Shown here in pieces: positions 1 to 64,000 of a DNA stretch of 64,000 nt. The DNA is from Herbinix sp. Lineage in GTDB: Bacteria > Bacillota > Clostridia > Lachnospirales > Lachnospiraceae. The translations under genes were made by a program, and so were the position numbers. Position 1 is the stretch's first letter. Each line of letters starts with the position of its first letter. A model generated the notes under the pieces. It saw only the letters and a program-made list of their open reading frames with translations. It was not told where the DNA came from and searched no databases. The stretch is taken from NCBI GenBank assembly GCA_029238935.1, contig JAQZBN010000008.1, forward strand, positions 1 through 64,000. Direction: 5' to 3'.

Positions 1-89
1 GTTCCTCCTTTGACACCTACATCAACGAGTCGTTTTAGAATATCATTAATTAGCTCAACTTTCTTCAGGATTAAAACTAATAACTGCAT
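1..89 (-). CDS. P-II-like small regulatory protein, N-terminal fragment (cut by window edge)
   Basis: An open frame runs off the left edge, starting at an ATG at 89 and beginning MQLLVLILKKVE, then a helix with LINDILKRLVDVGVKGG. The pattern of a short hydrophobic beta strand, an amphipathic helix and a second strand ending in a glycine-rich turn is that of ferredoxin-like P-II (GlnB-related) proteins. Many clostridial genomes carry small stand-alone members of unknown partner. A GTG at 98 in the same frame is an alternative start. Only 29 residues are visible, so the assignment rests on the N-terminal pattern alone. No neighbour inside the window indicates its target. Confidence 0.5.
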   Translation of the reverse strand, partial: MQLLVLILKKVELINDILKRLVDVGVKGG

Positions 90-197
90 TTCTTTCACCC
101 ATTCTCTTAAAATATTTATTATAACATATACCCTCATACGTTGAGCTAGTCAAGATATGGTTATAGTATTCATAGCTCTATTTATTATGGGTTAACC

Positions 198-953
198 TTA
201 CATATTACCAAATAAACCATCCTTTAATACCGCTGCTGCCTCCCTAATATAATAATTAATAAATAAAATCTTATCTGTCGGAGCCGATAAACCGGTTACA
301 TTTGATAATCCCTGTTTCTTGGCTATTTGAAGTGCTCGAAAAATGTGAAATCCATTCGTGACGATAACGACACTTTCTGTATCATTCTCAATGATCTTCA
401 TGCTAAAGTGAATATTTTCATAGGTATTGGTAGATTGATCCTCTTTGAGTATCCGTTTTTCATCGATTCCTTTAGATAACAGATATTCCTTCATAGCCTC
501 TGCTTCTGTAATGTCTTCCCCTGTTCCTTGTCCACCGGATACAATGGCAATTGTCTCTGGGTTATCATTAAGATACTTCCATGCTGCATCCAAACGTTTT
601 TGTAGTGACTTACTTACTCTTGTACCTTTTACCTGAGCACCCAGAACAATCAAATATTTAGCCTCTGTATCTGGTTTCTGATTTGCATGATATAATAGAT
701 TACCCTCCAATAAGGAAAATACTACTACACCAAGTATGATACCGGTGATGACCAGACCCTTTAATAGTTTCGGAATCACAATTTCCTTCTGATCCAGATA
801 TCTTATACATATGGCTGCTAAAATACATGCAATCCCCCCCAATAACCAGAACCAAGCGAATGAGGCCTTACTACCGGCATATAATATTATCACTCCATAA
901 TAGAGCAAACAAAACGATCCTAAAATCATACTTAGAACAAATAATACGCCCAT
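198..953 (-). CDS. YdcF/SanA-family (DUF218) membrane protein
   Basis: A 251-residue protein with about three to four hydrophobic segments in the first ~90 residues, followed by a DUF218 domain (about residues 100-235). The domain contains the family pattern YLIVLGAQV near residue 100, VSGGQG near 138, an acidic EAEAM helix, STNTYEN near 178 and VVIVTNGFH near 195. DUF218 proteins (YdcF, SanA, ElyC of E. coli) are envelope-associated, and ElyC affects peptidoglycan or lipid-carrier metabolism. The biochemical reaction is not settled. The ATG at 953 has only a distant purine-rich stretch upstream. It is separated from tex by a hairpin, so it is probably its own unit. A role in envelope maintenance is inference. 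Confidence 0.8.
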   Translation of the reverse strand: MGVLFVLSMILGSFCLLYYGVIILYAGSKASFAWFWLLGGIACILAAICIRYLDQKEIVIPKLLKGLVITGIILGVVVFSLLEGNLLYHANQKPDTEAKYLIVLGAQVKGTRVSKSLQKRLDAAWKYLNDNPETIAIVSGGQGTGEDITEAEAMKEYLLSKGIDEKRILKEDQSTNTYENIHFSMKIIENDTESVVIVTNGFHIFRALQIAKKQGLSNVTGLSAPTDKILFINYYIREAAAVLKDGLFGNM

Positions 954-1156
954 TTTGAATATTATTCCCTTCCTCTTATTATGTAATTGTATCCTAGTAT
1001 CACTATAAATTATATCCCAGAAAATGTAAAGTTTTATACAAATAATTTATAACTTAATTTCCTCTACAACAAACCCAAATGATTTGGCTATCTATTATCA
1101 CAAGTATAACACTATCCTACTAACTATTTATCATGTCCATCTAGCCTTTCCATATG

Positions 1157-1210
1157 AAGAAGCCCTGGTTTAAATGGACATTAGTCCAATAAAAAAACCA
1201 GGGCTTCTTC
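1157..1210 (-). terminator. Long inverted repeat just after tex (probable terminator)
   Basis: A 16-bp perfect inverted repeat (1157-1172 with 1195-1210, core AGCCCTGG/CCAGGGCT) begins seven bases past the tex stop codon. A small inner hairpin TGGAC/GTCCA sits in the loop. There is no T-run directly after the stem on either strand, and the T-run lies in the loop as read from tex. It is therefore a stable 3' end structure rather than a textbook terminator. Confidence 0.6.
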
Positions 1211-1216
1211 TATGAC

Positions 1217-3535
1217 TTATAACTTCATTGTAAGTTGTATTCTTTTTTTAGCAACATCTACACTGAGCACCTTAACTTCCACGATATCACCAACACTAAC
1301 AACATCTAATGGATGCTTTACAAACTTTTTATCCGATAATTGGGAAATATGAACTAAACCATCTTGATGCACTCCGATATCTACAAATGCTCCAAAATCT
1401 ATGACATTTCTTACGGTACCTTTTAAGATCATTCCTTCCGTCAAATCCTTCATTTCTAAAACATCAGTACGTAGAATTGGCTTTGGCATCTCATCTCTAG
1501 GATCTCTGCCCGGTTTTTCTAATTCTTTCATAATATCTGTTAAAGTAATTTCACCAACACCTAATTCATCTGCCATTTTCCTCTTGTCTATAATCTTCTT
1601 TCCAATAGTCGTTGTATCTGTAGACGAATCAACCCCCGTGATTTCTTCCACTGCAGGTATACCTTTCGTTCCAACTGCTGCAGCCATAGCTTTACCAAAC
1701 GCTGTATCCTGGGTTTTTATCGTAATAGATGGCTTTTTCTTTTCCACCTTCTTTGGCTCCTGCTCGCTTTTCTGGCTTAAGGCTTTTGCTTGTATGCGTT
1801 TCACATCCTCTAAGGTTAACCCTAATTTATCTAATAACTTTTTCGTTGCCTCATAGGATTCTGGATGGACTCCGGTAGCATCCAACGGATTTTCTCCATC
1901 AAGAATACGCATGAAACCAGCACATTGTTCAAAGGCTTTTGGTCCTAATTTAGGAACTTTCAGCAGTTCATTGCGGTTGCGGAACCTTCCATGATCTTCA
2001 CGATACGATACAATATTCTTAGCTATTACCTTACTGATTCCAGAGATATGCTCGAGCAATGATACAGATGCTGTATTTAAATCCACACCTACCCGGTTTA
2101 CGCAGTCTTCTACTACTCCAGATAGTGATTCACTTAACTTTTTCTGATTCATATCATGCTGATATTGACCTACACCGATGGATTGCGGATCTATCTTTAC
2201 TAATTCCGCCAGCGGATCTTGTAATCTTCTGGCAATGGATGCAGCACTTCTCTGACCCACATCAAAATTCGGGAACTCTTCGGTAGCCAACTTGCTGGCA
2301 GAATAAACCGAAGCCCCAGCTTCGTTAACAATAATATATTGTAGAGGTTTCTTTATTTCTTTTAATAACTCTACGATCACCATTTCAGATTCTCTCGATG
2401 CTGTTCCATTACCTACAGAGATAAGAGAAATATTATATTTATCGATTAACTGTTTTAAAACCTTCTTTGCTTCCTCTACTTTATTCTGCGGAGCTGTTGG
2501 ATAAATAACCACTGTATCTAGGACTTTACCAGTGCTATCAACGACTGCAAGCTTACAGCCTGTTCGAAACGCAGGATCCCATCCCAGTACAACTTGTCCT
2601 GTAATTGGAGGTTGCATCAGTAATTGTTCTAAGTTCTTTCCAAATACCTTAATTGCACCATCTTCTGCTTTTTCTGTCAAATCGCTTCGAATCTCTCTCT
2701 CAATTGCAGGAGCAATTAATCTCTTATAACTATCCTCAACGGTTCTTTTTAACACCTCAGTTGTATATTTATTTTCCTTTTGAATAACCTTTGTCTCCAG
2801 GAATCGTAGTATTCTCTCTTCCGGTGCTACCACTTTAACAGTAAGAATTTTCTCACTTTCTCCTCTGTTTAAGGCTAAAACTCGATGTCCAGCCAGTTTA
2901 TCAATGGACTCCTCAAAATTATAATACATCTCATAAACGGTAACTTGCTTCTCATCTTTTGCTGTTGATATTATCTTTCCTTCTTTGACTGTAATGTCAC
3001 GGATGTAGATACGATAATCTGCTTGGTCTGATATTTCCTCAGCAATGATATCCATAGCACCTACAATAGCATCTTCTACGGAGGTTACCCCTTTCTCCTC
3101 TGACAAAAAGGCTTTTGCTTCCTCTTCTAAGGAGTGTGTAATCTCTTGTTGCTTGATTATGATTGCTAATCCATCTAATCCCTTTTCCTTTGCTATGGTC
3201 GCTCTTGTCCTTCTCTTTGGCCGATAAGGGCGGTATAAATCTTCAACCACAACCAGTGTAGTTGCAGCCAGTATTTGATGTCTCAGCTCTTCGGTCAGTT
3301 TTCCTTGTTCTTCAATGCTGCTAATTACTTGCGCTTTTTTCTCTTCCAGATTTCTTAAATATTGTAATCGCTCATGAAGATCTCTTAACTGCTCATCATT
3401 TAATGATCCTGTTACTTCTTTTCGATATCTTGCAATGAATGGAATGGTGTTCCCTTCATCAATTAATTTTACTGCAGCTTCTACTTGTTCAATACGAACT
3501 CCAAGTTCATCCCTTAACTGTTTTATAATATCCAT
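1217..3535 (-). CDS. tex: Tex-family S1 RNA-binding protein
   Basis: The start is taken at the ATG at 3535 (MDIIKQLRDELG), preceded by TAAGGAG with good spacing. A longer frame to 3580 has no ribosome site. The 772-residue product has the Tex order: N-terminal helical Tex domain (1-190), a YqgF/RNase H-like domain starting at GWDPAFRTGCK (about 320-450), a helix-hairpin-helix pair (about 480-570, ISGISKVIAKNIV), a lysine-rich linker, and a C-terminal S1 domain (last ~70 residues, GAFVDIGVHQDGLVHIS). Tex (YhgF) proteins bind RNA and are linked to transcription and toxin expression control. The nuclease activity of the YqgF domain is unproven. The length is normal for the family. It is the only gene before the hairpin at 1157-1210. 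Confidence 0.93.
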   Translation of the reverse strand: MDIIKQLRDELGVRIEQVEAAVKLIDEGNTIPFIARYRKEVTGSLNDEQLRDLHERLQYLRNLEEKKAQVISSIEEQGKLTEELRHQILAATTLVVVEDLYRPYRPKRRTRATIAKEKGLDGLAIIIKQQEITHSLEEEAKAFLSEEKGVTSVEDAIVGAMDIIAEEISDQADYRIYIRDITVKEGKIISTAKDEKQVTVYEMYYNFEESIDKLAGHRVLALNRGESEKILTVKVVAPEERILRFLETKVIQKENKYTTEVLKRTVEDSYKRLIAPAIEREIRSDLTEKAEDGAIKVFGKNLEQLLMQPPITGQVVLGWDPAFRTGCKLAVVDSTGKVLDTVVIYPTAPQNKVEEAKKVLKQLIDKYNISLISVGNGTASRESEMVIVELLKEIKKPLQYIIVNEAGASVYSASKLATEEFPNFDVGQRSAASIARRLQDPLAELVKIDPQSIGVGQYQHDMNQKKLSESLSGVVEDCVNRVGVDLNTASVSLLEHISGISKVIAKNIVSYREDHGRFRNRNELLKVPKLGPKAFEQCAGFMRILDGENPLDATGVHPESYEATKKLLDKLGLTLEDVKRIQAKALSQKSEQEPKKVEKKKPSITIKTQDTAFGKAMAAAVGTKGIPAVEEITGVDSSTDTTTIGKKIIDKRKMADELGVGEITLTDIMKELEKPGRDPRDEMPKPILRTDVLEMKDLTEGMILKGTVRNVIDFGAFVDIGVHQDGLVHISQLSDKKFVKHPLDVVSVGDIVEVKVLSVDVAKKRIQLTMKL

Positions 3536-3620
3536 ATTAGTACTCCTTATTATAAAAAACTGAATAATAATTCTAATCATACCATTTCAAGGATGGAAAA
3601 GCAATGGGCACCCAAAACAA

Positions 3621-3667
3621 AAGAGTGTTCCAAAGGTATTGATATTCTTACCTTATGAAACACTCTT
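3621..3667 (-). terminator. Terminator-like hairpin 3' of the lysC repeat array
   Basis: AAGAGTGTT (3621-3629) pairs with AACACTCTT (3659-3667), with an inner AAGGTA/TACCTT stem. Read leftward from lysC, the stem is followed by TTGTTTTGG. It would end a lysC transcript about 360 nt after the stop codon, so the AT-rich array would be transcribed as 3' untranslated sequence. Confidence 0.65.
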
Positions 3668-3704
3668 ATATACATCTATGGTCTTTCTAAATTATATCCT
3701 TATA

Positions 3705-4020
3705 GATTATGCTCTTTATAATTTGTATTAATTATAAAATTATGCCTTTATAAATTGTACTCATTATAAATCATGCCCTTATTAATTATACTCTTAATAA
3801 TAAATTGTACTTATTATAAATATGCCCTTATTAATTATACTCTTAATAATAAATTGTACTTATTATTAAATATGCACTTATAAATTACACTTAATAATAA
3901 ATTATACTTATTATAAAATATGCACTTACAAAGAATACTTTTATAAATTATTTACTTTATCAATTTTGTTATATAAATTATGCCTATTATAAATTATACT
4001 TTTATTCATTATACGCTTTA
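3705..4020. repeat. Degenerate ~49-nt AT-rich tandem array
   Basis: The region between lysC and its distal hairpin is built almost only of A and T with sparse C and G. Blocks beginning ATGCCC or ATGCAC followed by TTATTAATTATACT and TAATAATAAATTGTACTTATTATAAAT start at about 3773, 3822, 3872 and 3920 (spacings 49, 50, 48). The copies at 3773 and 3822 are nearly identical for their whole length. Shorter and more decayed units flank these (from about 3705 and up to 4020). No open frame is plausible. The 494-nt gap between tex and lysC holds only this array and the hairpin at 3621-3667. Confidence 0.75.
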
Positions 4021-4029
4021 TAAACTTTA

Positions 4030-5238
4030 TTAGGACAATAAGAACTTCTCATGAACTGCATTCATAGCCTTCTCTACATGAGCTTCATCAATTAAAACAG
4101 TTACTCTAATTTCAGAAGTAGAGATCATCTTAATGTTAACTCCGACATCATAGAGAGCCTCAAACATTTTTGCAGCTACACCAGCATTGGACATCATTCC
4201 TGCACCAACGATGGATACCTTAGCTACTTCTCTTTCCACATCGATCTTCTCACATTTTAAGCTTCCTTGGCGATGAGATTCTAAAATAGATACAGCCTGA
4301 TCCAGATCATCTTCTTTTACTGTAAAGCTAATATCTTTGGTTCCATCTCTTCCAACAGACTGAAGAATTATATCAACATTAACATCATGCTTTGCTAAAT
4401 GATTAAATAATTTAAAAGCCACTCCAGGCTGATCTTCTAATCCAATTACTGCGATACGTGCTGTATTCTTATCAGCAGCTACGCCGCTTACGAGCATTTT
4501 CTCCATTTTAACTTCCTCCTTGACTACAGTACCTTCTGTTGTATTTAAACTGGAACGAACGACTAATTGAACACCATATTTTTTTGCCATTTCCACAGAA
4601 CGATTATGAAGAACGCCTGCACCAAGTGAAGCCAGTTCTAGCATTTCATCATAGGTGATTTCGTCTAACTTCTTTGCATCTTTTACAATTCTCGGATCTG
4701 CAGTAAATACGCCATCAACATCGGTATAAATTTCACAAGCATCTGCATGAAGCGCAGCTGCCAAAGCGACTGCTGTTGTATCAGAGCCACCTCTGCCCAG
4801 TGTTGTATAATCATCGAATTTATTTACACCTTGGAAACCGGTGATAATAACAATTCTCTTATTTTGTAATTCATTACGAATTCTTTCAGTGTCAATTCTT
4901 TTTAGTCTTGCATTTCCATAAACAGATGTGGTATGCATTGCAACCTGATATGCATTCAAGGATACTGCAGGTACACCCAGGGAATCCATAGCCATTGCCA
5001 TAAGAGATACTGATATTTGCTCTCCTGTTGTAAGGAGCATATCAATTTCTCTTTTTGATGCATTCGGATTAATATCTCTTGCCTGTGCCAAAAGCACGTC
5101 GGTCTGTTTTCCCATAGCGGACAAAACTACAACTACTTCATTGCCTTTTTTGTAATCCTCGATACATCTTCTGGCAACATTAAAAATTCTCTCTTTGTCG
5201 GCAACGGATGTGCCACCGAATTTCTTTACTATTAACAT
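4030..5238 (-). CDS. lysC: Aspartate kinase
   Basis: A 402-residue protein of normal length for monofunctional aspartokinase. It catalyses ATP-dependent phosphorylation of L-aspartate, the first step to lysine, threonine, methionine and diaminopimelate. It opens with the nucleotide-binding KFGGTSVAD (residues 6-14), has TLGRGGSDTTAVALA near residue 146 (substrate site), TDVDGVFTADPR near 172, and two ACT domains (about 265-402) that normally bind lysine and/or threonine as feedback effectors. It is the last gene of a four-gene unit with an ACT protein, homoserine dehydrogenase and an ApgM-type protein. A 96-nt gap separates it from the latter. The start ATG is preceded by AGGAGGCAGCT. Its effector cannot be told from sequence alone. 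Confidence 0.95.
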   Translation of the reverse strand: MLIVKKFGGTSVADKERIFNVARRCIEDYKKGNEVVVVLSAMGKQTDVLLAQARDINPNASKREIDMLLTTGEQISVSLMAMAMDSLGVPAVSLNAYQVAMHTTSVYGNARLKRIDTERIRNELQNKRIVIITGFQGVNKFDDYTTLGRGGSDTTAVALAAALHADACEIYTDVDGVFTADPRIVKDAKKLDEITYDEMLELASLGAGVLHNRSVEMAKKYGVQLVVRSSLNTTEGTVVKEEVKMEKMLVSGVAADKNTARIAVIGLEDQPGVAFKLFNHLAKHDVNVDIILQSVGRDGTKDISFTVKEDDLDQAVSILESHRQGSLKCEKIDVEREVAKVSIVGAGMMSNAGVAAKMFEALYDVGVNIKMISTSEIRVTVLIDEAHVEKAMNAVHEKFLLS

Positions 5239-5334
5239 AGCTGCCTCCTACTATCTCAGTTTTTAGCTCACAGCCTCTTCCTCTGTGATTTTATTTCAAC
5301 TCAACATTTTTGATAAAGTCAAGCTGTTTGCTTT

Positions 5335-6537
5335 TTACAGTTCAAATAATCTGTCAATAACAGTATATCCTTCTTTTATCACATTGCCACTTAATTTAGC
5401 TTCATCTTCATTATAAAGCCAATTATTCTTTTGTTCCTTTGTACTATCATAGAGTAAATACGGAACCGGATCACTGGTATGGGTTCTGCACCAAATTGGA
5501 GTGGGATGATCTGGCATAACAAGCATTCGATAATTTGCTTTCGCTTTCTCCATTTCCTCCATTACTATTTTAATTACTCTTTGATCCAAGTACTCTATCG
5601 CTTTTACTTTGTTTGCGACATTTCCCTGATGACCCATTTCATCCGGTGCTTCCACATGGATATAAACAAAATCATAATCATCTTCTAACAGTACTTTTAC
5701 TGCAGCCACTGCTTTGCCTTCATAATTGGTATGTAACGTTCCGTCCGCTCCGGCTACTTCTATGACCTTCATATCTGCACCTACAGCGATTCCTTTTAGC
5801 AAATCTACCGCAGATATCATAGCTCCTCTTTTATGAGTCTTGGTTTCAAAGGATGTCAAAGCCGGTCTTGTACCTGCCCCCCAGAACCAAATGGAATTCG
5901 CCTTGTTTAATCCCTTGGCTTTTCGGTCCTCATTGATCGGATGATTGTTCAAAATATCATAACTTCGCTTCATCATCTCCCTTAACGCTGTATCTTCCGG
6001 AAGATAAACGCCTATGATTTTACCTAAGATATCGTGGGGTTGAGCTAGATCCACCACATTGCCTTGATCCCAAATCGTTAGGTGTCGGTAACTCGTACCT
6101 ACATAAAATTTATAGCAGTTATTCTCTAATTCTTTTCGAACCGCTTCAATCAGAATTCTAGCGTCTTCCGTAGAAATTTCACTGGAACTATGATCTAATA
6201 TCGCTTTTTCTTCATATGGTTTATCATCATCGGATAAGGTTACAAGATTGCAACGAATAGCAATATCAGTATCCTTCATGTCTACACCAATGCTCAGGGC
6301 TTCCAGTGGAGATCGTCCGGTATAAAAATTTCTTGGATTATAACCAAGAACCGCTAAGTTAGCTGTATCGCTACCCGGTTTCATGCCGGTTGGAATTGTA
6401 TGGACCAAACCTAACTCTGATTTTTTTACTACTAGATCCATCTGTGGCGTTTTTGCTGCCTTTAAAGGGGTCTGCATCTCTAATTGCTCCAGAGGTTCGT
6501 CTGACATTCCGTCCCCTAGTACAACAATGTACTTCAT
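5335..6537 (-). CDS. ApgM-type phosphoglycerate mutase family protein, proposed homoserine kinase
   Basis: A 400-residue member of the alkaline-phosphatase-superfamily ApgM group (archaeal-type cofactor-independent phosphoglycerate mutase). Visible family features are GDGMSDEPLE at residues 8-17 (metal ligands), PGSDTANLAVLGYNP near 54-68 (with the phosphorylated serine position), GRSPLEALSIG near 73, and the C-terminal metal ligands MPDHPTPIW and RTHTSDPVP near 343-360. A bacterial subgroup encoded between threonine-pathway genes has been proposed to act as a non-orthologous homoserine kinase. Here the gene lies between hom and lysC, with 32 nt after hom, and no ThrB-type (GHMP) kinase is in the window. 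The family call is firm. The homoserine kinase role is inference from context, and phosphoglycerate mutase remains possible. Confidence 0.85.
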   Translation of the reverse strand: MKYIVVLGDGMSDEPLEQLEMQTPLKAAKTPQMDLVVKKSELGLVHTIPTGMKPGSDTANLAVLGYNPRNFYTGRSPLEALSIGVDMKDTDIAIRCNLVTLSDDDKPYEEKAILDHSSSEISTEDARILIEAVRKELENNCYKFYVGTSYRHLTIWDQGNVVDLAQPHDILGKIIGVYLPEDTALREMMKRSYDILNNHPINEDRKAKGLNKANSIWFWGAGTRPALTSFETKTHKRGAMISAVDLLKGIAVGADMKVIEVAGADGTLHTNYEGKAVAAVKVLLEDDYDFVYIHVEAPDEMGHQGNVANKVKAIEYLDQRVIKIVMEEMEKAKANYRMLVMPDHPTPIWCRTHTSDPVPYLLYDSTKEQKNNWLYNEDEAKLSGNVIKEGYTVIDRLFEL

Positions 6538-6569
6538 TTTATCATTCCCTTTCTTCCATTACCTCTTTA

Positions 6570-7781
6570 TTAAAATCGTACTCGTATGGCATTAAGTACT
6601 TGAAGGTTTTCTTTTTTCTGGTTAAACTGTTCTTCTGACTGCATTGATGTAATAAATGCATACTCATCTAAGATGGTATCTACAATAACCTCTTCTACTT
6701 CACCAAATAATTGTTGTACCAAATCTTTGATATTCTCTTGCTTTACTACTCTAACAAAGAAACGATGCTTTACTTTATTTACATCCGTAAGTTCTAATTT
6801 CTTACTGCTCCAAATCGTCCATATATTTTTTTCAAGGTGCTTAGCTGCATCCACGATATCTGCCACTACTGCACTGGCTGTCGGAAGCTTCCCTGCACCG
6901 CTTCCATAAAACATAACATCACCAATTACATTACCTCTGACAAAGATACCATTAAAGACATCATTGACACTGTATAACGGATGATTTGCTTTAATTAATA
7001 CTGGAGCTACCATTGCATATACTTTATTATCCTCTTTTATGCTCGATGCAAATAACTTTATTCTTGCTCCCATGGATTTTGCATAACAGATATCATTGTA
7101 GGTTATCTTCGAAATCCCTTCGGTATAGATATCCTCAAAATCAACCTGCATACCAAATGCCAGCGAAGATAAAATTGCAATTTTTCTGCAAGCATCATAT
7201 CCTTCGATATCCGCTGCAGGGTTTCGTTCTGCATAGCCTTTTTCCTGCGCATATTTTAAGGCAGTATTAAAATCCAGCCCTTCATCACTCATCTTAGATA
7301 AAATGTAATTCGTAGTTCCATTGAGAATACCTGTAATCTCCACGATCTCATCGGCAGTTAAGGATTGATTTAAGGGACGGATAATCGGAATGCCACCACC
7401 TACGCTTGCTTCAAACAAGAAGTTTAACCCTCTCTCTTTTGCCATATCAAGCAATTGTGCTCCGTGCTTTGCTACCAGCTCCTTATTGGAGGTACATACA
7501 CTTTTTCCCCTTAATAAAGATTCTTTTACAAAGGTATAAGCTGGCTCTACACCACCCATTACCTCCACAACAATTTGAACTTCGGGATCATTTAATATAA
7601 TATCTATATCATGAACCAGTTTTTCCATAATCGGATCTCCGGGAAACTCTCTTAAGTCAAGGACATATTTAATGTTAATTTTTTCTCCGGCTCTCTTCTT
7701 GATACTTTCACCATTCGTATTTAATACTTCGACTACACCGGAGCCAATGGTGCCGTATCCCAAAACTGCAATATTAATCAT
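6570..7781 (-). CDS. hom: Homoserine dehydrogenase
   Basis: A 403-residue homoserine dehydrogenase that reduces aspartate semialdehyde to homoserine with NAD(P)H. The N-terminal Rossmann motif is GYGTIGSGV (8-16). The catalytic domain has SVGGGIPIIRPL near 140, GILNGTTNYILSKM near 163 and NPAADIEGYDACRK near 200. The last ~80 residues form an ACT domain, the usual threonine feedback site. It sits 100 nt after the upstream ACT protein and 32 nt before the ApgM-type gene, so it is almost certainly cotranscribed with both. The length is slightly below the common 420-430. Confidence 0.94.
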   Translation of the reverse strand: MINIAVLGYGTIGSGVVEVLNTNGESIKKRAGEKINIKYVLDLREFPGDPIMEKLVHDIDIILNDPEVQIVVEVMGGVEPAYTFVKESLLRGKSVCTSNKELVAKHGAQLLDMAKERGLNFLFEASVGGGIPIIRPLNQSLTADEIVEITGILNGTTNYILSKMSDEGLDFNTALKYAQEKGYAERNPAADIEGYDACRKIAILSSLAFGMQVDFEDIYTEGISKITYNDICYAKSMGARIKLFASSIKEDNKVYAMVAPVLIKANHPLYSVNDVFNGIFVRGNVIGDVMFYGSGAGKLPTASAVVADIVDAAKHLEKNIWTIWSSKKLELTDVNKVKHRFFVRVVKQENIKDLVQQLFGEVEEVIVDTILDEYAFITSMQSEEQFNQKKENLQVLNAIRVRF

Positions 7782-7881
7782 AACTGATCCTCCATTCGAT
7801 GTTCATTTATATCTTTAAGAACAAACCGGTCATACAACAACCATTTGTCATGAATTATCATTTATATAGTATAATAATTTC

Positions 7882-8322
7882 TTATTCCCTAGAAACAATT
7901 TTTACGTAATGAATTCCATCCATAGTTTCAATGGAATCTATTAAATTTGAAATACTCATAGTCTGAGGTAAAATCTCTATGCTGAGTGTAATCAGAGCAA
8001 TACCATTGACCGGAATACTCTGATGAATGGTGAGAATATTAGCCTCGCCTTTTGCAACCTGATTTAAGACTTTGGATAAAAGACCCGGTTTGTCATCAAT
8101 CTGCAGCATAAAGGTTATCGTTTTTCCTCTGGTACTTTCATAAAAGGGAAAGATGTCATCACGATACTTATAAAAAGAACTTCTACTGATATCTACAGCA
8201 TCAGCAGCTTCCTGAACCGTCATCACTCGTTCTGAATCAAGTAGACGCTTCGCCTCTACTACTTTAAGCAAAACCTCCGGAACTGCTTTTTTTTTCACAA
8301 TAAAATATTGATCTCCGTTCAT
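7882..8322 (-). CDS. UPF0735-type ACT domain protein (PheB-like)
   Basis: The start is placed at the ATG at 8322 (MNGDQYFIVKKKAVP) because AAGGAG lies five bases upstream. A longer frame to 8352 lacks a site. The 146-residue protein has an N-terminal helical part with a helix-turn-helix-like stretch (TVQEAADAVDISRSSFYKY, about 32-50) and a C-terminal ACT domain (about 70-146; GLLSKVLNQVAKGEANILTI). Such proteins sit next to hom/thr genes in many Firmicutes and are presumed amino-acid-responsive regulators. It is first in the hom-apgM-lysC unit. Direct DNA binding is plausible but not shown. Confidence 0.85.
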   Translation of the reverse strand: MNGDQYFIVKKKAVPEVLLKVVEAKRLLDSERVMTVQEAADAVDISRSSFYKYRDDIFPFYESTRGKTITFMLQIDDKPGLLSKVLNQVAKGEANILTIHQSIPVNGIALITLSIEILPQTMSISNLIDSIETMDGIHYVKIVSRE

Positions 8323-8373
8323 GCATACTCCTTCTGCAGTAAACTGCAACATGCCATATCCTCACATAATCTT

Positions 8374-8402
8374 ATTGTATGTATTGCAAATACAATTGTC
8401 TT
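8374..8402 (-). promoter_or_regulatory. Candidate promoter of the ACT-hom-lysC unit with palindromic operator in the spacer
   Basis: Read leftward, AAGACA (8402-8397) and TACAAT (8379-8374) are separated by 17 nt, about 50 nt before the ACT-protein start. The spacer contains the perfect odd palindrome TGTATT-GCA-AATACA (8380-8394), placed where a repressor would block RNA polymerase. The -35 matches the consensus at only four of six positions. No T-box or other leader is apparent. Confidence 0.4.
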
Positions 8403-8734
8403 TCTTGGAGAGATATGTTACCACATATTTTTACATAATGCAACTACTATTTTCATTTAAATTATTACTAACATGTAAAATACTATTTATGATACGATGG
8501 ATATAAACTAGCTTTTGAGGTGCCAATGATTAAACCAAGACTTATATAGGGCATTTTATTTTAAATTTAATGAGATCATTAAATTTTTTTTCATTGTTAT
8601 ACTTCTTATTTTATATCATTATGTTATAACGATACGTGGAATATAGTATCTTTTAACAAATAATTCATTTCTAATAATGCAAAGGTCCGAAAAGACATTC
8701 TGTTATTAAAAATATTAATTTCTTATGCAACACA

Positions 8735-8837
8735 AAATGAGTTTGCCCTAAGCTCCCATTATATCTCAATCTCAGATAAGTCTCAAGTGACTATCATTCA
8801 TGTTAATGTTAGAAGTTTAATTAGGACAAACTCATTT
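8735..8837 (-). terminator. Long-range inverted repeat 3' of the amino acid importer operon
   Basis: AAATGAGTTTGCCCTAA (8735-8751) and TTAGGACAAACTCATTT (8821-8837) pair over 17 positions with one G-U wobble, enclosing about 69 nt. It starts 17 nt after the ATPase stop codon. The following bases read leftward, TGTGTTGC, are not a strong T-run, so termination is likely but not certain. The rest of the 532-nt gap to 8322 contains only AT-rich sequence and the candidate promoter. Confidence 0.5.
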
Positions 8838-8854
8838 CCTATCTATGCTAGCTG

Positions 8855-9577
8855 TTACAATATTTTTGATAAAAATTCTTTCAGTCTGGGATGCTGCGGA
8901 TGATCAAAGAAATCCTCAGGTGAGTTTTGTTCTACAATTTTACCTTCATCCATAAAAAGAATTCTTGTAGCGACTTTTTGTGCAAATCTCATTTCATGGG
9001 TTACAACAACCATTGTCATACCCTCTTCTGCTAACTGTGTCATTAAATCAAGTACTTCCCCTACCATCTCTGGGTCTAAAGCTGAGGTAGGCTCATCGAA
9101 TAACATTACATCCGGATTCATTGCCAGCGCACGAACAATAGCAATTCGTTGTTTTTGTCCACCGGAAAGCTGATTTGGATATGCCTCCGCTTTCTCTGTG
9201 AGCCCAATTCGTTCTAACAGCTGTAACGCTTTTTTATCTGCTTCCTCTTTTGTCATTACTCCTAATTGTACAGGAGCCAATGTTATGTTTTCTCTGACCG
9301 ATAAATGTGGAAATAGATTGAACTGTTGGAATACCATGCCCATCTTCTGTCTAATCGCATTGATGTTAGATTTACTGTCTGTGATATTGGTTCCCTCAAA
9401 CCAGATTTCTCCTTCAGTAGGAACTTCTAATAAGTTTAAACAACGTAAGAAAGTGGACTTTCCCGAACCGGAAGGCCCAATAACTACGACTTTTTCTCCC
9501 TTTTGAATGGTTTCATCGATACCATTCAGTACCATATGATTTCCAAAGGCTTTTTTAAGATTTTTAGTGACGATCAC
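8855..9577 (-). CDS. Polar amino acid ABC transporter, ATP-binding protein (GlnQ type)
   Basis: ATPase of a polar amino acid importer. The start is taken as the GTG at 9577, since AGGAGG lies ten bases upstream. A TTG further up at 9598 would place that ribosome site inside the gene. Visible motifs are Walker [10 protein letters not shown] (near 32 from this start), signature LSGGQKQR, Walker [13 protein letters not shown] and the switch histidine VVTHEM. It overlaps the end of the permease gene by 14 nt, which implies translational coupling. With the permease and the lipoprotein upstream it makes a complete importer. The family (PAAT) takes up glutamine, cystine, arginine and similar, and the substrate cannot be named from sequence. 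Confidence 0.93.
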
Positions 9578-10352
9578 CTTTCGCCAGCCTCCTTTCAAAG
9601 ACAGATAGTAATCTGGATAATCCTAAAACAAGGATTAAGTAGCAGATTGCTGTTATTATCAGGGGCGGTAAAATCTGCCAGGTTCTAGACCCTACATACT
9701 GAGCCGCTTTTGTCAAATCGGTTACTGCAATGACACCTGCTACCGATGTCTCTTTTATAAGTACGATAAACTCATTACCCAATGCCGGAAGGATATTCTT
9801 AACGGCTTGGGGAAGGATGATTAGTCTCATGGTTTTTATATAATCAAGTCCCAAGGAACGCCCTGCTTCCATCTGCCCCTTGTCAATAGATTCAATTCCT
9901 GCTCTTACTATCTCAGCTACATAGGCACCTGAGTTAATACCAAAACATACTGCTCCGACAATAATTTCATTGGTCGTTCTTGATACAAAGATAAGATTAT
10001 ACATGATTAAAAGTTGTACCATAAGAGGTGTTCCTCTTATAATATTGATATACGTATTGCATATTGCCGTTAGCCATTTGATTTTATAATTCGCTGAGGT
10101 TACTTTCACTACCGCAACCACAATACCAATGATAATACCTAAGAGTATTGCCATCATTGATATTAAAACCGTAACCTTTAAGCCATCCAAATAAGCAAGA
10201 TAACGCTGATCAGGTACAATAGCATTATAAAATGATTGATAGATATCGAGCATCCAGTTTAATATTGCATTATACACTGATTGGAAGATATTAGTCAATT
10301 GCACCAAAAAAGCATTATTCGTATTCCCAGCCAACGAGATATATTGATTCAA
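9564..10352 (-). CDS. Polar amino acid ABC transporter permease
   Basis: A 262-residue inner-membrane permease of the His/Glu/Gln/Arg group. It starts at a TTG codon with GGAGG seven bases upstream. After an amphipathic N-terminal stretch of about 60 residues that is longer than in many relatives, there are about five membrane segments. The EAA loop [20 protein letters not shown] (near 180-200) contacts the ATPase. It lies 180 nt after the binding-protein gene, with a terminator hairpin in the gap, and overlaps the ATPase gene downstream. Confidence 0.92.
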
Positions 10353-10462
10353 AATCGTTCCTCCTTCTAACTTGATAACAGACTCTCCTGTTCTATATAC
10401 ATGCAGCTATGTCTATTATTATTACAAAAGCCAGTAAATGTTATTATAAATTATTGCAAAAA

Positions 10463-10499
10463 ACAAGATAGGGGCTGCCGAAAGAAGATGACAGCCCCT
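10463..10499 (-). terminator. Intra-operon terminator between binding protein and permease genes
   Basis: AGGGGCTG (10470-10477) pairs with CAGCCCCT (10492-10499). Read leftward, the stem is followed by TATCTTGTTTTTTG. It lies right after the binding-protein stop codon and before the permease. A partial terminator here would give more binding protein than membrane components, as is common in such importers. Confidence 0.8.
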
Positions 10500-10533
10500 C
10501 AATATTTATTTATTGCAAGGAATGTAACACAAG

Positions 10534-11277
10534 TTATTTACCTGTGTGGTTTGCGGTAAACTCTTCGATTTTACCTTCATCTTTTAACTTCTGGATTACA
10601 CCATTGATGGTTTCTAATAATTCTGTATTACCTTTTTTCACCGCAATCGCATACTTATCTGTAAATAACTCTCCATCCAATATTGCAAGACCTTCATTAC
10701 CGGCTACTAGTTCTTCTGCTGGAAACTGATCCATAACAATACAGTCAATTTTTCCGTTTTTTAAATCTTCTGCTGCCTGGGCAAACTTCGTATATCTTTT
10801 AATTTCTTTTGCTTCAATATTTTCTTCTACATAGAAATCCGCAATATTCCCCTGTTGTACACCTATAATTTTACCAGCCAAATCTTCATCAGATGCAGCT
10901 GCAACTGCCTGATTAGCACTGTTTACTACTACAACCTCGGTTGAATTTACGTAATCATCAGAAAAATCCATTACTTTTTGACGTTCTTCGTCTACAGATA
11001 CACCTGCTGCAACAAAATCTACCGTTCCGTTCTGCACAGCGAGTAAAGCTCCCTCAAAATCCATATTCTTAATCTCTAATTCCTTGCCCATTTCATCCGC
11101 AATTGCCTGAGCAATATCCATATCAATTCCGACTACATCATTACCTTCCATGTATTCATAAGGAGCGAAACCTGCTTCTGTACCAACGATTAACTTATCA
11201 TCTTTCTTACTGCATCCTGCAAAAACACTGACAACCGTCATAGATAATACTACTAAACCAACTATTTTTCTCTTCAT
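10534..11277 (-). CDS. Amino acid ABC transporter substrate-binding lipoprotein
   Basis: A 247-residue SBP_bac_3 family protein. It begins with a lipoprotein signal (MKRKIVGLVVLSMTVVSVFA then C21 in the lipobox VFAGC), so it should be anchored to the outer face of the membrane. The mature domain has GTEAGFAPYEYMEG near 32 and GIDMDIAQAIADEMG near 50, the usual first lobe pattern, then DFVAAGVSVDEERQ. It binds a polar amino acid for the permease and ATPase encoded just downstream. It is separated from the upstream cheW gene by 83 nt that contain a hairpin. The ligand is not predictable with confidence. Confidence 0.93.
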   Translation of the reverse strand: MKRKIVGLVVLSMTVVSVFAGCSKKDDKLIVGTEAGFAPYEYMEGNDVVGIDMDIAQAIADEMGKELEIKNMDFEGALLAVQNGTVDFVAAGVSVDEERQKVMDFSDDYVNSTEVVVVNSANQAVAAASDEDLAGKIIGVQQGNIADFYVEENIEAKEIKRYTKFAQAAEDLKNGKIDCIVMDQFPAEELVAGNEGLAILDGELFTDKYAIAVKKGNTELLETINGVIQKLKDEGKIEEFTANHTGK

Positions 11278-11335
11278 ACTAATACCTCGCCTTTCAACTA
11301 ATTATCTTCCCTATTGGAATGATTACAATCTCCTT

Positions 11336-11360
11336 GATCGGCGGGATAGTTCCGTCGATC
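11336..11360 (-). terminator. Short hairpin right after cheW
   Basis: GATCGGCGG (11336-11344) pairs with CCGTCGATC (11352-11360) with one wobble, directly abutting the cheW stop codon. No T-run follows, so it may be a 3' end stabiliser or processed end rather than an intrinsic terminator. Confidence 0.35.
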
Positions 11361-11831
11361 CTACGATTCTTTCTGTTGTTCTAAAACTTCTTTGATTTGT
11401 TCCTGTTCGTCACTAGATAGAATTCCGTTCTGATCTAAGAGTATGATGAGATGACCATTTACATTAGCTACGCTTTTGATATAAGCGGTATCTTTATTCT
11501 TCACAATAGATGGTGTATCATTGATCTGATCTGACTCCGTATCTGTAATTTCCTGCATTTTATCTACTTCATAGGCCATTCGGATTCCATTTGATTGGAT
11601 GATTATAAGCTTTGTTTCTTCGTCGGGCTCTTTCTCTTCCAATGCAAATTTTCTGCGTAAGCTGTACACCGGGATATCTTCTCCTCTTAAGTGAATGATT
11701 CCATTCATATTAGCCGGAGCATCAGACACCTTCATTACATCACCATACTTTTCAATCGAATTAACAGCCATGATGTCTAAACCGTATTTCTCATTACCTA
11801 GCTGAAAAATAACATGTTTTGTACTTTGCAT
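11361..11831 (-). CDS. cheW: CheW-domain chemotaxis coupling protein
   Basis: A 156-residue protein that is essentially one CheW domain: VIFQLGNEKYGLDIMAVNSIEKY at the N-terminus (here cited as positions 8-30), GIIHLRGEDIPVYSLRRKF near 45-63 and a closing IILLDQNGIL near 135. CheW couples methyl-accepting receptors to the CheA kinase. No cheA, cheY or receptor gene is nearby. The gene begins only 20 nt after prfB and is probably on the secA-prfB transcript, an unusual place for a chemotaxis gene. The C-terminal ~15 residues are a charged tail rich in Glu and Gln. It could be an orphan coupling protein or a receptor-array scaffold. Confidence 0.85.
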   Translation of the reverse strand: MQSTKHVIFQLGNEKYGLDIMAVNSIEKYGDVMKVSDAPANMNGIIHLRGEDIPVYSLRRKFALEEKEPDEETKLIIIQSNGIRMAYEVDKMQEITDTESDQINDTPSIVKNKDTAYIKSVANVNGHLIILLDQNGILSSDEQEQIKEVLEQQKES

Positions 11832-11851
11832 ACTATCCCTCCTTGGTAGCT

Positions 11852-12974
11852 CTATGGATTATTTAATTTGTTTTGTGCATTCCATTTTAGATATGCGTTT
11901 ATAAAAGGATCTAAATTACCGTCCAATACACTCAGCGCATTACCAACCTCTGCATCCGTCCGATGATCTTTCACCAGGGTATAAGGTTGCATAACATAGG
12001 ATCGTATCTGATTACCAAAACCTATTTCCTTTATTTCGCCTCGAATGTCAGAAACCTTTTCTGCATTTTCTTGCTTTTTCAGAAGATAAAGTTTTGCTTT
12101 TAGCATCTTCATCGCTTTGTCTTTATTTTGGAGTTGTGACCTTTCATTTTGGCACTGAACCACGGTGTTGGTTGGTATATGAGTGATACGAATAGCCGAA
12201 GATGTTTTATTTACGTGCTGACCACCAGCTCCACTGGAACGGTAAGTATCGATTCTTAAATCCTCATCGTCGATTTCAATATCGACATCTTCTTCAATAT
12301 CTGGCATGACATCACAGGATACAAAGGAAGTCTGGCGTTTACCTGCAGCATTGAAGGGTGAGATCCGTACTAAACGATGAACCCCTCGTTCTGATTTCAA
12401 ATGCCCGAAGGCATTAATACCATTAATCTGTAGTGTCACGGATTTTAATCCAGCTTCTTCTCCATCTAAAAAATCCAATATTTCAGTCGTATATCCTTTT
12501 TTATCAGCCCATTTTTGATACATTCTGCTTAGCATACTTGCCCAGTCACAGCTTTCCGTTCCTCCGGCTCCTGCATGCAAAGTTAAAATAGCATTGTATC
12601 TGTCATATTCCTCTGACAACAACGTGTCTAATTTTAATTCTTCTAGTTCTTCTATGAATGAATCTAAGGCTTCCTTGATTTCCGGAATTAAGGATTCATC
12701 ATTCTCTTCGTATCCCATAACAATCAGCGTTTGAACATCCTCATATTTTTCCTTAATCTGATAATAACTATCAATAGTGTTCTTAAGGTTCTTGAGTTCT
12801 TTCATGTAATTCTGCGCTTTTAGGGTATCATCCCAAAAGTGAGATTCTTCCATGATCTGTTCAATTTCTTTTATGCGAATTTCCTTGTTAGGGATGTCAA
12901 AGTGAATCCCCCACTTCGATCAATGGCCTTTCATAGGTCCCCAGCGTGTATTTAAACTGGTCTAATTCAACCAC
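11852..12974 (-). CDS. prfB: Peptide chain release factor 2 (programmed +1 frameshift)
   Basis: Translation starts at the GTG at 12974 (preceded by AGAGGTGAT) and gives 25 codons ending in CTT, then an in-frame TGA at 12899-12897. A +1 shift on CTTTGAC continues as DIPNKEIRIKE in the long frame that ends at 11852. The total is 373 residues, normal for RF2. RF2 recognises UGA and UAA. The specificity tripeptide SPF is in VRISPFNAAG and the catalytic GGQ is in SGAGGQHVNK. The internal UGA makes production self-limiting: abundant RF2 terminates at it. It is 70 nt downstream of secA, the standard Firmicutes order. It is not a pseudogene, because the frame change sits at the canonical recoding site. 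Confidence 0.95.
12896..12912 (-). promoter_or_regulatory. RF2 recoding site (CTTTGAC slippery stop with upstream G-run)
   Basis: Read leftward: GGGGG (12912-12908), five spacer bases, CTT (12902-12900), TGA (12899-12897), C. The G-run is the Shine-Dalgarno-like stimulator. The 5-nt spacing is longer than the 3 nt of the E. coli prfB site. Confidence 0.92.
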
Positions 12975-13044
12975 ATCATCACCTCTTTCTATGAATTATA
13001 TAACAAGATTTATAAAAATGCAACTAATATAGTATAAAAATACA

Positions 13045-15618
13045 TTAAGAATTCTTTCCACAGCAGAATTTATATTTTTTTCCGCTACCGCAAGGACAAG
13101 GATCGTTTGGTTGAACTTTTTTACCAACTCGCTTAACCGGCCCTTTTGCCACGGAATCATCTCTGTTTGTGCCAGTTACTTTCGCAACTTGCTCTCTCTC
13201 AACCTTCTGTTCAATTCTTACATGGAGAATAGCTTTTACGGTATCTTCACGAATAGCATCAATTAACGAATCGAACATCTCATAACCTTGGAATTTATAT
13301 TCCACAACTGGTTGTCTCTGACCATAAGCTTGCAAACCGATACCTTGACGAAGCTGATCCATATCATCGATATGATCCATCCATTTACGATCAATTACTT
13401 TCAAAAGAACAACACGCTCTAATTCTCTGATTTGTTCTATTTCAGGGAACTCTGCTTCTTTTGCTTCGTATAACTTAACTGCATCCTCTTTTAACTGCTG
13501 CAGAAGATCGTTCTTCTTCATATGATTGATTTGCTCATTGGTAAGCTTAATCTCAGGAAGCGGAATGATTGGAATCAATAAACTATTTAGTTCAGCCAAA
13601 TCCCATTCTTCCGGAGTCTGATCATCACTGATGCAGGTGTTAACACAATCTTCTACGGTATCCGTGATCATACGATAGATGGTATCACGCATGCTCTCTC
13701 CGTCCAGAACTCTTCTTCTCTCGGCGTAAATGATTTCTCTCTGCTCATTATTAACCTGATCGTATTCCAATAGATTTTTACGAATACCAAAGTTATTATT
13801 CTCAATTCTCTTCTGAGCCTTTTCAATTGCATTCGATAACATCTTGTGTTCAATCTGCTCACCTTCCGGCATTCCAAGGGAGTTAAAGATCGCCATCAAT
13901 CGTTCGGATCCGAACAAACGCATTAAATCATCTTCCAGGGAGATATAGAAGCGAGATTCACCAGGGTCACCCTGTCTTCCGGCACGTCCACGAAGCTGAT
14001 TATCAATACGTCTTGCTTCGTGTCTCTCGGTACCGATAATCTTAAGACCTCCGACTTCCTTTACTCCTTCGCCTAACTTAATATCTGTACCACGACCAGC
14101 CATATTCGTTGCAATCGTAACTGCTCCAAATTGACCTGCGTCTGCAACTATTTCCGCTTCCATCTCATGGAACTTTGCATTTAAAACTTTATGCGGTATC
14201 CCATTGCGCTTTAATAAACCACTGATTTCTTCCGATGCTTCAATCGTTATGGTACCTACTAACACCGGCTGACCTTTTTTATGGGATTCGATAACTTCGT
14301 TGATGATTGCTTGTAACTTTTCTTTTCTTGTTTTATATACGGCATCCTGACGATCTATTCTGGCTACAGGGACATTAGTCGGAACCTCTATAACGTCCAT
14401 TCCATAGATTTCTCTAAACTCCTTCTCCTCAGTTAACGCAGTACCAGTCATACCACTTTTCTTCGTATATTTATTGAAGAAGTTCTGGAAGGTAATTGTT
14501 GCAAGGGTTTTACTCTCTCTCTTAACCTTAACATTTTCCTTTGCTTCAATTGCCTGATGTAAACCATCACTATATCTTCTACCCGGCATAATACGACCGG
14601 TAAATTCATCTACAATTAATACTTCATCATCTTTTACTACATAATCCTTATCCCGGAACATTAAATTATGAGCTCTTAAGGCCAGGATAATGTTATGTTG
14701 GATCTCTAAATTTTCAGGATCAGCAAGATTTTCTATATTGAAGAAACGTTCTACTTTCTTTACACCGTCTGCGGTAAGATTGACATTCTTATCCTTTTCA
14801 TTCACTACGAAATCGCCGGTCTCTTCAATATCTTCCTTCATCAGTGCAGCCATCTTTGTTAACTCCGCACTTACTTTACCTTTCACCAACTGTCTAGCAA
14901 GAATATCACAAACACGATATAACTCTGTCGATTTACCGCTTTGTCCTGAAATAATCAAAGGAGTTCTTGCTTCGTCGATTAATGCAGAGTCAACCTCATC
15001 TATGATAGCATAATGAAGCTCACGCTGTACTAATTGCTCTTTATAGATAACCATGTTATCTCTTAAATAGTCAAAACCTAATTCGTTGTTCGTAGCATAA
15101 GTGATGTCACAGTGATAAGCTGCTCTTCTCTCATCCTTTTCCATACTATTTAAGATTACGCCAACTTTAAGACCTAAGAATTCATGAATTCTGCCCATCC
15201 ATTCGGAGTCACGCTTTGCCAGGTAATCATTAACGGTTACAACATGTACTCCTTTTCCTTCCAACGCATTCAAATAAGCAGGGAAAGTAGATGTTAACGT
15301 TTTACCTTCACCGGTACGCATCTCTGTAATTCTTCCTTGATGAAGAATAACACCACCCATTACCTGCACACGAAATGCTCTTTGTCCAATTGCTCTCTTT
15401 GCAGCTTCTCTTACTACCGCGTATGCTTCTACTAATAAATCATCTAATGTTTCACCATTTTTTAATCTGTTCTTAAACTCTATTGTCTTAGCACGTAACT
15501 CTTCATCTGACAGTTTTTCCATTACTGGTTCGAGGGCTTCAATCTTGTCCACGATCGGTATCACAAATTTGAGTTCCCTTTCACTGTGAGTACCAAAGAT
15601 CTTTTCGAATAATCCCAT
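13045..15618 (-). CDS. secA: Preprotein translocase ATPase SecA
   Basis: An 857-residue SecA starting at the ATG at 15618 (MGLFEKIFG) after GGAG. A GTG at 15654 in frame lacks a site. Motifs: MRTGEGKT (Walker A, near 105), the DEAD-type motif [17 protein letters not shown] near 208, [10 protein letters not shown] (helicase motif VI, near 540), and a C-terminal zinc motif [14 protein letters not shown] (last ~18 residues) that contacts SecB or ribosomes in other bacteria. It drives post-translational export through SecYEG. It lies between hpf and prfB as in other Firmicutes. Length and all motifs are normal. Confidence 0.97.
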
Positions 15619-15762
15619 ATCATCCACTCCTGTACTATTCCATATTCTAGACACAACAATTCATTCTATATTGTATCATTTACCCAGTTACTATTCAACT
15701 TAATTTTTCCTATGGCAAATTTAAATAGTTCTACCATTCCTTACATAATTGTCTTTCGTATA

Positions 15763-15805
15763 AAAGCAGGAGCTATCCTATTCGCCACTGCGATCGGATA
15801 GCTCC
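15763..15805 (-). terminator. Terminator after hpf
   Basis: GGAGCTATCC (15769-15778) pairs perfectly with GGATAGCTCC (15796-15805). Leftward the stem is followed by TGCTTTTATA. It separates hpf from secA. Confidence 0.75.
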
Positions 15806-15849
15806 GTAAGTTATTAATTTTGAATTACAAAGAGTCCTGATTATAATAT

Positions 15850-16377
15850 CTAAAATTCAGGCTCTATGAGTCCGTAAGTATTACCTTTTCTTTTATAAAC
15901 AACATTAACCTCATCGGTCTTGGAGTTACGGAAAACATAAAAATTATGTCCTAACAATTCCATCTGAACACAAGCTTCCTCTGCATCCATTGGCTTTATT
16001 GCAAATTTCTTGGTTCTAATGATATTAATTGTATCATCTTCGTTATAATCGTCTTCCATAAATGCTTGATTAAAATTAGATGCTGCCTGCTTTTGATCAA
16101 TGATCTTATTCTTATATTTCCTTAGCTGGCGTTCGATAATCTCCTCTACTAAGTCTATCGATACATACATATCATTGCTCACTTGTTCTGCTCTAATAAT
16201 ATTACCTTTTACCGGAATTGTTACTTCAATCTTCTGTCTGTCTTTTTCGACACTTAATGTAACATGAATTTCAGTATCAGGAGTAAAGTACCTCTCTAGT
16301 TTACCAATCTTATCGTATACTGCAGTTTTTAACCCTTCCGTCACGTCAATATTTTTTCCGCTAATGATATAACGCAT
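15850..16377 (-). CDS. hpf: Ribosome hibernation promoting factor, long form
   Basis: A 175-residue long-type HPF starting at the ATG at 16377 with AAGGAG nine bases upstream (an in-frame TTG lies just before). The N-terminal S30AE domain (1-100: MRYIISGKNIDVTEGLKTAV) binds the decoding region of the 30S subunit. The C-terminal domain (about 115-175, IKPMDAEEACVQMELLGHNF) dimerises to link two ribosomes into a 100S particle. It is expressed from a well-placed promoter at 16462-16490 and ended by a hairpin before secA, so it is its own unit despite the conserved order hpf-secA-prfB. Starvation or stationary-phase control is typical of the family. Confidence 0.95.
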   Translation of the reverse strand: MRYIISGKNIDVTEGLKTAVYDKIGKLERYFTPDTEIHVTLSVEKDRQKIEVTIPVKGNIIRAEQVSNDMYVSIDLVEEIIERQLRKYKNKIIDQKQAASNFNQAFMEDDYNEDDTINIIRTKKFAIKPMDAEEACVQMELLGHNFYVFRNSKTDEVNVVYKRKGNTYGLIEPEF

Positions 16378-16461
16378 ATGTCTCAACTCCTTCTTTTCTT
16401 ATCTTTTCGCAAGCATCGGAAATCGCCTAAACTATAAGACGATATCAACTATGCTAGCTTT

Positions 16462-16490
16462 ATTATAACATAATGACGGGTATGTGACAA
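16462..16490 (-). promoter_or_regulatory. Housekeeping promoter of hpf
   Basis: Leftward TTGTCA (16490-16485), 17-nt spacer, TATAAT (16467-16462). The predicted start site is about 75-80 nt before the hpf ATG. Confidence 0.75.
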
Positions 16491-16771
16491 GCAACTTTCA
16501 TTAGGAATACCAGTTCATTACCATCACCATAACCGCACTATTTATCATTAATATACATTTTTTTACAGGATGTTTTATATTACCTTAATTCTTCACGCAA
16601 ATTGTGCCAATTTTCATCTAATTCACACATCATTTTTCCTATTATCCGACAATAGAAATGTCAAGTAGGAAATGCAAAATATACTAGTATTTCATTCGAT
16701 TTATCATAAGTTACAAAACGCATATTCGTTATTGACACTAAATAAGATATCCGACAAGAGTAGTTCATGGC

Positions 16772-16875
16772 TGTGGATAATGTGGATAAATCGGTGTATA
16801 ACTTCTTTTCTTTTGAAAATAAGGCATCTTATATGTGGATAACTTCTTGATAAAAATGGGGATTACTTGTCCACA
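16772..16875. promoter_or_regulatory. Cluster of DnaA boxes in a long intergenic region
   Basis: Within 104 bp there are three perfect consensus boxes on one strand: TGTGGATAA at 16772-16780, immediately repeated at 16781-16789, and again at 16834-16842. A one-mismatch box in the opposite orientation is TTGTCCACA at 16867-16875. They lie in the middle of an 822-nt AT-rich gap (16378-17199) with no plausible gene. dnaA, dnaN and rpmH are not in this window, so this is more likely a DnaA-binding regulatory or titration site than the chromosomal origin. A secondary origin cannot be ruled out by sequence alone. Confidence 0.7.
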
Positions 16876-17103
16876 ATGTTGGATTTAGAAATTATTGCCT
16901 TTCCCTTTGTGCATTTTGTACATATAAGAGTTTTTCTATAGGCAAAATTGATAATCATTCCTTTTTTCTCTTGTTAGTAAATTTTTTCGAATTGTAAGCA
17001 ATTTTCTAACATTTTACGCTATTATAAATCTATTTAAAATACGACCATCCGACTTTCTTTTCTAGCGTGTGACATTTTATAATGCTGCGATCACCCTAGT
17101 TGT

Positions 17104-17161
17104 ACAAAAATAGACTATAATAAGCATTTATTCACCAAAACTAATTCTTATTATAGTCTAT
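17104..17161 (-). terminator. Terminator after the PilZ gene
   Basis: A perfect 15-bp stem, ATAGACTATAATAAG (17110-17124) with its complement at 17147-17161, followed leftward by TTTTTGTAC. Confidence 0.8.
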
Positions 17162-17199
17162 CCATTTATTTCGACATCATCCATTTTATATGTTCTATT

Positions 17200-17544
17200 C
17201 TATTTTTTTTCGTATTTATCAACTTTGGCAGCCAAAAATGGAGCGAGTCCGACAAATTGGGCACCGTAGATATTTTGCCCCGTAATATCAATAGAACTCC
17301 TTACAATTTGAATGACAGCTCTAAAGAAGTCATTCTCCCCCAAGTTAATCAGAGCTTTAAAATAATATCCTACCGGTATACTGGCATCACTCATAAATCC
17401 AATTCCGTCTCTTGATATGTCAAAAACAGTAATTTGTGCACCAAGGTTTTTAATTACCATATCATCTTGTTTAAATACTTCGTCGATTTCCAGACGCAGT
17501 TCTATCGGCTTCCGTCTACTTCTTCGTCTTTCCCTATCCTCCAC
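17200..17544 (-). CDS. PilZ domain protein (c-di-GMP effector)
   Basis: A 114-residue single-domain PilZ protein with a GTG start. The c-di-GMP binding elements are visible: an arginine cluster RRRSRRK at residues 6-12 (RxxxR) and DISRDGIGF near residue 43 (the D/NxSxxG motif). PilZ proteins respond to cyclic di-GMP and often slow motility or alter polysaccharide export. The gene stands alone between two terminators, and no diguanylate cyclase is in the window. Nearby flagellar and chemotaxis genes make a motility role plausible, but that is inference. Confidence 0.85.
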   Translation of the reverse strand: MEDRERRRSRRKPIELRLEIDEVFKQDDMVIKNLGAQITVFDISRDGIGFMSDASIPVGYYFKALINLGENDFFRAVIQIVRSSIDITGQNIYGAQFVGLAPFLAAKVDKYEKK

Positions 17545-17706
17545 GATATAACCATACCTTTCTTCACAGTATAAAGTGAATTGTAGGATAATTCACTTCG
17601 TACCCTAAATAATGCAACACCATTTATAGTAATTATATCAAGGAATTCCAACTTTTACTACCATTTTATGTAGCTTTTATAAAACCCCTGTTTCATAGTA
17701 TTTACA

Positions 17707-17747
17707 TTAAAAAAACTGCCTTAAAGATAATCTTCTTTAAGACAGTT
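17707..17747 (-). terminator. Terminator after the NlpC/P60 gene
   Basis: AACTGCCTTAAAGA (17714-17727) pairs with TCTTTAAGACAGTT (17734-17747) with one wobble. Leftward it is followed by a run of T (TTTTTAATG). It lies 7 nt beyond the gene's stop codon. Confidence 0.88.
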
Positions 17748-17753
17748 TAATAA

Positions 17754-19025
17754 TTATATTATTCTACGAATGGTATAAATCGATCTGTAGTTATATTTCG
17801 AAGTAATAATACCTTGTCTCGTATTCGCTGCATGTACGATTTTACCATTGCCAATGTACATTGCTACATGATTTACTCTTCCGCTGCTGTTAGTATAGAA
17901 AATCAAGTCACCAGGTTGAAGATTTGATTCACTGACTCTCTTTCCTGCAGATGCCTGATCCGCTGATACACGAGGTATGCTATAACCAAAGTTACGATAA
18001 ATTGTCTGAACAAATCCAGAACAGTCTGCACCATTGGTTAAGCTTTCTCCACCCCATACATAAGGGTTTCCTACAAACTTTAGCGCATAGGATGCAATGT
18101 CTGATCCTCTACCGGAATAATTTGAAACAGGTTCCTGTGAAGTATTATTTGAAGAGCTCTCTTCCTGATCTTCTTTCTCCTCATTTCTTGCTTCTTCTGC
18201 TCTCTCCGCAGCTTCTTCCGCTCTTCTGCGTTCTTCTGCTTTTTTAGCTTCCTCTTCCGCTGCAAGCTGTGCAAGTCGTTCCTGCTCTGCCTTTTTCGCT
18301 TCTTCTTCCGCTTTAATTCTAGCATTCTCTTCTTCTATTGATATCGCATATTCAAATTCGACATCTATGTTTACGTAATCCTTTGATACAAAACCTGTAA
18401 AGTCTCCACCGGTCTCATCGTCCGAACCTAACAGGATTTCTACCCATTCATCATATTCTTTCACAACTATGTACGTCTCACCCTGTGGGATTTGAGTCAA
18501 TATTCTGGAATCTGTACTTTTTTCTTCTCTTACATTAAGCGTTATTGTATCTACAGTTACCGTCTTTGTCGCATAATCTTCTATCATATCTTCTGCATCT
18601 TTACCAATTGCAAGAAAATCAGATGCAATATAACCGGTAACGTCACCGGATTTGATCTTAACCCATCCACCATCCAGATGATCCAAGATATCTGCGGCAC
18701 AGCCACGATATAACTTACCTACTACTTCACTTTCCGTGTTTGGTTCTTTTCGAATATTAACATAATTATCTGCTATGGATACACCTAAATTAGCGTAAGG
18801 TGAAATGATTTCTGTTCTTAAAATATTGATTAAGGACTTATCAGAAGATTCCTTTTCTGAACTATAAGATACGGTATAATAATTCTCTAACGATTGTGAT
18901 ATTCCGGCGATACCTTGCTCCGGTAAAATCTTAGCGGCCAATGCTTTTGAATCTGGTGCAAATAATAAGAATGCTGCTGACATAAAGCAGATTGCAGTTG
19001 CTTTGATTGCCCTATCTTTTCTCAT
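17754..19025 (-). CDS. Secreted SH3-NlpC/P60 cell-wall endopeptidase
   Basis: A 423-residue protein starting at the ATG at 19025 behind GGGAGG. A signal peptide covers about residues 1-32. Two bacterial SH3 domains follow (about 85-145, NYVNIRKEPNTESEVVGKLY; about 155-225, TLNVREEKSTDSRILTQIP). Next is a Glu/Ala/Lys-rich coiled-coil linker (about 230-290) and a C-terminal NlpC/P60 domain with the catalytic triad: Cys in GADCSGFVQ, His in NHVAMYIGNG and His in IVHAANT. It should cut D-Glu-diaminopimelate type bonds in peptidoglycan outside the membrane. The SH3 pair and the start of the linker resemble those of the SleB-type protein at 48012-49406. It is monocistronic. Confidence 0.92.
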   Translation of the reverse strand: MRKDRAIKATAICFMSAAFLLFAPDSKALAAKILPEQGIAGISQSLENYYTVSYSSEKESSDKSLINILRTEIISPYANLGVSIADNYVNIRKEPNTESEVVGKLYRGCAADILDHLDGGWVKIKSGDVTGYIASDFLAIGKDAEDMIEDYATKTVTVDTITLNVREEKSTDSRILTQIPQGETYIVVKEYDEWVEILLGSDDETGGDFTGFVSKDYVNIDVEFEYAISIEEENARIKAEEEAKKAEQERLAQLAAEEEAKKAEERRRAEEAAERAEEARNEEKEDQEESSSNNTSQEPVSNYSGRGSDIASYALKFVGNPYVWGGESLTNGADCSGFVQTIYRNFGYSIPRVSADQASAGKRVSESNLQPGDLIFYTNSSGRVNHVAMYIGNGKIVHAANTRQGIITSKYNYRSIYTIRRII

Positions 19026-19241
19026 GTATTTTCCTCCCAATGGGTGCGAGCGAAACTCTTCCTTTGTATCATCTCAAGATTTCGATCCTATTCTTGAATT
19101 GTTACAAATTTGTTACATATCATGAGGTAATTATAGCAAAACAGTCACTTTATGTCAACGCATTTTCATTACAAATAATTATATTTTTCTATTCAAAAGT
19201 GTAATTTTTCTTATATTTTCACTAAATATTTCATTCTACCC

Positions 19242-20162
19242 TTATTCAAGATGATTTAAATACTTTTCTACAGCTGTAATTGCATTTGCTCCGTCGGATG
19301 CTGCTGTAATTATCTGTCGTAGGTCTTTTGTTCTAACATCTCCTGCTGCATATACTCCTGGTATATTGGTCTCACAGTTTTCCCCTGCAATGATATATCC
19401 TGCTTCATCCACAGCGACTACCTTTTTATAAATCTCTGAATTAGGGATATAACCTACTGCGATAAATACACCTGAGACTGGATAAATATTATTTTCCTGT
19501 GTCTTAAGGTTGCTGACATGGATACCTGTTACGGTTTCTTCACCAGCAATCATTTCCACTACACTATCCCAGAGTACTGTTACATTTTCCATTGCCAACA
19601 ATCGTGAACTAATACTTTTAGATGCTCTAAACTCATCTCTGCGGTGTATCACGTATACCTGCTTACAGATTCTTGCTAAAAATATAGCATCTTCCACAGC
19701 AACATCTCCACCGCCAACAACTGCTACCGATTTATTCTTAAAAAATGCACCGTCGCAGGTAGCACAGTAAGATACACCCAGGCCGGAGAACTTATTCTCC
19801 CCTTCTACGTTAAGGTGTCTTGGGACACCTCCTGTAGCAATAATGACTGATTTAGCCGAATATTTGGTTCCATCCTCTAATGTAATAACCTTTAATTGAT
19901 CCTCTAAAACAAAATCAGTTACCTCTCCTGTGATAAACTCCGTTTCTAAGCGGTCGCAATGTTCCCTAAACTTCGTACTCAAATCAAATCCGCTGATTCC
20001 AGGAATACCGGGATAATTATCTACTTCATAGGTATTAATAATCTGCCCGCCGCTGATTCCAGCTTTCTCAATAACAATTACACTTAACTCCGCTCTTTTT
20101 GCATATATGGCAGCTGCTAATCCGGCTGGTCCTGAACCTATTATAATAACATCATAAATCAT
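19242..20162 (-). CDS. trxB: Thioredoxin reductase
   Basis: A 306-residue flavoprotein that passes electrons from NADPH to thioredoxin. FAD motif GSGPAGLAAAIYAKR (9-23), redox-active CATC in SYCATCDGAFF (near 133-138), NADPH motif GGGDVAVEDA near 151 and the C-terminal FAD motif GVYAAGDVRTKDLRQI near 268. AGGAGG precedes the ATG. It is monocistronic, and no thioredoxin gene is adjacent. No clear terminator is visible in the 216 nt downstream. Confidence 0.95.
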   Translation of the reverse strand: MIYDVIIIGSGPAGLAAAIYAKRAELSVIVIEKAGISGGQIINTYEVDNYPGIPGISGFDLSTKFREHCDRLETEFITGEVTDFVLEDQLKVITLEDGTKYSAKSVIIATGGVPRHLNVEGENKFSGLGVSYCATCDGAFFKNKSVAVVGGGDVAVEDAIFLARICKQVYVIHRRDEFRASKSISSRLLAMENVTVLWDSVVEMIAGEETVTGIHVSNLKTQENNIYPVSGVFIAVGYIPNSEIYKKVVAVDEAGYIIAGENCETNIPGVYAAGDVRTKDLRQIITAASDGANAITAVEKYLNHLE

Positions 20163-20235
20163 CTATATACCTCCTTAACATGTCTTAATATTTCTTCCCA
20201 AACAGGAACTTTTTCTTCACCTTTCGCGCTCGATA

Positions 20236-20244
20236 TGATATAAT
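20236..20244 (+). promoter_or_regulatory. Extended -10 promoter before yjfB-like gene
   Basis: TGATATAAT at 20236-20244 is a TGnTATAAT extended -10 element, 76 nt upstream of the small gene's ATG. No good -35 is apparent. Motility-sigma control of this family is known elsewhere but is not visible here. Confidence 0.45.
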
Positions 20245-20320
20245 TATTTTAGTTTTAAATATTTCTATCATTATTAATAGTTTCTATATTTATATTCATT
20301 CTATTACAAAGGAGGAGCAT

Positions 20321-20497
20321 ATGGATATAACATCCTTATCAATACCACAGCTTCCTGTTAACCAAATGACTAACATTAATGTTGCTATCTTGAATAAAAA
20401 TTTAGATACAATAAAACAGGCCGGAGAAAGCTTTATCAAAATGATGGAGCAATCGGTCCAGCCTAATCTAGGGCAAACCATCGATATAAAATTATAA
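20321..20497 (+). CDS. YjfB-family putative motility protein (58 aa)
   Basis: A short gene preceded by an ideal AAAGGAGGAGCAT site. The product starts MDITSLSIPQLPVNQM and contains NVAILNKNLDTIKQAGESF, then ends QTIDIKL. This is the layout of the YjfB family (short protein with an N-terminal DI-S-S pattern, a central amphipathic helix and a C-terminal G-IDI/VDVL-like strand), often annotated as putative motility protein. Its function is unknown. It is easily missed because of its length. It lies alone between trxB and a methyltransferase gene transcribed the other way. Confidence 0.82.
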   Translation: MDITSLSIPQLPVNQMTNINVAILNKNLDTIKQAGESFIKMMEQSVQPNLGQTIDIKL

Positions 20498-20640
20498 TAA
20501 TTATAATATAGAATAAAGCATTTCATAATTTATTGCTTATTAATACTTCGTGATTTATTAAACTTTATATTTTACTTTTCGTTCCTAATATATAGACTTA
20601 TTTTTATCTCTTTTTAATTACGTTTGAATTAATGAAGTTT

Positions 20641-21249
20641 TTACATAAAATTCCGTTCATATTCTGATTCTATTTTTCTTACCGTAACATTAATCCAGAT
20701 ATCTTCTCTGTCTTTCCTGATATCCTCACTCTTTTTTAATTCAATCAACTCCAGCTGATCAAATCGCGCAAGAATCTCCTTTATTGTTTTTGTCCGGTAA
20801 TCTGTATAATAACGATCTTCTCTCATTCCTTCAAAATCACCATATTTGAAGGACATATATAATATTCCACCAGTTTTCATGCTTCTTACTACATTATACA
20901 GAATATGGTCCATCTGATCCTTAGGAACATGGAGCAACGAAGCACTAGCCCAAATACCATCAAATACATTACAGAAATCCATCTGCTCAAAAGATAAGTT
21001 CAGAACTTCATGTCCGATATGTATGCTGGCTAAATCACACATTTCTTTTGATGCATCCATAGAAGTTACATCAAAGCCATGATCTAACAAATATGCACTA
21101 TCCCTACCCGAACCACAACCCAGATCTAAAACAGTTCCTCCTTCGGGCAATAATGCTATAAATTTGTGCAAGATCTCTGACATATCTAGATTCACTGTAT
21201 TTTCGTAGTATTCTCCTGCGTGTATATTATAATAATCTATCGAGTCCAA
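20641..21249 (-). CDS. Class I SAM-dependent methyltransferase
   Basis: A roughly 200-residue protein probably initiated at a TTG near 21249, since GGAGGAG lies just upstream. The neighbouring TTG codon 3 nt earlier is equally possible. SAM-binding motif I is VLDLGCGSGRDSAYLL (near 40), followed by an acidic motif II region (VTSMDASKEMCDLA) and FDGIWASASLLHVP (motif post II/III). It is a Methyltransf_11/25 type. The substrate is unknown and may be a small molecule or tRNA. It is divergent from the thioesterase gene at 21436 and shares a short promoter region with it. Confidence 0.85.
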   Translation of the reverse strand: MDSIDYYNIHAGEYYENTVNLDMSEILHKFIALLPEGGTVLDLGCGSGRDSAYLLDHGFDVTSMDASKEMCDLASIHIGHEVLNLSFEQMDFCNVFDGIWASASLLHVPKDQMDHILYNVVRSMKTGGILYMSFKYGDFEGMREDRYYTDYRTKTIKEILARFDQLELIELKKSEDIRKDREDIWINVTVRKIESEYERNFM

Positions 21250-21374
21250 CAAAACTCCTCCTTCCAAACAAGTTTATTATAACAAATCACCGCGAAGAAT
21301 TCCAGCCTTTTTCTAGGGAAAGCAAAAAGCTTGTCATTTGTATAAAAATAATGCTATGTAATATAAAAAATTAA

Positions 21375-21383
21375 TGATATAAT
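21375..21383 (+). promoter_or_regulatory. Extended -10 promoter of the thioesterase gene
   Basis: TGATATAAT at 21375-21383, about 53 nt before the ATG at 21436, is an extended -10 element. The -35 is weak. Confidence 0.5.
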
Positions 21384-21435
21384 AAGGAACAGTAAAAACC
21401 GACATGTAATATTTGACAGAAAGGTTTGGTTTGTT

Positions 21436-22158
21436 ATGTATGCTTTTGAAAGCAGAGTTAGATATAGTGAAGTAAATCCAGAAGGGGTTATGAAGCCCTC
21501 ATCGATTATTAATTATTTTCAAGACTGTAGTACCTTCCAATCTGAAGATCTTGGACGAGGACTTTCATACTTGAATAGCATTAATCGAGTTTGGTTAATG
21601 AACGGCTGGCAAGTAGAAGTCAACCGATTTCCTAATTTAGGGGAGACGATCAAGGTAGGAACTTGGGCATATGATTTTAAAGGATTTTATGGATATCGCA
21701 ATTTTATTATGAAAGATGAGAATGATGTGGTGCTAACGGTTGCTAATTCCATATGGGTTCATATGGATACAAAGACCGGACGACCTGTCAGAGTCCCAGA
21801 AGGTGGAGGTGGTTATGATTTGGAACCTCCCTATGAAATGGAGTATGGCGCTAGAAAAATAGATATTCCAGAACAATTATCCGATTATCTACCCTTCCCT
21901 GTTTTAAAATCAAATATTGATGTGTATAACCATGTAAACAATGGGCAATACATAAAAATGGCTGAAGAATTTCTGCCAGAGCAATTTCAGGTAACAAAAT
22001 TTCGAGTTGAGTACCGTCTTTCAGCCGTTTTTGGTGATATCATTGTTCCTAAGATTTCCAGCCAACCAGATTGTATTACCGTTGTTTTAGCAAACAGCTT
22101 GGATGCTCCATATTCTATTATTCAATTTCAGGGATATGATGCATCAAATCAAGCTTAG
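21436..22158 (+). CDS. Acyl-ACP thioesterase
   Basis: A 240-residue double hot-dog protein of the plant FatA-like bacterial acyl-ACP thioesterase family, which releases fatty acids from acyl carrier protein. The first hot-dog opens with RVRYSEVNPEGVMKPSSI and a long helix, and has WQVEVNRFP near 56. The second has NIDVYNHVNNGQYIKMAEE near 155-173, whose Asn and His are the catalytic residues in the family. The length is normal. The gene is followed 36 nt later by cvfB and is likely cotranscribed. It may tune membrane fatty acid chain length, and substrate chain length is not predictable. Confidence 0.9.
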   Translation: MYAFESRVRYSEVNPEGVMKPSSIINYFQDCSTFQSEDLGRGLSYLNSINRVWLMNGWQVEVNRFPNLGETIKVGTWAYDFKGFYGYRNFIMKDENDVVLTVANSIWVHMDTKTGRPVRVPEGGGGYDLEPPYEMEYGARKIDIPEQLSDYLPFPVLKSNIDVYNHVNNGQYIKMAEEFLPEQFQVTKFRVEYRLSAVFGDIIVPKISSQPDCITVVLANSLDAPYSIIQFQGYDASNQA

Positions 22159-22194
22159 TAATAAAGGAAGGCTTTTTAAGGAAAGGAGTACTAT

Positions 22195-23031
22195 ATGATA
22201 GAATTAGGTAAATACCAAACTCTAGAGATTGTAAAAAAAACAGACTTTGGAGTTTATTTAAGTGAACCGGGTACCGATGGTAAGCATACGATATTGCTAC
22301 CTAAGAAAGAGGTTCCGGAAGGTGTACAAACAAAAGATGAATTGAAGGTATTTTTATATAAGGATTCTGAGGATCGAGAGATTGCCACTACAAACGAAGT
22401 ACCTCTCACAATTGGCCAGGTTACTGTATTAAAGGTGAAAGAAGTAGGTAAAATTGGTGCATTCTTGGACTGGGGCTTAGTAAAAGATCTGTTTCTTCCA
22501 TACAAGGAGCAAACTTACAAGATTGAAGAAGGTGATCAAGTCCTAGTGTCATTATATCTTGATAAGAGCAAGCGACTCTGTGCAACAATGAAGGTATATG
22601 ATTTATTATCGAACGATTCACCATACAAAAAAGATGATATGGTTTCCGGAATTGTTTATGAATCCATTGAAACCTTCGGTGTCTTTGTTGCGGTAGATCA
22701 TAAATATTCGGCTATGATACCAAAGAATGAATTATTTGCTCCTGTGAGATTAGGGGAGACGGTAGAAGGACGAGTAATCAATGTAAGAGAAGATGGTAAA
22801 CTGACTTTGAGTTTAAGAGGTAAATCCTATGTTCAGATGGACTCAGATGCACAAAGTATCATAGATAAATTAAAAGCAGCTGGTGGTTTTCTCCCTTACC
22901 ATGATAAATCAGATCCCGAAGAGATCAAAGAGGAATTTAAGCTAAGCAAGAATGCTTTCAAGAGAGCGATTGGAAGATTATACAAATCAGGAGATATCAC
23001 AATCACCGAAGAAGGTATTCGGTTATCATAA
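22195..23031 (+). CDS. cvfB: CvfB-type S1 RNA-binding protein
   Basis: A 278-residue protein with three to four S1-like folds and a C-terminal winged helix, the CvfB/YitL architecture. The second S1 is VLKVKEVGKIGAFLDWGL (about 80-97), the third is VSGIVYESIETFGVFVAVD (about 148-166), and the C-terminus has the winged-helix stretch SKNAFKRAIGRLYKSGDI. In staphylococci CvfB affects virulence gene expression, and its RNA targets elsewhere are not known. AAAGGAG precedes the ATG. It follows the thioesterase gene closely. Confidence 0.88.
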   Translation: MIELGKYQTLEIVKKTDFGVYLSEPGTDGKHTILLPKKEVPEGVQTKDELKVFLYKDSEDREIATTNEVPLTIGQVTVLKVKEVGKIGAFLDWGLVKDLFLPYKEQTYKIEEGDQVLVSLYLDKSKRLCATMKVYDLLSNDSPYKKDDMVSGIVYESIETFGVFVAVDHKYSAMIPKNELFAPVRLGETVEGRVINVREDGKLTLSLRGKSYVQMDSDAQSIIDKLKAAGGFLPYHDKSDPEEIKEEFKLSKNAFKRAIGRLYKSGDITITEEGIRLS

Positions 23032-23064
23032 TATCTCCATAAATTCACTTCTTTCTCAAATTAC

Positions 23065-23496
23065 TTACTGTGTTTTCCACTGCGAGGAAGACCCATCTAA
23101 ATAACGCATTTTAGGATTCTCTTTTTGAGGATCCTTTTGTTTTTGTGGTGGTGCTTCCTTTTGATATAGATCCCCAAGTCCTTTTGCCAGCTTTTCTTTG
23201 CACGACTTACATAATCGTCCTGTTTTTATGGTTACACCACATCCCTCACAATCTAAGCCTATCATTGAATCCTCAGCAAAAGCTAATCGTTCGTCCCTAA
23301 TCCATTGTTTAATCTGTGGTATGGAAACCTCCATCTCCTCTGAAACTTCCTGCATTCCAGCACCGGGATGATCATATACATATTCCTTCACTGCTTCAAA
23401 TTTCTGATCTAGAGCTTTGATACAGTTAGGGCATAGCGGGGGGCCTGATAAATAGTTATATAATTTTCCGCAGCTTCTACAATTCCTTACATCCAT
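23065..23496 (-). CDS. YvyF-type flagellar-operon regulator-like protein
   Basis: A 143-residue protein starting at the ATG at 23496 behind TTAGGAGGG. It has an N-terminal zinc ribbon (CRSCGKLYNYLSGPPLCPNC, Cys at about 5, 8, 21, 24), a central helix-turn-helix (QEVSEEMEVSIPQIKQWIRD), a second ribbon (CEGCGVTIKTGRLCKSC) and a Lys/Gln/Pro-rich tail. This order matches the Bacillus YvyF/TIGR03826 family encoded between comF and flagellar genes. Here it also follows comF with an 11-nt gap. A regulatory role in motility is proposed for the family but unproven. Confidence 0.85.
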   Translation of the reverse strand: MDVRNCRSCGKLYNYLSGPPLCPNCIKALDQKFEAVKEYVYDHPGAGMQEVSEEMEVSIPQIKQWIRDERLAFAEDSMIGLDCEGCGVTIKTGRLCKSCKEKLAKGLGDLYQKEAPPQKQKDPQKENPKMRYLDGSSSQWKTQ

Positions 23497-23507
23497 GTTT
23501 ATCCCTC

Positions 23508-24230
23508 CTAAAAGCCTTTTCCTATACACAAGGTAATAAAATAAACTTCCTTTATCCCATGTTCCAGCAAAACATTTGTACAGGCTTCTATCGTACTGCC
23601 CGTTGTGTAAATATCATCTACTATTACTACTCGCTTTATTTCTCTTTTATATTTAGTTGCAACTTCATTATTATAACGAAATGCTCTTTGCAGGTTTTGC
23701 AGTCTCTGTTTATCGCTTAACTGCTTTTGCGGAACAGTCTTCTTATTACGAACTAAAAGCTTCGACGCCACCGGAATATGAAGTTCTCTTCCTATCCCTT
23801 TTGCAAGAATATCTGCTTGATTATAACCACGGTGAGCTTCCCTGCTTCGATGCAACGGTATTGGCACAATAACATCCGGAGCCAGTCTTATTATCTGTTC
23901 TCCATAATGTTTCACCATCTCTTGAATATAGAAAACGGAATACTCTCTTCTACCATGATATTTAAAGTAAGCGATGGATTTCTTCATACTATCATTGTAT
24001 ATCCAAATTGAATACCCTTTTTTATAGTGAAATTGTTTTTTTACACAGTCACTGCAATATTCCTGTTCCTCAAACTCTATGGGTTTACTACACTTTTTGC
24101 AGCGAGGCTCACCGATATACTCCAGTTTCATCCTGCAGGCTGGGCAAATTCTCAGACCCTTCGGCAGAACAATATCATCACAGATGGGACACCTCACCGG
24201 ATATATCATATCTAGAATAAATTGAAACAA
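23508..24230 (-). CDS. comF: ComF family phosphoribosyltransferase-like protein
   Basis: A 240-residue protein with a TTG start after AAGGAG. The N-terminal double zinc ribbon has paired cysteines (CPICDD, CPAC, CKKC, CSDC within residues 14-65). The C-terminal type I phosphoribosyltransferase domain has PIPLHRSREAHRGYNQADIL near 125-145 and the PRPP loop RVVIVDDIYTTGSTI near 205-219. ComFC is needed for DNA uptake in competent bacteria, and its enzymatic reaction is unknown. It lies between recD2 and the yvyF-like gene, and no ComFA helicase is adjacent. Confidence 0.92.
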   Translation of the reverse strand: MFQFILDMIYPVRCPICDDIVLPKGLRICPACRMKLEYIGEPRCKKCSKPIEFEEQEYCSDCVKKQFHYKKGYSIWIYNDSMKKSIAYFKYHGRREYSVFYIQEMVKHYGEQIIRLAPDVIVPIPLHRSREAHRGYNQADILAKGIGRELHIPVASKLLVRNKKTVPQKQLSDKQRLQNLQRAFRYNNEVATKYKREIKRVVIVDDIYTTGSTIEACTNVLLEHGIKEVYFITLCIGKGF

Positions 24231-24353
24231 AGCTTACTCCTTATCCTTTTAGAATTAGGTTATCTCTCTATGCCATCGTAAGCACAAGGAAATATTTCTA
24301 TTATATCTAATTATAACTCAAAAACCCTGAACATGTCTATCAGAATCAATCGT

Positions 24354-26615
24354 TCATTTACGTAGTTCTCTAATTCTAGTATTCAAACCAGAATAGCGGT
24401 TTTGTTCACTTTTATTATCTATCATAAATTGCAGCATGTCTTCACTACCTACAATAGTTACGCAATTTTTTGCTCTAGTAACGGCTGTATATAAAAGATT
24501 TCGGTTAAAGAGCAGCTTTGGGCCATCAAGAATTGGCAAGATTACAGCCGGATACTCACTTCCTTGCGATTTATGAATGGTTACGGCATATGCCAGTTCT
24601 AGTTCCTCTAATTGACTAAAGCTATATTCTACTTGTCTTCCATCATCAAACTCTACAGTTAGATGCTCCGAAAAAAGATTAATCTCCCGAATGATTCCCG
24701 CATCCCCATTAAATACGCCAGTACCTGATTGGGTTGTAATACCGTAGTTGCTCTTTATTTCCCAGGTTAATTGATAATTATTTTTTATCTGCATCACCTT
24801 ATCCCCTTCCCGGTAGATATTCTGGTGATATTCTTTCTCTTTTTTATCAGGAGCTGGAGGGTTTAGGGCTTGCTGCAGCACCTGGTTTAATTTTTCAACA
24901 CCAAGTTCTCCCTTTCTCATTGGAGTTAGGACCTGTATATCAAACGAGGTTGCTTTAACGTAACCAGGTAGTTTATTCTTAATTAAGTTTATCATAACAG
25001 CGGTAATAACATTAGAACTATCTCTCTTTAATAGAAAAAAGTCCTTACTTTTATTATCTAACCTGATTTTTTCACCCGCATTAATTTTATGCGCATTCAC
25101 TATAATATCGCTATCGGCAGCTTGTCGAAAGATTTTTGATAATTTTACCACGTTAAAATTGTGCGAGGCAATGATATCCTTTAATACATTTCCAGGTCCT
25201 ACACTTGGCAGCTGATTTACATCACCAACAAGAATCAATCGTGTACCTACGGTAACTGCTTTTAACAAGGCATTCATTAATGTAATGTCCACCATAGACA
25301 TCTCATCAATGATTAAAACATCCGTCTCCAAAGGATTTGTTTCATTTCGTTCGAAGGAGAATTTGCTCTCCTGCCCCTCTGACATTCTGGTAAGTTCCAA
25401 TAAACGATGGATGGTTCTTGCTTCATAACCGGTAGTCTCAGTCATACGTTTTGCAGCTCTTCCGGTTGGTGCTGCAAGAAGAATTTCTAATCCCTCTGTT
25501 TCAAAAAACTTAATAATTGCATTGATGGTGGTCGTCTTTCCGGTTCCTGGTCCTCCTGTCAAAACAAGAACTCCATTACTAGCCGCTTCCGAAACTGCAA
25601 TCTTTTGCTGGTCATCTAATTCAATCTTAAATTGTTCTTCAATCTTCGCAACTTTTTTTTGTACGTAATCAGCCATGTATTGATAACGAATATTCAAATC
25701 ACATAACATTCTGGCCGCATTCAATTCCATATAGTAGAATACGGAGGAGTAAATATACTTAGCTTCATTTTCTTCTCTGATAATAACCTTTTTTTCTATA
25801 GAAAGACTGACTAGCTGACGGTTAATCGCTTCTTCATCAATAAACAATAATTCTTTCGATTTAGCGACTAATTCATGATAAGGTAAATATACATGACCAT
25901 CGTTACTCGCTTGTAAGAGAACATATAGGAGACCAGCTTTGGTACGATAATCCGAATCACTGCCAATCCCTACTTTCTTAGCAATTTCATCTGCAGTTTT
26001 AAACCCGACACCAGCAATATCTTCTGCAAGGCGATATGGATTTTCTTTTAAAATTTCATACATCTTTGGACCATATTCCTGATATATTTTCACTGCAAGA
26101 TTACCGGAAATATTATATTGCTGAAGGAATATCATAGCATTGCGCATATCCCTTTTTTCTTCGAATTGCTGATATATTTCCTTTGCCATACGCTCGCTGA
26201 TGCCCTTAATCTCAGCAAGTCTTTCTGGCTCTTCCTCAATGATGCGTAGCGTATCTAATTTAAACTTCTTAACAATTCGTGCAGCCAGGGCTGTTCCAAT
26301 CCCTTTGATCGCACCAGAACCCAGATACCGTTCTACCGAAAAAATATCCTGTTGTTCCTGTAACTCATAACTTTCTACGAGAAACTGTTCTCCATATACC
26401 GGATGTTCCGTATAACTACCTACTGCTCTGATAAATTCTCCCTCAGTGATAAATGTGAAGCTACCTACGCAGGTGATTTCCTCTTCTTTTCTCTGTAAGC
26501 TTAATACGGTATAACCATTCTCCTCATTTCGATATACGATTCGTTCCACGTATCCTTCTAAGATATCCGCCAAGTTTTCACCTACCTTCACACATTTTCC
26601 AGAAATTATACTCAT
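24354..26615 (-). CDS. recD2: RecD2-type ATP-dependent DNA helicase
   Basis: A 753-residue SF1B 5'-3' helicase. The N-terminal OB-like part (about 15-90) is followed by a helix-hairpin-helix region (GSGAIKGIGTALAARIV, AGVGFKTADEIA), the hallmark of RecD2 as opposed to RecBCD RecD. Helicase motifs: Walker A LTGGPGTGKTTTI near 352, motif II VLIIDEMSMVD near 433, motif III LVGDVNQLPSVGPG near 462, and C-terminal AYAVTIHKSQGSEYP and LLYTAVTRAKN. Roles in other Firmicutes include mismatch repair and replication fork maintenance. It lies 70 nt downstream of the flagellar rod genes with a hairpin in between. Confidence 0.95.
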   Translation of the reverse strand: MSIISGKCVKVGENLADILEGYVERIVYRNEENGYTVLSLQRKEEEITCVGSFTFITEGEFIRAVGSYTEHPVYGEQFLVESYELQEQQDIFSVERYLGSGAIKGIGTALAARIVKKFKLDTLRIIEEEPERLAEIKGISERMAKEIYQQFEEKRDMRNAMIFLQQYNISGNLAVKIYQEYGPKMYEILKENPYRLAEDIAGVGFKTADEIAKKVGIGSDSDYRTKAGLLYVLLQASNDGHVYLPYHELVAKSKELLFIDEEAINRQLVSLSIEKKVIIREENEAKYIYSSVFYYMELNAARMLCDLNIRYQYMADYVQKKVAKIEEQFKIELDDQQKIAVSEAASNGVLVLTGGPGTGKTTTINAIIKFFETEGLEILLAAPTGRAAKRMTETTGYEARTIHRLLELTRMSEGQESKFSFERNETNPLETDVLIIDEMSMVDITLMNALLKAVTVGTRLILVGDVNQLPSVGPGNVLKDIIASHNFNVVKLSKIFRQAADSDIIVNAHKINAGEKIRLDNKSKDFFLLKRDSSNVITAVMINLIKNKLPGYVKATSFDIQVLTPMRKGELGVEKLNQVLQQALNPPAPDKKEKEYHQNIYREGDKVMQIKNNYQLTWEIKSNYGITTQSGTGVFNGDAGIIREINLFSEHLTVEFDDGRQVEYSFSQLEELELAYAVTIHKSQGSEYPAVILPILDGPKLLFNRNLLYTAVTRAKNCVTIVGSEDMLQFMIDNKSEQNRYSGLNTRIRELRK

Positions 26616-26628
26616 GAAACCTTATACT

Positions 26629-26661
26629 ATAAATAAAGGAGCAGCATGTAAGCTACTCCTT
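26629..26661 (-). terminator. Hairpin between rod-binding gene and recD2
   Basis: AAGGAGCAGC (26636-26645) pairs with GCTACTCCTT (26652-26661) with one wobble. Leftward the stem is followed by TTATTTATAG. It probably ends or reduces transcription from the mbl-rod block before recD2. Confidence 0.65.
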
Positions 26662-26685
26662 CTTATTAATTATGTAATTCAACTG

Positions 26686-27018
26686 CTAGGAGTTACGTTT
26701 CATAGATTCGTATAGCATCTGCGCTATGCCAAGTCCTTTCTGTTCTGTTGCTCCTTGAGCAATTTCCTCATACATCATATCTCCAAAGTACTCTAAATAT
26801 TGATTTTGTTCCTCACTATTTGGTACAGTCTTTTTCATTTCCTTCATAACCTGTTCCAGCAAATAAGATTCAAAGCTTTTACATACTTCCATTAGTTCTT
26901 CGTCAGTTGCAGGTTTACTTTGTAGTTTGCTCTCTAAATCACTGGTTTTTGTCGTTGAATTATTCCATAATCCGCTTACCCCAGCACCGGATAAATCAGA
27001 CCCGATTGCTATGCTCAT
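26686..27018 (-). CDS. Flagellar rod-binding protein (FlgJ N-terminal type)
   Basis: A 110-residue protein with only the rod-binding domain of FlgJ and no muramidase domain, as is usual in Firmicutes. The family pattern is seen in ELMEVCKSFESYLLEQVMKE (about 39-58) and YLEYFGDMMYEEIAQG (about 73-88), followed by GLGIAQMLYESM. It probably helps assemble the rod through the peptidoglycan. It lies 37 nt after the FlhP-like gene. Confidence 0.88.
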   Translation of the reverse strand: MSIAIGSDLSGAGVSGLWNNSTTKTSDLESKLQSKPATDEELMEVCKSFESYLLEQVMKEMKKTVPNSEEQNQYLEYFGDMMYEEIAQGATEQKGLGIAQMLYESMKRNS

Positions 27019-27055
27019 CCTCTTACTCCTTTCCTTATATCATAAGAATTCATGA

Positions 27056-27865
27056 TTATCTCAGGTTATTCGCTTGCTGTAACATCTCATCCGTAGCAGT
27101 AATCACTTTGGAGTTCATCTCATATGCTCGTTGAGCCACAATTAGATTCACCATCTCATCCACTGCTTGAACATTAGAACCTTCTAGATAGCCTTGTCGC
27201 ATCTTACTGGTTTTTAAACCTGCATCAGCTGACTCTATCCGTGGTTCTCCTGATGCTTCCGTGGCCTTTAATAAACTGTTGGACATCTTCATAAGCCCGC
27301 TAGGATTATTAAACTGTACTAGGCCAATTTGCACTCCAAGGGAGGTCGCTTCTCCATTCTCACCCGGATAAAATAACTCACCATTCTCTTGAATTGTTAC
27401 TTCAGAGGTATCATAAGCTTCATCCAAAATAATTGGAGTTCCTGTGGAATCCAAAACGGGGTTACCCGCTTTATCTGCTAAGGTATATCCTTCTGCTCCG
27501 ATTGAGAACTGAAAAGATCCATTTCTTGTATATGATACACTACCATCCGGAGATTGAACCATAAAAAATCCCTTTCCTTCAATAGCAAAGTCATTTTTAT
27601 TACCTGTCTCCGATAAGGTACCCTGGGAAAAGTTTGATGTGATTGCACTGTATCGAACTCCAAGACCCACCTGGATTCCGGAAGGTTTTGCTTCCCCATT
27701 GCTATCGGTAGCTTTTCCCTGCATCGTTTGATACAATAAGGATTTGAATTCAACACTTTCTTTTTTATATCCTGTTGTATTAATATTAGCCAAGTTATTT
27801 GATATGGTATCTACATTCGTTTGCTGCGAAATCATACCAGATGCTGCTGTCCATAAGGAACGCAT
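27056..27865 (-). CDS. Flagellar rod/hook-basal body protein, FlhP/FlgG-like
   Basis: A 269-residue protein with the flagellar rod signature at the N-terminus (MRSLWTAASGMISQQTNVD and NNLANINTTGYKKE), FAIEGKGFFMVQSPDG near 82-97 and the C-terminal FlgG-type domain VNLIVAQRAYEMNSKVI near 232-248. In B. subtilis the gene order mbl-flhO-flhP is the same. The product forms part of the distal rod or rod-hook junction and is exported through the flagellar type III system. AGGAGG precedes the ATG. Confidence 0.92.
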   Translation of the reverse strand: MRSLWTAASGMISQQTNVDTISNNLANINTTGYKKESVEFKSLLYQTMQGKATDSNGEAKPSGIQVGLGVRYSAITSNFSQGTLSETGNKNDFAIEGKGFFMVQSPDGSVSYTRNGSFQFSIGAEGYTLADKAGNPVLDSTGTPIILDEAYDTSEVTIQENGELFYPGENGEATSLGVQIGLVQFNNPSGLMKMSNSLLKATEASGEPRIESADAGLKTSKMRQGYLEGSNVQAVDEMVNLIVAQRAYEMNSKVITATDEMLQQANNLR

Positions 27866-27907
27866 AGATACAATCCTCCTATCTGTAAATCAACAACCAG
27901 TTAACAA

Positions 27908-28681
27908 TTACACCTTGCCTACAGCATTTGCTGCAAGATCTAAGGTTTTATCTACGGATTGTATTACCTTCTGATTTGCCTCATAAGCTCTGGTAATACT
28001 GATCATTTCAACCATCTCAGCTACTGCATTGACATTGGACTGCTCAGTAAAACCTTGTTTTATTGAGGCACTTCCTGTAAGCTCTACAGCTCCATCCAAG
28101 GTTTGATACATGGTATCATCAGTTTTTATTAAATAATCATAATCTTCAAAATCCACAACCTGTATCTGATCTATATAGGTTCCATCTGCATAGATATTAC
28201 CCATCTCGTCGATGACCACTTCAGCTGCATCCACCGGAACCATCACTTCACCACTTTCACCCATGAGATGATTCCCTTCCGAATCAACTACATACCCGTC
28301 TCTGGCCATAGTAAATGAACCATTACGGGTATAACTTATCCTATCATTTCCTTGATTATCCGTGGAGGACACTCGAAAGAATCCGTTACCCTCCAATGCT
28401 AAATCGTAGGTATTACCGGTTTGTCGTAAGGAGCCTTGTCCATAATTCGTATATACTTCACCCAGTTTTACACCAGGACTCATTCTACCTATGGGTCGGT
28501 TATTATATGCTTCGGATGAATCTCTCATCTTAATCGTAAGTAAACTATCAAAAGACTGACTCGTTACATTTTCCTCCTTATATCCGACAGTCGCCGAATT
28601 TGCGAGGTTATTTGCAATAATATCAAGTCTTTTTTGCTCATTAGCCATTCCTGTGTAAGCTGTATACAGCCCTCTTACCAT
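27908..28681 (-). CDS. Flagellar rod protein, FlhO/FlgF-like
   Basis: A 257-residue paralogue of the downstream protein: MVRGLYTAYTGMANEQKRLD and ANNLANSATVGYKEE at the N-terminus, LALEGNGFFRVS near 94-105 and MVEMISITRAYEANQKVIQS near 225-244. By order after mbl it corresponds to FlhO of Bacillus. It begins 13 nt after the mbl/mreB gene, behind AGGAGAGAT, so shape and flagellar rod genes share a transcript. Confidence 0.92.
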   Translation of the reverse strand: MVRGLYTAYTGMANEQKRLDIIANNLANSATVGYKEENVTSQSFDSLLTIKMRDSSEAYNNRPIGRMSPGVKLGEVYTNYGQGSLRQTGNTYDLALEGNGFFRVSSTDNQGNDRISYTRNGSFTMARDGYVVDSEGNHLMGESGEVMVPVDAAEVVIDEMGNIYADGTYIDQIQVVDFEDYDYLIKTDDTMYQTLDGAVELTGSASIKQGFTEQSNVNAVAEMVEMISITRAYEANQKVIQSVDKTLDLAANAVGKV

Positions 28682-28693
28682 AGGATCTCTCCT

Positions 28694-29683
28694 TTAATCT
28701 CTTTTTCCGCTTAAGAATTCAACGAATTTTCCTGTTCCTATCGCTACTGCTGTCATAGGATCTTCTGCAGTCATCGTCGTAATTCCTGTCTTCTCCTCAA
28801 TTAGTTCCTCTAATCCATAGAGTAGACATCCACCACCAGTTAATACAATACCTCTGTCTGCAATATCAGCAGCTAATTCCGGAGGAGTTTTCTCAAGAAC
28901 GCTGTGAACTGCTTCTACAATTTGTGAAGTTGTTTCTTTTAATGCTTCTTCTGTTTCTTCAGAGGTAACAGCAATCGTCTTAGGTAAACCAGTCACTAAG
29001 TTACGACCACGAACCTCCATGGAAACAGTTTCAGGTCTGCGGTATGCAGAACCTATTTTTATCTTGATATCTTCTGCTGTTCTTTCACCAATCAACAGAT
29101 TATGTTTCTTTCTCATATATCTTACAATTGCATCATCAAAATCATCGCCAGCAATCTTAACCGATGTGCTAACAACGGTACCTCCTAAGGAAATAACTGC
29201 AATATCTGTTGTTCCACCACCGATGTCTACTATCATATTACCGCAAGGTCTGGATATATCAATACCAGCACCAATTGCCGCAGCAATCGGTTCTTCAATA
29301 ATAGCTACTTCTCTGGCACCTGCCTGATAAGTAGCATCTTCTACTGCCTTTTTCTCAACTTCAGTAACACCGCTGGGAACGCAAACACTAATTCTTGGTT
29401 TACGGAATCTTTGCTTACCAACTGCCTTCTGAATAAAATACTTCAACATCTTCTCAGTAACGGTATAATCAGAAATAACGCCCTGTCTAAGAGGACGTAC
29501 TGCAACAATATTACCCGGTGTTCTACCGAGCATCAATCTAGCCTCCTCACCAATCGCTTTTATCTTATTGGTGTCTCTGTCAAATGCTACTACCGAAGGC
29601 TCTTTTAAAACGACTCCCTTACCTTTTATATATACCAATACACTTGCTGTACCCAAGTCAATTCCAATATCACTACCTAACAT
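28694..29683 (-). CDS. mbl: MreB/Mbl actin-like cell shape protein
   Basis: A 329-residue actin-fold protein starting at the ATG at 29683 ([18 protein letters not shown]) after AAAGGAG. Nucleotide-binding motifs: phosphate 1 [10 protein letters not shown], connect 1 and phosphate 2 [20 protein letters not shown] (about 155-174), and adenosine motif [14 protein letters not shown] near 277. It forms membrane-bound filaments that guide peptidoglycan synthesis. The flhO-flhP genes immediately downstream suggest Mbl rather than MreB, which is usually next to mreCD. The symbol rests on this context. Confidence 0.88.
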
Positions 29684-29917
29684 AATGCATCTCCTTTCCA
29701 ATCCGTTCTTTTAACGTACTATTTAATCTAATTTATTAAGAAGTTTATCTCATCAAGTTCTATCATATATATTTTCTTCCAATACTCGGTAACTTAAACA
29801 TACTCGAGTATATTATATATTGTTTTTCCGTAATTTTCAAAGGAAATTTTAAAAAGTTTTCTTATTCGCCATATTTCTTGGGATTTAACCAAGAATATTC
29901 CATTCCTATACTTGCTA

Positions 29918-29946
29918 TTGTGAGTTACTCTTCATTGTACTATAAT
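29918..29946 (+). promoter_or_regulatory. Promoter of the small membrane protein gene
   Basis: TTGTGA (29918-29923), 17-nt spacer, TATAAT (29941-29946), ending 34 nt before the ATG at 29981. Confidence 0.7.
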
Positions 29947-29980
29947 TAACACAAAGTATGAATGAAAATGAGGTACTCCC

Positions 29981-30490
29981 ATGTCAAATAAATCAAATCT
30001 TATGAAACAGGAATTACGGAAAATAGCTAACTATATAGCAGTGATACAGACAGGCCGTTTTGAAACCATATCTCTAGGACTATCTATCATCTATGTCCTA
30101 ACAATGAAGTTTGCTTTTGCACCTATTTATATCCTTCTTACTCTACATGTTCTACCTTTGATTCTATCCTTTTGGGTGAAAGATTACGCAAAAAAATATC
30201 AATATGTATATTTAGAACGGATCGTAACTGAAGATAAGTTCTTATTAAATCAATTAAAGGAGAAATATCATTATAATAAGCTTAATTATTTGTCCAGGTC
30301 TATTACACTGGGTTTCACTGTATTCTTATTATTTTTATGGCAGTATCGTTTTCATAACCTAGAGCATCCCAATCACTATTTTGAGAATTTACCCTCAGGG
30401 ATTATAATTGGGGTAGTACTTATCCGGATTGTTGCTCCCTTCATTAATTATATCAGACTTCATAAAGCTTTGTCGATGAATAAAGTGTAA
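29981..30490 (+). CDS. Small membrane protein of unknown function
   Basis: A 169-residue protein I do not recognise. It has three to four hydrophobic segments: about 30-62 (ISLGLSIIYVLTMKFAFAPI continuing into a second helix ending at SFWV), about 108-124 (LGFTVFLLFLW) and about 138-155 (GIIIGVVLIRIVAPF). A basic, Tyr- and Lys-rich loop (about 65-103) lies between the second and third. There are no catalytic motifs. It has its own promoter and stands alone between the mbl block and the str operon, both transcribed the other way. Confidence 0.7.
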   Translation: MSNKSNLMKQELRKIANYIAVIQTGRFETISLGLSIIYVLTMKFAFAPIYILLTLHVLPLILSFWVKDYAKKYQYVYLERIVTEDKFLLNQLKEKYHYNKLNYLSRSITLGFTVFLLFLWQYRFHNLEHPNHYFENLPSGIIIGVVLIRIVAPFINYIRLHKALSMNKV

Positions 30491-30585
30491 ATACTGCATG
30501 GATATTGATGGGTAATCTATATATAGCTCATACTACTGACTTCTTTCCTTGCTTCATTGATTGGTAAATAGTTATCTACACTTTA

Positions 30586-30628
30586 GTAATATTGGACTTT
30601 AGTAAATGTTCACTAAAGCCAATATTAC
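30586..30628 (+). terminator. Long hairpin 3' of the small membrane protein gene
   Basis: GTAATATTGGACTTTAGT (30586-30603) pairs with ACTAAAGCCAATATTAC (30612-30628) with a single bulge, 95 nt after the stop codon. No clear T-run follows on either strand. The gap 30491-30814 otherwise holds only the tuf terminator. Confidence 0.5.
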
Positions 30629-30756
30629 AATTTACCTACCTCAGTGATGACTCACATTTTCAACCATAACTCTTATGTCTTTATAAGTGATAACTTCTTA
30701 GATTTATCTTCAAGCATTTTTTGTAATCATATGACTACCTATTTATATCTAATTTT

Positions 30757-30800
30757 AAATATTATAAAAAAGCTGCCTCTTGGTAACCAAGAGACAGCTT
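30757..30800 (-). terminator. Terminator of the str operon (after tuf)
   Basis: AAGCTGCCTCTTGGT (30770-30784) pairs with ACCAAGAGACAGCTT (30786-30800) with one wobble. Leftward the stem is followed by TTTTTATAATATTT. Confidence 0.9.
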
Positions 30801-30814
30801 ATTATTTAATTTAA

Positions 30815-31945
30815 TTATGCGATAATAGTAGCAACCTTACCGGAACCTACTGTTCTACCACCTTCACGGATAGCGAAGCCTAAACCTTGCTCCATAGCGA
30901 TCGGATGAATTAATTCAATGTTCATCTCGATGTTATCGCCAGGCATACACATCTCTACACCTTCAGGAAGGTTGCAAACGCCAGTAACGTCAGTTGTTCT
31001 GAAATAGAACTGAGGTCTGTAGTTATTGAAGAAAGGAGTATGACGTCCACCTTCTTCTTTTGTTAAAACGTAAACCTGAGCAGTGAATTTCTTATGGCAT
31101 TTGATTGAGTTTGGTTTGCAAAGAACCTGTCCTCTTTCAATTTCGTTTCTTTGAACACCACGAAGAAGTGCACCGATGTTATCACCAGCCTGAGCCTCAT
31201 CAAGAAGCTTTCTGAACATTTCGATACCGGTTACAACAACTTTACGGTTCTCTTCTTTAATACCAACGATTTCAACTTCCTCAGATACGTGAAGAATACC
31301 ACGCTCAACACGGCCAGTAGCAACAGTACCACGACCAGTGATAGAGAATACGTCTTCGATAGGCATTAAGAAAGGCTTGTCTGTCTCTCTCTGAGGATCT
31401 GGAATCCAAGTATCAACTGCTTCAAATAATTCAAGAATCTTATCGCCCCAAGCGCCGTTAGGATCTTCAAGAGCTTTAAGAGCGGAACCTTGGATGATTG
31501 GAGTATCATCGCCAGGGAACTCATATTCATTTAATAAATCTCTAACTTCCATCTCAACTAACTCAAGAAGCTCAGGATCATCAACCATATCACATTTGTT
31601 CATGAATACTACGATGTAAGGTACACCTACCTGACGGGAAAGTAAGATGTGCTCTTTTGTCTGAGCCATAACACCGTCAGTAGCAGCTACAACGAGGATA
31701 GCACCATCCATCTGAGCAGCACCAGTGATCATGTTCTTTACATAGTCAGCATGTCCTGTGATACCTCTTGCTTTTTCTTCTGGAGCTTTGTCGATCTGAT
31801 CGAATGCTACAACTTCGCCAGTTCCAAGTCTCTCATGAAGGGTCTTTGTGATTGCTGCTGTAAGAGTAGTCTTACCATGGTCAACGTGACCGATGGTACC
31901 GATATTACAATGTGGTTTGTTTCTTGTAAATTTAGCCTTTGCCAT
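30815..31945 (-). CDS. tuf: Elongation factor Tu with a 21-residue internal deletion
   Basis: EF-Tu carries aminoacyl-tRNA to the ribosome with GTP. The product is 376 residues where the family has about 397. The G1 motif GHVDHGKT (near 19) and G4 NKCD are present, as are domains 2 and 3 up to GKVATIIA. Between ARGIT (switch I threonine) and GHADYVKNM, however, the usual ~21 residues, including the DCP of the G3 DCPGH motif, are missing. The junction is between 31757 and 31756 and the loss is exactly 63 nt, so the frame is kept. By family knowledge, losing the G3 aspartate and the beta strands before it should abolish normal GTP switching. Options are a non-functional second copy, a real variant with another role, or an assembly error. 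It follows fusA in the str operon and has a strong AAAGGAGG site. Confidence 0.9.
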
Positions 31946-31972
31946 TTTACAACGTCCTCCTTTAATTATGAA

Positions 31973-32041
31973 TGCTTATATAAGCAAATGTTTATTTGCC
32001 CTTACAGGAAATACTCTGTTAAGAGCATTCCCTTTAGGGCA
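31973..32041 (-). promoter_or_regulatory. Structured tuf leader with competing stems
   Basis: In the 212-nt fusA-tuf spacer a stem TGCCCTTA (31997-32004) with TTAGGGCA (32034-32041) encloses GGAA..CTCT/AGAG..TTCC pairs. A second hairpin GCAAAT (31984-31989) with ATTTGC (31994-31999) overlaps it, and a palindrome TGCTTATATAAGCA (31973-31986) overlaps that. The three cannot all form at once. The palindrome lies close to the tuf ribosome site. Confidence 0.45.
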
Positions 32042-32157
32042 GATTTTATTTATATTGCCTCATATGCCATATTATATTTCAAGTTAGAAATATTTTCAAG
32101 CAAAATTAACTTATATATTCACTTTTGTCTTTAATTTCTAACTCTTTTTTAAATTAA

Positions 32158-34278
32158 TTATTTCTTACCTTTTAAAGAAAGTACTTTTTCCTGAACGTTT
32201 TTAGGAACCGGCTCATAGGTTGAGAAGAACATGGAGTATGCACCACGACCCTGAGTTCTGGAACGAAGGGATGTTGAGTATCCAAACATTTCGGACAACG
32301 GAACAAATCCTCTAATTAACTTCGTACCATTAATATCCTCTGTACCTTCAATACGTCCACGACGGGAGCTGATATCACCGATAACATCACCCATATAATC
32401 ATCCGGAACTGTTACTTCTACTCTCATGATTGGCTCAAGTAAGATGGAATCTGCTTTGTGCATCGCATCTTTAAATGCCATAGAACCAGCAATCTTGAAT
32501 GCCATTTCATTGGAGTCAACTTCATGGTAAGAACCATCGTATACAGTAGCTTTTACACCAAGTACTGGATATCCACCTAAGATACCAGCTTTGGTTGCTT
32601 CCTCGATACCTTCACCAACTGCAGGAATGTATTCTCTAGGAATAGCACCACCAACGATTGCTGAAACAAATTCGAAAGTCTTCTCGGAGTTAGCATCCAT
32701 AGGCTCAAAGCGAACCTTACAATGACCGTACTGACCACGACCACCGGACTGCTTAGCGTATTTACTATCAACTTCAACAGTCTTAGTAAAGGTTTCTTTG
32801 TATGCAACCTGAGGAGCACCAACATTTGCCTCAACTTTAAACTCACGAAGAAGTCTATCAACGATAATTTCAAGGTGTAACTCACCCATACCGGCGATAA
32901 TTGTCTGACCTGTTTCTTCGTTTGTAAATGTTCTGAAGGTAGGATCTTCTTCTGCAAGTTTTGCTAAAGCTTCACCCATCTTATCCTGACCAGCTTTTGT
33001 CTTAGGTTCGATCGCAACCTGAATAACAGGTTCAGGGAATTCCATAGACTCTAGGATTACAGGGGATTTTTCATCACAGATGGTATCACCTGTTGTAGTA
33101 ACCTTCAAACCTACTGCTGCTGCGATATCTCCAGAATAAACCTTTTCAAGGTCTTCTCTCTTATTCGCGTGCATCTGTAGAATACGACCAACACGTTCCT
33201 TCTTGTTCTTTGTGGAGTTAAGTACATAAGAACCTGAATTTAAGGTACCGGAGTAAACTCTAAAGAATGCAAGCTTTCCAACGAATGGATCGGCCATAAT
33301 TTTGAATGCTAAAGCTGCAAAAGGCTCCTCATCGGAGGACTTTCTGTGAACTTCATTACCATCCTCATCCACACCCTTGATGTCAGCAATGTCGGTAGGA
33401 GCTGGTAAATATTCAATAACAGCATCCAGAAGTTTCTGAACGCCCTTATTTCTGTAAGCGGAACCACAGCATACAGGGATGATCTGAACATTGATGGTAG
33501 CTTTTCTTAAAGCTGCTTTCAACTCTTCAGTAGAAGGTTCTTCACCCTCTAAGAATTTTTCAATCAATTCATCATCTGTCTCACAGATAGCTTCAATCAT
33601 AGTAGCTCTGTATTCTTCTGCTTCGTCCATCATATCTTCAGGGATTTCGGAAATTGAGATATCTTCGCCCTTATCATCATTATAAAAATAAGCTTTCATC
33701 TCAAATAAATCGATAACTCCCTTGAAGGTATCTTCTTTACCGATAGGTAATTGAATCGCAACTGGATTTTTACCTAATCTGGTTCTAATCATTCTAACAA
33801 CATTGTAAAAATCAGCACCAGAAATGTCCATCTTATTAACGAATGCCATTCTAGGTACCTGATATTTATCAGCTTGACGCCATACGGTCTCTGACTGTGG
33901 CTCAACGCCACCTTTTGCACAGAATACACCAACCGCACTGTCTAGTACACGTAAAGAACGTTCTACTTCTACAGTAAAGTCTACGTGACCAGGAGTATCA
34001 ATGATGTTGATACGATGCTCCTGCGCACCAGGAATTTTCTTATGCTCAAACTCTTGAGTCCAATGACATGTTGTCGCCGCTGATGTAATAGTAATACCTC
34101 TTTCCTGCTCTTGTTCCATCCAGTCCATGGTTGCAGTACCTTCGTGGGTATCACCTATCTTGTAGTTAACACCGGTATAATATAGGATACGTTCGGTAAG
34201 TGTTGTCTTACCAGCATCGATATGCGCCATAATACCAATGTTTCTAGTCTTCTCTAACGGATATTGTCTTCCTGCCAA
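32158..34278 (-). CDS. fusA: Elongation factor G
   Basis: A 706-residue translocation GTPase of normal length. G1 [15 protein letters not shown] (about 18-32), switch I with [13 protein letters not shown]3 [10 protein letters not shown] near 91, G4 NKMD near 146, then domains II-V with [14 protein letters not shown] near 470 and [16 protein letters not shown] near 515. It moves tRNA and mRNA through the ribosome after peptide bond formation and aids ribosome recycling. It is the third gene of rpsL-rpsG-fusA-tuf. An AAGGAGG site precedes the ATG. All GTPase motifs are intact, in contrast to tuf downstream. Confidence 0.97.
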
Positions 34279-34342
34279 GGATAATTCCTCCTTAATTTTG
34301 ACAAAGAATGATTTCCATCATTCTCTATATCTATGCTCCTAC

Positions 34343-34419
34343 AATTATCACAACAATAGACCACCTGCTAAGCAGACGCTCTATTGTCATGAGTAAAAGA
34401 AGCTTCTGCCGTGATAATT
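34343..34419 (-). promoter_or_regulatory. Multi-stem RNA structure in the rpsG-fusA spacer
   Basis: AATTATCAC (34343-34351) pairs perfectly with GTGATAATT (34411-34419). Inside it, ACAATAG (34353-34359) pairs with CTATTGT (34381-34387), which encloses CTGC-TAA-GCAG (34365-34375). The palindrome AGAAGCTTCT (34398-34407) forms the second arm. The element fills most of the spacer and starts 7 nt after the rpsG stop. There is no T-run, so it looks like a branched structured RNA rather than a terminator. Confidence 0.5.
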
Positions 34420-34425
34420 AAACTA

Positions 34426-34920
<495 letters not shown>

Positions 34921-35115
34921 TTAACGAATTGTAAAATTCGCCAGTCAATTAATTCCTCGGTACTCACAACTGCTAGAACAATCTGTCCTTAACTATTGCT
35001 TGTGTTCGTGCTCAGTTTAACTCAATTTTCCAACATAACCTGTAACCCACAGAAATACAAATCAAACGGAAATAAAAAATTAATCCGGCACTTAACTTAG
35101 TAATGAAATAATAGT

Positions 35116-35137
35116 ATATGAAATCATTATTTCATAT
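35116..35137 (-). promoter_or_regulatory. Small hairpin in the rpsL-rpsG spacer
   Basis: ATATGAAAT (35116-35124) pairs with ATTTCATAT (35129-35137) around a CATT loop, 30 nt after the rpsL stop codon. There is no T-run. It could be an mRNA stability element or a regulatory fold. Nothing else is evident in the 271-nt spacer. Confidence 0.35.
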
Positions 35138-35167
35138 TCCTTATTATCTCTAAGAAATTAGTTTAAA

Positions 35168-35590
35168 TTATTTCTTTGCTTCCTTAGGTCTCTTAGCACC
35201 GTACTTAGAACGTGCTTGTCTTCTCTTAGCAACGCCTGCAGTATCAAGTGTACCTCTGACAATGTGGTATCTGGTACCAGGTAAGTCCTTTACCCTACCA
35301 CCTCTGATCAGAACAACGCTATGCTCCTGAAGGTTGTGACCTTCACCAGGGATATAGCTTGTTACTTCGATTCCGTTGGAAAGACGAACTCTGGCAATTT
35401 TACGAAGCGCTGAGTTAGGTTTCTTAGGAGTTGCTGTTCTAACTGCGGTACATACGCCTCTCTTCTGTGGTGAAGAAACATCCGTAGTTCTCTTGCTAAG
35501 TGAGTTAAAACCCTTCTGTAAAGCAGGAGAGGTTGATTTCTTCTCAACAGTCTGTCTTCCTTTTCTTACTAATTGGTTAAATGTGGGCAT
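35168..35590 (-). CDS. rpsL: 30S ribosomal protein S12
   Basis: A 140-residue S12, full length, with the decoding-centre loop [17 protein letters not shown] (about 40-56) in wild-type form at the lysines where streptomycin-resistance mutations occur. The second loop is [17 protein letters not shown] (about 91-107). It is the first gene of the str operon, with a consensus promoter about 150 nt upstream and CAGGAGGTG before the ATG. Confidence 0.97.
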
Positions 35591-35736
35591 TAATTTTTCA
35601 CCTCCTGAAAATTATTAACAATCATAACAAAAATGTTCTGTGGTTTCAATGTGCACCTTCTTAAAAGATACCTATATAAGGATCAACAAAAAGTGCATAA
35701 AAAATACGTTGCATGTAAAAATTTACACGCTAGATG

Positions 35737-35765
35737 ATTATAAGCAAAGTAGCGATAATTGTCAA
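35737..35765 (-). promoter_or_regulatory. Consensus promoter of the str operon
   Basis: Leftward TTGACA (35765-35760), 17-nt spacer, TATAAT (35742-35737): a perfect housekeeping promoter. The leader of about 140 nt contains a small GTAAA/TTTAC hairpin near its 5' end. The 381-nt divergent gap to the WYL gene holds nothing else I can identify. Confidence 0.88.
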
Positions 35766-35971
35766 GTAATTTTTTTATCATACAGCATGATTTCACAATT
35801 ATTGTTTACATCTCCCAATTTTTTCAAGTTATTTATTGTATTTTAGCTTCTTTCCTAACTTTCCCTCATTTTCTGTTCTTTCTTGATTCTTATTTCAGCT
35901 TATAGTAAGATGTATTTAGTGTTTTATTCCATATCGTTTCGGAATAAAGGTATCTTAAGGAGGGGTTTTTT

Positions 35972-36964
35972 ATGAAGGACATGGCACAGACAGAAAGGCA
36001 GATTTTTATCTTGCTCTTACTTTCTGAAAACAAGCGAGGTTACACGATTAATGATATTCATGATTCACTGGAAAAATGGAACGTGATCGTGGATAAAAAA
36101 ACTATTATGCGAGATATTGACAGCTTATCCAGTATTTGTTTTATTTCAGAAGAACAAAGAAGTGGCAAGACCTATTATACCGCAGATAAGTTCCGCTTAC
36201 GGGATATCACCTTTACTTCTCCCGAGCTGATCTCTCTCGCCTTCTTATTAGAACTATTAAAACCTTATAAACATATGGCCATGGGAAAGTCCTCCATTGA
36301 GCTAATTCATAAATTAATAGATAATACGACAAATTTAAACCAAGAATTTATTAAACATTTTAATGATTTAGTCAGTATAAATACGAATACGCATGTTAAT
36401 GATTCCGTTGATCCTGAGATTGAAAAACTATTACAATCAGCGATACAATCTAAAGTAAAAATACATATTGTATACCGAAGCTTTCAAAGCAAAGAAAATA
36501 CAGAAAGAACCATACATCCCTACGAACTCTTTATCAATGACGGATGTTTGAATGTCATTGGCTTCTGTGAGTTGCGTAATTCCATACGAGATTTCCGTGT
36601 TTCCCGTATTAAAGAAATCACCTTAACAGAGGATAATTTTACAATTCCCAAACAATATTATGAGGAACGAAAACGAAATAAATTCATCCATTTATCCGGG
36701 AATGAGCCGGAGCAAATTGTTATCTCTTTTGATCAGAAGACCTCAGACTATATCAAGGAATATGAAGCGGAACGGGCTGATGAAATTGTAGACGAAGGGC
36801 ATGGTATTTTATTTGTAAGAAATACTGCAATCACCGATGAATTGATTCGTTGGATTCTTCAATTTGGATCTGGCGCTAAGGTAGTTTCACCACAAAATTT
36901 AAGAGAACGGATAGAGAAAGATTTAAAAGAAAACCTTCAACTGTATGAAGATGATAACATATAA
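35972..36964 (+). CDS. WYL-domain transcriptional regulator
   Basis: A 330-residue protein behind a very strong AAGGAGGGG site. An N-terminal winged helix (about 8-75, with GYTINDIHDSLEK and DKKTIMRDIDSL) precedes a WYL domain (about 140-235, with KVKIHIVYRSF, IHPYELFINDGCLNVIGFCE and IRDFRVSRIKEI). A C-terminal WCX-like domain follows (about 245-325, EPEQIVISFD). WYL regulators sense nucleic acid or small ligands. Some control DNA repair or defence genes, but no such target is adjacent. It is divergent from the str operon, and its target is unknown. Confidence 0.9.
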   Translation: MKDMAQTERQIFILLLLSENKRGYTINDIHDSLEKWNVIVDKKTIMRDIDSLSSICFISEEQRSGKTYYTADKFRLRDITFTSPELISLAFLLELLKPYKHMAMGKSSIELIHKLIDNTTNLNQEFIKHFNDLVSINTNTHVNDSVDPEIEKLLQSAIQSKVKIHIVYRSFQSKENTERTIHPYELFINDGCLNVIGFCELRNSIRDFRVSRIKEITLTEDNFTIPKQYYEERKRNKFIHLSGNEPEQIVISFDQKTSDYIKEYEAERADEIVDEGHGILFVRNTAITDELIRWILQFGSGAKVVSPQNLRERIEKDLKENLQLYEDDNI

Positions 36965-36980
36965 TAAGAACAATTTATAT

Positions 36981-37042
36981 AAGCTGCCACAGACATTCTA
37001 GTATAGAATAACTATATTAGCATATCTGCAGCAGCTTTTGTC
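36981..37042 (+). terminator. Terminator after the WYL gene
   Basis: AAGCTGC (36981-36987) pairs with GCAGCTT (37031-37037), with smaller internal pairs, followed by TTTGTCTTGCATTT. Confidence 0.6.
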
Positions 37043-37200
37043 TTGCATTTATATTTTGCTTCTAAATTTTATATTACATTTTGCTTTTATGTTTTGCATT
37101 TGTATTTCGTTTTTATATTTTGTATTTATTTTTGTTTTATTTTTTATTATTTTGTATCTATAGTCTTGTATTCCTTATCTTATGTCTTTATCCTTATCTA
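37040..37200. repeat. Low-complexity T-rich tract 3' of mrp
   Basis: About 160 nt made of irregular repeats of TTTTGCATTTATATTTTGC and TTTTATATTTTGTATTT type units on the + strand. As mrp 3' untranslated RNA it would be A-rich. It resembles in style, not in sequence, the array downstream of lysC. Confidence 0.6.
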
Positions 37201-37218
37201 CGATCTTGTCCTACCCAC

Positions 37219-38082
37219 TTAATTAATTGGCAAAGCCTCAAGAATTGACTGTACTGTATTGTCAAGCCAGCCACCGTATAATGTTTCTACTTCTTCGTCA
37301 TCAATTGCCTGCGCAATGGCCGGATTAATCGGTACTTTATCAAGAACCTTAAGATCGTACTTTTCTGCAATTTCTTCGATATGGCTGTTACCAAAAACGC
37401 TAATTCTCTCGCCGCAGCTGCCGCATTCAATATAACTGTAGTTCTCCACCAAGCCTAAGATTGGGATATTCATTGTACGAGCCATATTCACAGCCTTAGA
37501 CACAATCATAGATACCAATTCCTGAGGTGAGGTCATGATAATAACACCATCTAAGGGTAGGGATTGGAACGCAGTCAAAGGAACATCACCGGTTCCCGGA
37601 GGCATGTCAACAAACATATAGTCAACCTCTTCCCAAGCTACCTCACTCCAAAACTGTTTTACCATACCAGCCACAACTGGTCCTCTCCATATGACAGGGG
37701 TTTCTTCTGTATCCAGAAGCAGGTTCACTGACATAACCTTCACTCCTGTTCTGCTTTGAGAAGGTAAAATACCGAACTCATTCGCTACTGCTCTCTCATG
37801 AAGCCCAAATGCTTTTGGTATGGAAGGTCCTGTCATATCCGCATCCAATATCGCAGTCTGATAACCCTTCCGATTTAACAAAACAGATAAGAATGAGGTA
37901 GCAAAGGATTTTCCTACTCCACCTTTTCCACTAATAACACCGATTACTTTTTTTACGTGACTATTTTGATTTGCTGGTGCCAGAAAATCATTCTTCGAAG
38001 GTTGTCTTGAAGAACAGGTTTCTCCACAACTGCTGCAGCTACCGCTACATCCTGCCTGATCTTGGTTTAATTCATTGCTCAT
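37219..38082 (-). CDS. Mrp/NBP35 family Fe-S cluster carrier ATPase
   Basis: A 287-residue P-loop protein. The start is taken at the ATG at 38082 (MSNELNQDQAG) with GGAG upstream; an in-frame ATG 15 nt earlier is less well placed. The N-terminus has clustered cysteines (CSGSCSSCGETC, about 12-23) as in NBP35/ApbC proteins that hold a cluster. Next come the deviant Walker A SGKGGVGKS near 50, DADMTGPSIPKAFG near 80, the switch MPPGTGDVPL near 163 and the CGSCG pair near 217. It probably assembles or delivers 4Fe-4S clusters to client enzymes. It is monocistronic. Confidence 0.92.
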   Translation of the reverse strand: MSNELNQDQAGCSGSCSSCGETCSSRQPSKNDFLAPANQNSHVKKVIGVISGKGGVGKSFATSFLSVLLNRKGYQTAILDADMTGPSIPKAFGLHERAVANEFGILPSQSRTGVKVMSVNLLLDTEETPVIWRGPVVAGMVKQFWSEVAWEEVDYMFVDMPPGTGDVPLTAFQSLPLDGVIIMTSPQELVSMIVSKAVNMARTMNIPILGLVENYSYIECGSCGERISVFGNSHIEEIAEKYDLKVLDKVPINPAIAQAIDDEEVETLYGGWLDNTVQSILEALPIN

Positions 38083-38199
38083 ACACCATATCTCCATTCT
38101 ATCAAAATTATATTAAAGGTTTTGAAGTAAGTATATCCCTTCTTACCTATTTGTCAACCTTCGGATGAAAAGGAATAAAAATTAAAAAACAATTCGATG

Positions 38200-38228
38200 T
38201 TGACATTTTTCCTATTACTGGATATACT
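38200..38228 (+). promoter_or_regulatory. Promoter of the Trp T-box-trpB2 unit
   Basis: TTGACA (38200-38205), 17-nt spacer, TATACT (38223-38228). Transcription would begin near 38235, giving a leader of about 330 nt before trpB2. Confidence 0.85.
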
Positions 38229-38234
38229 GTAGTA

Positions 38235-38514
38235 ATAGTAAAACCGATGAGTAAGAAGAGTAGATATTGTGCTTATATCCAGAGAGCTGCAGGTGGTGCG
38301 ATTGCAGCAATAAAAGCAATATTGAATGGACTTACGAGGGTGGGAAGAAAGGTAGAAATACCAAGTAATGCCCAACGGGATCTCCATCCGTTACCAAGGG
38401 AGCATATATGTTTGTATATGACAGAGTGGGTGCATTGCACCAAACCGGGTGGTACCGCAGAAGTTTATATTAGGCTTTTGTCCCAGTAATTTACTGAGAC
38501 AAAGGTCTTTTTTT
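38235..38514 (+). ncRNA. T-box leader, tRNA-Trp specific
   Basis: The conserved T-box AAACCGGGTGGTACCGCAG lies at about 38443-38461. It is followed by an intrinsic terminator whose arms AGGCTTTTGTCCCAGTAA (38472-38489) and TTACTGAGACAAAGGTCTT (from 38491) precede a long T-run ending near 38514. In stem I the specifier context GAA-TGG-A places a TGG (Trp) codon at 38327-38329. Uncharged tRNA-Trp would pair with the specifier and the T-box to prevent termination, so the downstream gene is induced by tryptophan shortage. Confidence is high for a T-box and good for the Trp specifier. Confidence 0.92.
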
Positions 38515-38566
38515 ATACCCTAAATCAAGTAATTCAATAGGAGCAAAATTTGAAAGGAGAATTCAT

Positions 38567-39946
38567 ATGTCGAAAAAAATTCCACACAGATTCTATTTAA
38601 CGGAGGATCAAATGCCGAAGCAGTGGTACAATTTACGGGCAGATATGAAGGAACAACCGGATCCCATGTTAAATCCCGGCACTCTACAGCCTGTTACTGC
38701 AAAGGATCTGTATCCCGTCTTTTGTGAGAAACTTGCCAATCAGGAGATGGATGCTACGACCAGATATGTTGATATTCCTGAAGAGATACAGGAATTTTAT
38801 AAAATGTATCGACCTTCACCCTTAATCAGAGCCTATCATTTGGAGAAGGCCCTCGGTACTCCCGCAAAGATATATTATAAATTTGAAGGAAATAATACCT
38901 CAGGTAGCCATAAATTAAATTCAGCCATTGCTCAGGCCTACTACGCAAAGGAGCAGGGTCTTGCGGGACTTACTACTGAAACCGGTGCAGGTCAATGGGG
39001 AACTGCATTGGCCGAAGCCTGCGCTTATTATAATCTTCCACTTACCGTATTTATGGTTAAAGTATCCTACGAGCAGAAACCCTTCCGTAAAGCTGTAATT
39101 CATACCTTTGATGCTGATATCATTCCAAGTCCAAGTATGACCACCAATGCCGGACGCTCCATTTTAGAGAAAAATCCAACTACCGGTGGTAGTTTAGGCT
39201 GTGCAATTTCAGAGGCAGTTGAAAAGGCAGTCACCACTCCCGGTTATCGTTATGTATTAGGTTCTGTTCTTAACCAAGTTCTTTTGCATCAATCCATTAT
39301 TGGTTTAGAAACCAAGATGGCAATGGATATTCTCGAGGAATACCCTGATATTGTGATCGGATGTGCAGGAGGTGGTTCTAACCTCGGTGGCTTGATTGCC
39401 CCTTATATGCAGGATAAATTATTAGGTAAAGCCTCCCCAAGAATTATTGCTGTAGAACCAGCTTCCTGTCCTTCCTTCACCAGAGGACGTTATGTATATG
39501 ATTTTTGTGATACCGGAAGAGTTACCCCGCTGGCAAGGATGTACACCTTAGGCAGCAGTTTCATGCCATCAGCCAATCATGCTGGCGGATTAAGATACCA
39601 TGGAATGTCACCCATTCTTTCTAAGTTATATCATGATGGTTATATGGAAGCTATTGCAGTGGAACAGACGAAGGTTTTTGAAGCTGCTACTTTCTTTGCA
39701 AAACAGGAGACCATACTTCCTGCTCCGGAATCTGCTCATGCGATCAAAGCTGCCATGGATGAAGCCTTAAAATGCAAAGAAACCGGTGAGTCCAAAACAA
39801 TTCTCTTTGGATTAACCGGTACAGGTTATTTTGATATGACTGCTTATAATTCTTATTTAGACGGTTCTATGACAGATTACATTCCTTCTGATGAAGATTT
39901 ACAGAAAGGGTTTGACGAATTGCCAAGAATTCCAGGAATACAGTAA
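38567..39946 (+). CDS. trpB: TrpB2-type tryptophan synthase beta subunit
   Basis: A 459-residue PLP enzyme of the TrpB2 group, longer than classic TrpB at the N-terminus (RFYLTEDQMPKQWYNLRADM). The PLP lysine is in SGSHKLNSAIAQA (near 110), ETGAGQWGTALA follows at about 138, and the phosphate loop is GCAGGGSNLGG near 265. TrpB2 makes tryptophan from indole and serine and usually works without a TrpA partner. None is near. The Trp T-box upstream directly supports tryptophan synthesis or indole salvage as its role. AAAGGAG precedes the ATG. Confidence 0.94.
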   Translation: MSKKIPHRFYLTEDQMPKQWYNLRADMKEQPDPMLNPGTLQPVTAKDLYPVFCEKLANQEMDATTRYVDIPEEIQEFYKMYRPSPLIRAYHLEKALGTPAKIYYKFEGNNTSGSHKLNSAIAQAYYAKEQGLAGLTTETGAGQWGTALAEACAYYNLPLTVFMVKVSYEQKPFRKAVIHTFDADIIPSPSMTTNAGRSILEKNPTTGGSLGCAISEAVEKAVTTPGYRYVLGSVLNQVLLHQSIIGLETKMAMDILEEYPDIVIGCAGGGSNLGGLIAPYMQDKLLGKASPRIIAVEPASCPSFTRGRYVYDFCDTGRVTPLARMYTLGSSFMPSANHAGGLRYHGMSPILSKLYHDGYMEAIAVEQTKVFEAATFFAKQETILPAPESAHAIKAAMDEALKCKETGESKTILFGLTGTGYFDMTAYNSYLDGSMTDYIPSDEDLQKGFDELPRIPGIQ

Positions 39947-40003
39947 ATCGTATCCTATACATCATAACTGTTTTCAACAATACCTCACCATAACTAGTAA
40001 TAA

Positions 40004-40053
40004 ACAATAGCCCAGGATAGGGTTGATTGCCTCTAAATCCTGAGCTATTGTTA
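40004..40053. terminator. Bidirectional hairpin between convergent trpB2 and lipoprotein genes
   Basis: AACAATAGCCCAGGAT (40004-40019) pairs with ATCCTGAGCTATTGTT (40038-40053) with one wobble. T-runs are weak on both sides, but the position between convergent stop codons supports a shared terminator. Confidence 0.7.
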
Positions 40054-40060
40054 CTATAAG

Positions 40061-41641
40061 TTAATCACCTTTTGGGCGAAACATCCTATAATGGTTATCC
40101 TCCCGTTCTATTACCCAGGTCCCGCCGAATTCACTAACGACCCCCCACCCTGACCGATTAAATTCATCAGAACAAACAGTCCCAACACAACCATAATAAT
40201 CATACACTGAAACGCTACATAGGAATATCCATTGATTGTCATTTTTAGGTCTGCCTGATAATCTAGACCATGGTCTTATACTATCAATCTCATGATAGCT
40301 ATAGATGATTCCTTCCTCATCTACATAAGCATCACAGTTATAGATTGCAAATTTCCATTCCTTATGATCCGTACTCAAATATTCTTCCAACTGTTTCAAA
40401 AAGATATCGGCAACCTCCTCGATACTTTTCTTACCAGTTTCATCCGTATATTCAAATGTATTACAGATCTGCTCGATGGATGTTATATAAGGCACGATAA
40501 ATGGATAGGGTTCATGCTTCGTGAACAATCCCTCTCCCAGTCCCTGAAAACCTTCCTCTATCATATCCCGTATTACTGTCTCTTCCATATCAGTATACTG
40601 ATACTCATTTCCTTTTAGATTATCTGCATCGACTCCACCATATCTTACAAAGTAATAGATACCTTTTCCTAATCCGATATAATCTTCCCTCTCTCGATCA
40701 AAACTCCAGTGAACATAGGCAGCGATCTGATCTTTTGGCACTGTTATTATTTTAAATAATTCCTTATATTGAGAAACTCCCTTATCATCAACTACACCAT
40801 CCATAACAGCTGTTAATTCTACAATATCTTGATTCACATCATCATATAATACATGATAGGACTTTGTAAAATGATATCTACCTTCCCACTCACAGGGAAT
40901 CTTAATATGATAGTCCGACGAATCAAAATAACAGTCGATGTAGGCACCAGGAACCACAACTGCCTTTGGTGGACTGTAATTAGCATCAATCATACTATCC
41001 AGCTCGACTGCTTCTTTGGCAGTGGAAATTGGTGGTACAAAGGGCAGCTCCTCCCCCAGTTCATATTTACCTTCTCCCAGAGTTTCAAAGGCTTTCATTA
41101 CTATGTTTCTTAGAGCATCCGTAGTCATCGTTTCATACGAACTTAAGGATCGGTTTACCTGGGCTTCTGAAAATCCATAGATTTGAGCAAAGTAATAATA
41201 GCTCTTACCTTCTCCCAAGTATTCCTCTCGTTGTTTATTATAATCAAGTCGAATATAATCTTTTAACTCATCCTTAGGAACAGAAGAAATCTTCATTAAT
41301 AAACCGCTCTGAGCTTCTTCTCTTCTGTTCATCCATCCGTTAAGGGAGATATAGATCTCATAGGCAATATCCTGGCCCAATATCACCTGTTCTTCATTCG
41401 TTTCGATTACAAATTTACCTTCCCATTCCTTCGGGAATTCCAGTTGGAATCCCAAATCATCTTTTATATTGGTTTTTATAATATTCTTATCTTCTATCAA
41501 TGTAACAGAAACGGAGGAGTCGCTTTCCTTTCGCTCTTGAACCATTTGATCCGTAGTATCTATTACATTCTTTTTTGTGCATGCCGATGCCGTAAGGATG
41601 ATGCATAATAACGCTATGAAAAAAACCATTTCTTTTTTCAT
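40061..41641 (-). CDS. Lipoprotein with two copies of an unknown ~150-residue module
   Basis: A 526-residue predicted lipoprotein (signal MKKEMVFFIALLCIILTASA then C21). I do not recognise the family. Two internal modules are clearly related. Module 1 (about 65-205) has FPKEWEGKF, SVPKDELKDYIRLDYNKQREEYLGEGKSYYYF (noted as positions about 114-145) and ETLGEGKYELGEELPFVPPI. Module 2 (about 245-385) has IPCEWEGRY, TVPKDQIAAYVHWSFDRERED, LGKGIYYFVRY and QGLGEGLFTKHEPYPFIVPYI. A unique C-terminal part (about 400-526) ends with aromatic-rich EFGGTWVIEREDNHYRMFR. It lies outside the membrane, and binding or sensing is possible but unknown. Confidence 0.75.
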   Translation of the reverse strand: MKKEMVFFIALLCIILTASACTKKNVIDTTDQMVQERKESDSSVSVTLIEDKNIIKTNIKDDLGFQLEFPKEWEGKFVIETNEEQVILGQDIAYEIYISLNGWMNRREEAQSGLLMKISSVPKDELKDYIRLDYNKQREEYLGEGKSYYYFAQIYGFSEAQVNRSLSSYETMTTDALRNIVMKAFETLGEGKYELGEELPFVPPISTAKEAVELDSMIDANYSPPKAVVVPGAYIDCYFDSSDYHIKIPCEWEGRYHFTKSYHVLYDDVNQDIVELTAVMDGVVDDKGVSQYKELFKIITVPKDQIAAYVHWSFDREREDYIGLGKGIYYFVRYGGVDADNLKGNEYQYTDMEETVIRDMIEEGFQGLGEGLFTKHEPYPFIVPYITSIEQICNTFEYTDETGKKSIEEVADIFLKQLEEYLSTDHKEWKFAIYNCDAYVDEEGIIYSYHEIDSIRPWSRLSGRPKNDNQWIFLCSVSVYDYYGCVGTVCSDEFNRSGWGVVSEFGGTWVIEREDNHYRMFRPKGD

Positions 41642-41772
41642 AAGATTTCCTCCGGTTAATTTATAGAAACACCTTTTATTGCATGGTTATGCAAACCAAG
41701 CAACTAACTAATTTTATCATGTTATATTCATTGTGTCATATTTTTCCTGTGCTTTATTTCGACAGTATCGAC

Positions 41773-41802
41773 AAAAAGGAAGTGCTTTATACCAGCACTC
41801 CC
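41773..41802 (-). terminator. Terminator after the MATE gene
   Basis: AGTGCT (41781-41786) pairs with AGCACT (41794-41799), with further G-U pairs outside. Leftward it is followed by TCCTTTTTGTCG. Confidence 0.65.
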
Positions 41803-41848
41803 AAAAACCCTTGTGAACAGTAAATCACATTTGATCAATTTCATTCTT

Positions 41849-43237
41849 TTATACTCGTATTTGCTTTGCACTCAGCCGATTTAATCTTCTTATCTCAAAT
41901 ATAAGAAACATAGAAGTAATGAAAAAAGATATAGCGTCAGATATCGGTGCCGCATATAATATACCAGTTATCCCATGCAATTCGGATAGGATTAAAATTG
42001 CCGGAATTAAGATTAATACCTGTCTTGTTAGCGTCAATAGCAAAGAAATAATTGGTCTCCTGATTGCCTGAAAATACAAAGACCCAATAATCTGTAAACC
42101 CACCGTTGGCAACATCATCATCCAGATACCAATTGCTTTTGTCCCAAATTCTCTAAAGCTCTCCTCTTTGCCGAAGGCACTGATAAGTGCACTCGGAAAT
42201 AGACGTGTTATTATAAAACCAGTCACTGCAAATATTGTCGCCGCAAGAATTGCCTTCCCCATAGTTTCTTTAATACGATGATAATTGCCTGCTCCACGGT
42301 TATAGCCAATGATTGGTTGCGCCCCATGGCTGATACCGATAGTTGGTAATACAAGCAACTGTTGAAGACTATTAATCGCTCCCATGCTGCTGATTGCTAC
42401 ATCACCACCATAATATCCCAACTTATTATTTAAAATGATATTAAGAAAGCTATTACTAACCTGTGCAAAAAAAGACGGTAGTCCTCCTAAGGCAATCTTG
42501 CCAATCAAAGCTATATCTAGTCTTAAATTTCGTATTCGTAGCTTCATATTACTACGTTTTGATATAAAGTATGAGATTCCCCAAATTGCCGATAACCCTT
42601 GTCCTCCGATGGTAGCCAATGCAGCACCGGTCATTCCCATGTGGAACCAAAAGATGAATATATAATCAAATACAATATTAAATCCTGCACCGATAAACAT
42701 CGAAAACATCGCGGATTTGGGGCTTCCGTCAGCTCTCATAAAATGGTTGCAGCCAACTGCCGGTCCTTGTAATACCGAAGCATATAATATAATTTTCATA
42801 TATTCTACAGCATATGGCATACTCGCCTCACTGGCACCAAACAGTCGTAATAGCGGTTCTAAATTAGCCAATGCAATAACCATAAATAAAAAGGACGTGA
42901 TAAAAATCATCGCTATGGAATTACCTAGGATTTTTTCCGCACCTTCACGGTCCTTCGCTCCCAAACGAATTGAAAAAAAGGTAGCTCCACCAGCTCCAAA
43001 CATAAGAGAGAGTCCCATCATTATCATCATGATCGGAAAAGATACAGTGAGCGCTGCAAGACCAAGCGAAGCCAACTCCTGCGCGTTACCAATGAACATC
43101 CGATCAATAATATTATACAAAGCGTTAACCAGCATACCGATCGTTGCCGGAATTGAGAACTCCATTAGTAAGGCTCCGACACCTTTTGTCCCCAAACGGT
43201 CCTGCGTACCTTGTACTTTAACCTTCCTATCTTTCAT
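41849..43237 (-). CDS. MATE family efflux transporter
   Basis: A 462-residue polytopic protein with twelve hydrophobic segments in two similar halves, as in MATE/NorM Na+ or H+ driven drug and metabolite exporters. Family patterns are FSIPATIGMLVNALYNIIDRMFIG (about 27-50, cited in part), VGCNHFMRADGSPKSAMFSM near 160, and in the second half PTIGISHGAQPIIGYNRGAG near 290. It lies alone between the lipoprotein and sigma factor genes. The substrate is not predictable. No adjacent MarR or MerR regulator is seen. Confidence 0.92.
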   Translation of the reverse strand: MKDRKVKVQGTQDRLGTKGVGALLMEFSIPATIGMLVNALYNIIDRMFIGNAQELASLGLAALTVSFPIMMIMMGLSLMFGAGGATFFSIRLGAKDREGAEKILGNSIAMIFITSFLFMVIALANLEPLLRLFGASEASMPYAVEYMKIILYASVLQGPAVGCNHFMRADGSPKSAMFSMFIGAGFNIVFDYIFIFWFHMGMTGAALATIGGQGLSAIWGISYFISKRSNMKLRIRNLRLDIALIGKIALGGLPSFFAQVSNSFLNIILNNKLGYYGGDVAISSMGAINSLQQLLVLPTIGISHGAQPIIGYNRGAGNYHRIKETMGKAILAATIFAVTGFIITRLFPSALISAFGKEESFREFGTKAIGIWMMMLPTVGLQIIGSLYFQAIRRPIISLLLTLTRQVLILIPAILILSELHGITGILYAAPISDAISFFITSMFLIFEIRRLNRLSAKQIRV

Positions 43238-43478
43238 TATTTAATACCCCTTTTTTACTATTTTATATTGGTTAAGGTATCATAAAACCCTTATTAGCAA
43301 AATCTTCAAACAGGTTAGATTATTTTATGAATGGAATTTGATCTACGAATCCATATAATATCATAACATTTTTATGATTAACAATATTCTCAAATTTATC
43401 CAAAACACATTATTTTATTTCCAACTATGATTTTCCACTTAGTTTTTCCTGATTCTTATTTCTTTCTTCTCTACGCTA

Positions 43479-43487
43479 TGTTATAAT
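43479..43487 (+). promoter_or_regulatory. Extended -10 promoter of the sigma factor gene
   Basis: TGTTATAAT at 43479-43487 (TGnTATAAT), 45 nt before the ATG. The -35 region is T-rich and not close to consensus. Confidence 0.55.
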
Positions 43488-43532
43488 GGTGATTAGCGCA
43501 ATTTTACTAGTCCCAAAGATGGAGGATTTTCA

Positions 43533-44657
43533 ATGAACGAACAACCTATTCAAAATATAATGGATGAAAGGGTTAAAGATTTAATTGCATATGCCAATAG
43601 GCAAAAGGGTATTATAGATGCACAAAAGGTTAACAGCTTAATTAGTGAACTTAATTTAGATAATACGCAAATAGATAAGGTCTATGAAATGCTGGAAGCT
43701 TATAATATTGTTATATTAAGTTCCCCCGACGAGGAAGAGCCTGACGAGGACATGCTTCTTGAACTTGAGGAAGATTCAGAAGATATTGTTTCTGAAGTGG
43801 ATGCACTTTCCGGCAATTCTTCATTTGTATCCGATGACCCGGTGCATCTTTATTTAAAAGAGATCGGTAACTATCCTCTATTATCCATGTCAGAAGAGGT
43901 AGAACTAGCAAAAAAAATAGTAGATGGTAACGAACACGCAAAGCAGTGCCTGGCTGAATCAAATCTTCGACTTGTCGTTAGTATCGCAAAACGTTATGTA
44001 GGAAGAGGATTGTCGTTCTTGGATTTAATACAAGAGGGAAATCTAGGTTTAATTAAAGCAGTTGAAAAATTCGATTATACAAAAGGTTATAAGTTCAGTA
44101 CTTACGCAACCTGGTGGATCAGACAAGCTATCACAAGATCCATTGCTGACCAATCGAGAACCATTCGTATTCCGGTACATATGTCTGAAGTAATAAACAA
44201 AACTTACCGTGTGTCCCGTAGTCTGCTTCAGTCATTAGGAAGAGAACCATCCGAGCAGGAATTATCCGATGCATTAAATATGCCAATTGAGAAGGTAAGA
44301 GAAATATTAAAAGTATCTGCAGATCCAATTTCTTTGGATACTCCGATTGGAGAAGAAGATGACAGTCATCTTGGAGATTTTATTCGGGATGAGTCCATGA
44401 TGGGTCCGGAAGAAGCTGCTTCCTATTCCATCTTAAGAGATCAAATCGCAAAACTATTAGATACATTAACCGAACGTGAACAGAGAGTACTGACTCTTCG
44501 TTTCGGACTAAAGGATGGCCGGAGCCGTACACTAGAAGAAGTTGGCAAAGAATTCAATGTTACCCGTGAAAGAATTCGCCAAATCGAAGCAAAAGCCTTA
44601 AGAAAACTAAGACATCCCAGCCGTGCAAAAATGTTAAAAGGTTATGATATGATTTAA
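43533..44657 (+). CDS. rpoD: RNA polymerase sigma-70 factor, RpoD/SigA type
   Basis: A 374-residue group 1 sigma factor. It has an N-terminal 1.1-like region (about 8-65), a strongly acidic linker ([21 protein letters not shown], cited as about 67-87), region 1.2 [17 protein letters not shown] (about 107-123), region 2 with [21 protein letters not shown] and [17 protein letters not shown] (about 165-215), region 3, and region 4.2 [20 protein letters not shown] (about 345-365). It should recognise TTGACA/TATAAT promoters such as those in this window. dnaG, its usual upstream partner in Firmicutes, is absent, so a second primary-type sigma in this genome is possible. Confidence 0.93.
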
Positions 44658-44703
44658 TTGTGTATATAAATATAAGATTCGATTTCGAAAAAAGGAGAAA
44701 CTT

Positions 44704-45417
44704 ATGAAACGAATTGTATTCATGTTTATTCGCAGTTTTTTTAATTTACCTTTTTGGTTCTATAAATTATTTCAACTATGTAATATTGAAAAATACGATG
44801 CTACAACTAGGTATGCATTTTTACATCATGTTGCTCCTATTGCAATTCGTCGGGGACGCATTAAGATTGAATGTTATGGTCTTGAGAATTTACCTAAAGA
44901 GACTGGATATGTCATGTTTCCTAACCATCAGGGGTTATTTGATGCATTAACTTTTCTACAGACCCATGAACGTCCTTTCGTTACGGTTATGAAAAAAGAA
45001 GTAAAGGATATCTTCCTGTTGAAACAGGTAATTCGGCTTTTACAAGCTGAGATCATTGACAGAGAGGATGTTCGTCAGTCCATGCAGGTGATTATGAATA
45101 TGACCCGTCGTGTAAAAACCGGTGAAAACTTCTTAATCTTTGCAGAAGGTACTAGATCACGAAACAAAAATGAGCTCTTGGAATTTAAAGGCGGAAGCTT
45201 TAAAAGTGCTATGAATGCCAAGTGTCCTATTGTTCCGGTAGCTTTAATTAATTCTTACCAAGCTTTTGATACAAAATCCATTCAAAAACTAACGGTCCAG
45301 ATCCACTACCTTAACCCTCTCTATTACGAGGATTATCAAGGAATGAAATCAACAGAAATTGCTGAGTTCGTTGCTTCACAAATAAAACAGACCATACAGG
45401 AACACGAAAACAGATAG
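44704..45417 (+). CDS. plsC: 1-acyl-sn-glycerol-3-phosphate acyltransferase (PlsC)
   Basis: A 237-residue membrane-bound acyltransferase that converts lysophosphatidate to phosphatidate. The N-terminal hydrophobic anchor is followed by the catalytic NHQGLFDAL (HX4D, about 76-84), then KKEVKDIFLLKQVI, FAEGTRSRNK (near 142, glycerol phosphate binding) and CPIVPVALI. AAAGGAG precedes the ATG, 46 nt after the sigma gene, so cotranscription is likely. Confidence 0.92.
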   Translation: MKRIVFMFIRSFFNLPFWFYKLFQLCNIEKYDATTRYAFLHHVAPIAIRRGRIKIECYGLENLPKETGYVMFPNHQGLFDALTFLQTHERPFVTVMKKEVKDIFLLKQVIRLLQAEIIDREDVRQSMQVIMNMTRRVKTGENFLIFAEGTRSRNKNELLEFKGGSFKSAMNAKCPIVPVALINSYQAFDTKSIQKLTVQIHYLNPLYYEDYQGMKSTEIAEFVASQIKQTIQEHENR

Positions 45418-45489
45418 GGCAATTATGGTAACCACCATACTCCCGAACGCATAGTATAGACTAGATAACTTCATTTATAAGGAGATACT

Positions 45490-45765
45490 ATGGATCACTT
45501 AATTCCGTTATCGAAACTTCCCGTAGGTAGCTCATCTAAAATAAAAGAACTATGCAGTACCGGAAGCATGCGCAGAAGACTTCTTGATCTTGGCTTTGCT
45601 CAAGGTACTGCTGTTTCATGTGTTCAAACAGCTCCGTCCGGAGATCCCATTGCTTATAGTGTAAAAGGTGCCGTAATTGCACTTCGAAAAGAAGATGCTG
45701 AAGATATTCTAGTAAGAACTGAGGATAGCACAGGAGGTTTTAAGGGAAGTGACTTTATTTCATGA
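45490..45765 (+). CDS. feoA: FeoA ferrous iron transport accessory protein
   Basis: A 91-residue SH3-like FeoA protein: LIPLSKLPVGSSSKIKELC, then MRRRLLDLGFAQGTAVSCVQ (near 29-48) and DPIAYSVKGAVIALRKEDAEDI. It is thought to act on the FeoB G-domain. Its stop codon overlaps the feoB start as ATGA, a strong sign of translational coupling. Confidence 0.93.
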   Translation: MDHLIPLSKLPVGSSSKIKELCSTGSMRRRLLDLGFAQGTAVSCVQTAPSGDPIAYSVKGAVIALRKEDAEDILVRTEDSTGGFKGSDFIS

Positions 45766-47903
45766 GCTATGATCTAAATGATTCAGTTTTAACCACCAAA
45801 GATGAGCGAATGTTCCTTATCAACCGAACGAAAGAGGATAAAGTTATTGCTTTGGCAGGAAATCCCAACGTAGGAAAAAGCACTATTTTTAATGGATTAA
45901 CCGGAATGCACCAACATACCGGAAATTGGCCCGGGAAGACGGTTGTTACCGCTTCCGGCAGCTGTAAATATAACGATATTGAATATATGCTTGTGGATCT
46001 TCCCGGTACCTACTCCTTAATGGCTCATTCCTCCGAAGAAGAAATTGCACGAGATTTTATTTGTTTTGGTAATCCTGACGTTACCATTGTTATCTGTGAT
46101 GCTACCTGTATGGAGCGAAACTTAAATCTTGTTTTACAGACTATGGAAATTACAAATCACGTCATTATATGTGTAAATTTAATGGATGAAGCAAAGTCTA
46201 AAAAAATTACAATTAACCTGAAAGCTCTGGAAGCAGAGTTAAAGGTTCCTGTTCTCGGAACCAATGCTACGAGAAAACGTGGCATAAAAGCTTTGATGGA
46301 GGAGGTATCAAAGCTTTCCATTCAAAATGAAGAACCTCCTGTTCTATATGATTCGACCATAGAAACTGCTCTTTCATTCTTACTTCCATCTCTGGAACAA
46401 TTACTTCCTGAATCAATCAACAAACGATGGGTCGCCATCCGATTGCTTGATTATGATGAACCACTCATGAAATCCTTAGAGGATTATCTTAACATTCAGC
46501 TATTTCAAAATGAACTCGTGTCAGAGCAATTATCAAAAGCTTATACCTTCCTACATGAACATGGTATTGAAAAAGAAAATATTAAAGATTCCATCGTCAG
46601 CTCCATCTTAAAACGGGCTGGTGATATTAATTCCAAAGTAGTAAAAAAAGAAAATGACAGCCTGGAAAGCCGGGACTTAAAAATTGACCGTATCTTAACC
46701 GGAAGACGTTTTGGTATTCCAATCATGATCTTACTCCTTCTAGGAGTCTTTTGGATTACGATTACCGGAGCTAATTATCCCTCTGATCTTTTGTATCAAG
46801 GTTTGTTCTGGATCGAAGATAAACTTCTCCTTGGTGCACAGGCTATCCATATGCCCGAATGGTTATCCGGTATATTAATATTAGGGGGATACCGAGTACT
46901 TGCATGGGTTGTTTCTGTCATGCTCCCTCCGATGGCAATCTTCTTTCCTCTCTTTACTATATTAGAGGATCTTGGATACCTGCCACGAGTAGCCTTTAAC
47001 TTAGACCATCAGTTTAAGAAGGCCTGTACCTGTGGAAAGCAGGCTCTTACCATGTGTCTGGGATTCGGCTGTAATGCTGCTGGTATCATTGGCTGCAGAA
47101 TCATCGACTCCCCAAGAGAACGACTCATTGCTATTATTACAAATAATTTTGTACCTTGTAACGGACGGTTTCCAACCTTAATCTCCATCATAACTATGTT
47201 TTTTATTTGGAGTTATTCCGGTATTGCTGGTTCCTTCCTCTCAGCAGGAATATTAACTTTGGTTATTCTGTTTGGTATTTTCATGACATTTACAGTATCA
47301 AGATTATTATCAAAAACAATCATTAAGGGAGTCCCCTCCTCTTTTACTTTAGAACTACCACCTTACCGAAAACCTCAGATTGGAAAGGTCATTGTACGAT
47401 CTATATTTAATAAAACCCTATACGTTCTAGGCCGTGCGGTTCGTGTTGCTGCACCAGCAGGACTTTTGCTCTGGTCCTTGGCCAATATTAATATCAATGG
47501 ATTCAGCTTGCTAAGCTATTGCACCGATTTTCTTGATCCAATCGGAAGGTTGATGGGGTTGGATGGTGTTATACTGACTGCATTTCTCTTAGGGTTTCCC
47601 GCCAATGAAATTGTTGTTCCTATCATCATTATGGCTTACTTGGGTGAAGGAAGTATCCTGGAACTGAATAACCTGGCTGAGTTAAAGACTTTGTTAGCGG
47701 ACCAAGGGTGGACGATAATAACTGCTATCTGCTTTATGCTATTCTCTCTGATGCATTGGCCATGTTCCACTACTCTAATTACAATTCATAAGGAGACGCA
47801 AAGCATCAAGTGGACTTTATTATCCGCTTTCATACCAACTTTGATCGGATTTATCCTCTGTGTTGTAGTCGCATTGATAGGAAAATTGTTATTTCTTGTA
47901 TAA
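45762..47903 (+). CDS. feoB: FeoB ferrous iron transporter
   Basis: A 713-residue membrane GTPase for Fe(II) uptake under anoxic conditions. The cytoplasmic G-domain has G1 LAGNPNVGKST (about 31-41), G2 TGNWPGKT, G3 VDLPGTYSL near 79 and G4 NLMDEAKSK near 139. The membrane part (about 325-713) contains Gate-type repeats with GFGCNAAGIIGCRII near 440 and GFPANEIVVPIII near 613. It overlaps feoA by 4 nt. No Fur box is obvious upstream of feoA. Confidence 0.96.
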   Translation: MSYDLNDSVLTTKDERMFLINRTKEDKVIALAGNPNVGKSTIFNGLTGMHQHTGNWPGKTVVTASGSCKYNDIEYMLVDLPGTYSLMAHSSEEEIARDFICFGNPDVTIVICDATCMERNLNLVLQTMEITNHVIICVNLMDEAKSKKITINLKALEAELKVPVLGTNATRKRGIKALMEEVSKLSIQNEEPPVLYDSTIETALSFLLPSLEQLLPESINKRWVAIRLLDYDEPLMKSLEDYLNIQLFQNELVSEQLSKAYTFLHEHGIEKENIKDSIVSSILKRAGDINSKVVKKENDSLESRDLKIDRILTGRRFGIPIMILLLLGVFWITITGANYPSDLLYQGLFWIEDKLLLGAQAIHMPEWLSGILILGGYRVLAWVVSVMLPPMAIFFPLFTILEDLGYLPRVAFNLDHQFKKACTCGKQALTMCLGFGCNAAGIIGCRIIDSPRERLIAIITNNFVPCNGRFPTLISIITMFFIWSYSGIAGSFLSAGILTLVILFGIFMTFTVSRLLSKTIIKGVPSSFTLELPPYRKPQIGKVIVRSIFNKTLYVLGRAVRVAAPAGLLLWSLANININGFSLLSYCTDFLDPIGRLMGLDGVILTAFLLGFPANEIVVPIIIMAYLGEGSILELNNLAELKTLLADQGWTIITAICFMLFSLMHWPCSTTLITIHKETQSIKWTLLSAFIPTLIGFILCVVVALIGKLLFLV

Positions 47904-48011
47904 TATTGTAAGGCGCTTCCAGCGAAACCCTAAAACAGTTGATTTTCCCTGTATTATCAGCTATAATAACAAGTAGTTTGTGCAATAACAATTTGTTAGA
48001 GGTGAAAATCA

Positions 48012-49406
48012 ATGAAAAACAGAAAGACCTTAACATCCATATTCACATTTCTAGTTGTTTTTTGTATCACAGGAATTATGCCCTTACCAGCCCAACATTT
48101 CTCAGAACAAAGCTTGCATACTAAAACCGTAGAATCTATTGATATAACGAAAGATACCAACGAAATTGTTTCATATTCCGTTACCGACACCAATGAGCCA
48201 ACGAAGGTTGAAAGAACCTTCGAACCTTCAATGGTTGAAACCAAGGACCGCATAACAGTGGATAACGCTCCCTCAGATGATCTTTTGGAAGAAGATTTAA
48301 AATCAAAGGTAGATGAGGAAAACCAAAAAGCGATCGCTAATTCTTCCAATGGATCTATGGAAGAAACAAATGCCACTACAGATGAATTATTAACTGACAA
48401 TACCGATCAAGACAGTATATCAGTTGAGGAACAAGAGATTGATCTTATGAATACAGAAAAGCCCGTGGGTAAAAAGATACCGGAATCTGCTCTGTATTCT
48501 AATATTGGCATTTCAATTGCCAGTTCCTTCGTCAACATAAGAAAAGACGCTGATACAAACAGTGAGATACTTGGTAAGCTTTACAAAAATGCTGCAGCTG
48601 AAATTCTTAAGACAGAAGGCGACTGGTATTATGTTGAATCCGGAAGCGTGAAAGGTTATGTAAAATCAGAGTTTATAAAGACTGGACTTTCCGATAACGA
48701 ACTAATTCAAAAGTATGGTGTTCTTCATATTAAGGTTGATGTCGATGGTTTAAATGTAAGAAAAGAACCTGAAATTGATTCCGACAAGGTCACATTGGTT
48801 TATGAGGGTGAAACATTCCCTGTAGATGAAGAGTTAGACGAATGGGTAAAAGTTAATATTACAGATGAGAATAAAGTTGGTTATGTGGCCAAGGAATTTG
48901 TTGATTTGGTTGTTGAGTTTGAGAAAGCAATCTCCAAAGAAGAGGAGCAGGAAATTCTAAAGCTCCAGGCTGAGGCAAGAGCAGCTGAGGAAACCATGGT
49001 AAAATACCGTGATGAAGTCAACTATTCCGCAGCCGATTTAAAGCTTCTCGCCTGTCTCGTTCATTCAGAAGCGGGAACACAAAGCTATGAAGGAAAACTA
49101 GCTGTGGCCAATGTCGTTCTTAACCGTGTAAAATCCAGTAAATACCCTGACACGATAAAGGATGTTATTTATCAGAGAGGGCAGTTCTCCGTTGCAGCCA
49201 GTGGTTCTTTAGAAAAACAGCTAAACAATTTCGGAAACTATTCCTCCAAGTCCCAGAAGCTATCCATTGAAGCTGCCAAAGCGTCCTTAGAGGGTGCAAA
49301 TAATATCGGAAACCGATTATATTTTCACTCCTATAAAGCAGCTGTAGCAAAAGGGTATGATCAGAAATCAAACAGTGTAAAACTAGACGGACATCTATTC
49401 TGGTAA
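48012..49406 (+). CDS. Secreted SH3-SleB (hydrolase_2) cell-wall hydrolase
   Basis: A 464-residue protein with a signal peptide (about 1-28). A Ser/Thr/Asp/Glu-rich low-complexity region (about 35-150) follows, then two bacterial SH3 domains (about 165-225, SFVNIRKDADTNSEILGKLY; about 236-300, GLNVRKEPEIDSDKVTLVY), a Glu/Ala helix, and a C-terminal SleB-like domain (about 340-464) starting LKLLACLVHSEAGTQSYEGK. The latter is the transglycosylase/amidase fold of spore germination enzymes, also used in vegetative cells. The SH3 pair and following VEFEKAISKEEE helix closely match the NlpC/P60 protein at 17754-19025. The role is in peptidoglycan remodelling. Whether it acts in spores is unknown. 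Confidence 0.9.
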   Translation: MKNRKTLTSIFTFLVVFCITGIMPLPAQHFSEQSLHTKTVESIDITKDTNEIVSYSVTDTNEPTKVERTFEPSMVETKDRITVDNAPSDDLLEEDLKSKVDEENQKAIANSSNGSMEETNATTDELLTDNTDQDSISVEEQEIDLMNTEKPVGKKIPESALYSNIGISIASSFVNIRKDADTNSEILGKLYKNAAAEILKTEGDWYYVESGSVKGYVKSEFIKTGLSDNELIQKYGVLHIKVDVDGLNVRKEPEIDSDKVTLVYEGETFPVDEELDEWVKVNITDENKVGYVAKEFVDLVVEFEKAISKEEEQEILKLQAEARAAEETMVKYRDEVNYSAADLKLLACLVHSEAGTQSYEGKLAVANVVLNRVKSSKYPDTIKDVIYQRGQFSVAASGSLEKQLNNFGNYSSKSQKLSIEAAKASLEGANNIGNRLYFHSYKAAVAKGYDQKSNSVKLDGHLFW

Positions 49407-49441
49407 TTAAGAATATCAATGTGAATATATGAAGTATTCAA

Positions 49442-49492
49442 AATACGGATCAGGAAAATGTTAATGATTTTAACAATTTCCTGATCCGTATT
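49442..49492. terminator. Bidirectional terminator between convergent genes
   Basis: AATACGGATCAGGAAA (49442-49457) pairs perfectly with TTTCCTGATCCGTATT (49477-49492), with an extra TGTTAA/TTAACA stem inside. It is followed rightward by CTTTTCATTC. It lies between the SleB-type gene and the PPi-PFK gene. Confidence 0.85.
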
Positions 49493-49542
49493 CTTTTCAT
49501 TCTTAATAATTTTCTATTGCTTTTTCTTTCGTGTCTCAATTC

Positions 49543-50763
49543 TTAATATAGCTTGATTTGCTTAGGAATACCATTTTCATATTTGATATTTGTTTCTCCT
49601 TGTATTAAAGGAAGCATATAATCCATCAGCTCGCTCGTAACATCATTTCCTGAAGCAGTAATCCATTCCATAGGAACCACTTTTTCATGATTTGCAACTT
49701 CATTAACCGGAACACTGATAAACTCAACTCGGTATGGCTTATCACTAATTCTACGGATTGCTGCCATTCTGCCAGTTTCCCCATCCAATGCACAACGAAG
49801 TGCTTTCTGGCCCAGCATGCTAGATTCTATGATGTCTGTTTCACTGGCAATGTGAGCTGCAGCTCTTTGCATTAGATTCAACTCCACAGAACGTACCTTG
49901 CAGCCGATCTCATTACGAATCATCTGCTCCAAGGCTCTAGCTGCTCCGGCAATATACTTATGACCAAAATTATCTACTGCGCCGGTGGAAACCTGATCTG
50001 ATACGTAAACTCCGTTGTTATCCTTAACACCTTCACTAACTGCAATCAGAATTCCTGGTTTTTTCGCCAATTGTTCTCTGACATCCTGAATAAACCTATT
50101 GTTATCAAAGTCCTTCTCGCATAGATATATAAGATCTGCTCCAGCACCTCCATTTACCCTTGCGAGGGCCGCTGCCGCAGTCAGCCATCCTGCATTTCTT
50201 CCCATGATTTCTACAATTGTAACTGCAGGAACATCATATACCGAAATATCTCGCTCTAACTCTGCTACTGTTGTTGCGATATATTTCGCTGCTGATCCAA
50301 ATCCAGGACTGTGATCCGTTAAATTCAAATCATTATCTACTGTTTTTGGCGCACCCATAACGATGATATCATAGTGATTTAGGCTGCAATACTCCGATAG
50401 TTTGTCCACAGTATCCATGGAATCATTTCCGCCAATATAAATAAAGTATTTGATCTCATTTTTTAAAAGTACTTCCACCGCTTTCTTATATTCCATCTCA
50501 TTGGTACGCCAGTCACCCATCTTGTGTCTGCAGGAACCAAGGGCAGAGGATGGCGTATACAGCAATGTGTCTAACGCTTCCGTATCCTGTACTAATTCAT
50601 TCAAATCAATGAACTCTTCTTTCAGTACACCATCAATTCCATTCTTCGCACCAAACACCTTATCTACTTTGCCACTGGCTCTAACCCCTTGTAATACACC
50701 AACCAGCGTAGCATTTATTGCAGCGGTCGGTCCTCCGGACTGAGCTACTAATAAATTATTCAT
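49543..50763 (-). CDS. pfp: Pyrophosphate-type 6-phosphofructokinase
   Basis: A 406-residue phosphofructokinase. AQSGGPTAAINATLVGV opens the protein (about 6-22). GGNDSMDT near 107 and PKTVDNDLNLTDHSPGFGSA near 140 carry the determinants of phosphoryl donor choice. The Asp after Gly-Gly-Asn and the Lys in PKTVDND are typical of pyrophosphate-dependent enzymes rather than ATP-dependent ones (which have GT in this place). IMGRNAGWLTAAAAL is near 185. It converts fructose 6-phosphate to the bisphosphate reversibly, sparing ATP in fermentation. It is monocistronic. Donor preference is inferred from residues. Confidence 0.9.
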   Translation of the reverse strand: MNNLLVAQSGGPTAAINATLVGVLQGVRASGKVDKVFGAKNGIDGVLKEEFIDLNELVQDTEALDTLLYTPSSALGSCRHKMGDWRTNEMEYKKAVEVLLKNEIKYFIYIGGNDSMDTVDKLSEYCSLNHYDIIVMGAPKTVDNDLNLTDHSPGFGSAAKYIATTVAELERDISVYDVPAVTIVEIMGRNAGWLTAAAALARVNGGAGADLIYLCEKDFDNNRFIQDVREQLAKKPGILIAVSEGVKDNNGVYVSDQVSTGAVDNFGHKYIAGAARALEQMIRNEIGCKVRSVELNLMQRAAAHIASETDIIESSMLGQKALRCALDGETGRMAAIRRISDKPYRVEFISVPVNEVANHEKVVPMEWITASGNDVTSELMDYMLPLIQGETNIKYENGIPKQIKLY

Positions 50764-50883
50764 TTCATGTCCTCCTTCATTCGGATCTGCCTATTGGCAT
50801 TACTTCTTCGTTGCAATCTGATTGCTACAATATCCCATTCTATCATGGTTAGGAAGTTACCGTCAATATAAGCACAATCTGTA

Positions 50884-51228
50884 TTAAAAATTACTTCCAG
50901 CATATCCCCAGGTCTTTAGTTCTTCATATGCCACATAGATCTGATTTTGTGCAATATCTAATTCACTTTTTATAATATCAGTTAATTCACCAGTCAGCTT
51001 CTCATAAGCTTCTTTGGTAGAGCTTCCTAATAGCTTTACCTCAACAAAAGCAATCGGGCAGTCACCTTTTCCTTGAAAATACAATGATCCCTTATCCTCA
51101 AAAGAAACCATCAACCACTGCTCACTTTTTCCGGGAATTAATTCAATGGCTTTTCCGAACTTCTCCTTTAATATTATTTCCTTTTCTTTTGAAATCTCAA
51201 CATTCGTCTTTGTATTAATAAATGGCAT
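50884..51228 (-). CDS. MIF/phenylpyruvate tautomerase-like protein
   Basis: A 114-residue protein starting MPFINTKTNVEIS. After removal of Met, the N-terminal Pro is the expected catalytic base of the tautomerase superfamily. MIF family features are EQWLMVSFEDKGSLYFQG near 55-72, VEVKLLGSS near 82 and a C-terminal NQIYVAYEELKTWGYAG. Such proteins may tautomerise phenylpyruvate or similar keto acids, and the natural role in bacteria is unknown. It lies alone behind an AAGGAGG site. Confidence 0.88.
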   Translation of the reverse strand: MPFINTKTNVEISKEKEIILKEKFGKAIELIPGKSEQWLMVSFEDKGSLYFQGKGDCPIAFVEVKLLGSSTKEAYEKLTGELTDIIKSELDIAQNQIYVAYEELKTWGYAGSNF

Positions 51229-51373
51229 TTCATTATCCTCCTTAACTTTAGTAAGTTTATTTTCTGTTTCTACTGTTGGTTTGTCAAGGCTGTTTTATGC
51301 ATATATCGATTTATTTCTTAAAAAAGTTACCATTACTTATTAATATCAATAAAACTTTAATTCACAGACATTA

Positions 51374-51416
51374 AAAGAGCCTCGAAAGGTGTAGCACTTT
51401 ACAGTCTTTCGAGGCT
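51374..51416 (-). terminator. Terminator of the cotJ operon
   Basis: AGCCTCGAAAG (51378-51388) pairs perfectly with CTTTCGAGGCT (51406-51416). Leftward the stem is followed by CTTTTAATG. It is 20 nt beyond the cotJC stop. Confidence 0.85.
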
Positions 51417-51436
51417 AACGAAAAAGGTTGAATTAA

Positions 51437-52039
51437 CTATTTCTTCATATCAAAGGATGGATTGAATGCGTAGAAGTTTCTGGAATCCAAATCATCTTGA
51501 ATCATTCTCAATGCTTCACCGAATCTCTGGAAATGAACGATTTCTCTTTCTCTTAAGAACTTAATCGGGTCACATACTTCAGGATCTGTGACTAACCGAA
51601 GAATATTATCGTAGGTTGTTCTTGCTTTTTGTTCTGCTGCCATATCTTCAACCAAGTCAGTAATCGGATCGCCTTTACTCTGGAAGAAAGTTGAGGTAAA
51701 CGGTACACCGCCTGCAGATTGCGGCCAAAGTCCTAAGGTATGATCTACATAATATTTTTCAAATCCGCCTTCTACGATTTCCTGAGGAGACAGATTCTTG
51801 GTTAACTGATATACAATAGCACAGACGATTTCCATATGAGCCATCTCTTCCGTTCCTATATCAGTCAATAAACCTTGAACCTTGTTGTTGCTCATGGTAT
51901 AACGTTGAGATAAATAACGCTGAGAAGCTGCAAGTTCACCATCCGGACCACCGAATTGGCTCATAATAACCTGCGCAAGTTTCGGATTACATTGGGTTAT
52001 AATTACTGGGTGTTGTAATCTTTTCTCATAACTCCACAT
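51437..52039 (-). CDS. cotJC: Spore coat protein CotJC (manganese catalase family)
   Basis: A 200-residue protein of the Mn-catalase/ferritin-like fold. Likely dimetal ligands are in GELAASQRYLSQR (near 34), GTEEMAHMEIV (near 63-73), AAEQKARTTYDNI near 134 and REREIVHFQRFGEAL near 163. CotJC is deposited in the inner spore coat. Catalase activity is likely by homology. It follows cotJB by 3 nt with an AAGGAAGGTGC site. Confidence 0.94.
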   Translation of the reverse strand: MWSYEKRLQHPVIITQCNPKLAQVIMSQFGGPDGELAASQRYLSQRYTMSNNKVQGLLTDIGTEEMAHMEIVCAIVYQLTKNLSPQEIVEGGFEKYYVDHTLGLWPQSAGGVPFTSTFFQSKGDPITDLVEDMAAEQKARTTYDNILRLVTDPEVCDPIKFLREREIVHFQRFGEALRMIQDDLDSRNFYAFNPSFDMKK

Positions 52040-52042
52040 ATA

Positions 52043-52300
52043 CTAGCACCTTCCTTCCCATGGCCACGGATCATCCGTCCAGGTCCACCTGTTTTTTACA
52101 TCAACATCATACATATTAATCGGTCCAAAGCACTTTGTGTATTCTTTTACAGCTTCATTTCTAACTTTTTCTGTTTTGCACCAATATTCCAAAGCTGCCT
52201 GATCAGTAGGATGTGTATCTAGGAATAATCTTAAATCATCCAGTACAAAGCTGGTTGCAGTGATAAAGTGAAATAATTTTTCTCTATTATTAACATCCAT
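52043..52300 (-). CDS. cotJB: Spore coat protein CotJB
   Basis: An 85-residue protein starting at the ATG at 52300 (MDVNNREKLFHFI), with GAAGGAG upstream inside the end of cotJA. A longer frame to 52357 is unsupported. The family pattern includes ATSFVLDDLRLFLDTHPTD, CFGPI and a Trp-rich C-terminus WTWTDDPWPWEGRC. It is small and of unknown biochemistry, needed with CotJA for CotJC coat assembly. Overlapping or abutting neighbours on both sides show a tight operon. Confidence 0.92.
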   Translation of the reverse strand: MDVNNREKLFHFITATSFVLDDLRLFLDTHPTDQAALEYWCKTEKVRNEAVKEYTKCFGPINMYDVDVKNRWTWTDDPWPWEGRC

Positions 52301-52301
52301 C

Positions 52302-52634
52302 TTATTTACAGCTCCTTCCGCAAAATTCCAGATCCAACTCTTTAAAAAGAGTGCCATGAGCTAAAGCTGCGAATTCATTTTCATATAGATTCTGAAAACG
52401 CTGCCAAGGAACATAGCACATACCAATAGGAAAGCGGCCTAATAAATCATCCGAATAATCATCTCTATCACACATATCTTCATGATGATCATGATCATGT
52501 TCATGTTCATGCTCATGATCATAGCATGCATTTTCCCCACATCCATTGTTTGGTCTATATGGAGACATATTTCTATCACATGGTGTGCGATATCCCATGT
52601 TTCCGTTATAAACTCCTCTTCTATACCTTTCCAT
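52302..52634 (-). CDS. cotJA: Spore coat-associated protein CotJA with His/Asp-rich insert
   Basis: A 110-residue protein starting at the ATG at 52634 (MERYRRGVYNGN) with AAAGGAG upstream. The C-terminal ~45 residues, LLGRFPIGMCYVPWQRF and YENEFAALAHGTLFKEL, are the CotJA core. Before it is an Asn/Cys-rich segment and a run of about 14 residues made only of His, Glu and Asp (about 39-52), which looks like a metal-binding insert and is not part of the core family. It is the first gene of cotJABC. Confidence 0.92.
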   Translation of the reverse strand: MERYRRGVYNGNMGYRTPCDRNMSPYRPNNGCGENACYDHEHEHEHDHDHHEDMCDRDDYSDDLLGRFPIGMCYVPWQRFQNLYENEFAALAHGTLFKELDLEFCGRSCK

Positions 52635-52728
52635 AATACAAGTATCTCCTTTCATTTCTATACGAGCAACATCGCAGACTGCTTTTGTTGTTCTATATAT
52701 CTTATGAGGAAAGGAGAAAACGGTGCTT

Positions 52729-52758
52729 ATCGTATGCTGTAAACTGTTAAAATATGAA
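52729..52758 (-). promoter_or_regulatory. Sigma-E-like promoter of cotJABC
   Basis: Leftward TTCATATT (52758-52751), 14-nt spacer, CATACGAT (52736-52729). This closely fits the sporulation sigma-E pattern (KCATATT ... CATACANT) known from Bacillus, where cotJ is sigma-E dependent. The predicted start is about 90 nt before cotJA. Confidence 0.72.
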
Positions 52759-52884
52759 TACTTTTTGAATAATTAGGAAGATTATACTTCTTCTAATCAT
52801 TGACAACAAAATAAGAATGGGCTAATATTTAACTAGTAATTGCAACTATGCGGCACCTGTGGAATAAGGGAGAGAAAGTATTAT

Positions 52885-53811
52885 ATGTACCATTTTATTA
52901 TTAATCCAAAATCATGCACCGGGCGGGGGATAAAGTATTGGTGGATTGTAAAAAGTGAATTAGATAAAAGAGAGATTCCATATACCGCCAATTTTACTCG
53001 ACATACTGGACATGCGACGCAGATAGCGGAGCAAATCTGCAACAGCGTAACAGGAATCAAGAATATCGTCATCCTAGGAGGTGACGGGACTTTTAATGAA
53101 GTAGCGAATGGCATTACAAACTATAAAGATATATTACTTGGATATATACCCTCAGGCTCCAGCAATGACCTGGCCAGAAGTTTAAAGATACCCAAAGATC
53201 CTGTAAAAGCCTTGTCAAACATTCTTAAGCCTGTGAAGTTTCAATATTTAGATCATGGAAAGATTACTTTTTTAGGGACGGATATTCCGCCCAGAAAGTT
53301 TGCATGTTCCAGCGGTATCGGATTTGATGCCAATGTATGCAAAGAGTCCTTTACTTCTCCTTTAAAAAAGAGACTCAATCGTTTTGGTGCGGGAAAGTTT
53401 ACTTATCTTTTGATTGCAATTAAGCAAATTATTGGACATAAGCCAGTAGATGGCACCATTATTGTCGATGGCGTAAAAAAAGACACCTATAAGAATATCT
53501 TCCTGGTGTCTAATATGATTCATAAATATGAAGGGGGCGGATTATTGATAGCTCCGGATGCGGACCCATCCGATCGTAAGCTCACAATCTGTTTAGTACA
53601 TGGATTAAGCCGGCTCAAAATATTTGTACTATTACCCACTATTTTAGTCGGAAAGCATATCTATGCCAAGGGTGTGGAAACATTTCACTGCTCCGATATT
53701 GAGATCATTATGAGTGAAACTATGGCCGTACACACTGATGGCGAAGTAGCAGCATCCTGTTCTCATGTGAAGATAACCAATATAAAAGATCAAATACGTA
53801 TGATATTATAA
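52885..53811 (+). CDS. Diacylglycerol kinase-family lipid kinase
   Basis: A 308-residue protein starting at the ATG at 52885 (MYHFIINPKSCTGRG). Upstream codons to 52840 lack a ribosome site. Kinase motifs: INPKSCTGRG (6-15), ILGGDGTFNEVANGI near 65-79 (ATP binding) and GYIPSGSSNDLARSL near 88-102. The C-terminal YegS/DgkB-type beta-sandwich ends VHTDGEVA near 288. It phosphorylates diacylglycerol or a related lipid, a step in recycling lipids from envelope synthesis. It is followed 16 nt later by a VanZ-like gene. Confidence 0.9.
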   Translation: MYHFIINPKSCTGRGIKYWWIVKSELDKREIPYTANFTRHTGHATQIAEQICNSVTGIKNIVILGGDGTFNEVANGITNYKDILLGYIPSGSSNDLARSLKIPKDPVKALSNILKPVKFQYLDHGKITFLGTDIPPRKFACSSGIGFDANVCKESFTSPLKKRLNRFGAGKFTYLLIAIKQIIGHKPVDGTIIVDGVKKDTYKNIFLVSNMIHKYEGGGLLIAPDADPSDRKLTICLVHGLSRLKIFVLLPTILVGKHIYAKGVETFHCSDIEIIMSETMAVHTDGEVAASCSHVKITNIKDQIRMIL

Positions 53812-53827
53812 GAAGGCAGGTAGGAAG

Positions 53828-54712
53828 ATGCAAAGAAGATCATCCCAGTTACAGAGCTCATCTTTAATTGTATTTTTTAGTATTATCACAATTATTGTTC
53901 AGTTTATTACGTATTACTTCTTTGTATCTCCTTACCTCATATTAGGTATTTCCTGTTTCATTTCCATCCTTTTTTGTATTATATTAATCGAACAGACGAG
54001 TAGCTATGAAGCCGGATTGATTTATTCCATATTAACCCTATTTGTTACTTCCATCATTACCTTCTTAACCTATTTTTCAAAAGAAAAATCATTGATTCCA
54101 TATACTGATTTTCTTCTTCTGATGCTCTTAATTCCTTGGTTTATACCAACCCTTACCTCTATTGTCCGCAATATGTTTGATCACAGAACCAGACTTACCG
54201 GCTTTCAGGATTTTTTCCGTAATAACTCAATCTTATTTCTTCTGTTTTACTTTACCGCAATTCTAATTGGATCATTCTCTCCCCATACCTTCTCATGGGT
54301 CAACCAGCTTTCTATCAGTGCGGCCAATTTTACTCCTTTTATGGGTCTTGCAACCCAAATTGAAGATTTTATTTATCAGGAAAATACCTTGTTTGATATC
54401 TTATCTTATCTGGTTGTAAGAATTGCAGTCTTCCTCCCCTATGGCTTTTATTGTACCTTATTACTTAGGAAGCAGTCACGCCTCCTAAGACTTCTGGTAT
54501 TGTTGTTATTTCCTGCAATTCTTGAAATAATACAGTACTTTTTCTATATCGAACGTTGCGATATCGATGATGTCATCTACGCTTTGTTTGGCGGAATTCT
54601 AGGTGCAGGTTCCTATCATTTATTTCATACGATTTTTCGTTTCGTATCAGGTAAAGAATTTCTGGAAAGAGAAACCGATTACGGATTTGCTAACAGTAAG
54701 ATTCATTTTTAA
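53828..54712 (+). CDS. VanZ-like membrane protein
   Basis: A 294-residue protein with about seven to eight hydrophobic segments. The last third (about 165-275) resembles the VanZ fold, with VVRIAVFLPYGFYCTLLLRK near 198 and LEIIQYFFYIERCDIDDVIYAL near 238-259, where the EI..RxxDxDDxxxN-like pattern is the family mark (YAL replaces the usual N). VanZ-type proteins can lower teicoplanin binding, but most are of unknown function. Its stop codon overlaps that of the convergent nuclease-helicase gene by 4 nt. Confidence 0.8.
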   Translation: MQRRSSQLQSSSLIVFFSIITIIVQFITYYFFVSPYLILGISCFISILFCIILIEQTSSYEAGLIYSILTLFVTSIITFLTYFSKEKSLIPYTDFLLLMLLIPWFIPTLTSIVRNMFDHRTRLTGFQDFFRNNSILFLLFYFTAILIGSFSPHTFSWVNQLSISAANFTPFMGLATQIEDFIYQENTLFDILSYLVVRIAVFLPYGFYCTLLLRKQSRLLRLLVLLLFPAILEIIQYFFYIERCDIDDVIYALFGGILGAGSYHLFHTIFRFVSGKEFLERETDYGFANSKIHF

Positions 54713-57138
54713 CAGAACTCTTCTTGATCAACTTTTTTCCAGAAGGCACCTAATTCTTTCTTCATGGTACTTAGGTTGACAGGAATATTCGGATACCATT
54801 CTCGGGGAAAGAGATTCATGTATTGCTTCTGACTAAATCTCTCATCCAATAGAAGGATCGCACCACGATCATCCCTTGTTCTTATTACGCGCCCGGCTGA
54901 TTGGAGTACTTTATTCATCCCTTGGTAGAGATAGGAATAGTCAAAACCTAAACCATTTTTTTGATCATAATAACCTCGAAATAGTTCTCTCTCATTACAA
55001 ACCATAGGTAGACCGGTACCTACGATTACTGCACCAATCAAACGATTCTTCTTAAGATCAATTCCCTCGCTGAAAATACCTCCCATAACACAAAAGCCGA
55101 TTCTGCTCTCAACGGGATCTTCAACGAATTCTTCTAGAAATAATTCTTTTTCTTCTTCCGTCATATTACTACTTTGCATTACTAACCCTTGCAGCTGTTC
55201 CCCAGCTTGCAAAGCTACCTGTGACATCATCTGATAAGAGGGGAAGAATACCATATAATTACCGGTTCTGGCTCCGGTAAATTCTATGATATAATCTAAT
55301 ATTTTTTGATATTCTTTTTCACTTCTTCTTGAATATTTCGTACTTACATCCGAGCCTACCATAATAATCCTGTTTTCCGGCAAGAAAGTGGATGGGGCAT
55401 AAACTGCATAATCTTCCTTCGTACCTCCTAATTGATCCATATAATATTGAATCGGAAGCAAGGTGGCAGAAAAAAGCACTGCACTTCTTCCCTTATCCAT
55501 GTAATATAGTAAATTTTTTGAAGGATCCATGCATTGAAGTTTTATACGGAATTGTCCTGCTTCATCATAATCTGTATATATAGTATATTTATCATCATGA
55601 ATCTCGTACATGTTCATGAAGTGCCGAATGTCCATGTAGAGTGTAAGTATCTCCTCTTTTCCTTCCAAAATATGATTTTCTTGAAAGAATTCATCTAACT
55701 CCGTTAATAACTGCAATAAATGCAAAGCAAAATCAGAAATGTTATCAACCACTTCAAATTCATCACAATCCCTTTTTAATTTAAGCAGGTCATTATTACA
55801 GTGATCCAGACATTTAGTTACCTTAGAAGAATAATCCTTCACAAGTCTCTTCACTTCAAGAAAACTATCCTTATATAGCACTCCGCTATACATTTCCCTT
55901 GCTCGGTCAACTAAATTATGAGCTTCATCCACTAGAAATATATAATCATTAGGCTTGTCGTTGGTAAAAAATCTCCTTAAATATACATTTGGATCGAAGG
56001 CATAATTATAATCACAAATAATCGCATCTGCCCAGAGCGTAACATCCAGACCCATCTCAAAAGGGCATACACAGTGCTTACTGGCATATTCACTGATTAA
56101 GTCCCTAGAAATCTTATTTTCGGCGGTAAGTAAGTCATATACAGCGTCATTAACACGATCATAATACCCTTTGGCTCGTTCACATGCGATTGGATTACAA
56201 TCTGGTTTATCTAAAATACAGATCTTCTCCTTCGCAGTTATAGTTACCACTTTCAGAGGCAATCCTTTTTGCTCCAGGATTTGAAATGTATCCTCTGCTA
56301 CCGTACGAGTGATCGTTTTTGCTGTGAGATAAAAAACTTTCTCCGCAATCCCCTCTCCCATAGCCTTTATGGTCGGAAATACCGTAGAGATGGTTTTCCC
56401 AACTCCTGTCGGTGCCTCAATAAATAATTTTTTCTTCCGTAGTATTGTCTTATATACACCCGCTGCCAATTCCTTCTGACCATCCCGGTATGGAAAAGGA
56501 AATTCCAATGCTTTGATCGCTTCATTCCTGCTGCTAATCCACTTTATCTGCCAGACTGCCCATTTACCATATTCCTCAACTAAATTATGAAACCAATCCT
56601 CCAGTTCAGGAAAGGTGAATGTCTCCTCAAAATAACGGATATTTTCTATTTCCAGATTAACATAGGTCATACGAATCCCAACTCGTTGATGGTTGTATTT
56701 CACTGCATAAATATAGGCATAACACATCGCTTGAGCTCTATGAACCCCGATTGGAGCATTCAAGTGGGACAGATCCATATAAACACCTTTGATTTCGTCT
56801 ACAACAATCTCCGGCGGATCCTTATCCTCCACTTCATAAATTAACACGGCGAATTCATCTTTCATTTCCATTTCATTCTTTATGATACCATCTGCTCTAC
56901 CTTCAATGGTCAGATCAAAAGCTACATCCTCTCTCACTACGGGAATTGTAATGCTAAGAGGGACCTCTGCTGTATAATTTGGCCCCATCTGTTTTTGTAG
57001 CTTTCTATGAATTTTACTTCCAGCCTGCATTGCATCCGCTTCTCTTCTGGCTTTCGTATTATCCAGATCTCCGGAGCGCATAATAAACTCTACCAGATTA
57101 CGGACTGAAATCTTAATTATTTTATTATTCTCCTGCAT
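54709..57138 (-). CDS. PD-(D/E)XK nuclease fused to a DinG/XPD-like Fe-S helicase
   Basis: An 809-residue fusion. The N-terminal ~195 residues have a PD-(D/E)XK nuclease pattern: AGSKIHRKLQKQ near 41, GRADGII near 83 (Asp), VDEIKGVYM near 117 (ExK) and QAMCYAYIYA near 136. The helicase follows: Walker A EAPTGVGKTISTVFP near 240, a Cys-rich Fe-S region (CILDKPDCNPIAC near 304 and KHCVCPF near 348), DEAH box FLVDEAHNLVDRA near 404, and C-terminal motifs SATLLPIQYYMDQLGG and SAGRVIRTRDDRGAILLLDERF (cited as about 755-776). It should unwind DNA 5'-3' and may cut flaps or structures. It probably acts in repair; the substrate is unknown. Confidence 0.88.
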   Translation of the reverse strand: MQENNKIIKISVRNLVEFIMRSGDLDNTKARREADAMQAGSKIHRKLQKQMGPNYTAEVPLSITIPVVREDVAFDLTIEGRADGIIKNEMEMKDEFAVLIYEVEDKDPPEIVVDEIKGVYMDLSHLNAPIGVHRAQAMCYAYIYAVKYNHQRVGIRMTYVNLEIENIRYFEETFTFPELEDWFHNLVEEYGKWAVWQIKWISSRNEAIKALEFPFPYRDGQKELAAGVYKTILRKKKLFIEAPTGVGKTISTVFPTIKAMGEGIAEKVFYLTAKTITRTVAEDTFQILEQKGLPLKVVTITAKEKICILDKPDCNPIACERAKGYYDRVNDAVYDLLTAENKISRDLISEYASKHCVCPFEMGLDVTLWADAIICDYNYAFDPNVYLRRFFTNDKPNDYIFLVDEAHNLVDRAREMYSGVLYKDSFLEVKRLVKDYSSKVTKCLDHCNNDLLKLKRDCDEFEVVDNISDFALHLLQLLTELDEFFQENHILEGKEEILTLYMDIRHFMNMYEIHDDKYTIYTDYDEAGQFRIKLQCMDPSKNLLYYMDKGRSAVLFSATLLPIQYYMDQLGGTKEDYAVYAPSTFLPENRIIMVGSDVSTKYSRRSEKEYQKILDYIIEFTGARTGNYMVFFPSYQMMSQVALQAGEQLQGLVMQSSNMTEEEKELFLEEFVEDPVESRIGFCVMGGIFSEGIDLKKNRLIGAVIVGTGLPMVCNERELFRGYYDQKNGLGFDYSYLYQGMNKVLQSAGRVIRTRDDRGAILLLDERFSQKQYMNLFPREWYPNIPVNLSTMKKELGAFWKKVDQEEFC

Positions 57139-57358
57139 GGATGATCCTTCCCTTCGTTATCTATTTCATAAATGATCGGTGAGCTACAAGTCAATTCATT
57201 TATATTAAATTACAATATACAATTTTTTATATAACAAGGAGTATGATAACTGGATTAATACTATAATAACTTATCTCATTTACAAGCAGATAACACTCTA
57301 TTAATTTTAGTATGTCCACCACTTTTATATCAATAAGCATGAAATCGATCATAAATAA

Positions 57359-57395
57359 AAGCATCCTAAATGACGATAGTCATTGCAAGATGCTT
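57359..57395 (-). terminator. Terminator after the heptad-repeat gene
   Basis: AAGCATC (57359-57365) pairs with GATGCTT (57389-57395) and ATGAC (57370-57374) with GTCAT (57379-57383). Leftward the stem is followed by TTATTTATG. The 338-nt gap to 57139 otherwise shows only AT-rich sequence. Confidence 0.75.
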
Positions 57396-57476
57396 CTATA
57401 ATTTATTATTATTATATCATATTACTTAAATCATGCCAAGCTTATTAAACTACTATAAATTTATTTATACTGTCTG

Positions 57477-58322
57477 TTATAAATATTCGGTATAGTCCTC
57501 ATCATCATCGCCGAATAAACCGGATTCATATCCTTTCGTCCAATCGATACGAGTACCTTTTTTTTGCTTTGCCAAGGGGCGTTTTTGCTTTTCTAGTTCC
57601 TCTTCCCTGTTCTTTTTCATAAGTGCCTTTTTCTCTCGCTCCAGTCGTTTGATCGTCTCAAGTTTATCTGGCTGCTGTTCCTTTTCTTTTGTCTGAGAGC
57701 TTTTTGTTTTTATATCGCCAGCTTTATGGCTTCTGGCTCCTCTATTATCAACTTCCTCATCCTTGTCCATAAACATATTTCTATTAAAATCTTTGTTTCT
57801 CGGATATGGAAAGGAGACTTTATTTGTTTCATTGAATTCCTTCGGTTTAAAATTGTTTTCCCTTGGTTTAAAGTTATTATCCCTTGGTGTAAAGTTATTT
57901 TCTCTAGGCTTAAAGTTATTTTCCCTAGCCTTAAAGTTATTTTCCCTAGGCTTGAAATTATTTTCCCTAGACTTAAAGTTATTTTCCCTCGGCTTAAAAT
58001 TACTCTCCCTCGGTCTATTATCATTATCAGTCGATTTAAAATTATTATCTCTCGGCTTATAATTATTATCTCTTGGTTTATAGTTACCATCAGCCGGTCT
58101 GTAGTTGTTATCCTTGGGTTTATAACTACTGTCTGCGGTTTTCATGCTGCTATCCCTATATTTATAACTATTATCATTGGATTTTGTGAAGTTGTCTTTT
58201 GGCTTATAATTGTCTCTCGGTCTAAAGTTCATTTTGCTGTTCTGATCTTTTTCGTAATTATATCTGGCTTTGCTCTCATTTGCATTGGTCGTTGCCACCA
58301 AAATGTACCCCTCTCTTCGCAT
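57477..58322 (-). CDS. Asn/Lys/Arg-rich heptad-repeat protein of unknown function
   Basis: A 281-residue protein that I do not recognise. Residues about 32-163 are some 19 consecutive seven-residue repeats of the form N-[FY]-K-P-R-[ED]-N, encoded by 21-nt DNA repeats and most regular at 57850-58010. This part is basic, low in hydrophobic residues and predicted disordered. Then come a Lys/Glu-rich helical stretch (about 205-250, KLETIKRLEREKKALMKK) and a conserved-looking tail GTRIDWTKGYESGLFGDDDEDYTEYL (cited as about 256-281). The ATG at 58322 has AAAGGA upstream; a TTG/GTG pair about 21 nt later behind GAGGGG is an alternative start. RNA or ribosome binding is plausible from composition but unproven. 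It is monocistronic. Confidence 0.75.
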   Translation of the reverse strand: MRREGYILVATTNANESKARYNYEKDQNSKMNFRPRDNYKPKDNFTKSNDNSYKYRDSSMKTADSSYKPKDNNYRPADGNYKPRDNNYKPRDNNFKSTDNDNRPRESNFKPRENNFKSRENNFKPRENNFKARENNFKPRENNFTPRDNNFKPRENNFKPKEFNETNKVSFPYPRNKDFNRNMFMDKDEEVDNRGARSHKAGDIKTKSSQTKEKEQQPDKLETIKRLEREKKALMKKNREEELEKQKRPLAKQKKGTRIDWTKGYESGLFGDDDEDYTEYL

Positions 58323-58510
58323 TATTCCTTTGGAATATGCTGTTTACAAGTATTCACGTATTTATTTTATGCTATTTGCGTATAAAGTCAATATTTTTTT
58401 ATAAAATTAATTTATGTTTTTATCTTGAATTTTTTAGCTCAATCTGGTAGATTCTAGTTATATTCCTCTATAGCATTTGGGAGGTAAATTTTAAAAAGCG
58501 AGGTATATTT

Positions 58511-58879
58511 ATGAGCAAACATAACCATGATGGTCACGATTGTGGCTGCGGACATGACCATGATCATGAACACGATACGATAACATTATCTTTAGATGAT
58601 GGAACTGAGTTAAACTGCATAGTACTTGATATTTTCCCTGTAGAAGATAAAGATTACATCGCACTTCTTCCTGAGGATGCTGAAGGCGAAGATAGTGAAG
58701 TATTCTTATATCGTTACATCCAAGAGGATGATGGTGAGCCACAATTGCTGAACATTGATGATGACGATGAATTTGAAGCAGTTGCTGACGCATTTGATGA
58801 GATCCTTGATTCTCAGGAATATGATGATATGTTTGATGAAGAAGAGGAAGAAGAAGGCGAAGAGGAAGAAGAGGAATAA
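58511..58879 (+). CDS. DUF1292 protein with His-rich N-terminus and acidic tail
   Basis: A 122-residue protein. Residues about 5-22 are a His/Asp/Cys/Gly-rich segment (CGCGHDHDHEHD) that looks metal-binding. The centre (about 23-85, TITLSLDDGTELNCIVLDIF, YIALLPED, VFLYRYIQ) is a DUF1292 domain, a small beta fold found across Firmicutes near RNA and cell-division genes. The end is a run of Asp and Glu only. Function is unknown. It is divergent from the heptad-repeat gene, with its own terminator. Confidence 0.88.
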   Translation: MSKHNHDGHDCGCGHDHDHEHDTITLSLDDGTELNCIVLDIFPVEDKDYIALLPEDAEGEDSEVFLYRYIQEDDGEPQLLNIDDDDEFEAVADAFDEILDSQEYDDMFDEEEEEEGEEEEEE

Positions 58880-58932
58880 TCTCCACTGTCTTTAAGTATT
58901 TCTAATGTAATATAGTTCATACTATATAAAAA

Positions 58933-58996
58933 TCTCCCGGATTAAGTTAAGACCAATATCATAGATATTTATCTTAATTTAGTCAGGGAGACTTTT
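58933..58996 (+). terminator. Terminator after the DUF1292 gene
   Basis: TCTCCC (58933-58938) pairs with GGGAGA (58986-58991), with further pairing between TTAAG/CTTAA segments inside, followed by CTTTTTATT. Confidence 0.8.
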
Positions 58997-59076
58997 TATT
59001 GTAGAAAACTTAGCTTTTTTATAGATCTCTTTATAGATCCCGTACATCCACTTCTTTGACATAATAACCAACTGAT

Positions 59077-60906
59077 CTATTCCATTAATTCTTCGATAAA
59101 TCTCGAACTTTGCATCTTCTTATTATACCGGTCTTTGGAGCTGTAAATATAAAGATGTTCCTTGGCTCTAGTCATTGCTACATAGAATAATCGGCGTTCT
59201 TCTTCCAGATCTGGTCCTAGAACCGCTTTTTTATGGGGAGTAATTCCCTCATTGGCATCTACAATAAACACCGCTTCATATTCCAAACCCTTCGAGCTAT
59301 GCATAGTGGCAATTGTAATGCTGTCTGTATTTTTATCCTTTTTATCTTCCAATTGCTGCTTTAGCTCTTCTTTATACTCTTCCATATGACAAAACCAGTC
59401 CTCATAGGTCTTATAAGGTTTGGCACTTTCCTGTAGTTCATCCAGAAGATCCGTTAGCTCCTCAACCTTAATCCTTCGAAGAGATGCATATTCCTGTAAG
59501 TATTCCTCATAGCCAATTCCTCTTCGGATATAATTTACACCTGCATAAGGAGTCATCTTTGCAATCATTGCTAAATCATATTCAAAACTTTCCAGCCGCT
59601 CCAACATCCATTCTTTATCTTCATAATAATCCTTAACTTGTTCAAAATGAACCTCAGGGTTATCAAAACATTCTCTGCTGACATAACGTTTCGGGCGGTT
59701 AATTATTTGAAGATAAAGGTTACGATCTGTAGCTCCCAACGCTACCTTTATATAGCATATCAGGTCTCTGGTAATCCAATGATCGAATAAATTCGGTAGG
59801 ACGTCTTTCATACGGAAGGGAATGTTATATTCCATTAATTTATGCAACAAAGCTCCAGAACCCATATTCGTGCGAACTAAAATGGCAATTTCTTTCAGAG
59901 GAGTCCCTATTTGCTGTAGTCTTAGTATTTCCTTTGCTATGGTATTATTTTCTTCTGCTAAGGTTTCAAAAACTTTCTTAACAATATCCTGCCCATTCTC
60001 TTTGTTTGCTTGTATGTTTTTCGAAAATCGATTTTCGTTATGGCTTACCAGTTTTGATGCTGCTGTAACTATTTTTCCTGTACAACGATAATTTGTATCC
60101 AGTAATATCTGCTTACATCCCGGAAAATCTTGTGGGAACTGAAGCATTATCTCTGGTTTTGCACCTCGAAATCGATAGATGGACTGATCATCATCCCCTA
60201 CAATAAACAGATTATTCCTTGGAGCTGCCAATAAACGGACGATATCATATTGTACTTTATTAATATCCTGAAACTCATCTATTAATATATATTGAAATTT
60301 ATACTGCCACTTTTCTAATATATCTTTTCGCTGAGATAACAACTGATAACAAAATAATAACATATCATCAAAATCTATTAAATTCGCCCTACGAAGTTTC
60401 CCCTCATATTCTTGAAATATTTTTCGGAATACTTCATCCGCACAGTGGATGGAATAGTAATTTGATAGATCCATCTGATCTCCCTTAACCAGACTAATTT
60501 CAGATGAGATATCTGAGATAAATTCTTTTTCATCCTCATATTCCAACTGATGATGGTGTATGATTTCCTTTAGAAACTGCACCTTTACATCTTCCCTTAG
60601 TATATTAGAAGAATTATAACCATAAGCCGCCTTCAATATCGTAAAGAAAACTGCGTGAAAGGTTCCAAAATTAACACCAGAATGAGATTTTGATGCTTTC
60701 CTTAGAAACCGTTCTCTCATCTCAGTGGCAGCTGCCTTGGTAAAGGTGATAACCAATATCCGATCCGCAGGGATATGATAATGTTCAATTAAATATTTCG
60801 TCCGCTCTGTTATTACAAACGTTTTTCCAGACCCCGGACCTGCCAAAACAAGCATCGGACCGTCCAAATGCTGTACCGCCTGTTGCTGTGATTGATTCAT
60901 CTGCAT
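59077..60906 (-). CDS. Short UvrD/PcrA-type superfamily 1 DNA helicase
   Basis: A 609-residue helicase starting at the ATG at 60906 (MQMNQSQQQAVQHL) with CAGGAG upstream. In-frame codons to 60999 lack a site. Motifs: Walker A LAGPGSGKTFVITERT (near 21), motif II IDEFQDINKVQY near 207, motif III VGDDDQSIYRFRGA near 235, motif V IATMHSSKGLEYEAVFI near 534 and motif VI RRLFYVAMTRAKEHLYI near 575. It is shorter than PcrA (about 730-740) and lacks its C-terminal tail. It probably works in repair or recombination. It lies downstream of gltX behind two hairpins. Confidence 0.92.
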   Translation of the reverse strand: MQMNQSQQQAVQHLDGPMLVLAGPGSGKTFVITERTKYLIEHYHIPADRILVITFTKAAATEMRERFLRKASKSHSGVNFGTFHAVFFTILKAAYGYNSSNILREDVKVQFLKEIIHHHQLEYEDEKEFISDISSEISLVKGDQMDLSNYYSIHCADEVFRKIFQEYEGKLRRANLIDFDDMLLFCYQLLSQRKDILEKWQYKFQYILIDEFQDINKVQYDIVRLLAAPRNNLFIVGDDDQSIYRFRGAKPEIMLQFPQDFPGCKQILLDTNYRCTGKIVTAASKLVSHNENRFSKNIQANKENGQDIVKKVFETLAEENNTIAKEILRLQQIGTPLKEIAILVRTNMGSGALLHKLMEYNIPFRMKDVLPNLFDHWITRDLICYIKVALGATDRNLYLQIINRPKRYVSRECFDNPEVHFEQVKDYYEDKEWMLERLESFEYDLAMIAKMTPYAGVNYIRRGIGYEEYLQEYASLRRIKVEELTDLLDELQESAKPYKTYEDWFCHMEEYKEELKQQLEDKKDKNTDSITIATMHSSKGLEYEAVFIVDANEGITPHKKAVLGPDLEEERRLFYVAMTRAKEHLYIYSSKDRYNKKMQSSRFIEELME

Positions 60907-61043
60907 ATTGTTTTCTCCTGATGTGACTCGGTATAGAATTCTATGATTAACAGATACCTGGTCATAGAATCTGAACATTGTCAGCTTCATCATAACCAAG
61001 TGATGAAATAAATTTGGATATAAACTGAACTAGGGTTACAAAA

Positions 61044-61117
61044 CACTTGATAATATAAGAATCGTTATATGATCAAGTGCCAGGAATTATTGATCTATCT
61101 ATCCAAATTCCTGGCAC
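61044..61117 (-). terminator. Two overlapping hairpins after gltX
   Basis: The first stem, GTGCCAGGAATT (61077-61088) with AATTCCTGGCAC (61106-61117), is perfect. The second, CACTTGAT (61044-61051) with ATCAAGTG (61072-61079) plus ATATAA/TTATAT inside, shares three bases with the first and is followed leftward by TTTTGTAACC, a usable terminator. The two stems compete at their junction. Confidence 0.7.
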
Positions 61118-61128
61118 ATATTATTTTA

Positions 61129-62604
61129 TTAACTTAATTTTTTAATTGCAGTTTTTATACGTTGTAAACTCTCACCCTTACCTAAGATACTCATAATTTC
61201 ATAAGCACCACCTGGGGTTGATTGTTTTCCTGATACTGCTGTTCTAACCGGCCAGAGACCTTGACCATTTTTAATTCCTTTATTTTGAATATAGTTCATG
61301 ATAAGCGCTTCAATGCTACCTTCAGAATAATCCTCCAAAGCTTCAAATTCAGGAAGTAAATCCTGCAGTACTGCTAAAGAGCTCTCCCGATCTGTCTTCA
61401 TCTTTTTATGGGTATACATTGCAATGTCATAATCCGGTAGTTCTTCAAAGAAATCAATCATATCTTCGATATCTAGAAATGTTTCGATTCTGGTCTTCAC
61501 CAAAGAAGCTATTCTCTGCAGATCATAATCCTTCGATATAACTTGTCTGACGTAAGGAAGTGCCAACTCAAAATATCTTTGATCATCCATCCGTTTGATA
61601 TATTCACCGTTCATCCAGCGGAGTTTTACCATATCAAATACAGCGGGAGCTTTATTAATATGCGTATAATCAAATTCTTTAATCAGTTCCTCTAGAGACA
61701 TGATTTCCGCATTGCTCTGAGAACTCCATCCTAATAATGCGACAAAGTTAACAATTGCTTCTGATACAAAACCTTGCTCTAGTAAATCCTCATAGGAGGA
61801 ATGACCGCTTCTTTTGCTTAATTTCTTATGTTCCTCATTTGTAATCAATGGACAGTGTACATATTTAGGCTCGTCCCACCCAAAAGCCTGATATAATCTT
61901 GTATACTTCGGAGTAGAGGATAAGTATTCATTCCCTCGTACAACATGAGTTATTTGCATCAAATGATCATCTACTACATTAGCAAAATTGTAAGTTGGGT
62001 AACCATCGGATTTAATCATGATCATATCATCAAGTTCTTCGTTATCTACCGTAATATCACCAAAGATTTCATCATGGAAGGTCGTAGATCCATCCTGTGG
62101 ATTGTTCTGGCGAATAACAAAAGAAATTCCACTTGCCAATTTTTCTTCAATCTCTTCTTTTGATAAATGAAGACAATGTTTATCGTATTTTGTGATTTCC
62201 TTCACGTCATCATGGTCATCATCTTCGGAGGAACCCACTGCACTTTTTAAAGTCGCAAGACGCTCTTTCGTACAGAAACAATAATAGGCAGCACCTTTTT
62301 CTACTAGCTGCTTTGCATATTCCATATAGATTCCCTGTGCCTGACGGTCACTCTGCACATAAGGTCCAAAGCCGCCATCCTTGTCCGGGCCTTCATCATG
62401 AATTAATCCGGTCCCTTTCATCGTACGATATATAATATCAACGGCTCCTTCTACTGTTCTTTCCTGATCCGTATCCTCTATTCTTAATAGAAATGTACCA
62501 TCTTCATGTTTTGCAATCAAATACTCATATAAAGCAGTTCTTAAATTACCTACATGCATTCTTCCTGTAGGACTTGGGGCATATCTTGTTCTAATTTTAC
62601 TCAC
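61129..62604 (-). CDS. gltX: Glutamyl-tRNA synthetase
   Basis: A 491-residue class I synthetase of normal length that charges tRNA-Glu (and possibly tRNA-Gln in organisms using the transamidation route). The HIGH-type motif is [18 protein letters not shown] (8-25, HVGN) and the KMSKS-type motif is [12 protein letters not shown] near 258. The C-terminal helical cage with [20 protein letters not shown] near 430-450 reads the anticodon. No other tRNA synthetase or gatCAB is in the window. It is monocistronic up to the double hairpin downstream. Confidence 0.96.
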
Positions 62605-62659
62605 GTTAATAACCGTCCTCTCTATTTCCTTAATTTATTTCATATCATAGTATATCAAT

Positions 62660-63070
62660 TTATTGATAATTTTTAATGGAATTCATCATATATTCATTCA
62701 TATATTTTTGGAAAGCAGGATCTCCAATCATAGTTATTAGCATCGACATAAATATTACAAAAGCAACTCCGACTACAACCAGCATTGCTCTCGCCCAATT
62801 CTTCTTACTTGGTAGGGTACTTTCTGTAAAGGACCATACAAAGAGCATTACTACAAATACGAGGATACCAACGACCGGAATAAATAGAAACGCCATCGAA
62901 CCAAGCCAACTAATAAAGCTAATCGGCTTTTCCTTTTTATACATGACAGAATTTTGAGGAGGAGCAGTATTATATACGATGCGTGCTTGTTCTCGAAATG
63001 AACTTCCACAATATTCGCAAAAATTAGCTTCTTCATTCAGGGTATTACGCCCACACGTATTACATATCAT
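62660..63070 (-). CDS. Zinc-ribbon membrane protein
   Basis: A 136-residue protein starting at the ATG at 63070 behind GAGGTG. A TTG 6 nt earlier is the only alternative. The N-terminal zinc ribbon is CNTCG...CEYCG (about 3-25). A Pro/Lys linker and two membrane segments follow (about 50-80, FLFIPVVGILVFVVMLFVW, and 95-115, AMLVVVGVAFVIFMSM), with a Met/Tyr-rich tail. Such zinc-ribbon membrane proteins are frequent in clostridia with no known role. Confidence 0.8.
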   Translation of the reverse strand: MICNTCGRNTLNEEANFCEYCGSSFREQARIVYNTAPPQNSVMYKKEKPISFISWLGSMAFLFIPVVGILVFVVMLFVWSFTESTLPSKKNWARAMLVVVGVAFVIFMSMLITMIGDPAFQKYMNEYMMNSIKNYQ

Positions 63071-63156
63071 ATTCAATCACCTCTGTACACATTTGTTTTC
63101 CCCATTATACCATAACCTTGTTAAAAATCAACTTTTTGTTTCCTTTACGGGGACTT

Positions 63157-63225
63157 AAAAAAACTCTAAACACGTAGGAGAACGATACGACTGCCCTTTC
63201 GGACACAGCTCGTATCGCCCTCCTA
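63157..63225 (-). terminator. Terminator after the FtsX-type permease gene
   Basis: CGATACGA (63183-63190) pairs with TCGTATCG (63210-63217) and TAGGAG (63175-63180) with CTCCTA (63220-63225). Leftward, about ten bases on, is a T-run (GAGTTTTTTTAAG). It lies 30 nt after the permease stop. Confidence 0.75.
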
Positions 63226-63254
63226 TTTTACTCTATATTATTCAACACCAGATA

Positions 63255-64000
63255 TTAACCTTCTGTCTTCATTGCTTCAATTGCTCTAATCTTCGTAGCA
63301 CGTCTTGCCGGAAAATATCCGGATAAAACACCGATAATTATTGCAATACCCACGGAAACCGGTGGCAACCATATCGGAATAATTGAAAACTGTGTATTCT
63401 GTAGATCATACATATAGTTCGAAGACATTAATGCTTTAAAAATCGGCTGACCAAATTTATTAATTAGCCAGGAAGCTCCATAGCCAAAGGATATTCCGAT
63501 ACATCCTCCTAGTAGGCCAATGAGAGCGGCTTCAAACAGGAATAATTTACGAACATCCTTTACTGCACAACCTAATACCTTCATGATACCAATTTCTTTC
63601 GTCCTCTCATAGATGGACATTACCATAGTATTGGCAATACTAATAGCGGAAACAAGCATGGCCACAGCTCCTAAAGCTCCAAGAACCATCTGCATTGTAT
63701 CTGCTGCTTCCATTAAAGGCTTATAATTACTGATCAAACTAGAGGACTGATATCCCATCTCTGTTAACTTTTTCTGAACCTCTTCTACATTATCAATCCA
63801 AATCCATATAACAACTGTAATCATATTCCCAATTCTGCGTTGCAACCATTTTAGCAACATTTTTAAGTTCCATAGAGAATTCCTTTTTTCTTTCATTCAC
63901 CGGATATTCCTGAAACTTTAACACTAATCGATCTTTCGCCAGATCAATTGTTTTTGTCTGTTGACTACGTCCAGAAAAATAATAGAATTCATAAAGAGCC
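63255..64000 (-). pseudogene. MacB/FtsX-type ABC permease, C-terminal part, frame changed and cut by window edge
   Basis: The 3' part (63255 to about 63800) encodes NVEEVQKKLTEMGYQ, a membrane segment, ISIANTMVMSIYERTKEIGIMK and the FtsX C-terminal helices ending RRATKIRAIEAMKTEG, typical of MacB-like permeases. The 5' part from the window edge (63999 to 63796) is open in a different frame (ALYEFYYFSG ... NWEYDYSCYMDLD) and stops at TGA 63795-63793. Joined as YMDLD-NVEEVQ the two parts make one natural permease sequence, so one extra base or a 4-nt GATT duplication near 63790-63800 breaks the gene. The ATG at 63896 in the second frame gives an N-terminus unlike any permease. It could be a real mutation or a sequencing error. 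Confidence 0.7.

What the first reader, a model, noticed from the sequence alone, without database searches (positions are those of the whole stretch)
31740..31775. EF-Tu gene lacks exactly 21 codons around the G3 motif
The tuf product goes straight from ARGIT to GHADYVKNM, dropping about 21 residues that are nearly invariant in EF-Tu, including the DCP of DCPGH (the Mg2+-coordinating Asp). The loss is an exact multiple of three and the rest of the gene is intact with strong codon conservation, a good ribosome site and the terminator in place. Known EF-Tu mechanism says GTP switching should fail. The options are a decaying or repurposed second copy, a real but odd variant, or an assembly or sample artefact.
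Basis: partly seen in the sequence, partly recalled or inferred. Interest (0 to 1): 0.7.

Follow-up and report, generated by a model that had tools for sequence, protein, structure and literature searches.

The report
Probable misassembled EF-Tu gene
The only copy of an essential protein-synthesis gene in this draft bacterial genome is missing 21 codons that every readable relative keeps, which most likely reflects an error in the draft sequence and not a new kind of elongation factor.

Summary
The tuf gene (30815-31945, minus strand, 376 aa) lacks exactly 63 nt between window bases 31756 and 31757, so ARGIT runs straight into GHADYVKNM. Of 33 other same-genus genomes held, 27 are readable there and all 27 have the stretch; 6 are unreadable. 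The joined sequence occurs in 0 records of the collection of 84,980 species genomes (own record may be left out).

This is the only tuf in the assembly: domain 3 matches once, as in 6 of 6 congeners tested. No intact DCPGHADY and no copy of the missing piece was found elsewhere.

The rest of the gene looks like a normal working EF-Tu: 2 private residues against 0-13 in 19 relatives. An essential, single-copy gene should not lose two strands of its GTPase core and the Mg-site aspartate yet stay otherwise pristine in a living cell. I read this as an assembly or consensus error in a draft genome (157 contigs, 8% contamination), or at most a dead minor allele. Reads were not available, so this is inferred. 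A working G3-less EF-Tu is not excluded but very unlikely (about 2%).

The parts
30815..31945 (-). tuf, elongation factor Tu, 376 aa as assembled (397 aa in relatives)
   Evidence: Pfam GTP_EFTU, D2, D3; TIGR00485 EF-Tu 658.4 bits, cut-off 522.4
31756..31757 (-). joint where 63 nt (21 codons, [17 protein letters not shown] in relatives) are absent
31740..31771 (-). stretch encoding [11 protein letters not shown] across the joint
   Evidence: single match in window, none in 100 shuffles
30770..30800 (-). terminator-like hairpin after tuf, 14 pairs then T run
32158..34278 (-). fusA, elongation factor G, G domain intact (profile 2-187 of 188)

Best explanation
The organism carries a normal 397-aa EF-Tu, and the deposited consensus has lost 63 nt. 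The likely route is a draft assembly joining or resolving the sequence wrongly just before [12 protein letters not shown], the part of the gene with the longest exact run shared with other families. That the 63 nt are absent from the assembly is shown. That the loss happened in the computer and not in the cell is inferred from essentiality, single copy and lack of decay. The exact assembly step is a guess.
For: Single tuf in the assembly: PF03143 matches once. DCPGHADY with up to 2 mismatches gives one match, which reads YRPGHADY in another protein. The 63-nt piece has no match elsewhere. One tuf is normal here: PF03143 matches once in each of 6 congeners tested, among them G006 (1 contig) and G005 (4 contigs). 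EF-Tu is required for viability in Firmicutes: passages of PMC12548448 state it is essential in B. subtilis and that knocking down both C. difficile copies causes a strong viability defect. Asp80, lost here, is part of the switch II trigger sequence DX2G that, with the P-loop, is said to contribute most to GTP binding (passages of PMC5446176). Every readable relative is intact: 27 of 33 other same-genus genomes, 6 unreadable. Selection elsewhere in the gene is intact: 18 aa changes among 89 changed codons against G015, and 2 private residues against 0-13 in 19 relatives. The genome is a draft: 157 contigs, 8.08% contamination. The longest exact run that own tuf shares with a genome of another family (8 loci compared) is 40 nt, positions 188-227, directly beside the joint. 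The left edge of that run is set by the deletion itself, so only its presence counts.
Against: The loss is an exact multiple of three and falls between codons (about 1 in 3 by chance). No direct repeat flanks it; shared bases at the ends are 2 nt in 17 and 0 nt in 10 of 27 relatives, so a simple repeat collapse is not the cause. The neighbourhood is otherwise clean: among 114 relatives' ORFs compared over 104 kb (ORFs from 5 relatives, so one gene can count several times), tuf is the only gene with a deletion against all 5, and no ORF is split between frames. There is no N in those 104 kb. There is no clear sign of two lineages joined: identity to G005 rises from 0.87 to 0.97 across the joint, but it rises for all 19 relatives there. 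Contig ends fall inside tuf in at least 6 of 33 congeners (G002, G010, G011, G016, G018, G041), but about 6 ends are expected from contig counts, so tuf is not shown to be a special breaking point.
Confidence: 0.85

Rival explanations
1. A real, very recent in-frame deletion that kills the protein, carried by part of the sampled population or by a strain that has an intact second tuf which the draft failed to assemble.
For: The deletion is clean, in frame and without flanking repeats. The genome is 95% complete, so a second copy could be missing. The lack of decay fits an event too recent to have left traces.
Against: 6 of 6 congeners tested have one tuf. No fragment of another copy is found in 5.37 Mb. 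A dead allele would not be expected to become the consensus in an otherwise clean 174-kb contig (104 kb of it examined).
Confidence: 0.13
2. A genuine working EF-Tu that has dropped the strand 2 - strand 3 hairpin and the G3 aspartate, joining Thr61 to Gly83 (E. coli numbering, recalled), and switches by another route.
For: The gene is the only tuf in the assembly and is otherwise strongly conserved, is in frame, and has its ribosome site and terminator. In a low-confidence model of the intact relative the lost residues 64-84 cover two whole strands, 69-72 and 77-82, so the cut follows a structural unit.
Against: No sign of compensation (2 private residues, both far from the joint in sequence). 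No relative found shares it. It removes 17 residues invariant in 15 relatives. In the model of the short form the P-loop region drops in confidence (residues 11-30: block means 43 and 50, against 64 and 70 in the intact control) and strand 1 shrinks to two residues. Both models are poor (pTM 0.44 and 0.51), so this is weak.
Confidence: 0.02

Closest known systems
EF-Tu (TIGR00485 / NF009372) of the same genus, e.g. L064, a Herbinix sp. MAG
   Same: tuf with the same three domains; 91% DNA identity outside the gap for G015/L013, whose contig has the same length as that of L064
   Different: Window gene lacks 21 codons including DCP of DCPGH
aSelBL, archaeal SelB-like factors with a severely disrupted GTPase domain (PMC3037878, abstract seen)
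   Same: An elongation-factor relative with loss in the GTPase domain
   Different: aSelBL is described as a family spread across archaea, proposed to stem from a duplication of aSelB; here it is the only EF-Tu, undiverged, in one draft genome

Membership tests
EF-Tu | Domains 2 and 3 present and alignable over their length | tested here: met
   PF03144 positions 1-73/73, PF03143 1-105/106
EF-Tu | Score above NCBI's EF-Tu equivalog cut-off | tested here: met
   658.4 against 522.4 bits (intact L064: 730.9)
EF-Tu | Complete GTPase domain with G3 motif DCPGH | tested here: not met
   PF00009 positions 57-77 absent; DCP missing, GH kept
EF-Tu | P-loop (G1) GHVDHGKT, switch I Thr and NKCD (G4) kept | tested here: met
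   translation, invariant columns (motif names recalled)
EF-Tu | Location in the str operon region after rpsL-rpsG-fusA | tested here: met
   ORFs 35168-35590 and 34426-34896 (rpsL and rpsG by recall of their sequence, no family search), 32158-34278 fusA
Assembly artefact | Reads carry the longer allele | not testable with these tools
   no reads held
Pseudogene / decaying second copy | Relaxed selection and an intact copy elsewhere | tested here: not met
   2 private residues; no other copy found

The most novel reading that the evidence does not exclude
A living bacterium runs on a single EF-Tu without the G3 aspartate and without strands 2 and 3 of the GTPase core, which would mean aminoacyl-tRNA delivery can be controlled without the canonical switch II Mg contact.
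Probability: 0.02. Interest if true: 0.95.

Novelty: not a real feature. Interest (0 to 1): 0.08.

Why it matters
As an artefact it matters only as a warning. An in-frame loss in an essential gene passes frame checks and NCBI's naming cut-off (658 against 522 bits), so automatic annotation would probably call it EF-Tu without complaint. If it were real and functional it would overturn the textbook GTP switch of EF-Tu.

Tried and rejected
Repeat-mediated collapse: short direct repeats exist in the intact relative's gene (three copies of an 11-nt unit around CACGTTGA, and one 21-nt pair), but they do not flank the lost piece (relative L064 only); end homology is 0-2 nt. Rejected.

Chimera of two lineages: identity to 19 relatives along the gene shows no clear switch at the joint. 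Rejected, not strictly excluded.

Apparent second case: G041 seemed to align straight through the joint (query 1-217). The fetched contig shows [21 protein letters not shown] present; the contig simply ends soon after. Rejected as a second case.

Apparent extra tuf in congener G005: a 48-nt match 18 kb past its tuf is only a scrap of the last 16 or so codons. A domain-3 search finds one tuf in G005.

Structure models: both were of low confidence, so no fold search was made.

Literature: six searches of the open PMC library. One search, on the motif with 'deletion', found 0 papers. Searches were seen as listings with the start of abstracts (at most 15 papers each); no title or abstract start there describes a G3-less EF-Tu. 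Passages were seen of PMC5446176, PMC5574714 (EF-Tu essential; not otherwise used) and PMC12548448; abstracts and outlines of PMC6582330 (not used) and PMC3037878. PMC4342817 was searched for six terms only, with one hit in its reference list.

Full report
What is there. The minus-strand ORF 30815-31945 encodes EF-Tu of 376 aa directly after fusA. It has all three EF-Tu domains, but the GTPase domain lacks Pfam profile positions 57-77. The joint lies at 31756|31757. In relatives exactly 63 nt, 21 codons, stand there. They encode IST(A/S)HVEYE(S/T)[11 protein letters not shown] in the same-genus relatives; 17 of the 21 positions are invariant in 15 named relatives. The loss removes the DCP of the G3 motif and keeps GH. 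In E. coli numbering (recalled) it is residues 62-82.

Whose genome. The genome (G000) has 5,365,008 bases in 157 contigs, 95.06% completeness and 8.08% contamination. The contig is 173,845 bases long. Congener G015's contig has the same length, 11,594, as JAQSYO010000050.1, titled Herbinix sp. MAG, and other best matches are titled Herbinix, Mobilitalea or Clostridiales. The genus is therefore Herbinix or near it, in the Lachnospiraceae (family name recalled). The window's own record is unnamed; that it is a metagenome-assembled genome is likely but not shown.

Is it shared? In one search, 34 same-genus genomes were searched, own included. Of the 33 others, 25 show both flanks as two pieces with exactly 63 extra bases between them (computed by hand from the listed positions). 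G024 shows one piece with 63 extra bases. G041 was read directly and is intact. That makes 27 of 33 intact, 0 short and 6 unreadable at the site (G002, G016, G018, G043, G044, G049: no match, or only short weak matches elsewhere). In one search, 27 of the 29 loci L010-L038, including 7 from other families of the order, have 21 residues between RGIT and GHADY. Of 71 named loci, my script found a full tuf in 15, and all 15 are intact; in 56 it found none of the form it sought. The degenerate 32-base joint pattern finds 0 records in the 84,980-genome collection (the own record may be left out there) and 0 in viral contigs. It does match the window once (positive control).

Is there another copy? 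EF-Tu domain 3 matches once in the whole assembly, with all 14 control genomes positive. PF00009 gives 22 matches, of which two are the pieces of this gene. I did not name every one of the other 20, but none of them lies beside a domain 3. A DNA search with an intact relative's tuf finds only this locus as a long match, and nothing for the 63-nt piece, at E up to 10. A DCPGHADY pattern with up to two mismatches gives one match, which reads YRPGHADY in another protein, chorismate synthase by recall. Each of 6 congeners tested, G003, G005, G006, G012, G022 and G023, has a single EF-Tu domain 3. So in this assembly the short gene is the only EF-Tu found, and one copy is the rule among those relatives.

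Is the gene decaying or adapting? Neither shows. Against G015, 89 codons differ but only 18 residues. Own tuf has 2 private residues against 19 relatives, whose own counts run from 0 to 13. Neither of the two (positions 165 and 279) lies near the joint in sequence. Identity along the gene gives no clear hint of a chimera: from the window before the joint to the one after it, it rises for all 19 relatives; G005 is the top match after it (0.87 to 0.97).

Is the sequence around it bad? No. In 104 kb of this contig compared with 5 relatives (114 relatives' ORFs with a best match of 60% identity or more; a gene can count once per relative, and some may be chance ORFs), no ORF is split between frames, and only tuf has a deletion of 4 aa or more against all 5. 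Three less conserved proteins differ from G023 alone, and 13 ORFs matched only in part at an end and were not followed. No N occurs.

Why I call it an artefact. EF-Tu is essential: PMC12548448 (passages) says so for B. subtilis, and for the two copies together in C. difficile. PMC5446176 (passages) places Asp80 in the switch II trigger sequence DX2G. A sole, undiverged EF-Tu lacking this aspartate and the two strands before it cannot be expected to work. A broken sole copy cannot be expected in a living cell. The gene shows no trace of the time a rewired EF-Tu would need. Hence the sequence most likely misreports the cell. The joint abuts a stretch exactly shared over 40 nt with another family, L032/G027; that kind of sequence can give assemblers wrong paths in mixed samples. 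This last step is inference. The deletion is not explained by flanking repeats, tuf is not shown to be a place where congeners' contigs break more often than expected (at least 6 of 33 genomes, about 6 ends expected), and the clean surroundings and the in-frame length count against a sloppy assembly. I therefore leave 13% for a real but non-functional allele and 2% for a working variant.

Structure. AlphaFold2 models from shallow alignments: short form mean pLDDT 55.3, pTM 0.44 (16 sequences); intact L064 56.5 and 0.51 (15 sequences). The lost residues 64-84 include both strands 69-72 and 77-82 of the intact model. The P-loop region is less confident in the short form (43 and 50 against 64 and 70 for residues 11-30). 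The intact control is itself poor, so I give this little weight.

Noticed in passing
G005:C1 304968-323400 (loci L052, L053): In congener G005 a 48-nt copy of the last codons of tuf (reads [16 protein letters not shown], 85% identical to the window's tuf end) lies about 18 kb beyond the intact tuf, on the same strand. This looks like the scar of a mobile element that inserted at the 3' end of tuf; the genes between were not examined.
   Followed up: partly
window 38238-38488 (+): T-box leader RF00230, 108.7 bits, upstream of a gene whose relative G023 ORF (474 aa) matches 38561-39931 at 86% identity; gene not identified.
   Followed up: no
L003 292-2253 (-), G000:C82: EF-G-like protein of 653 aa closest to the tetracycline ribosomal protection family but below its cut-off (593.6 against 775 bits), so a relative and not a called resistance gene.
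   Followed up: partly
L007 241-2343 (-), G000:C24: A second EF-G-type protein (700 aa, NF009381 893.7 bits) besides fusA in the window.
   Followed up: partly
L077, SHOH01000107.1: A contig titled Anaerolineaceae MAG4 carries a relative, 70% identical, of the window ORF 27908-28681 (flagellar rod type by recall), which suggests a binning or labelling error in that record.
   Followed up: no
G002, G010, G011, G016, G018, G041 tuf: In at least 6 of 33 congeners a contig ends inside tuf; about 6 ends are expected from contig counts.
   Followed up: partly
window 31946-32157: The tuf-fusA gap has an 11-of-12 sigma-70-like site at 32099-32071 (-), so tuf may have its own promoter; 8 sites found against 6.0 expected in the region.
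   Followed up: no
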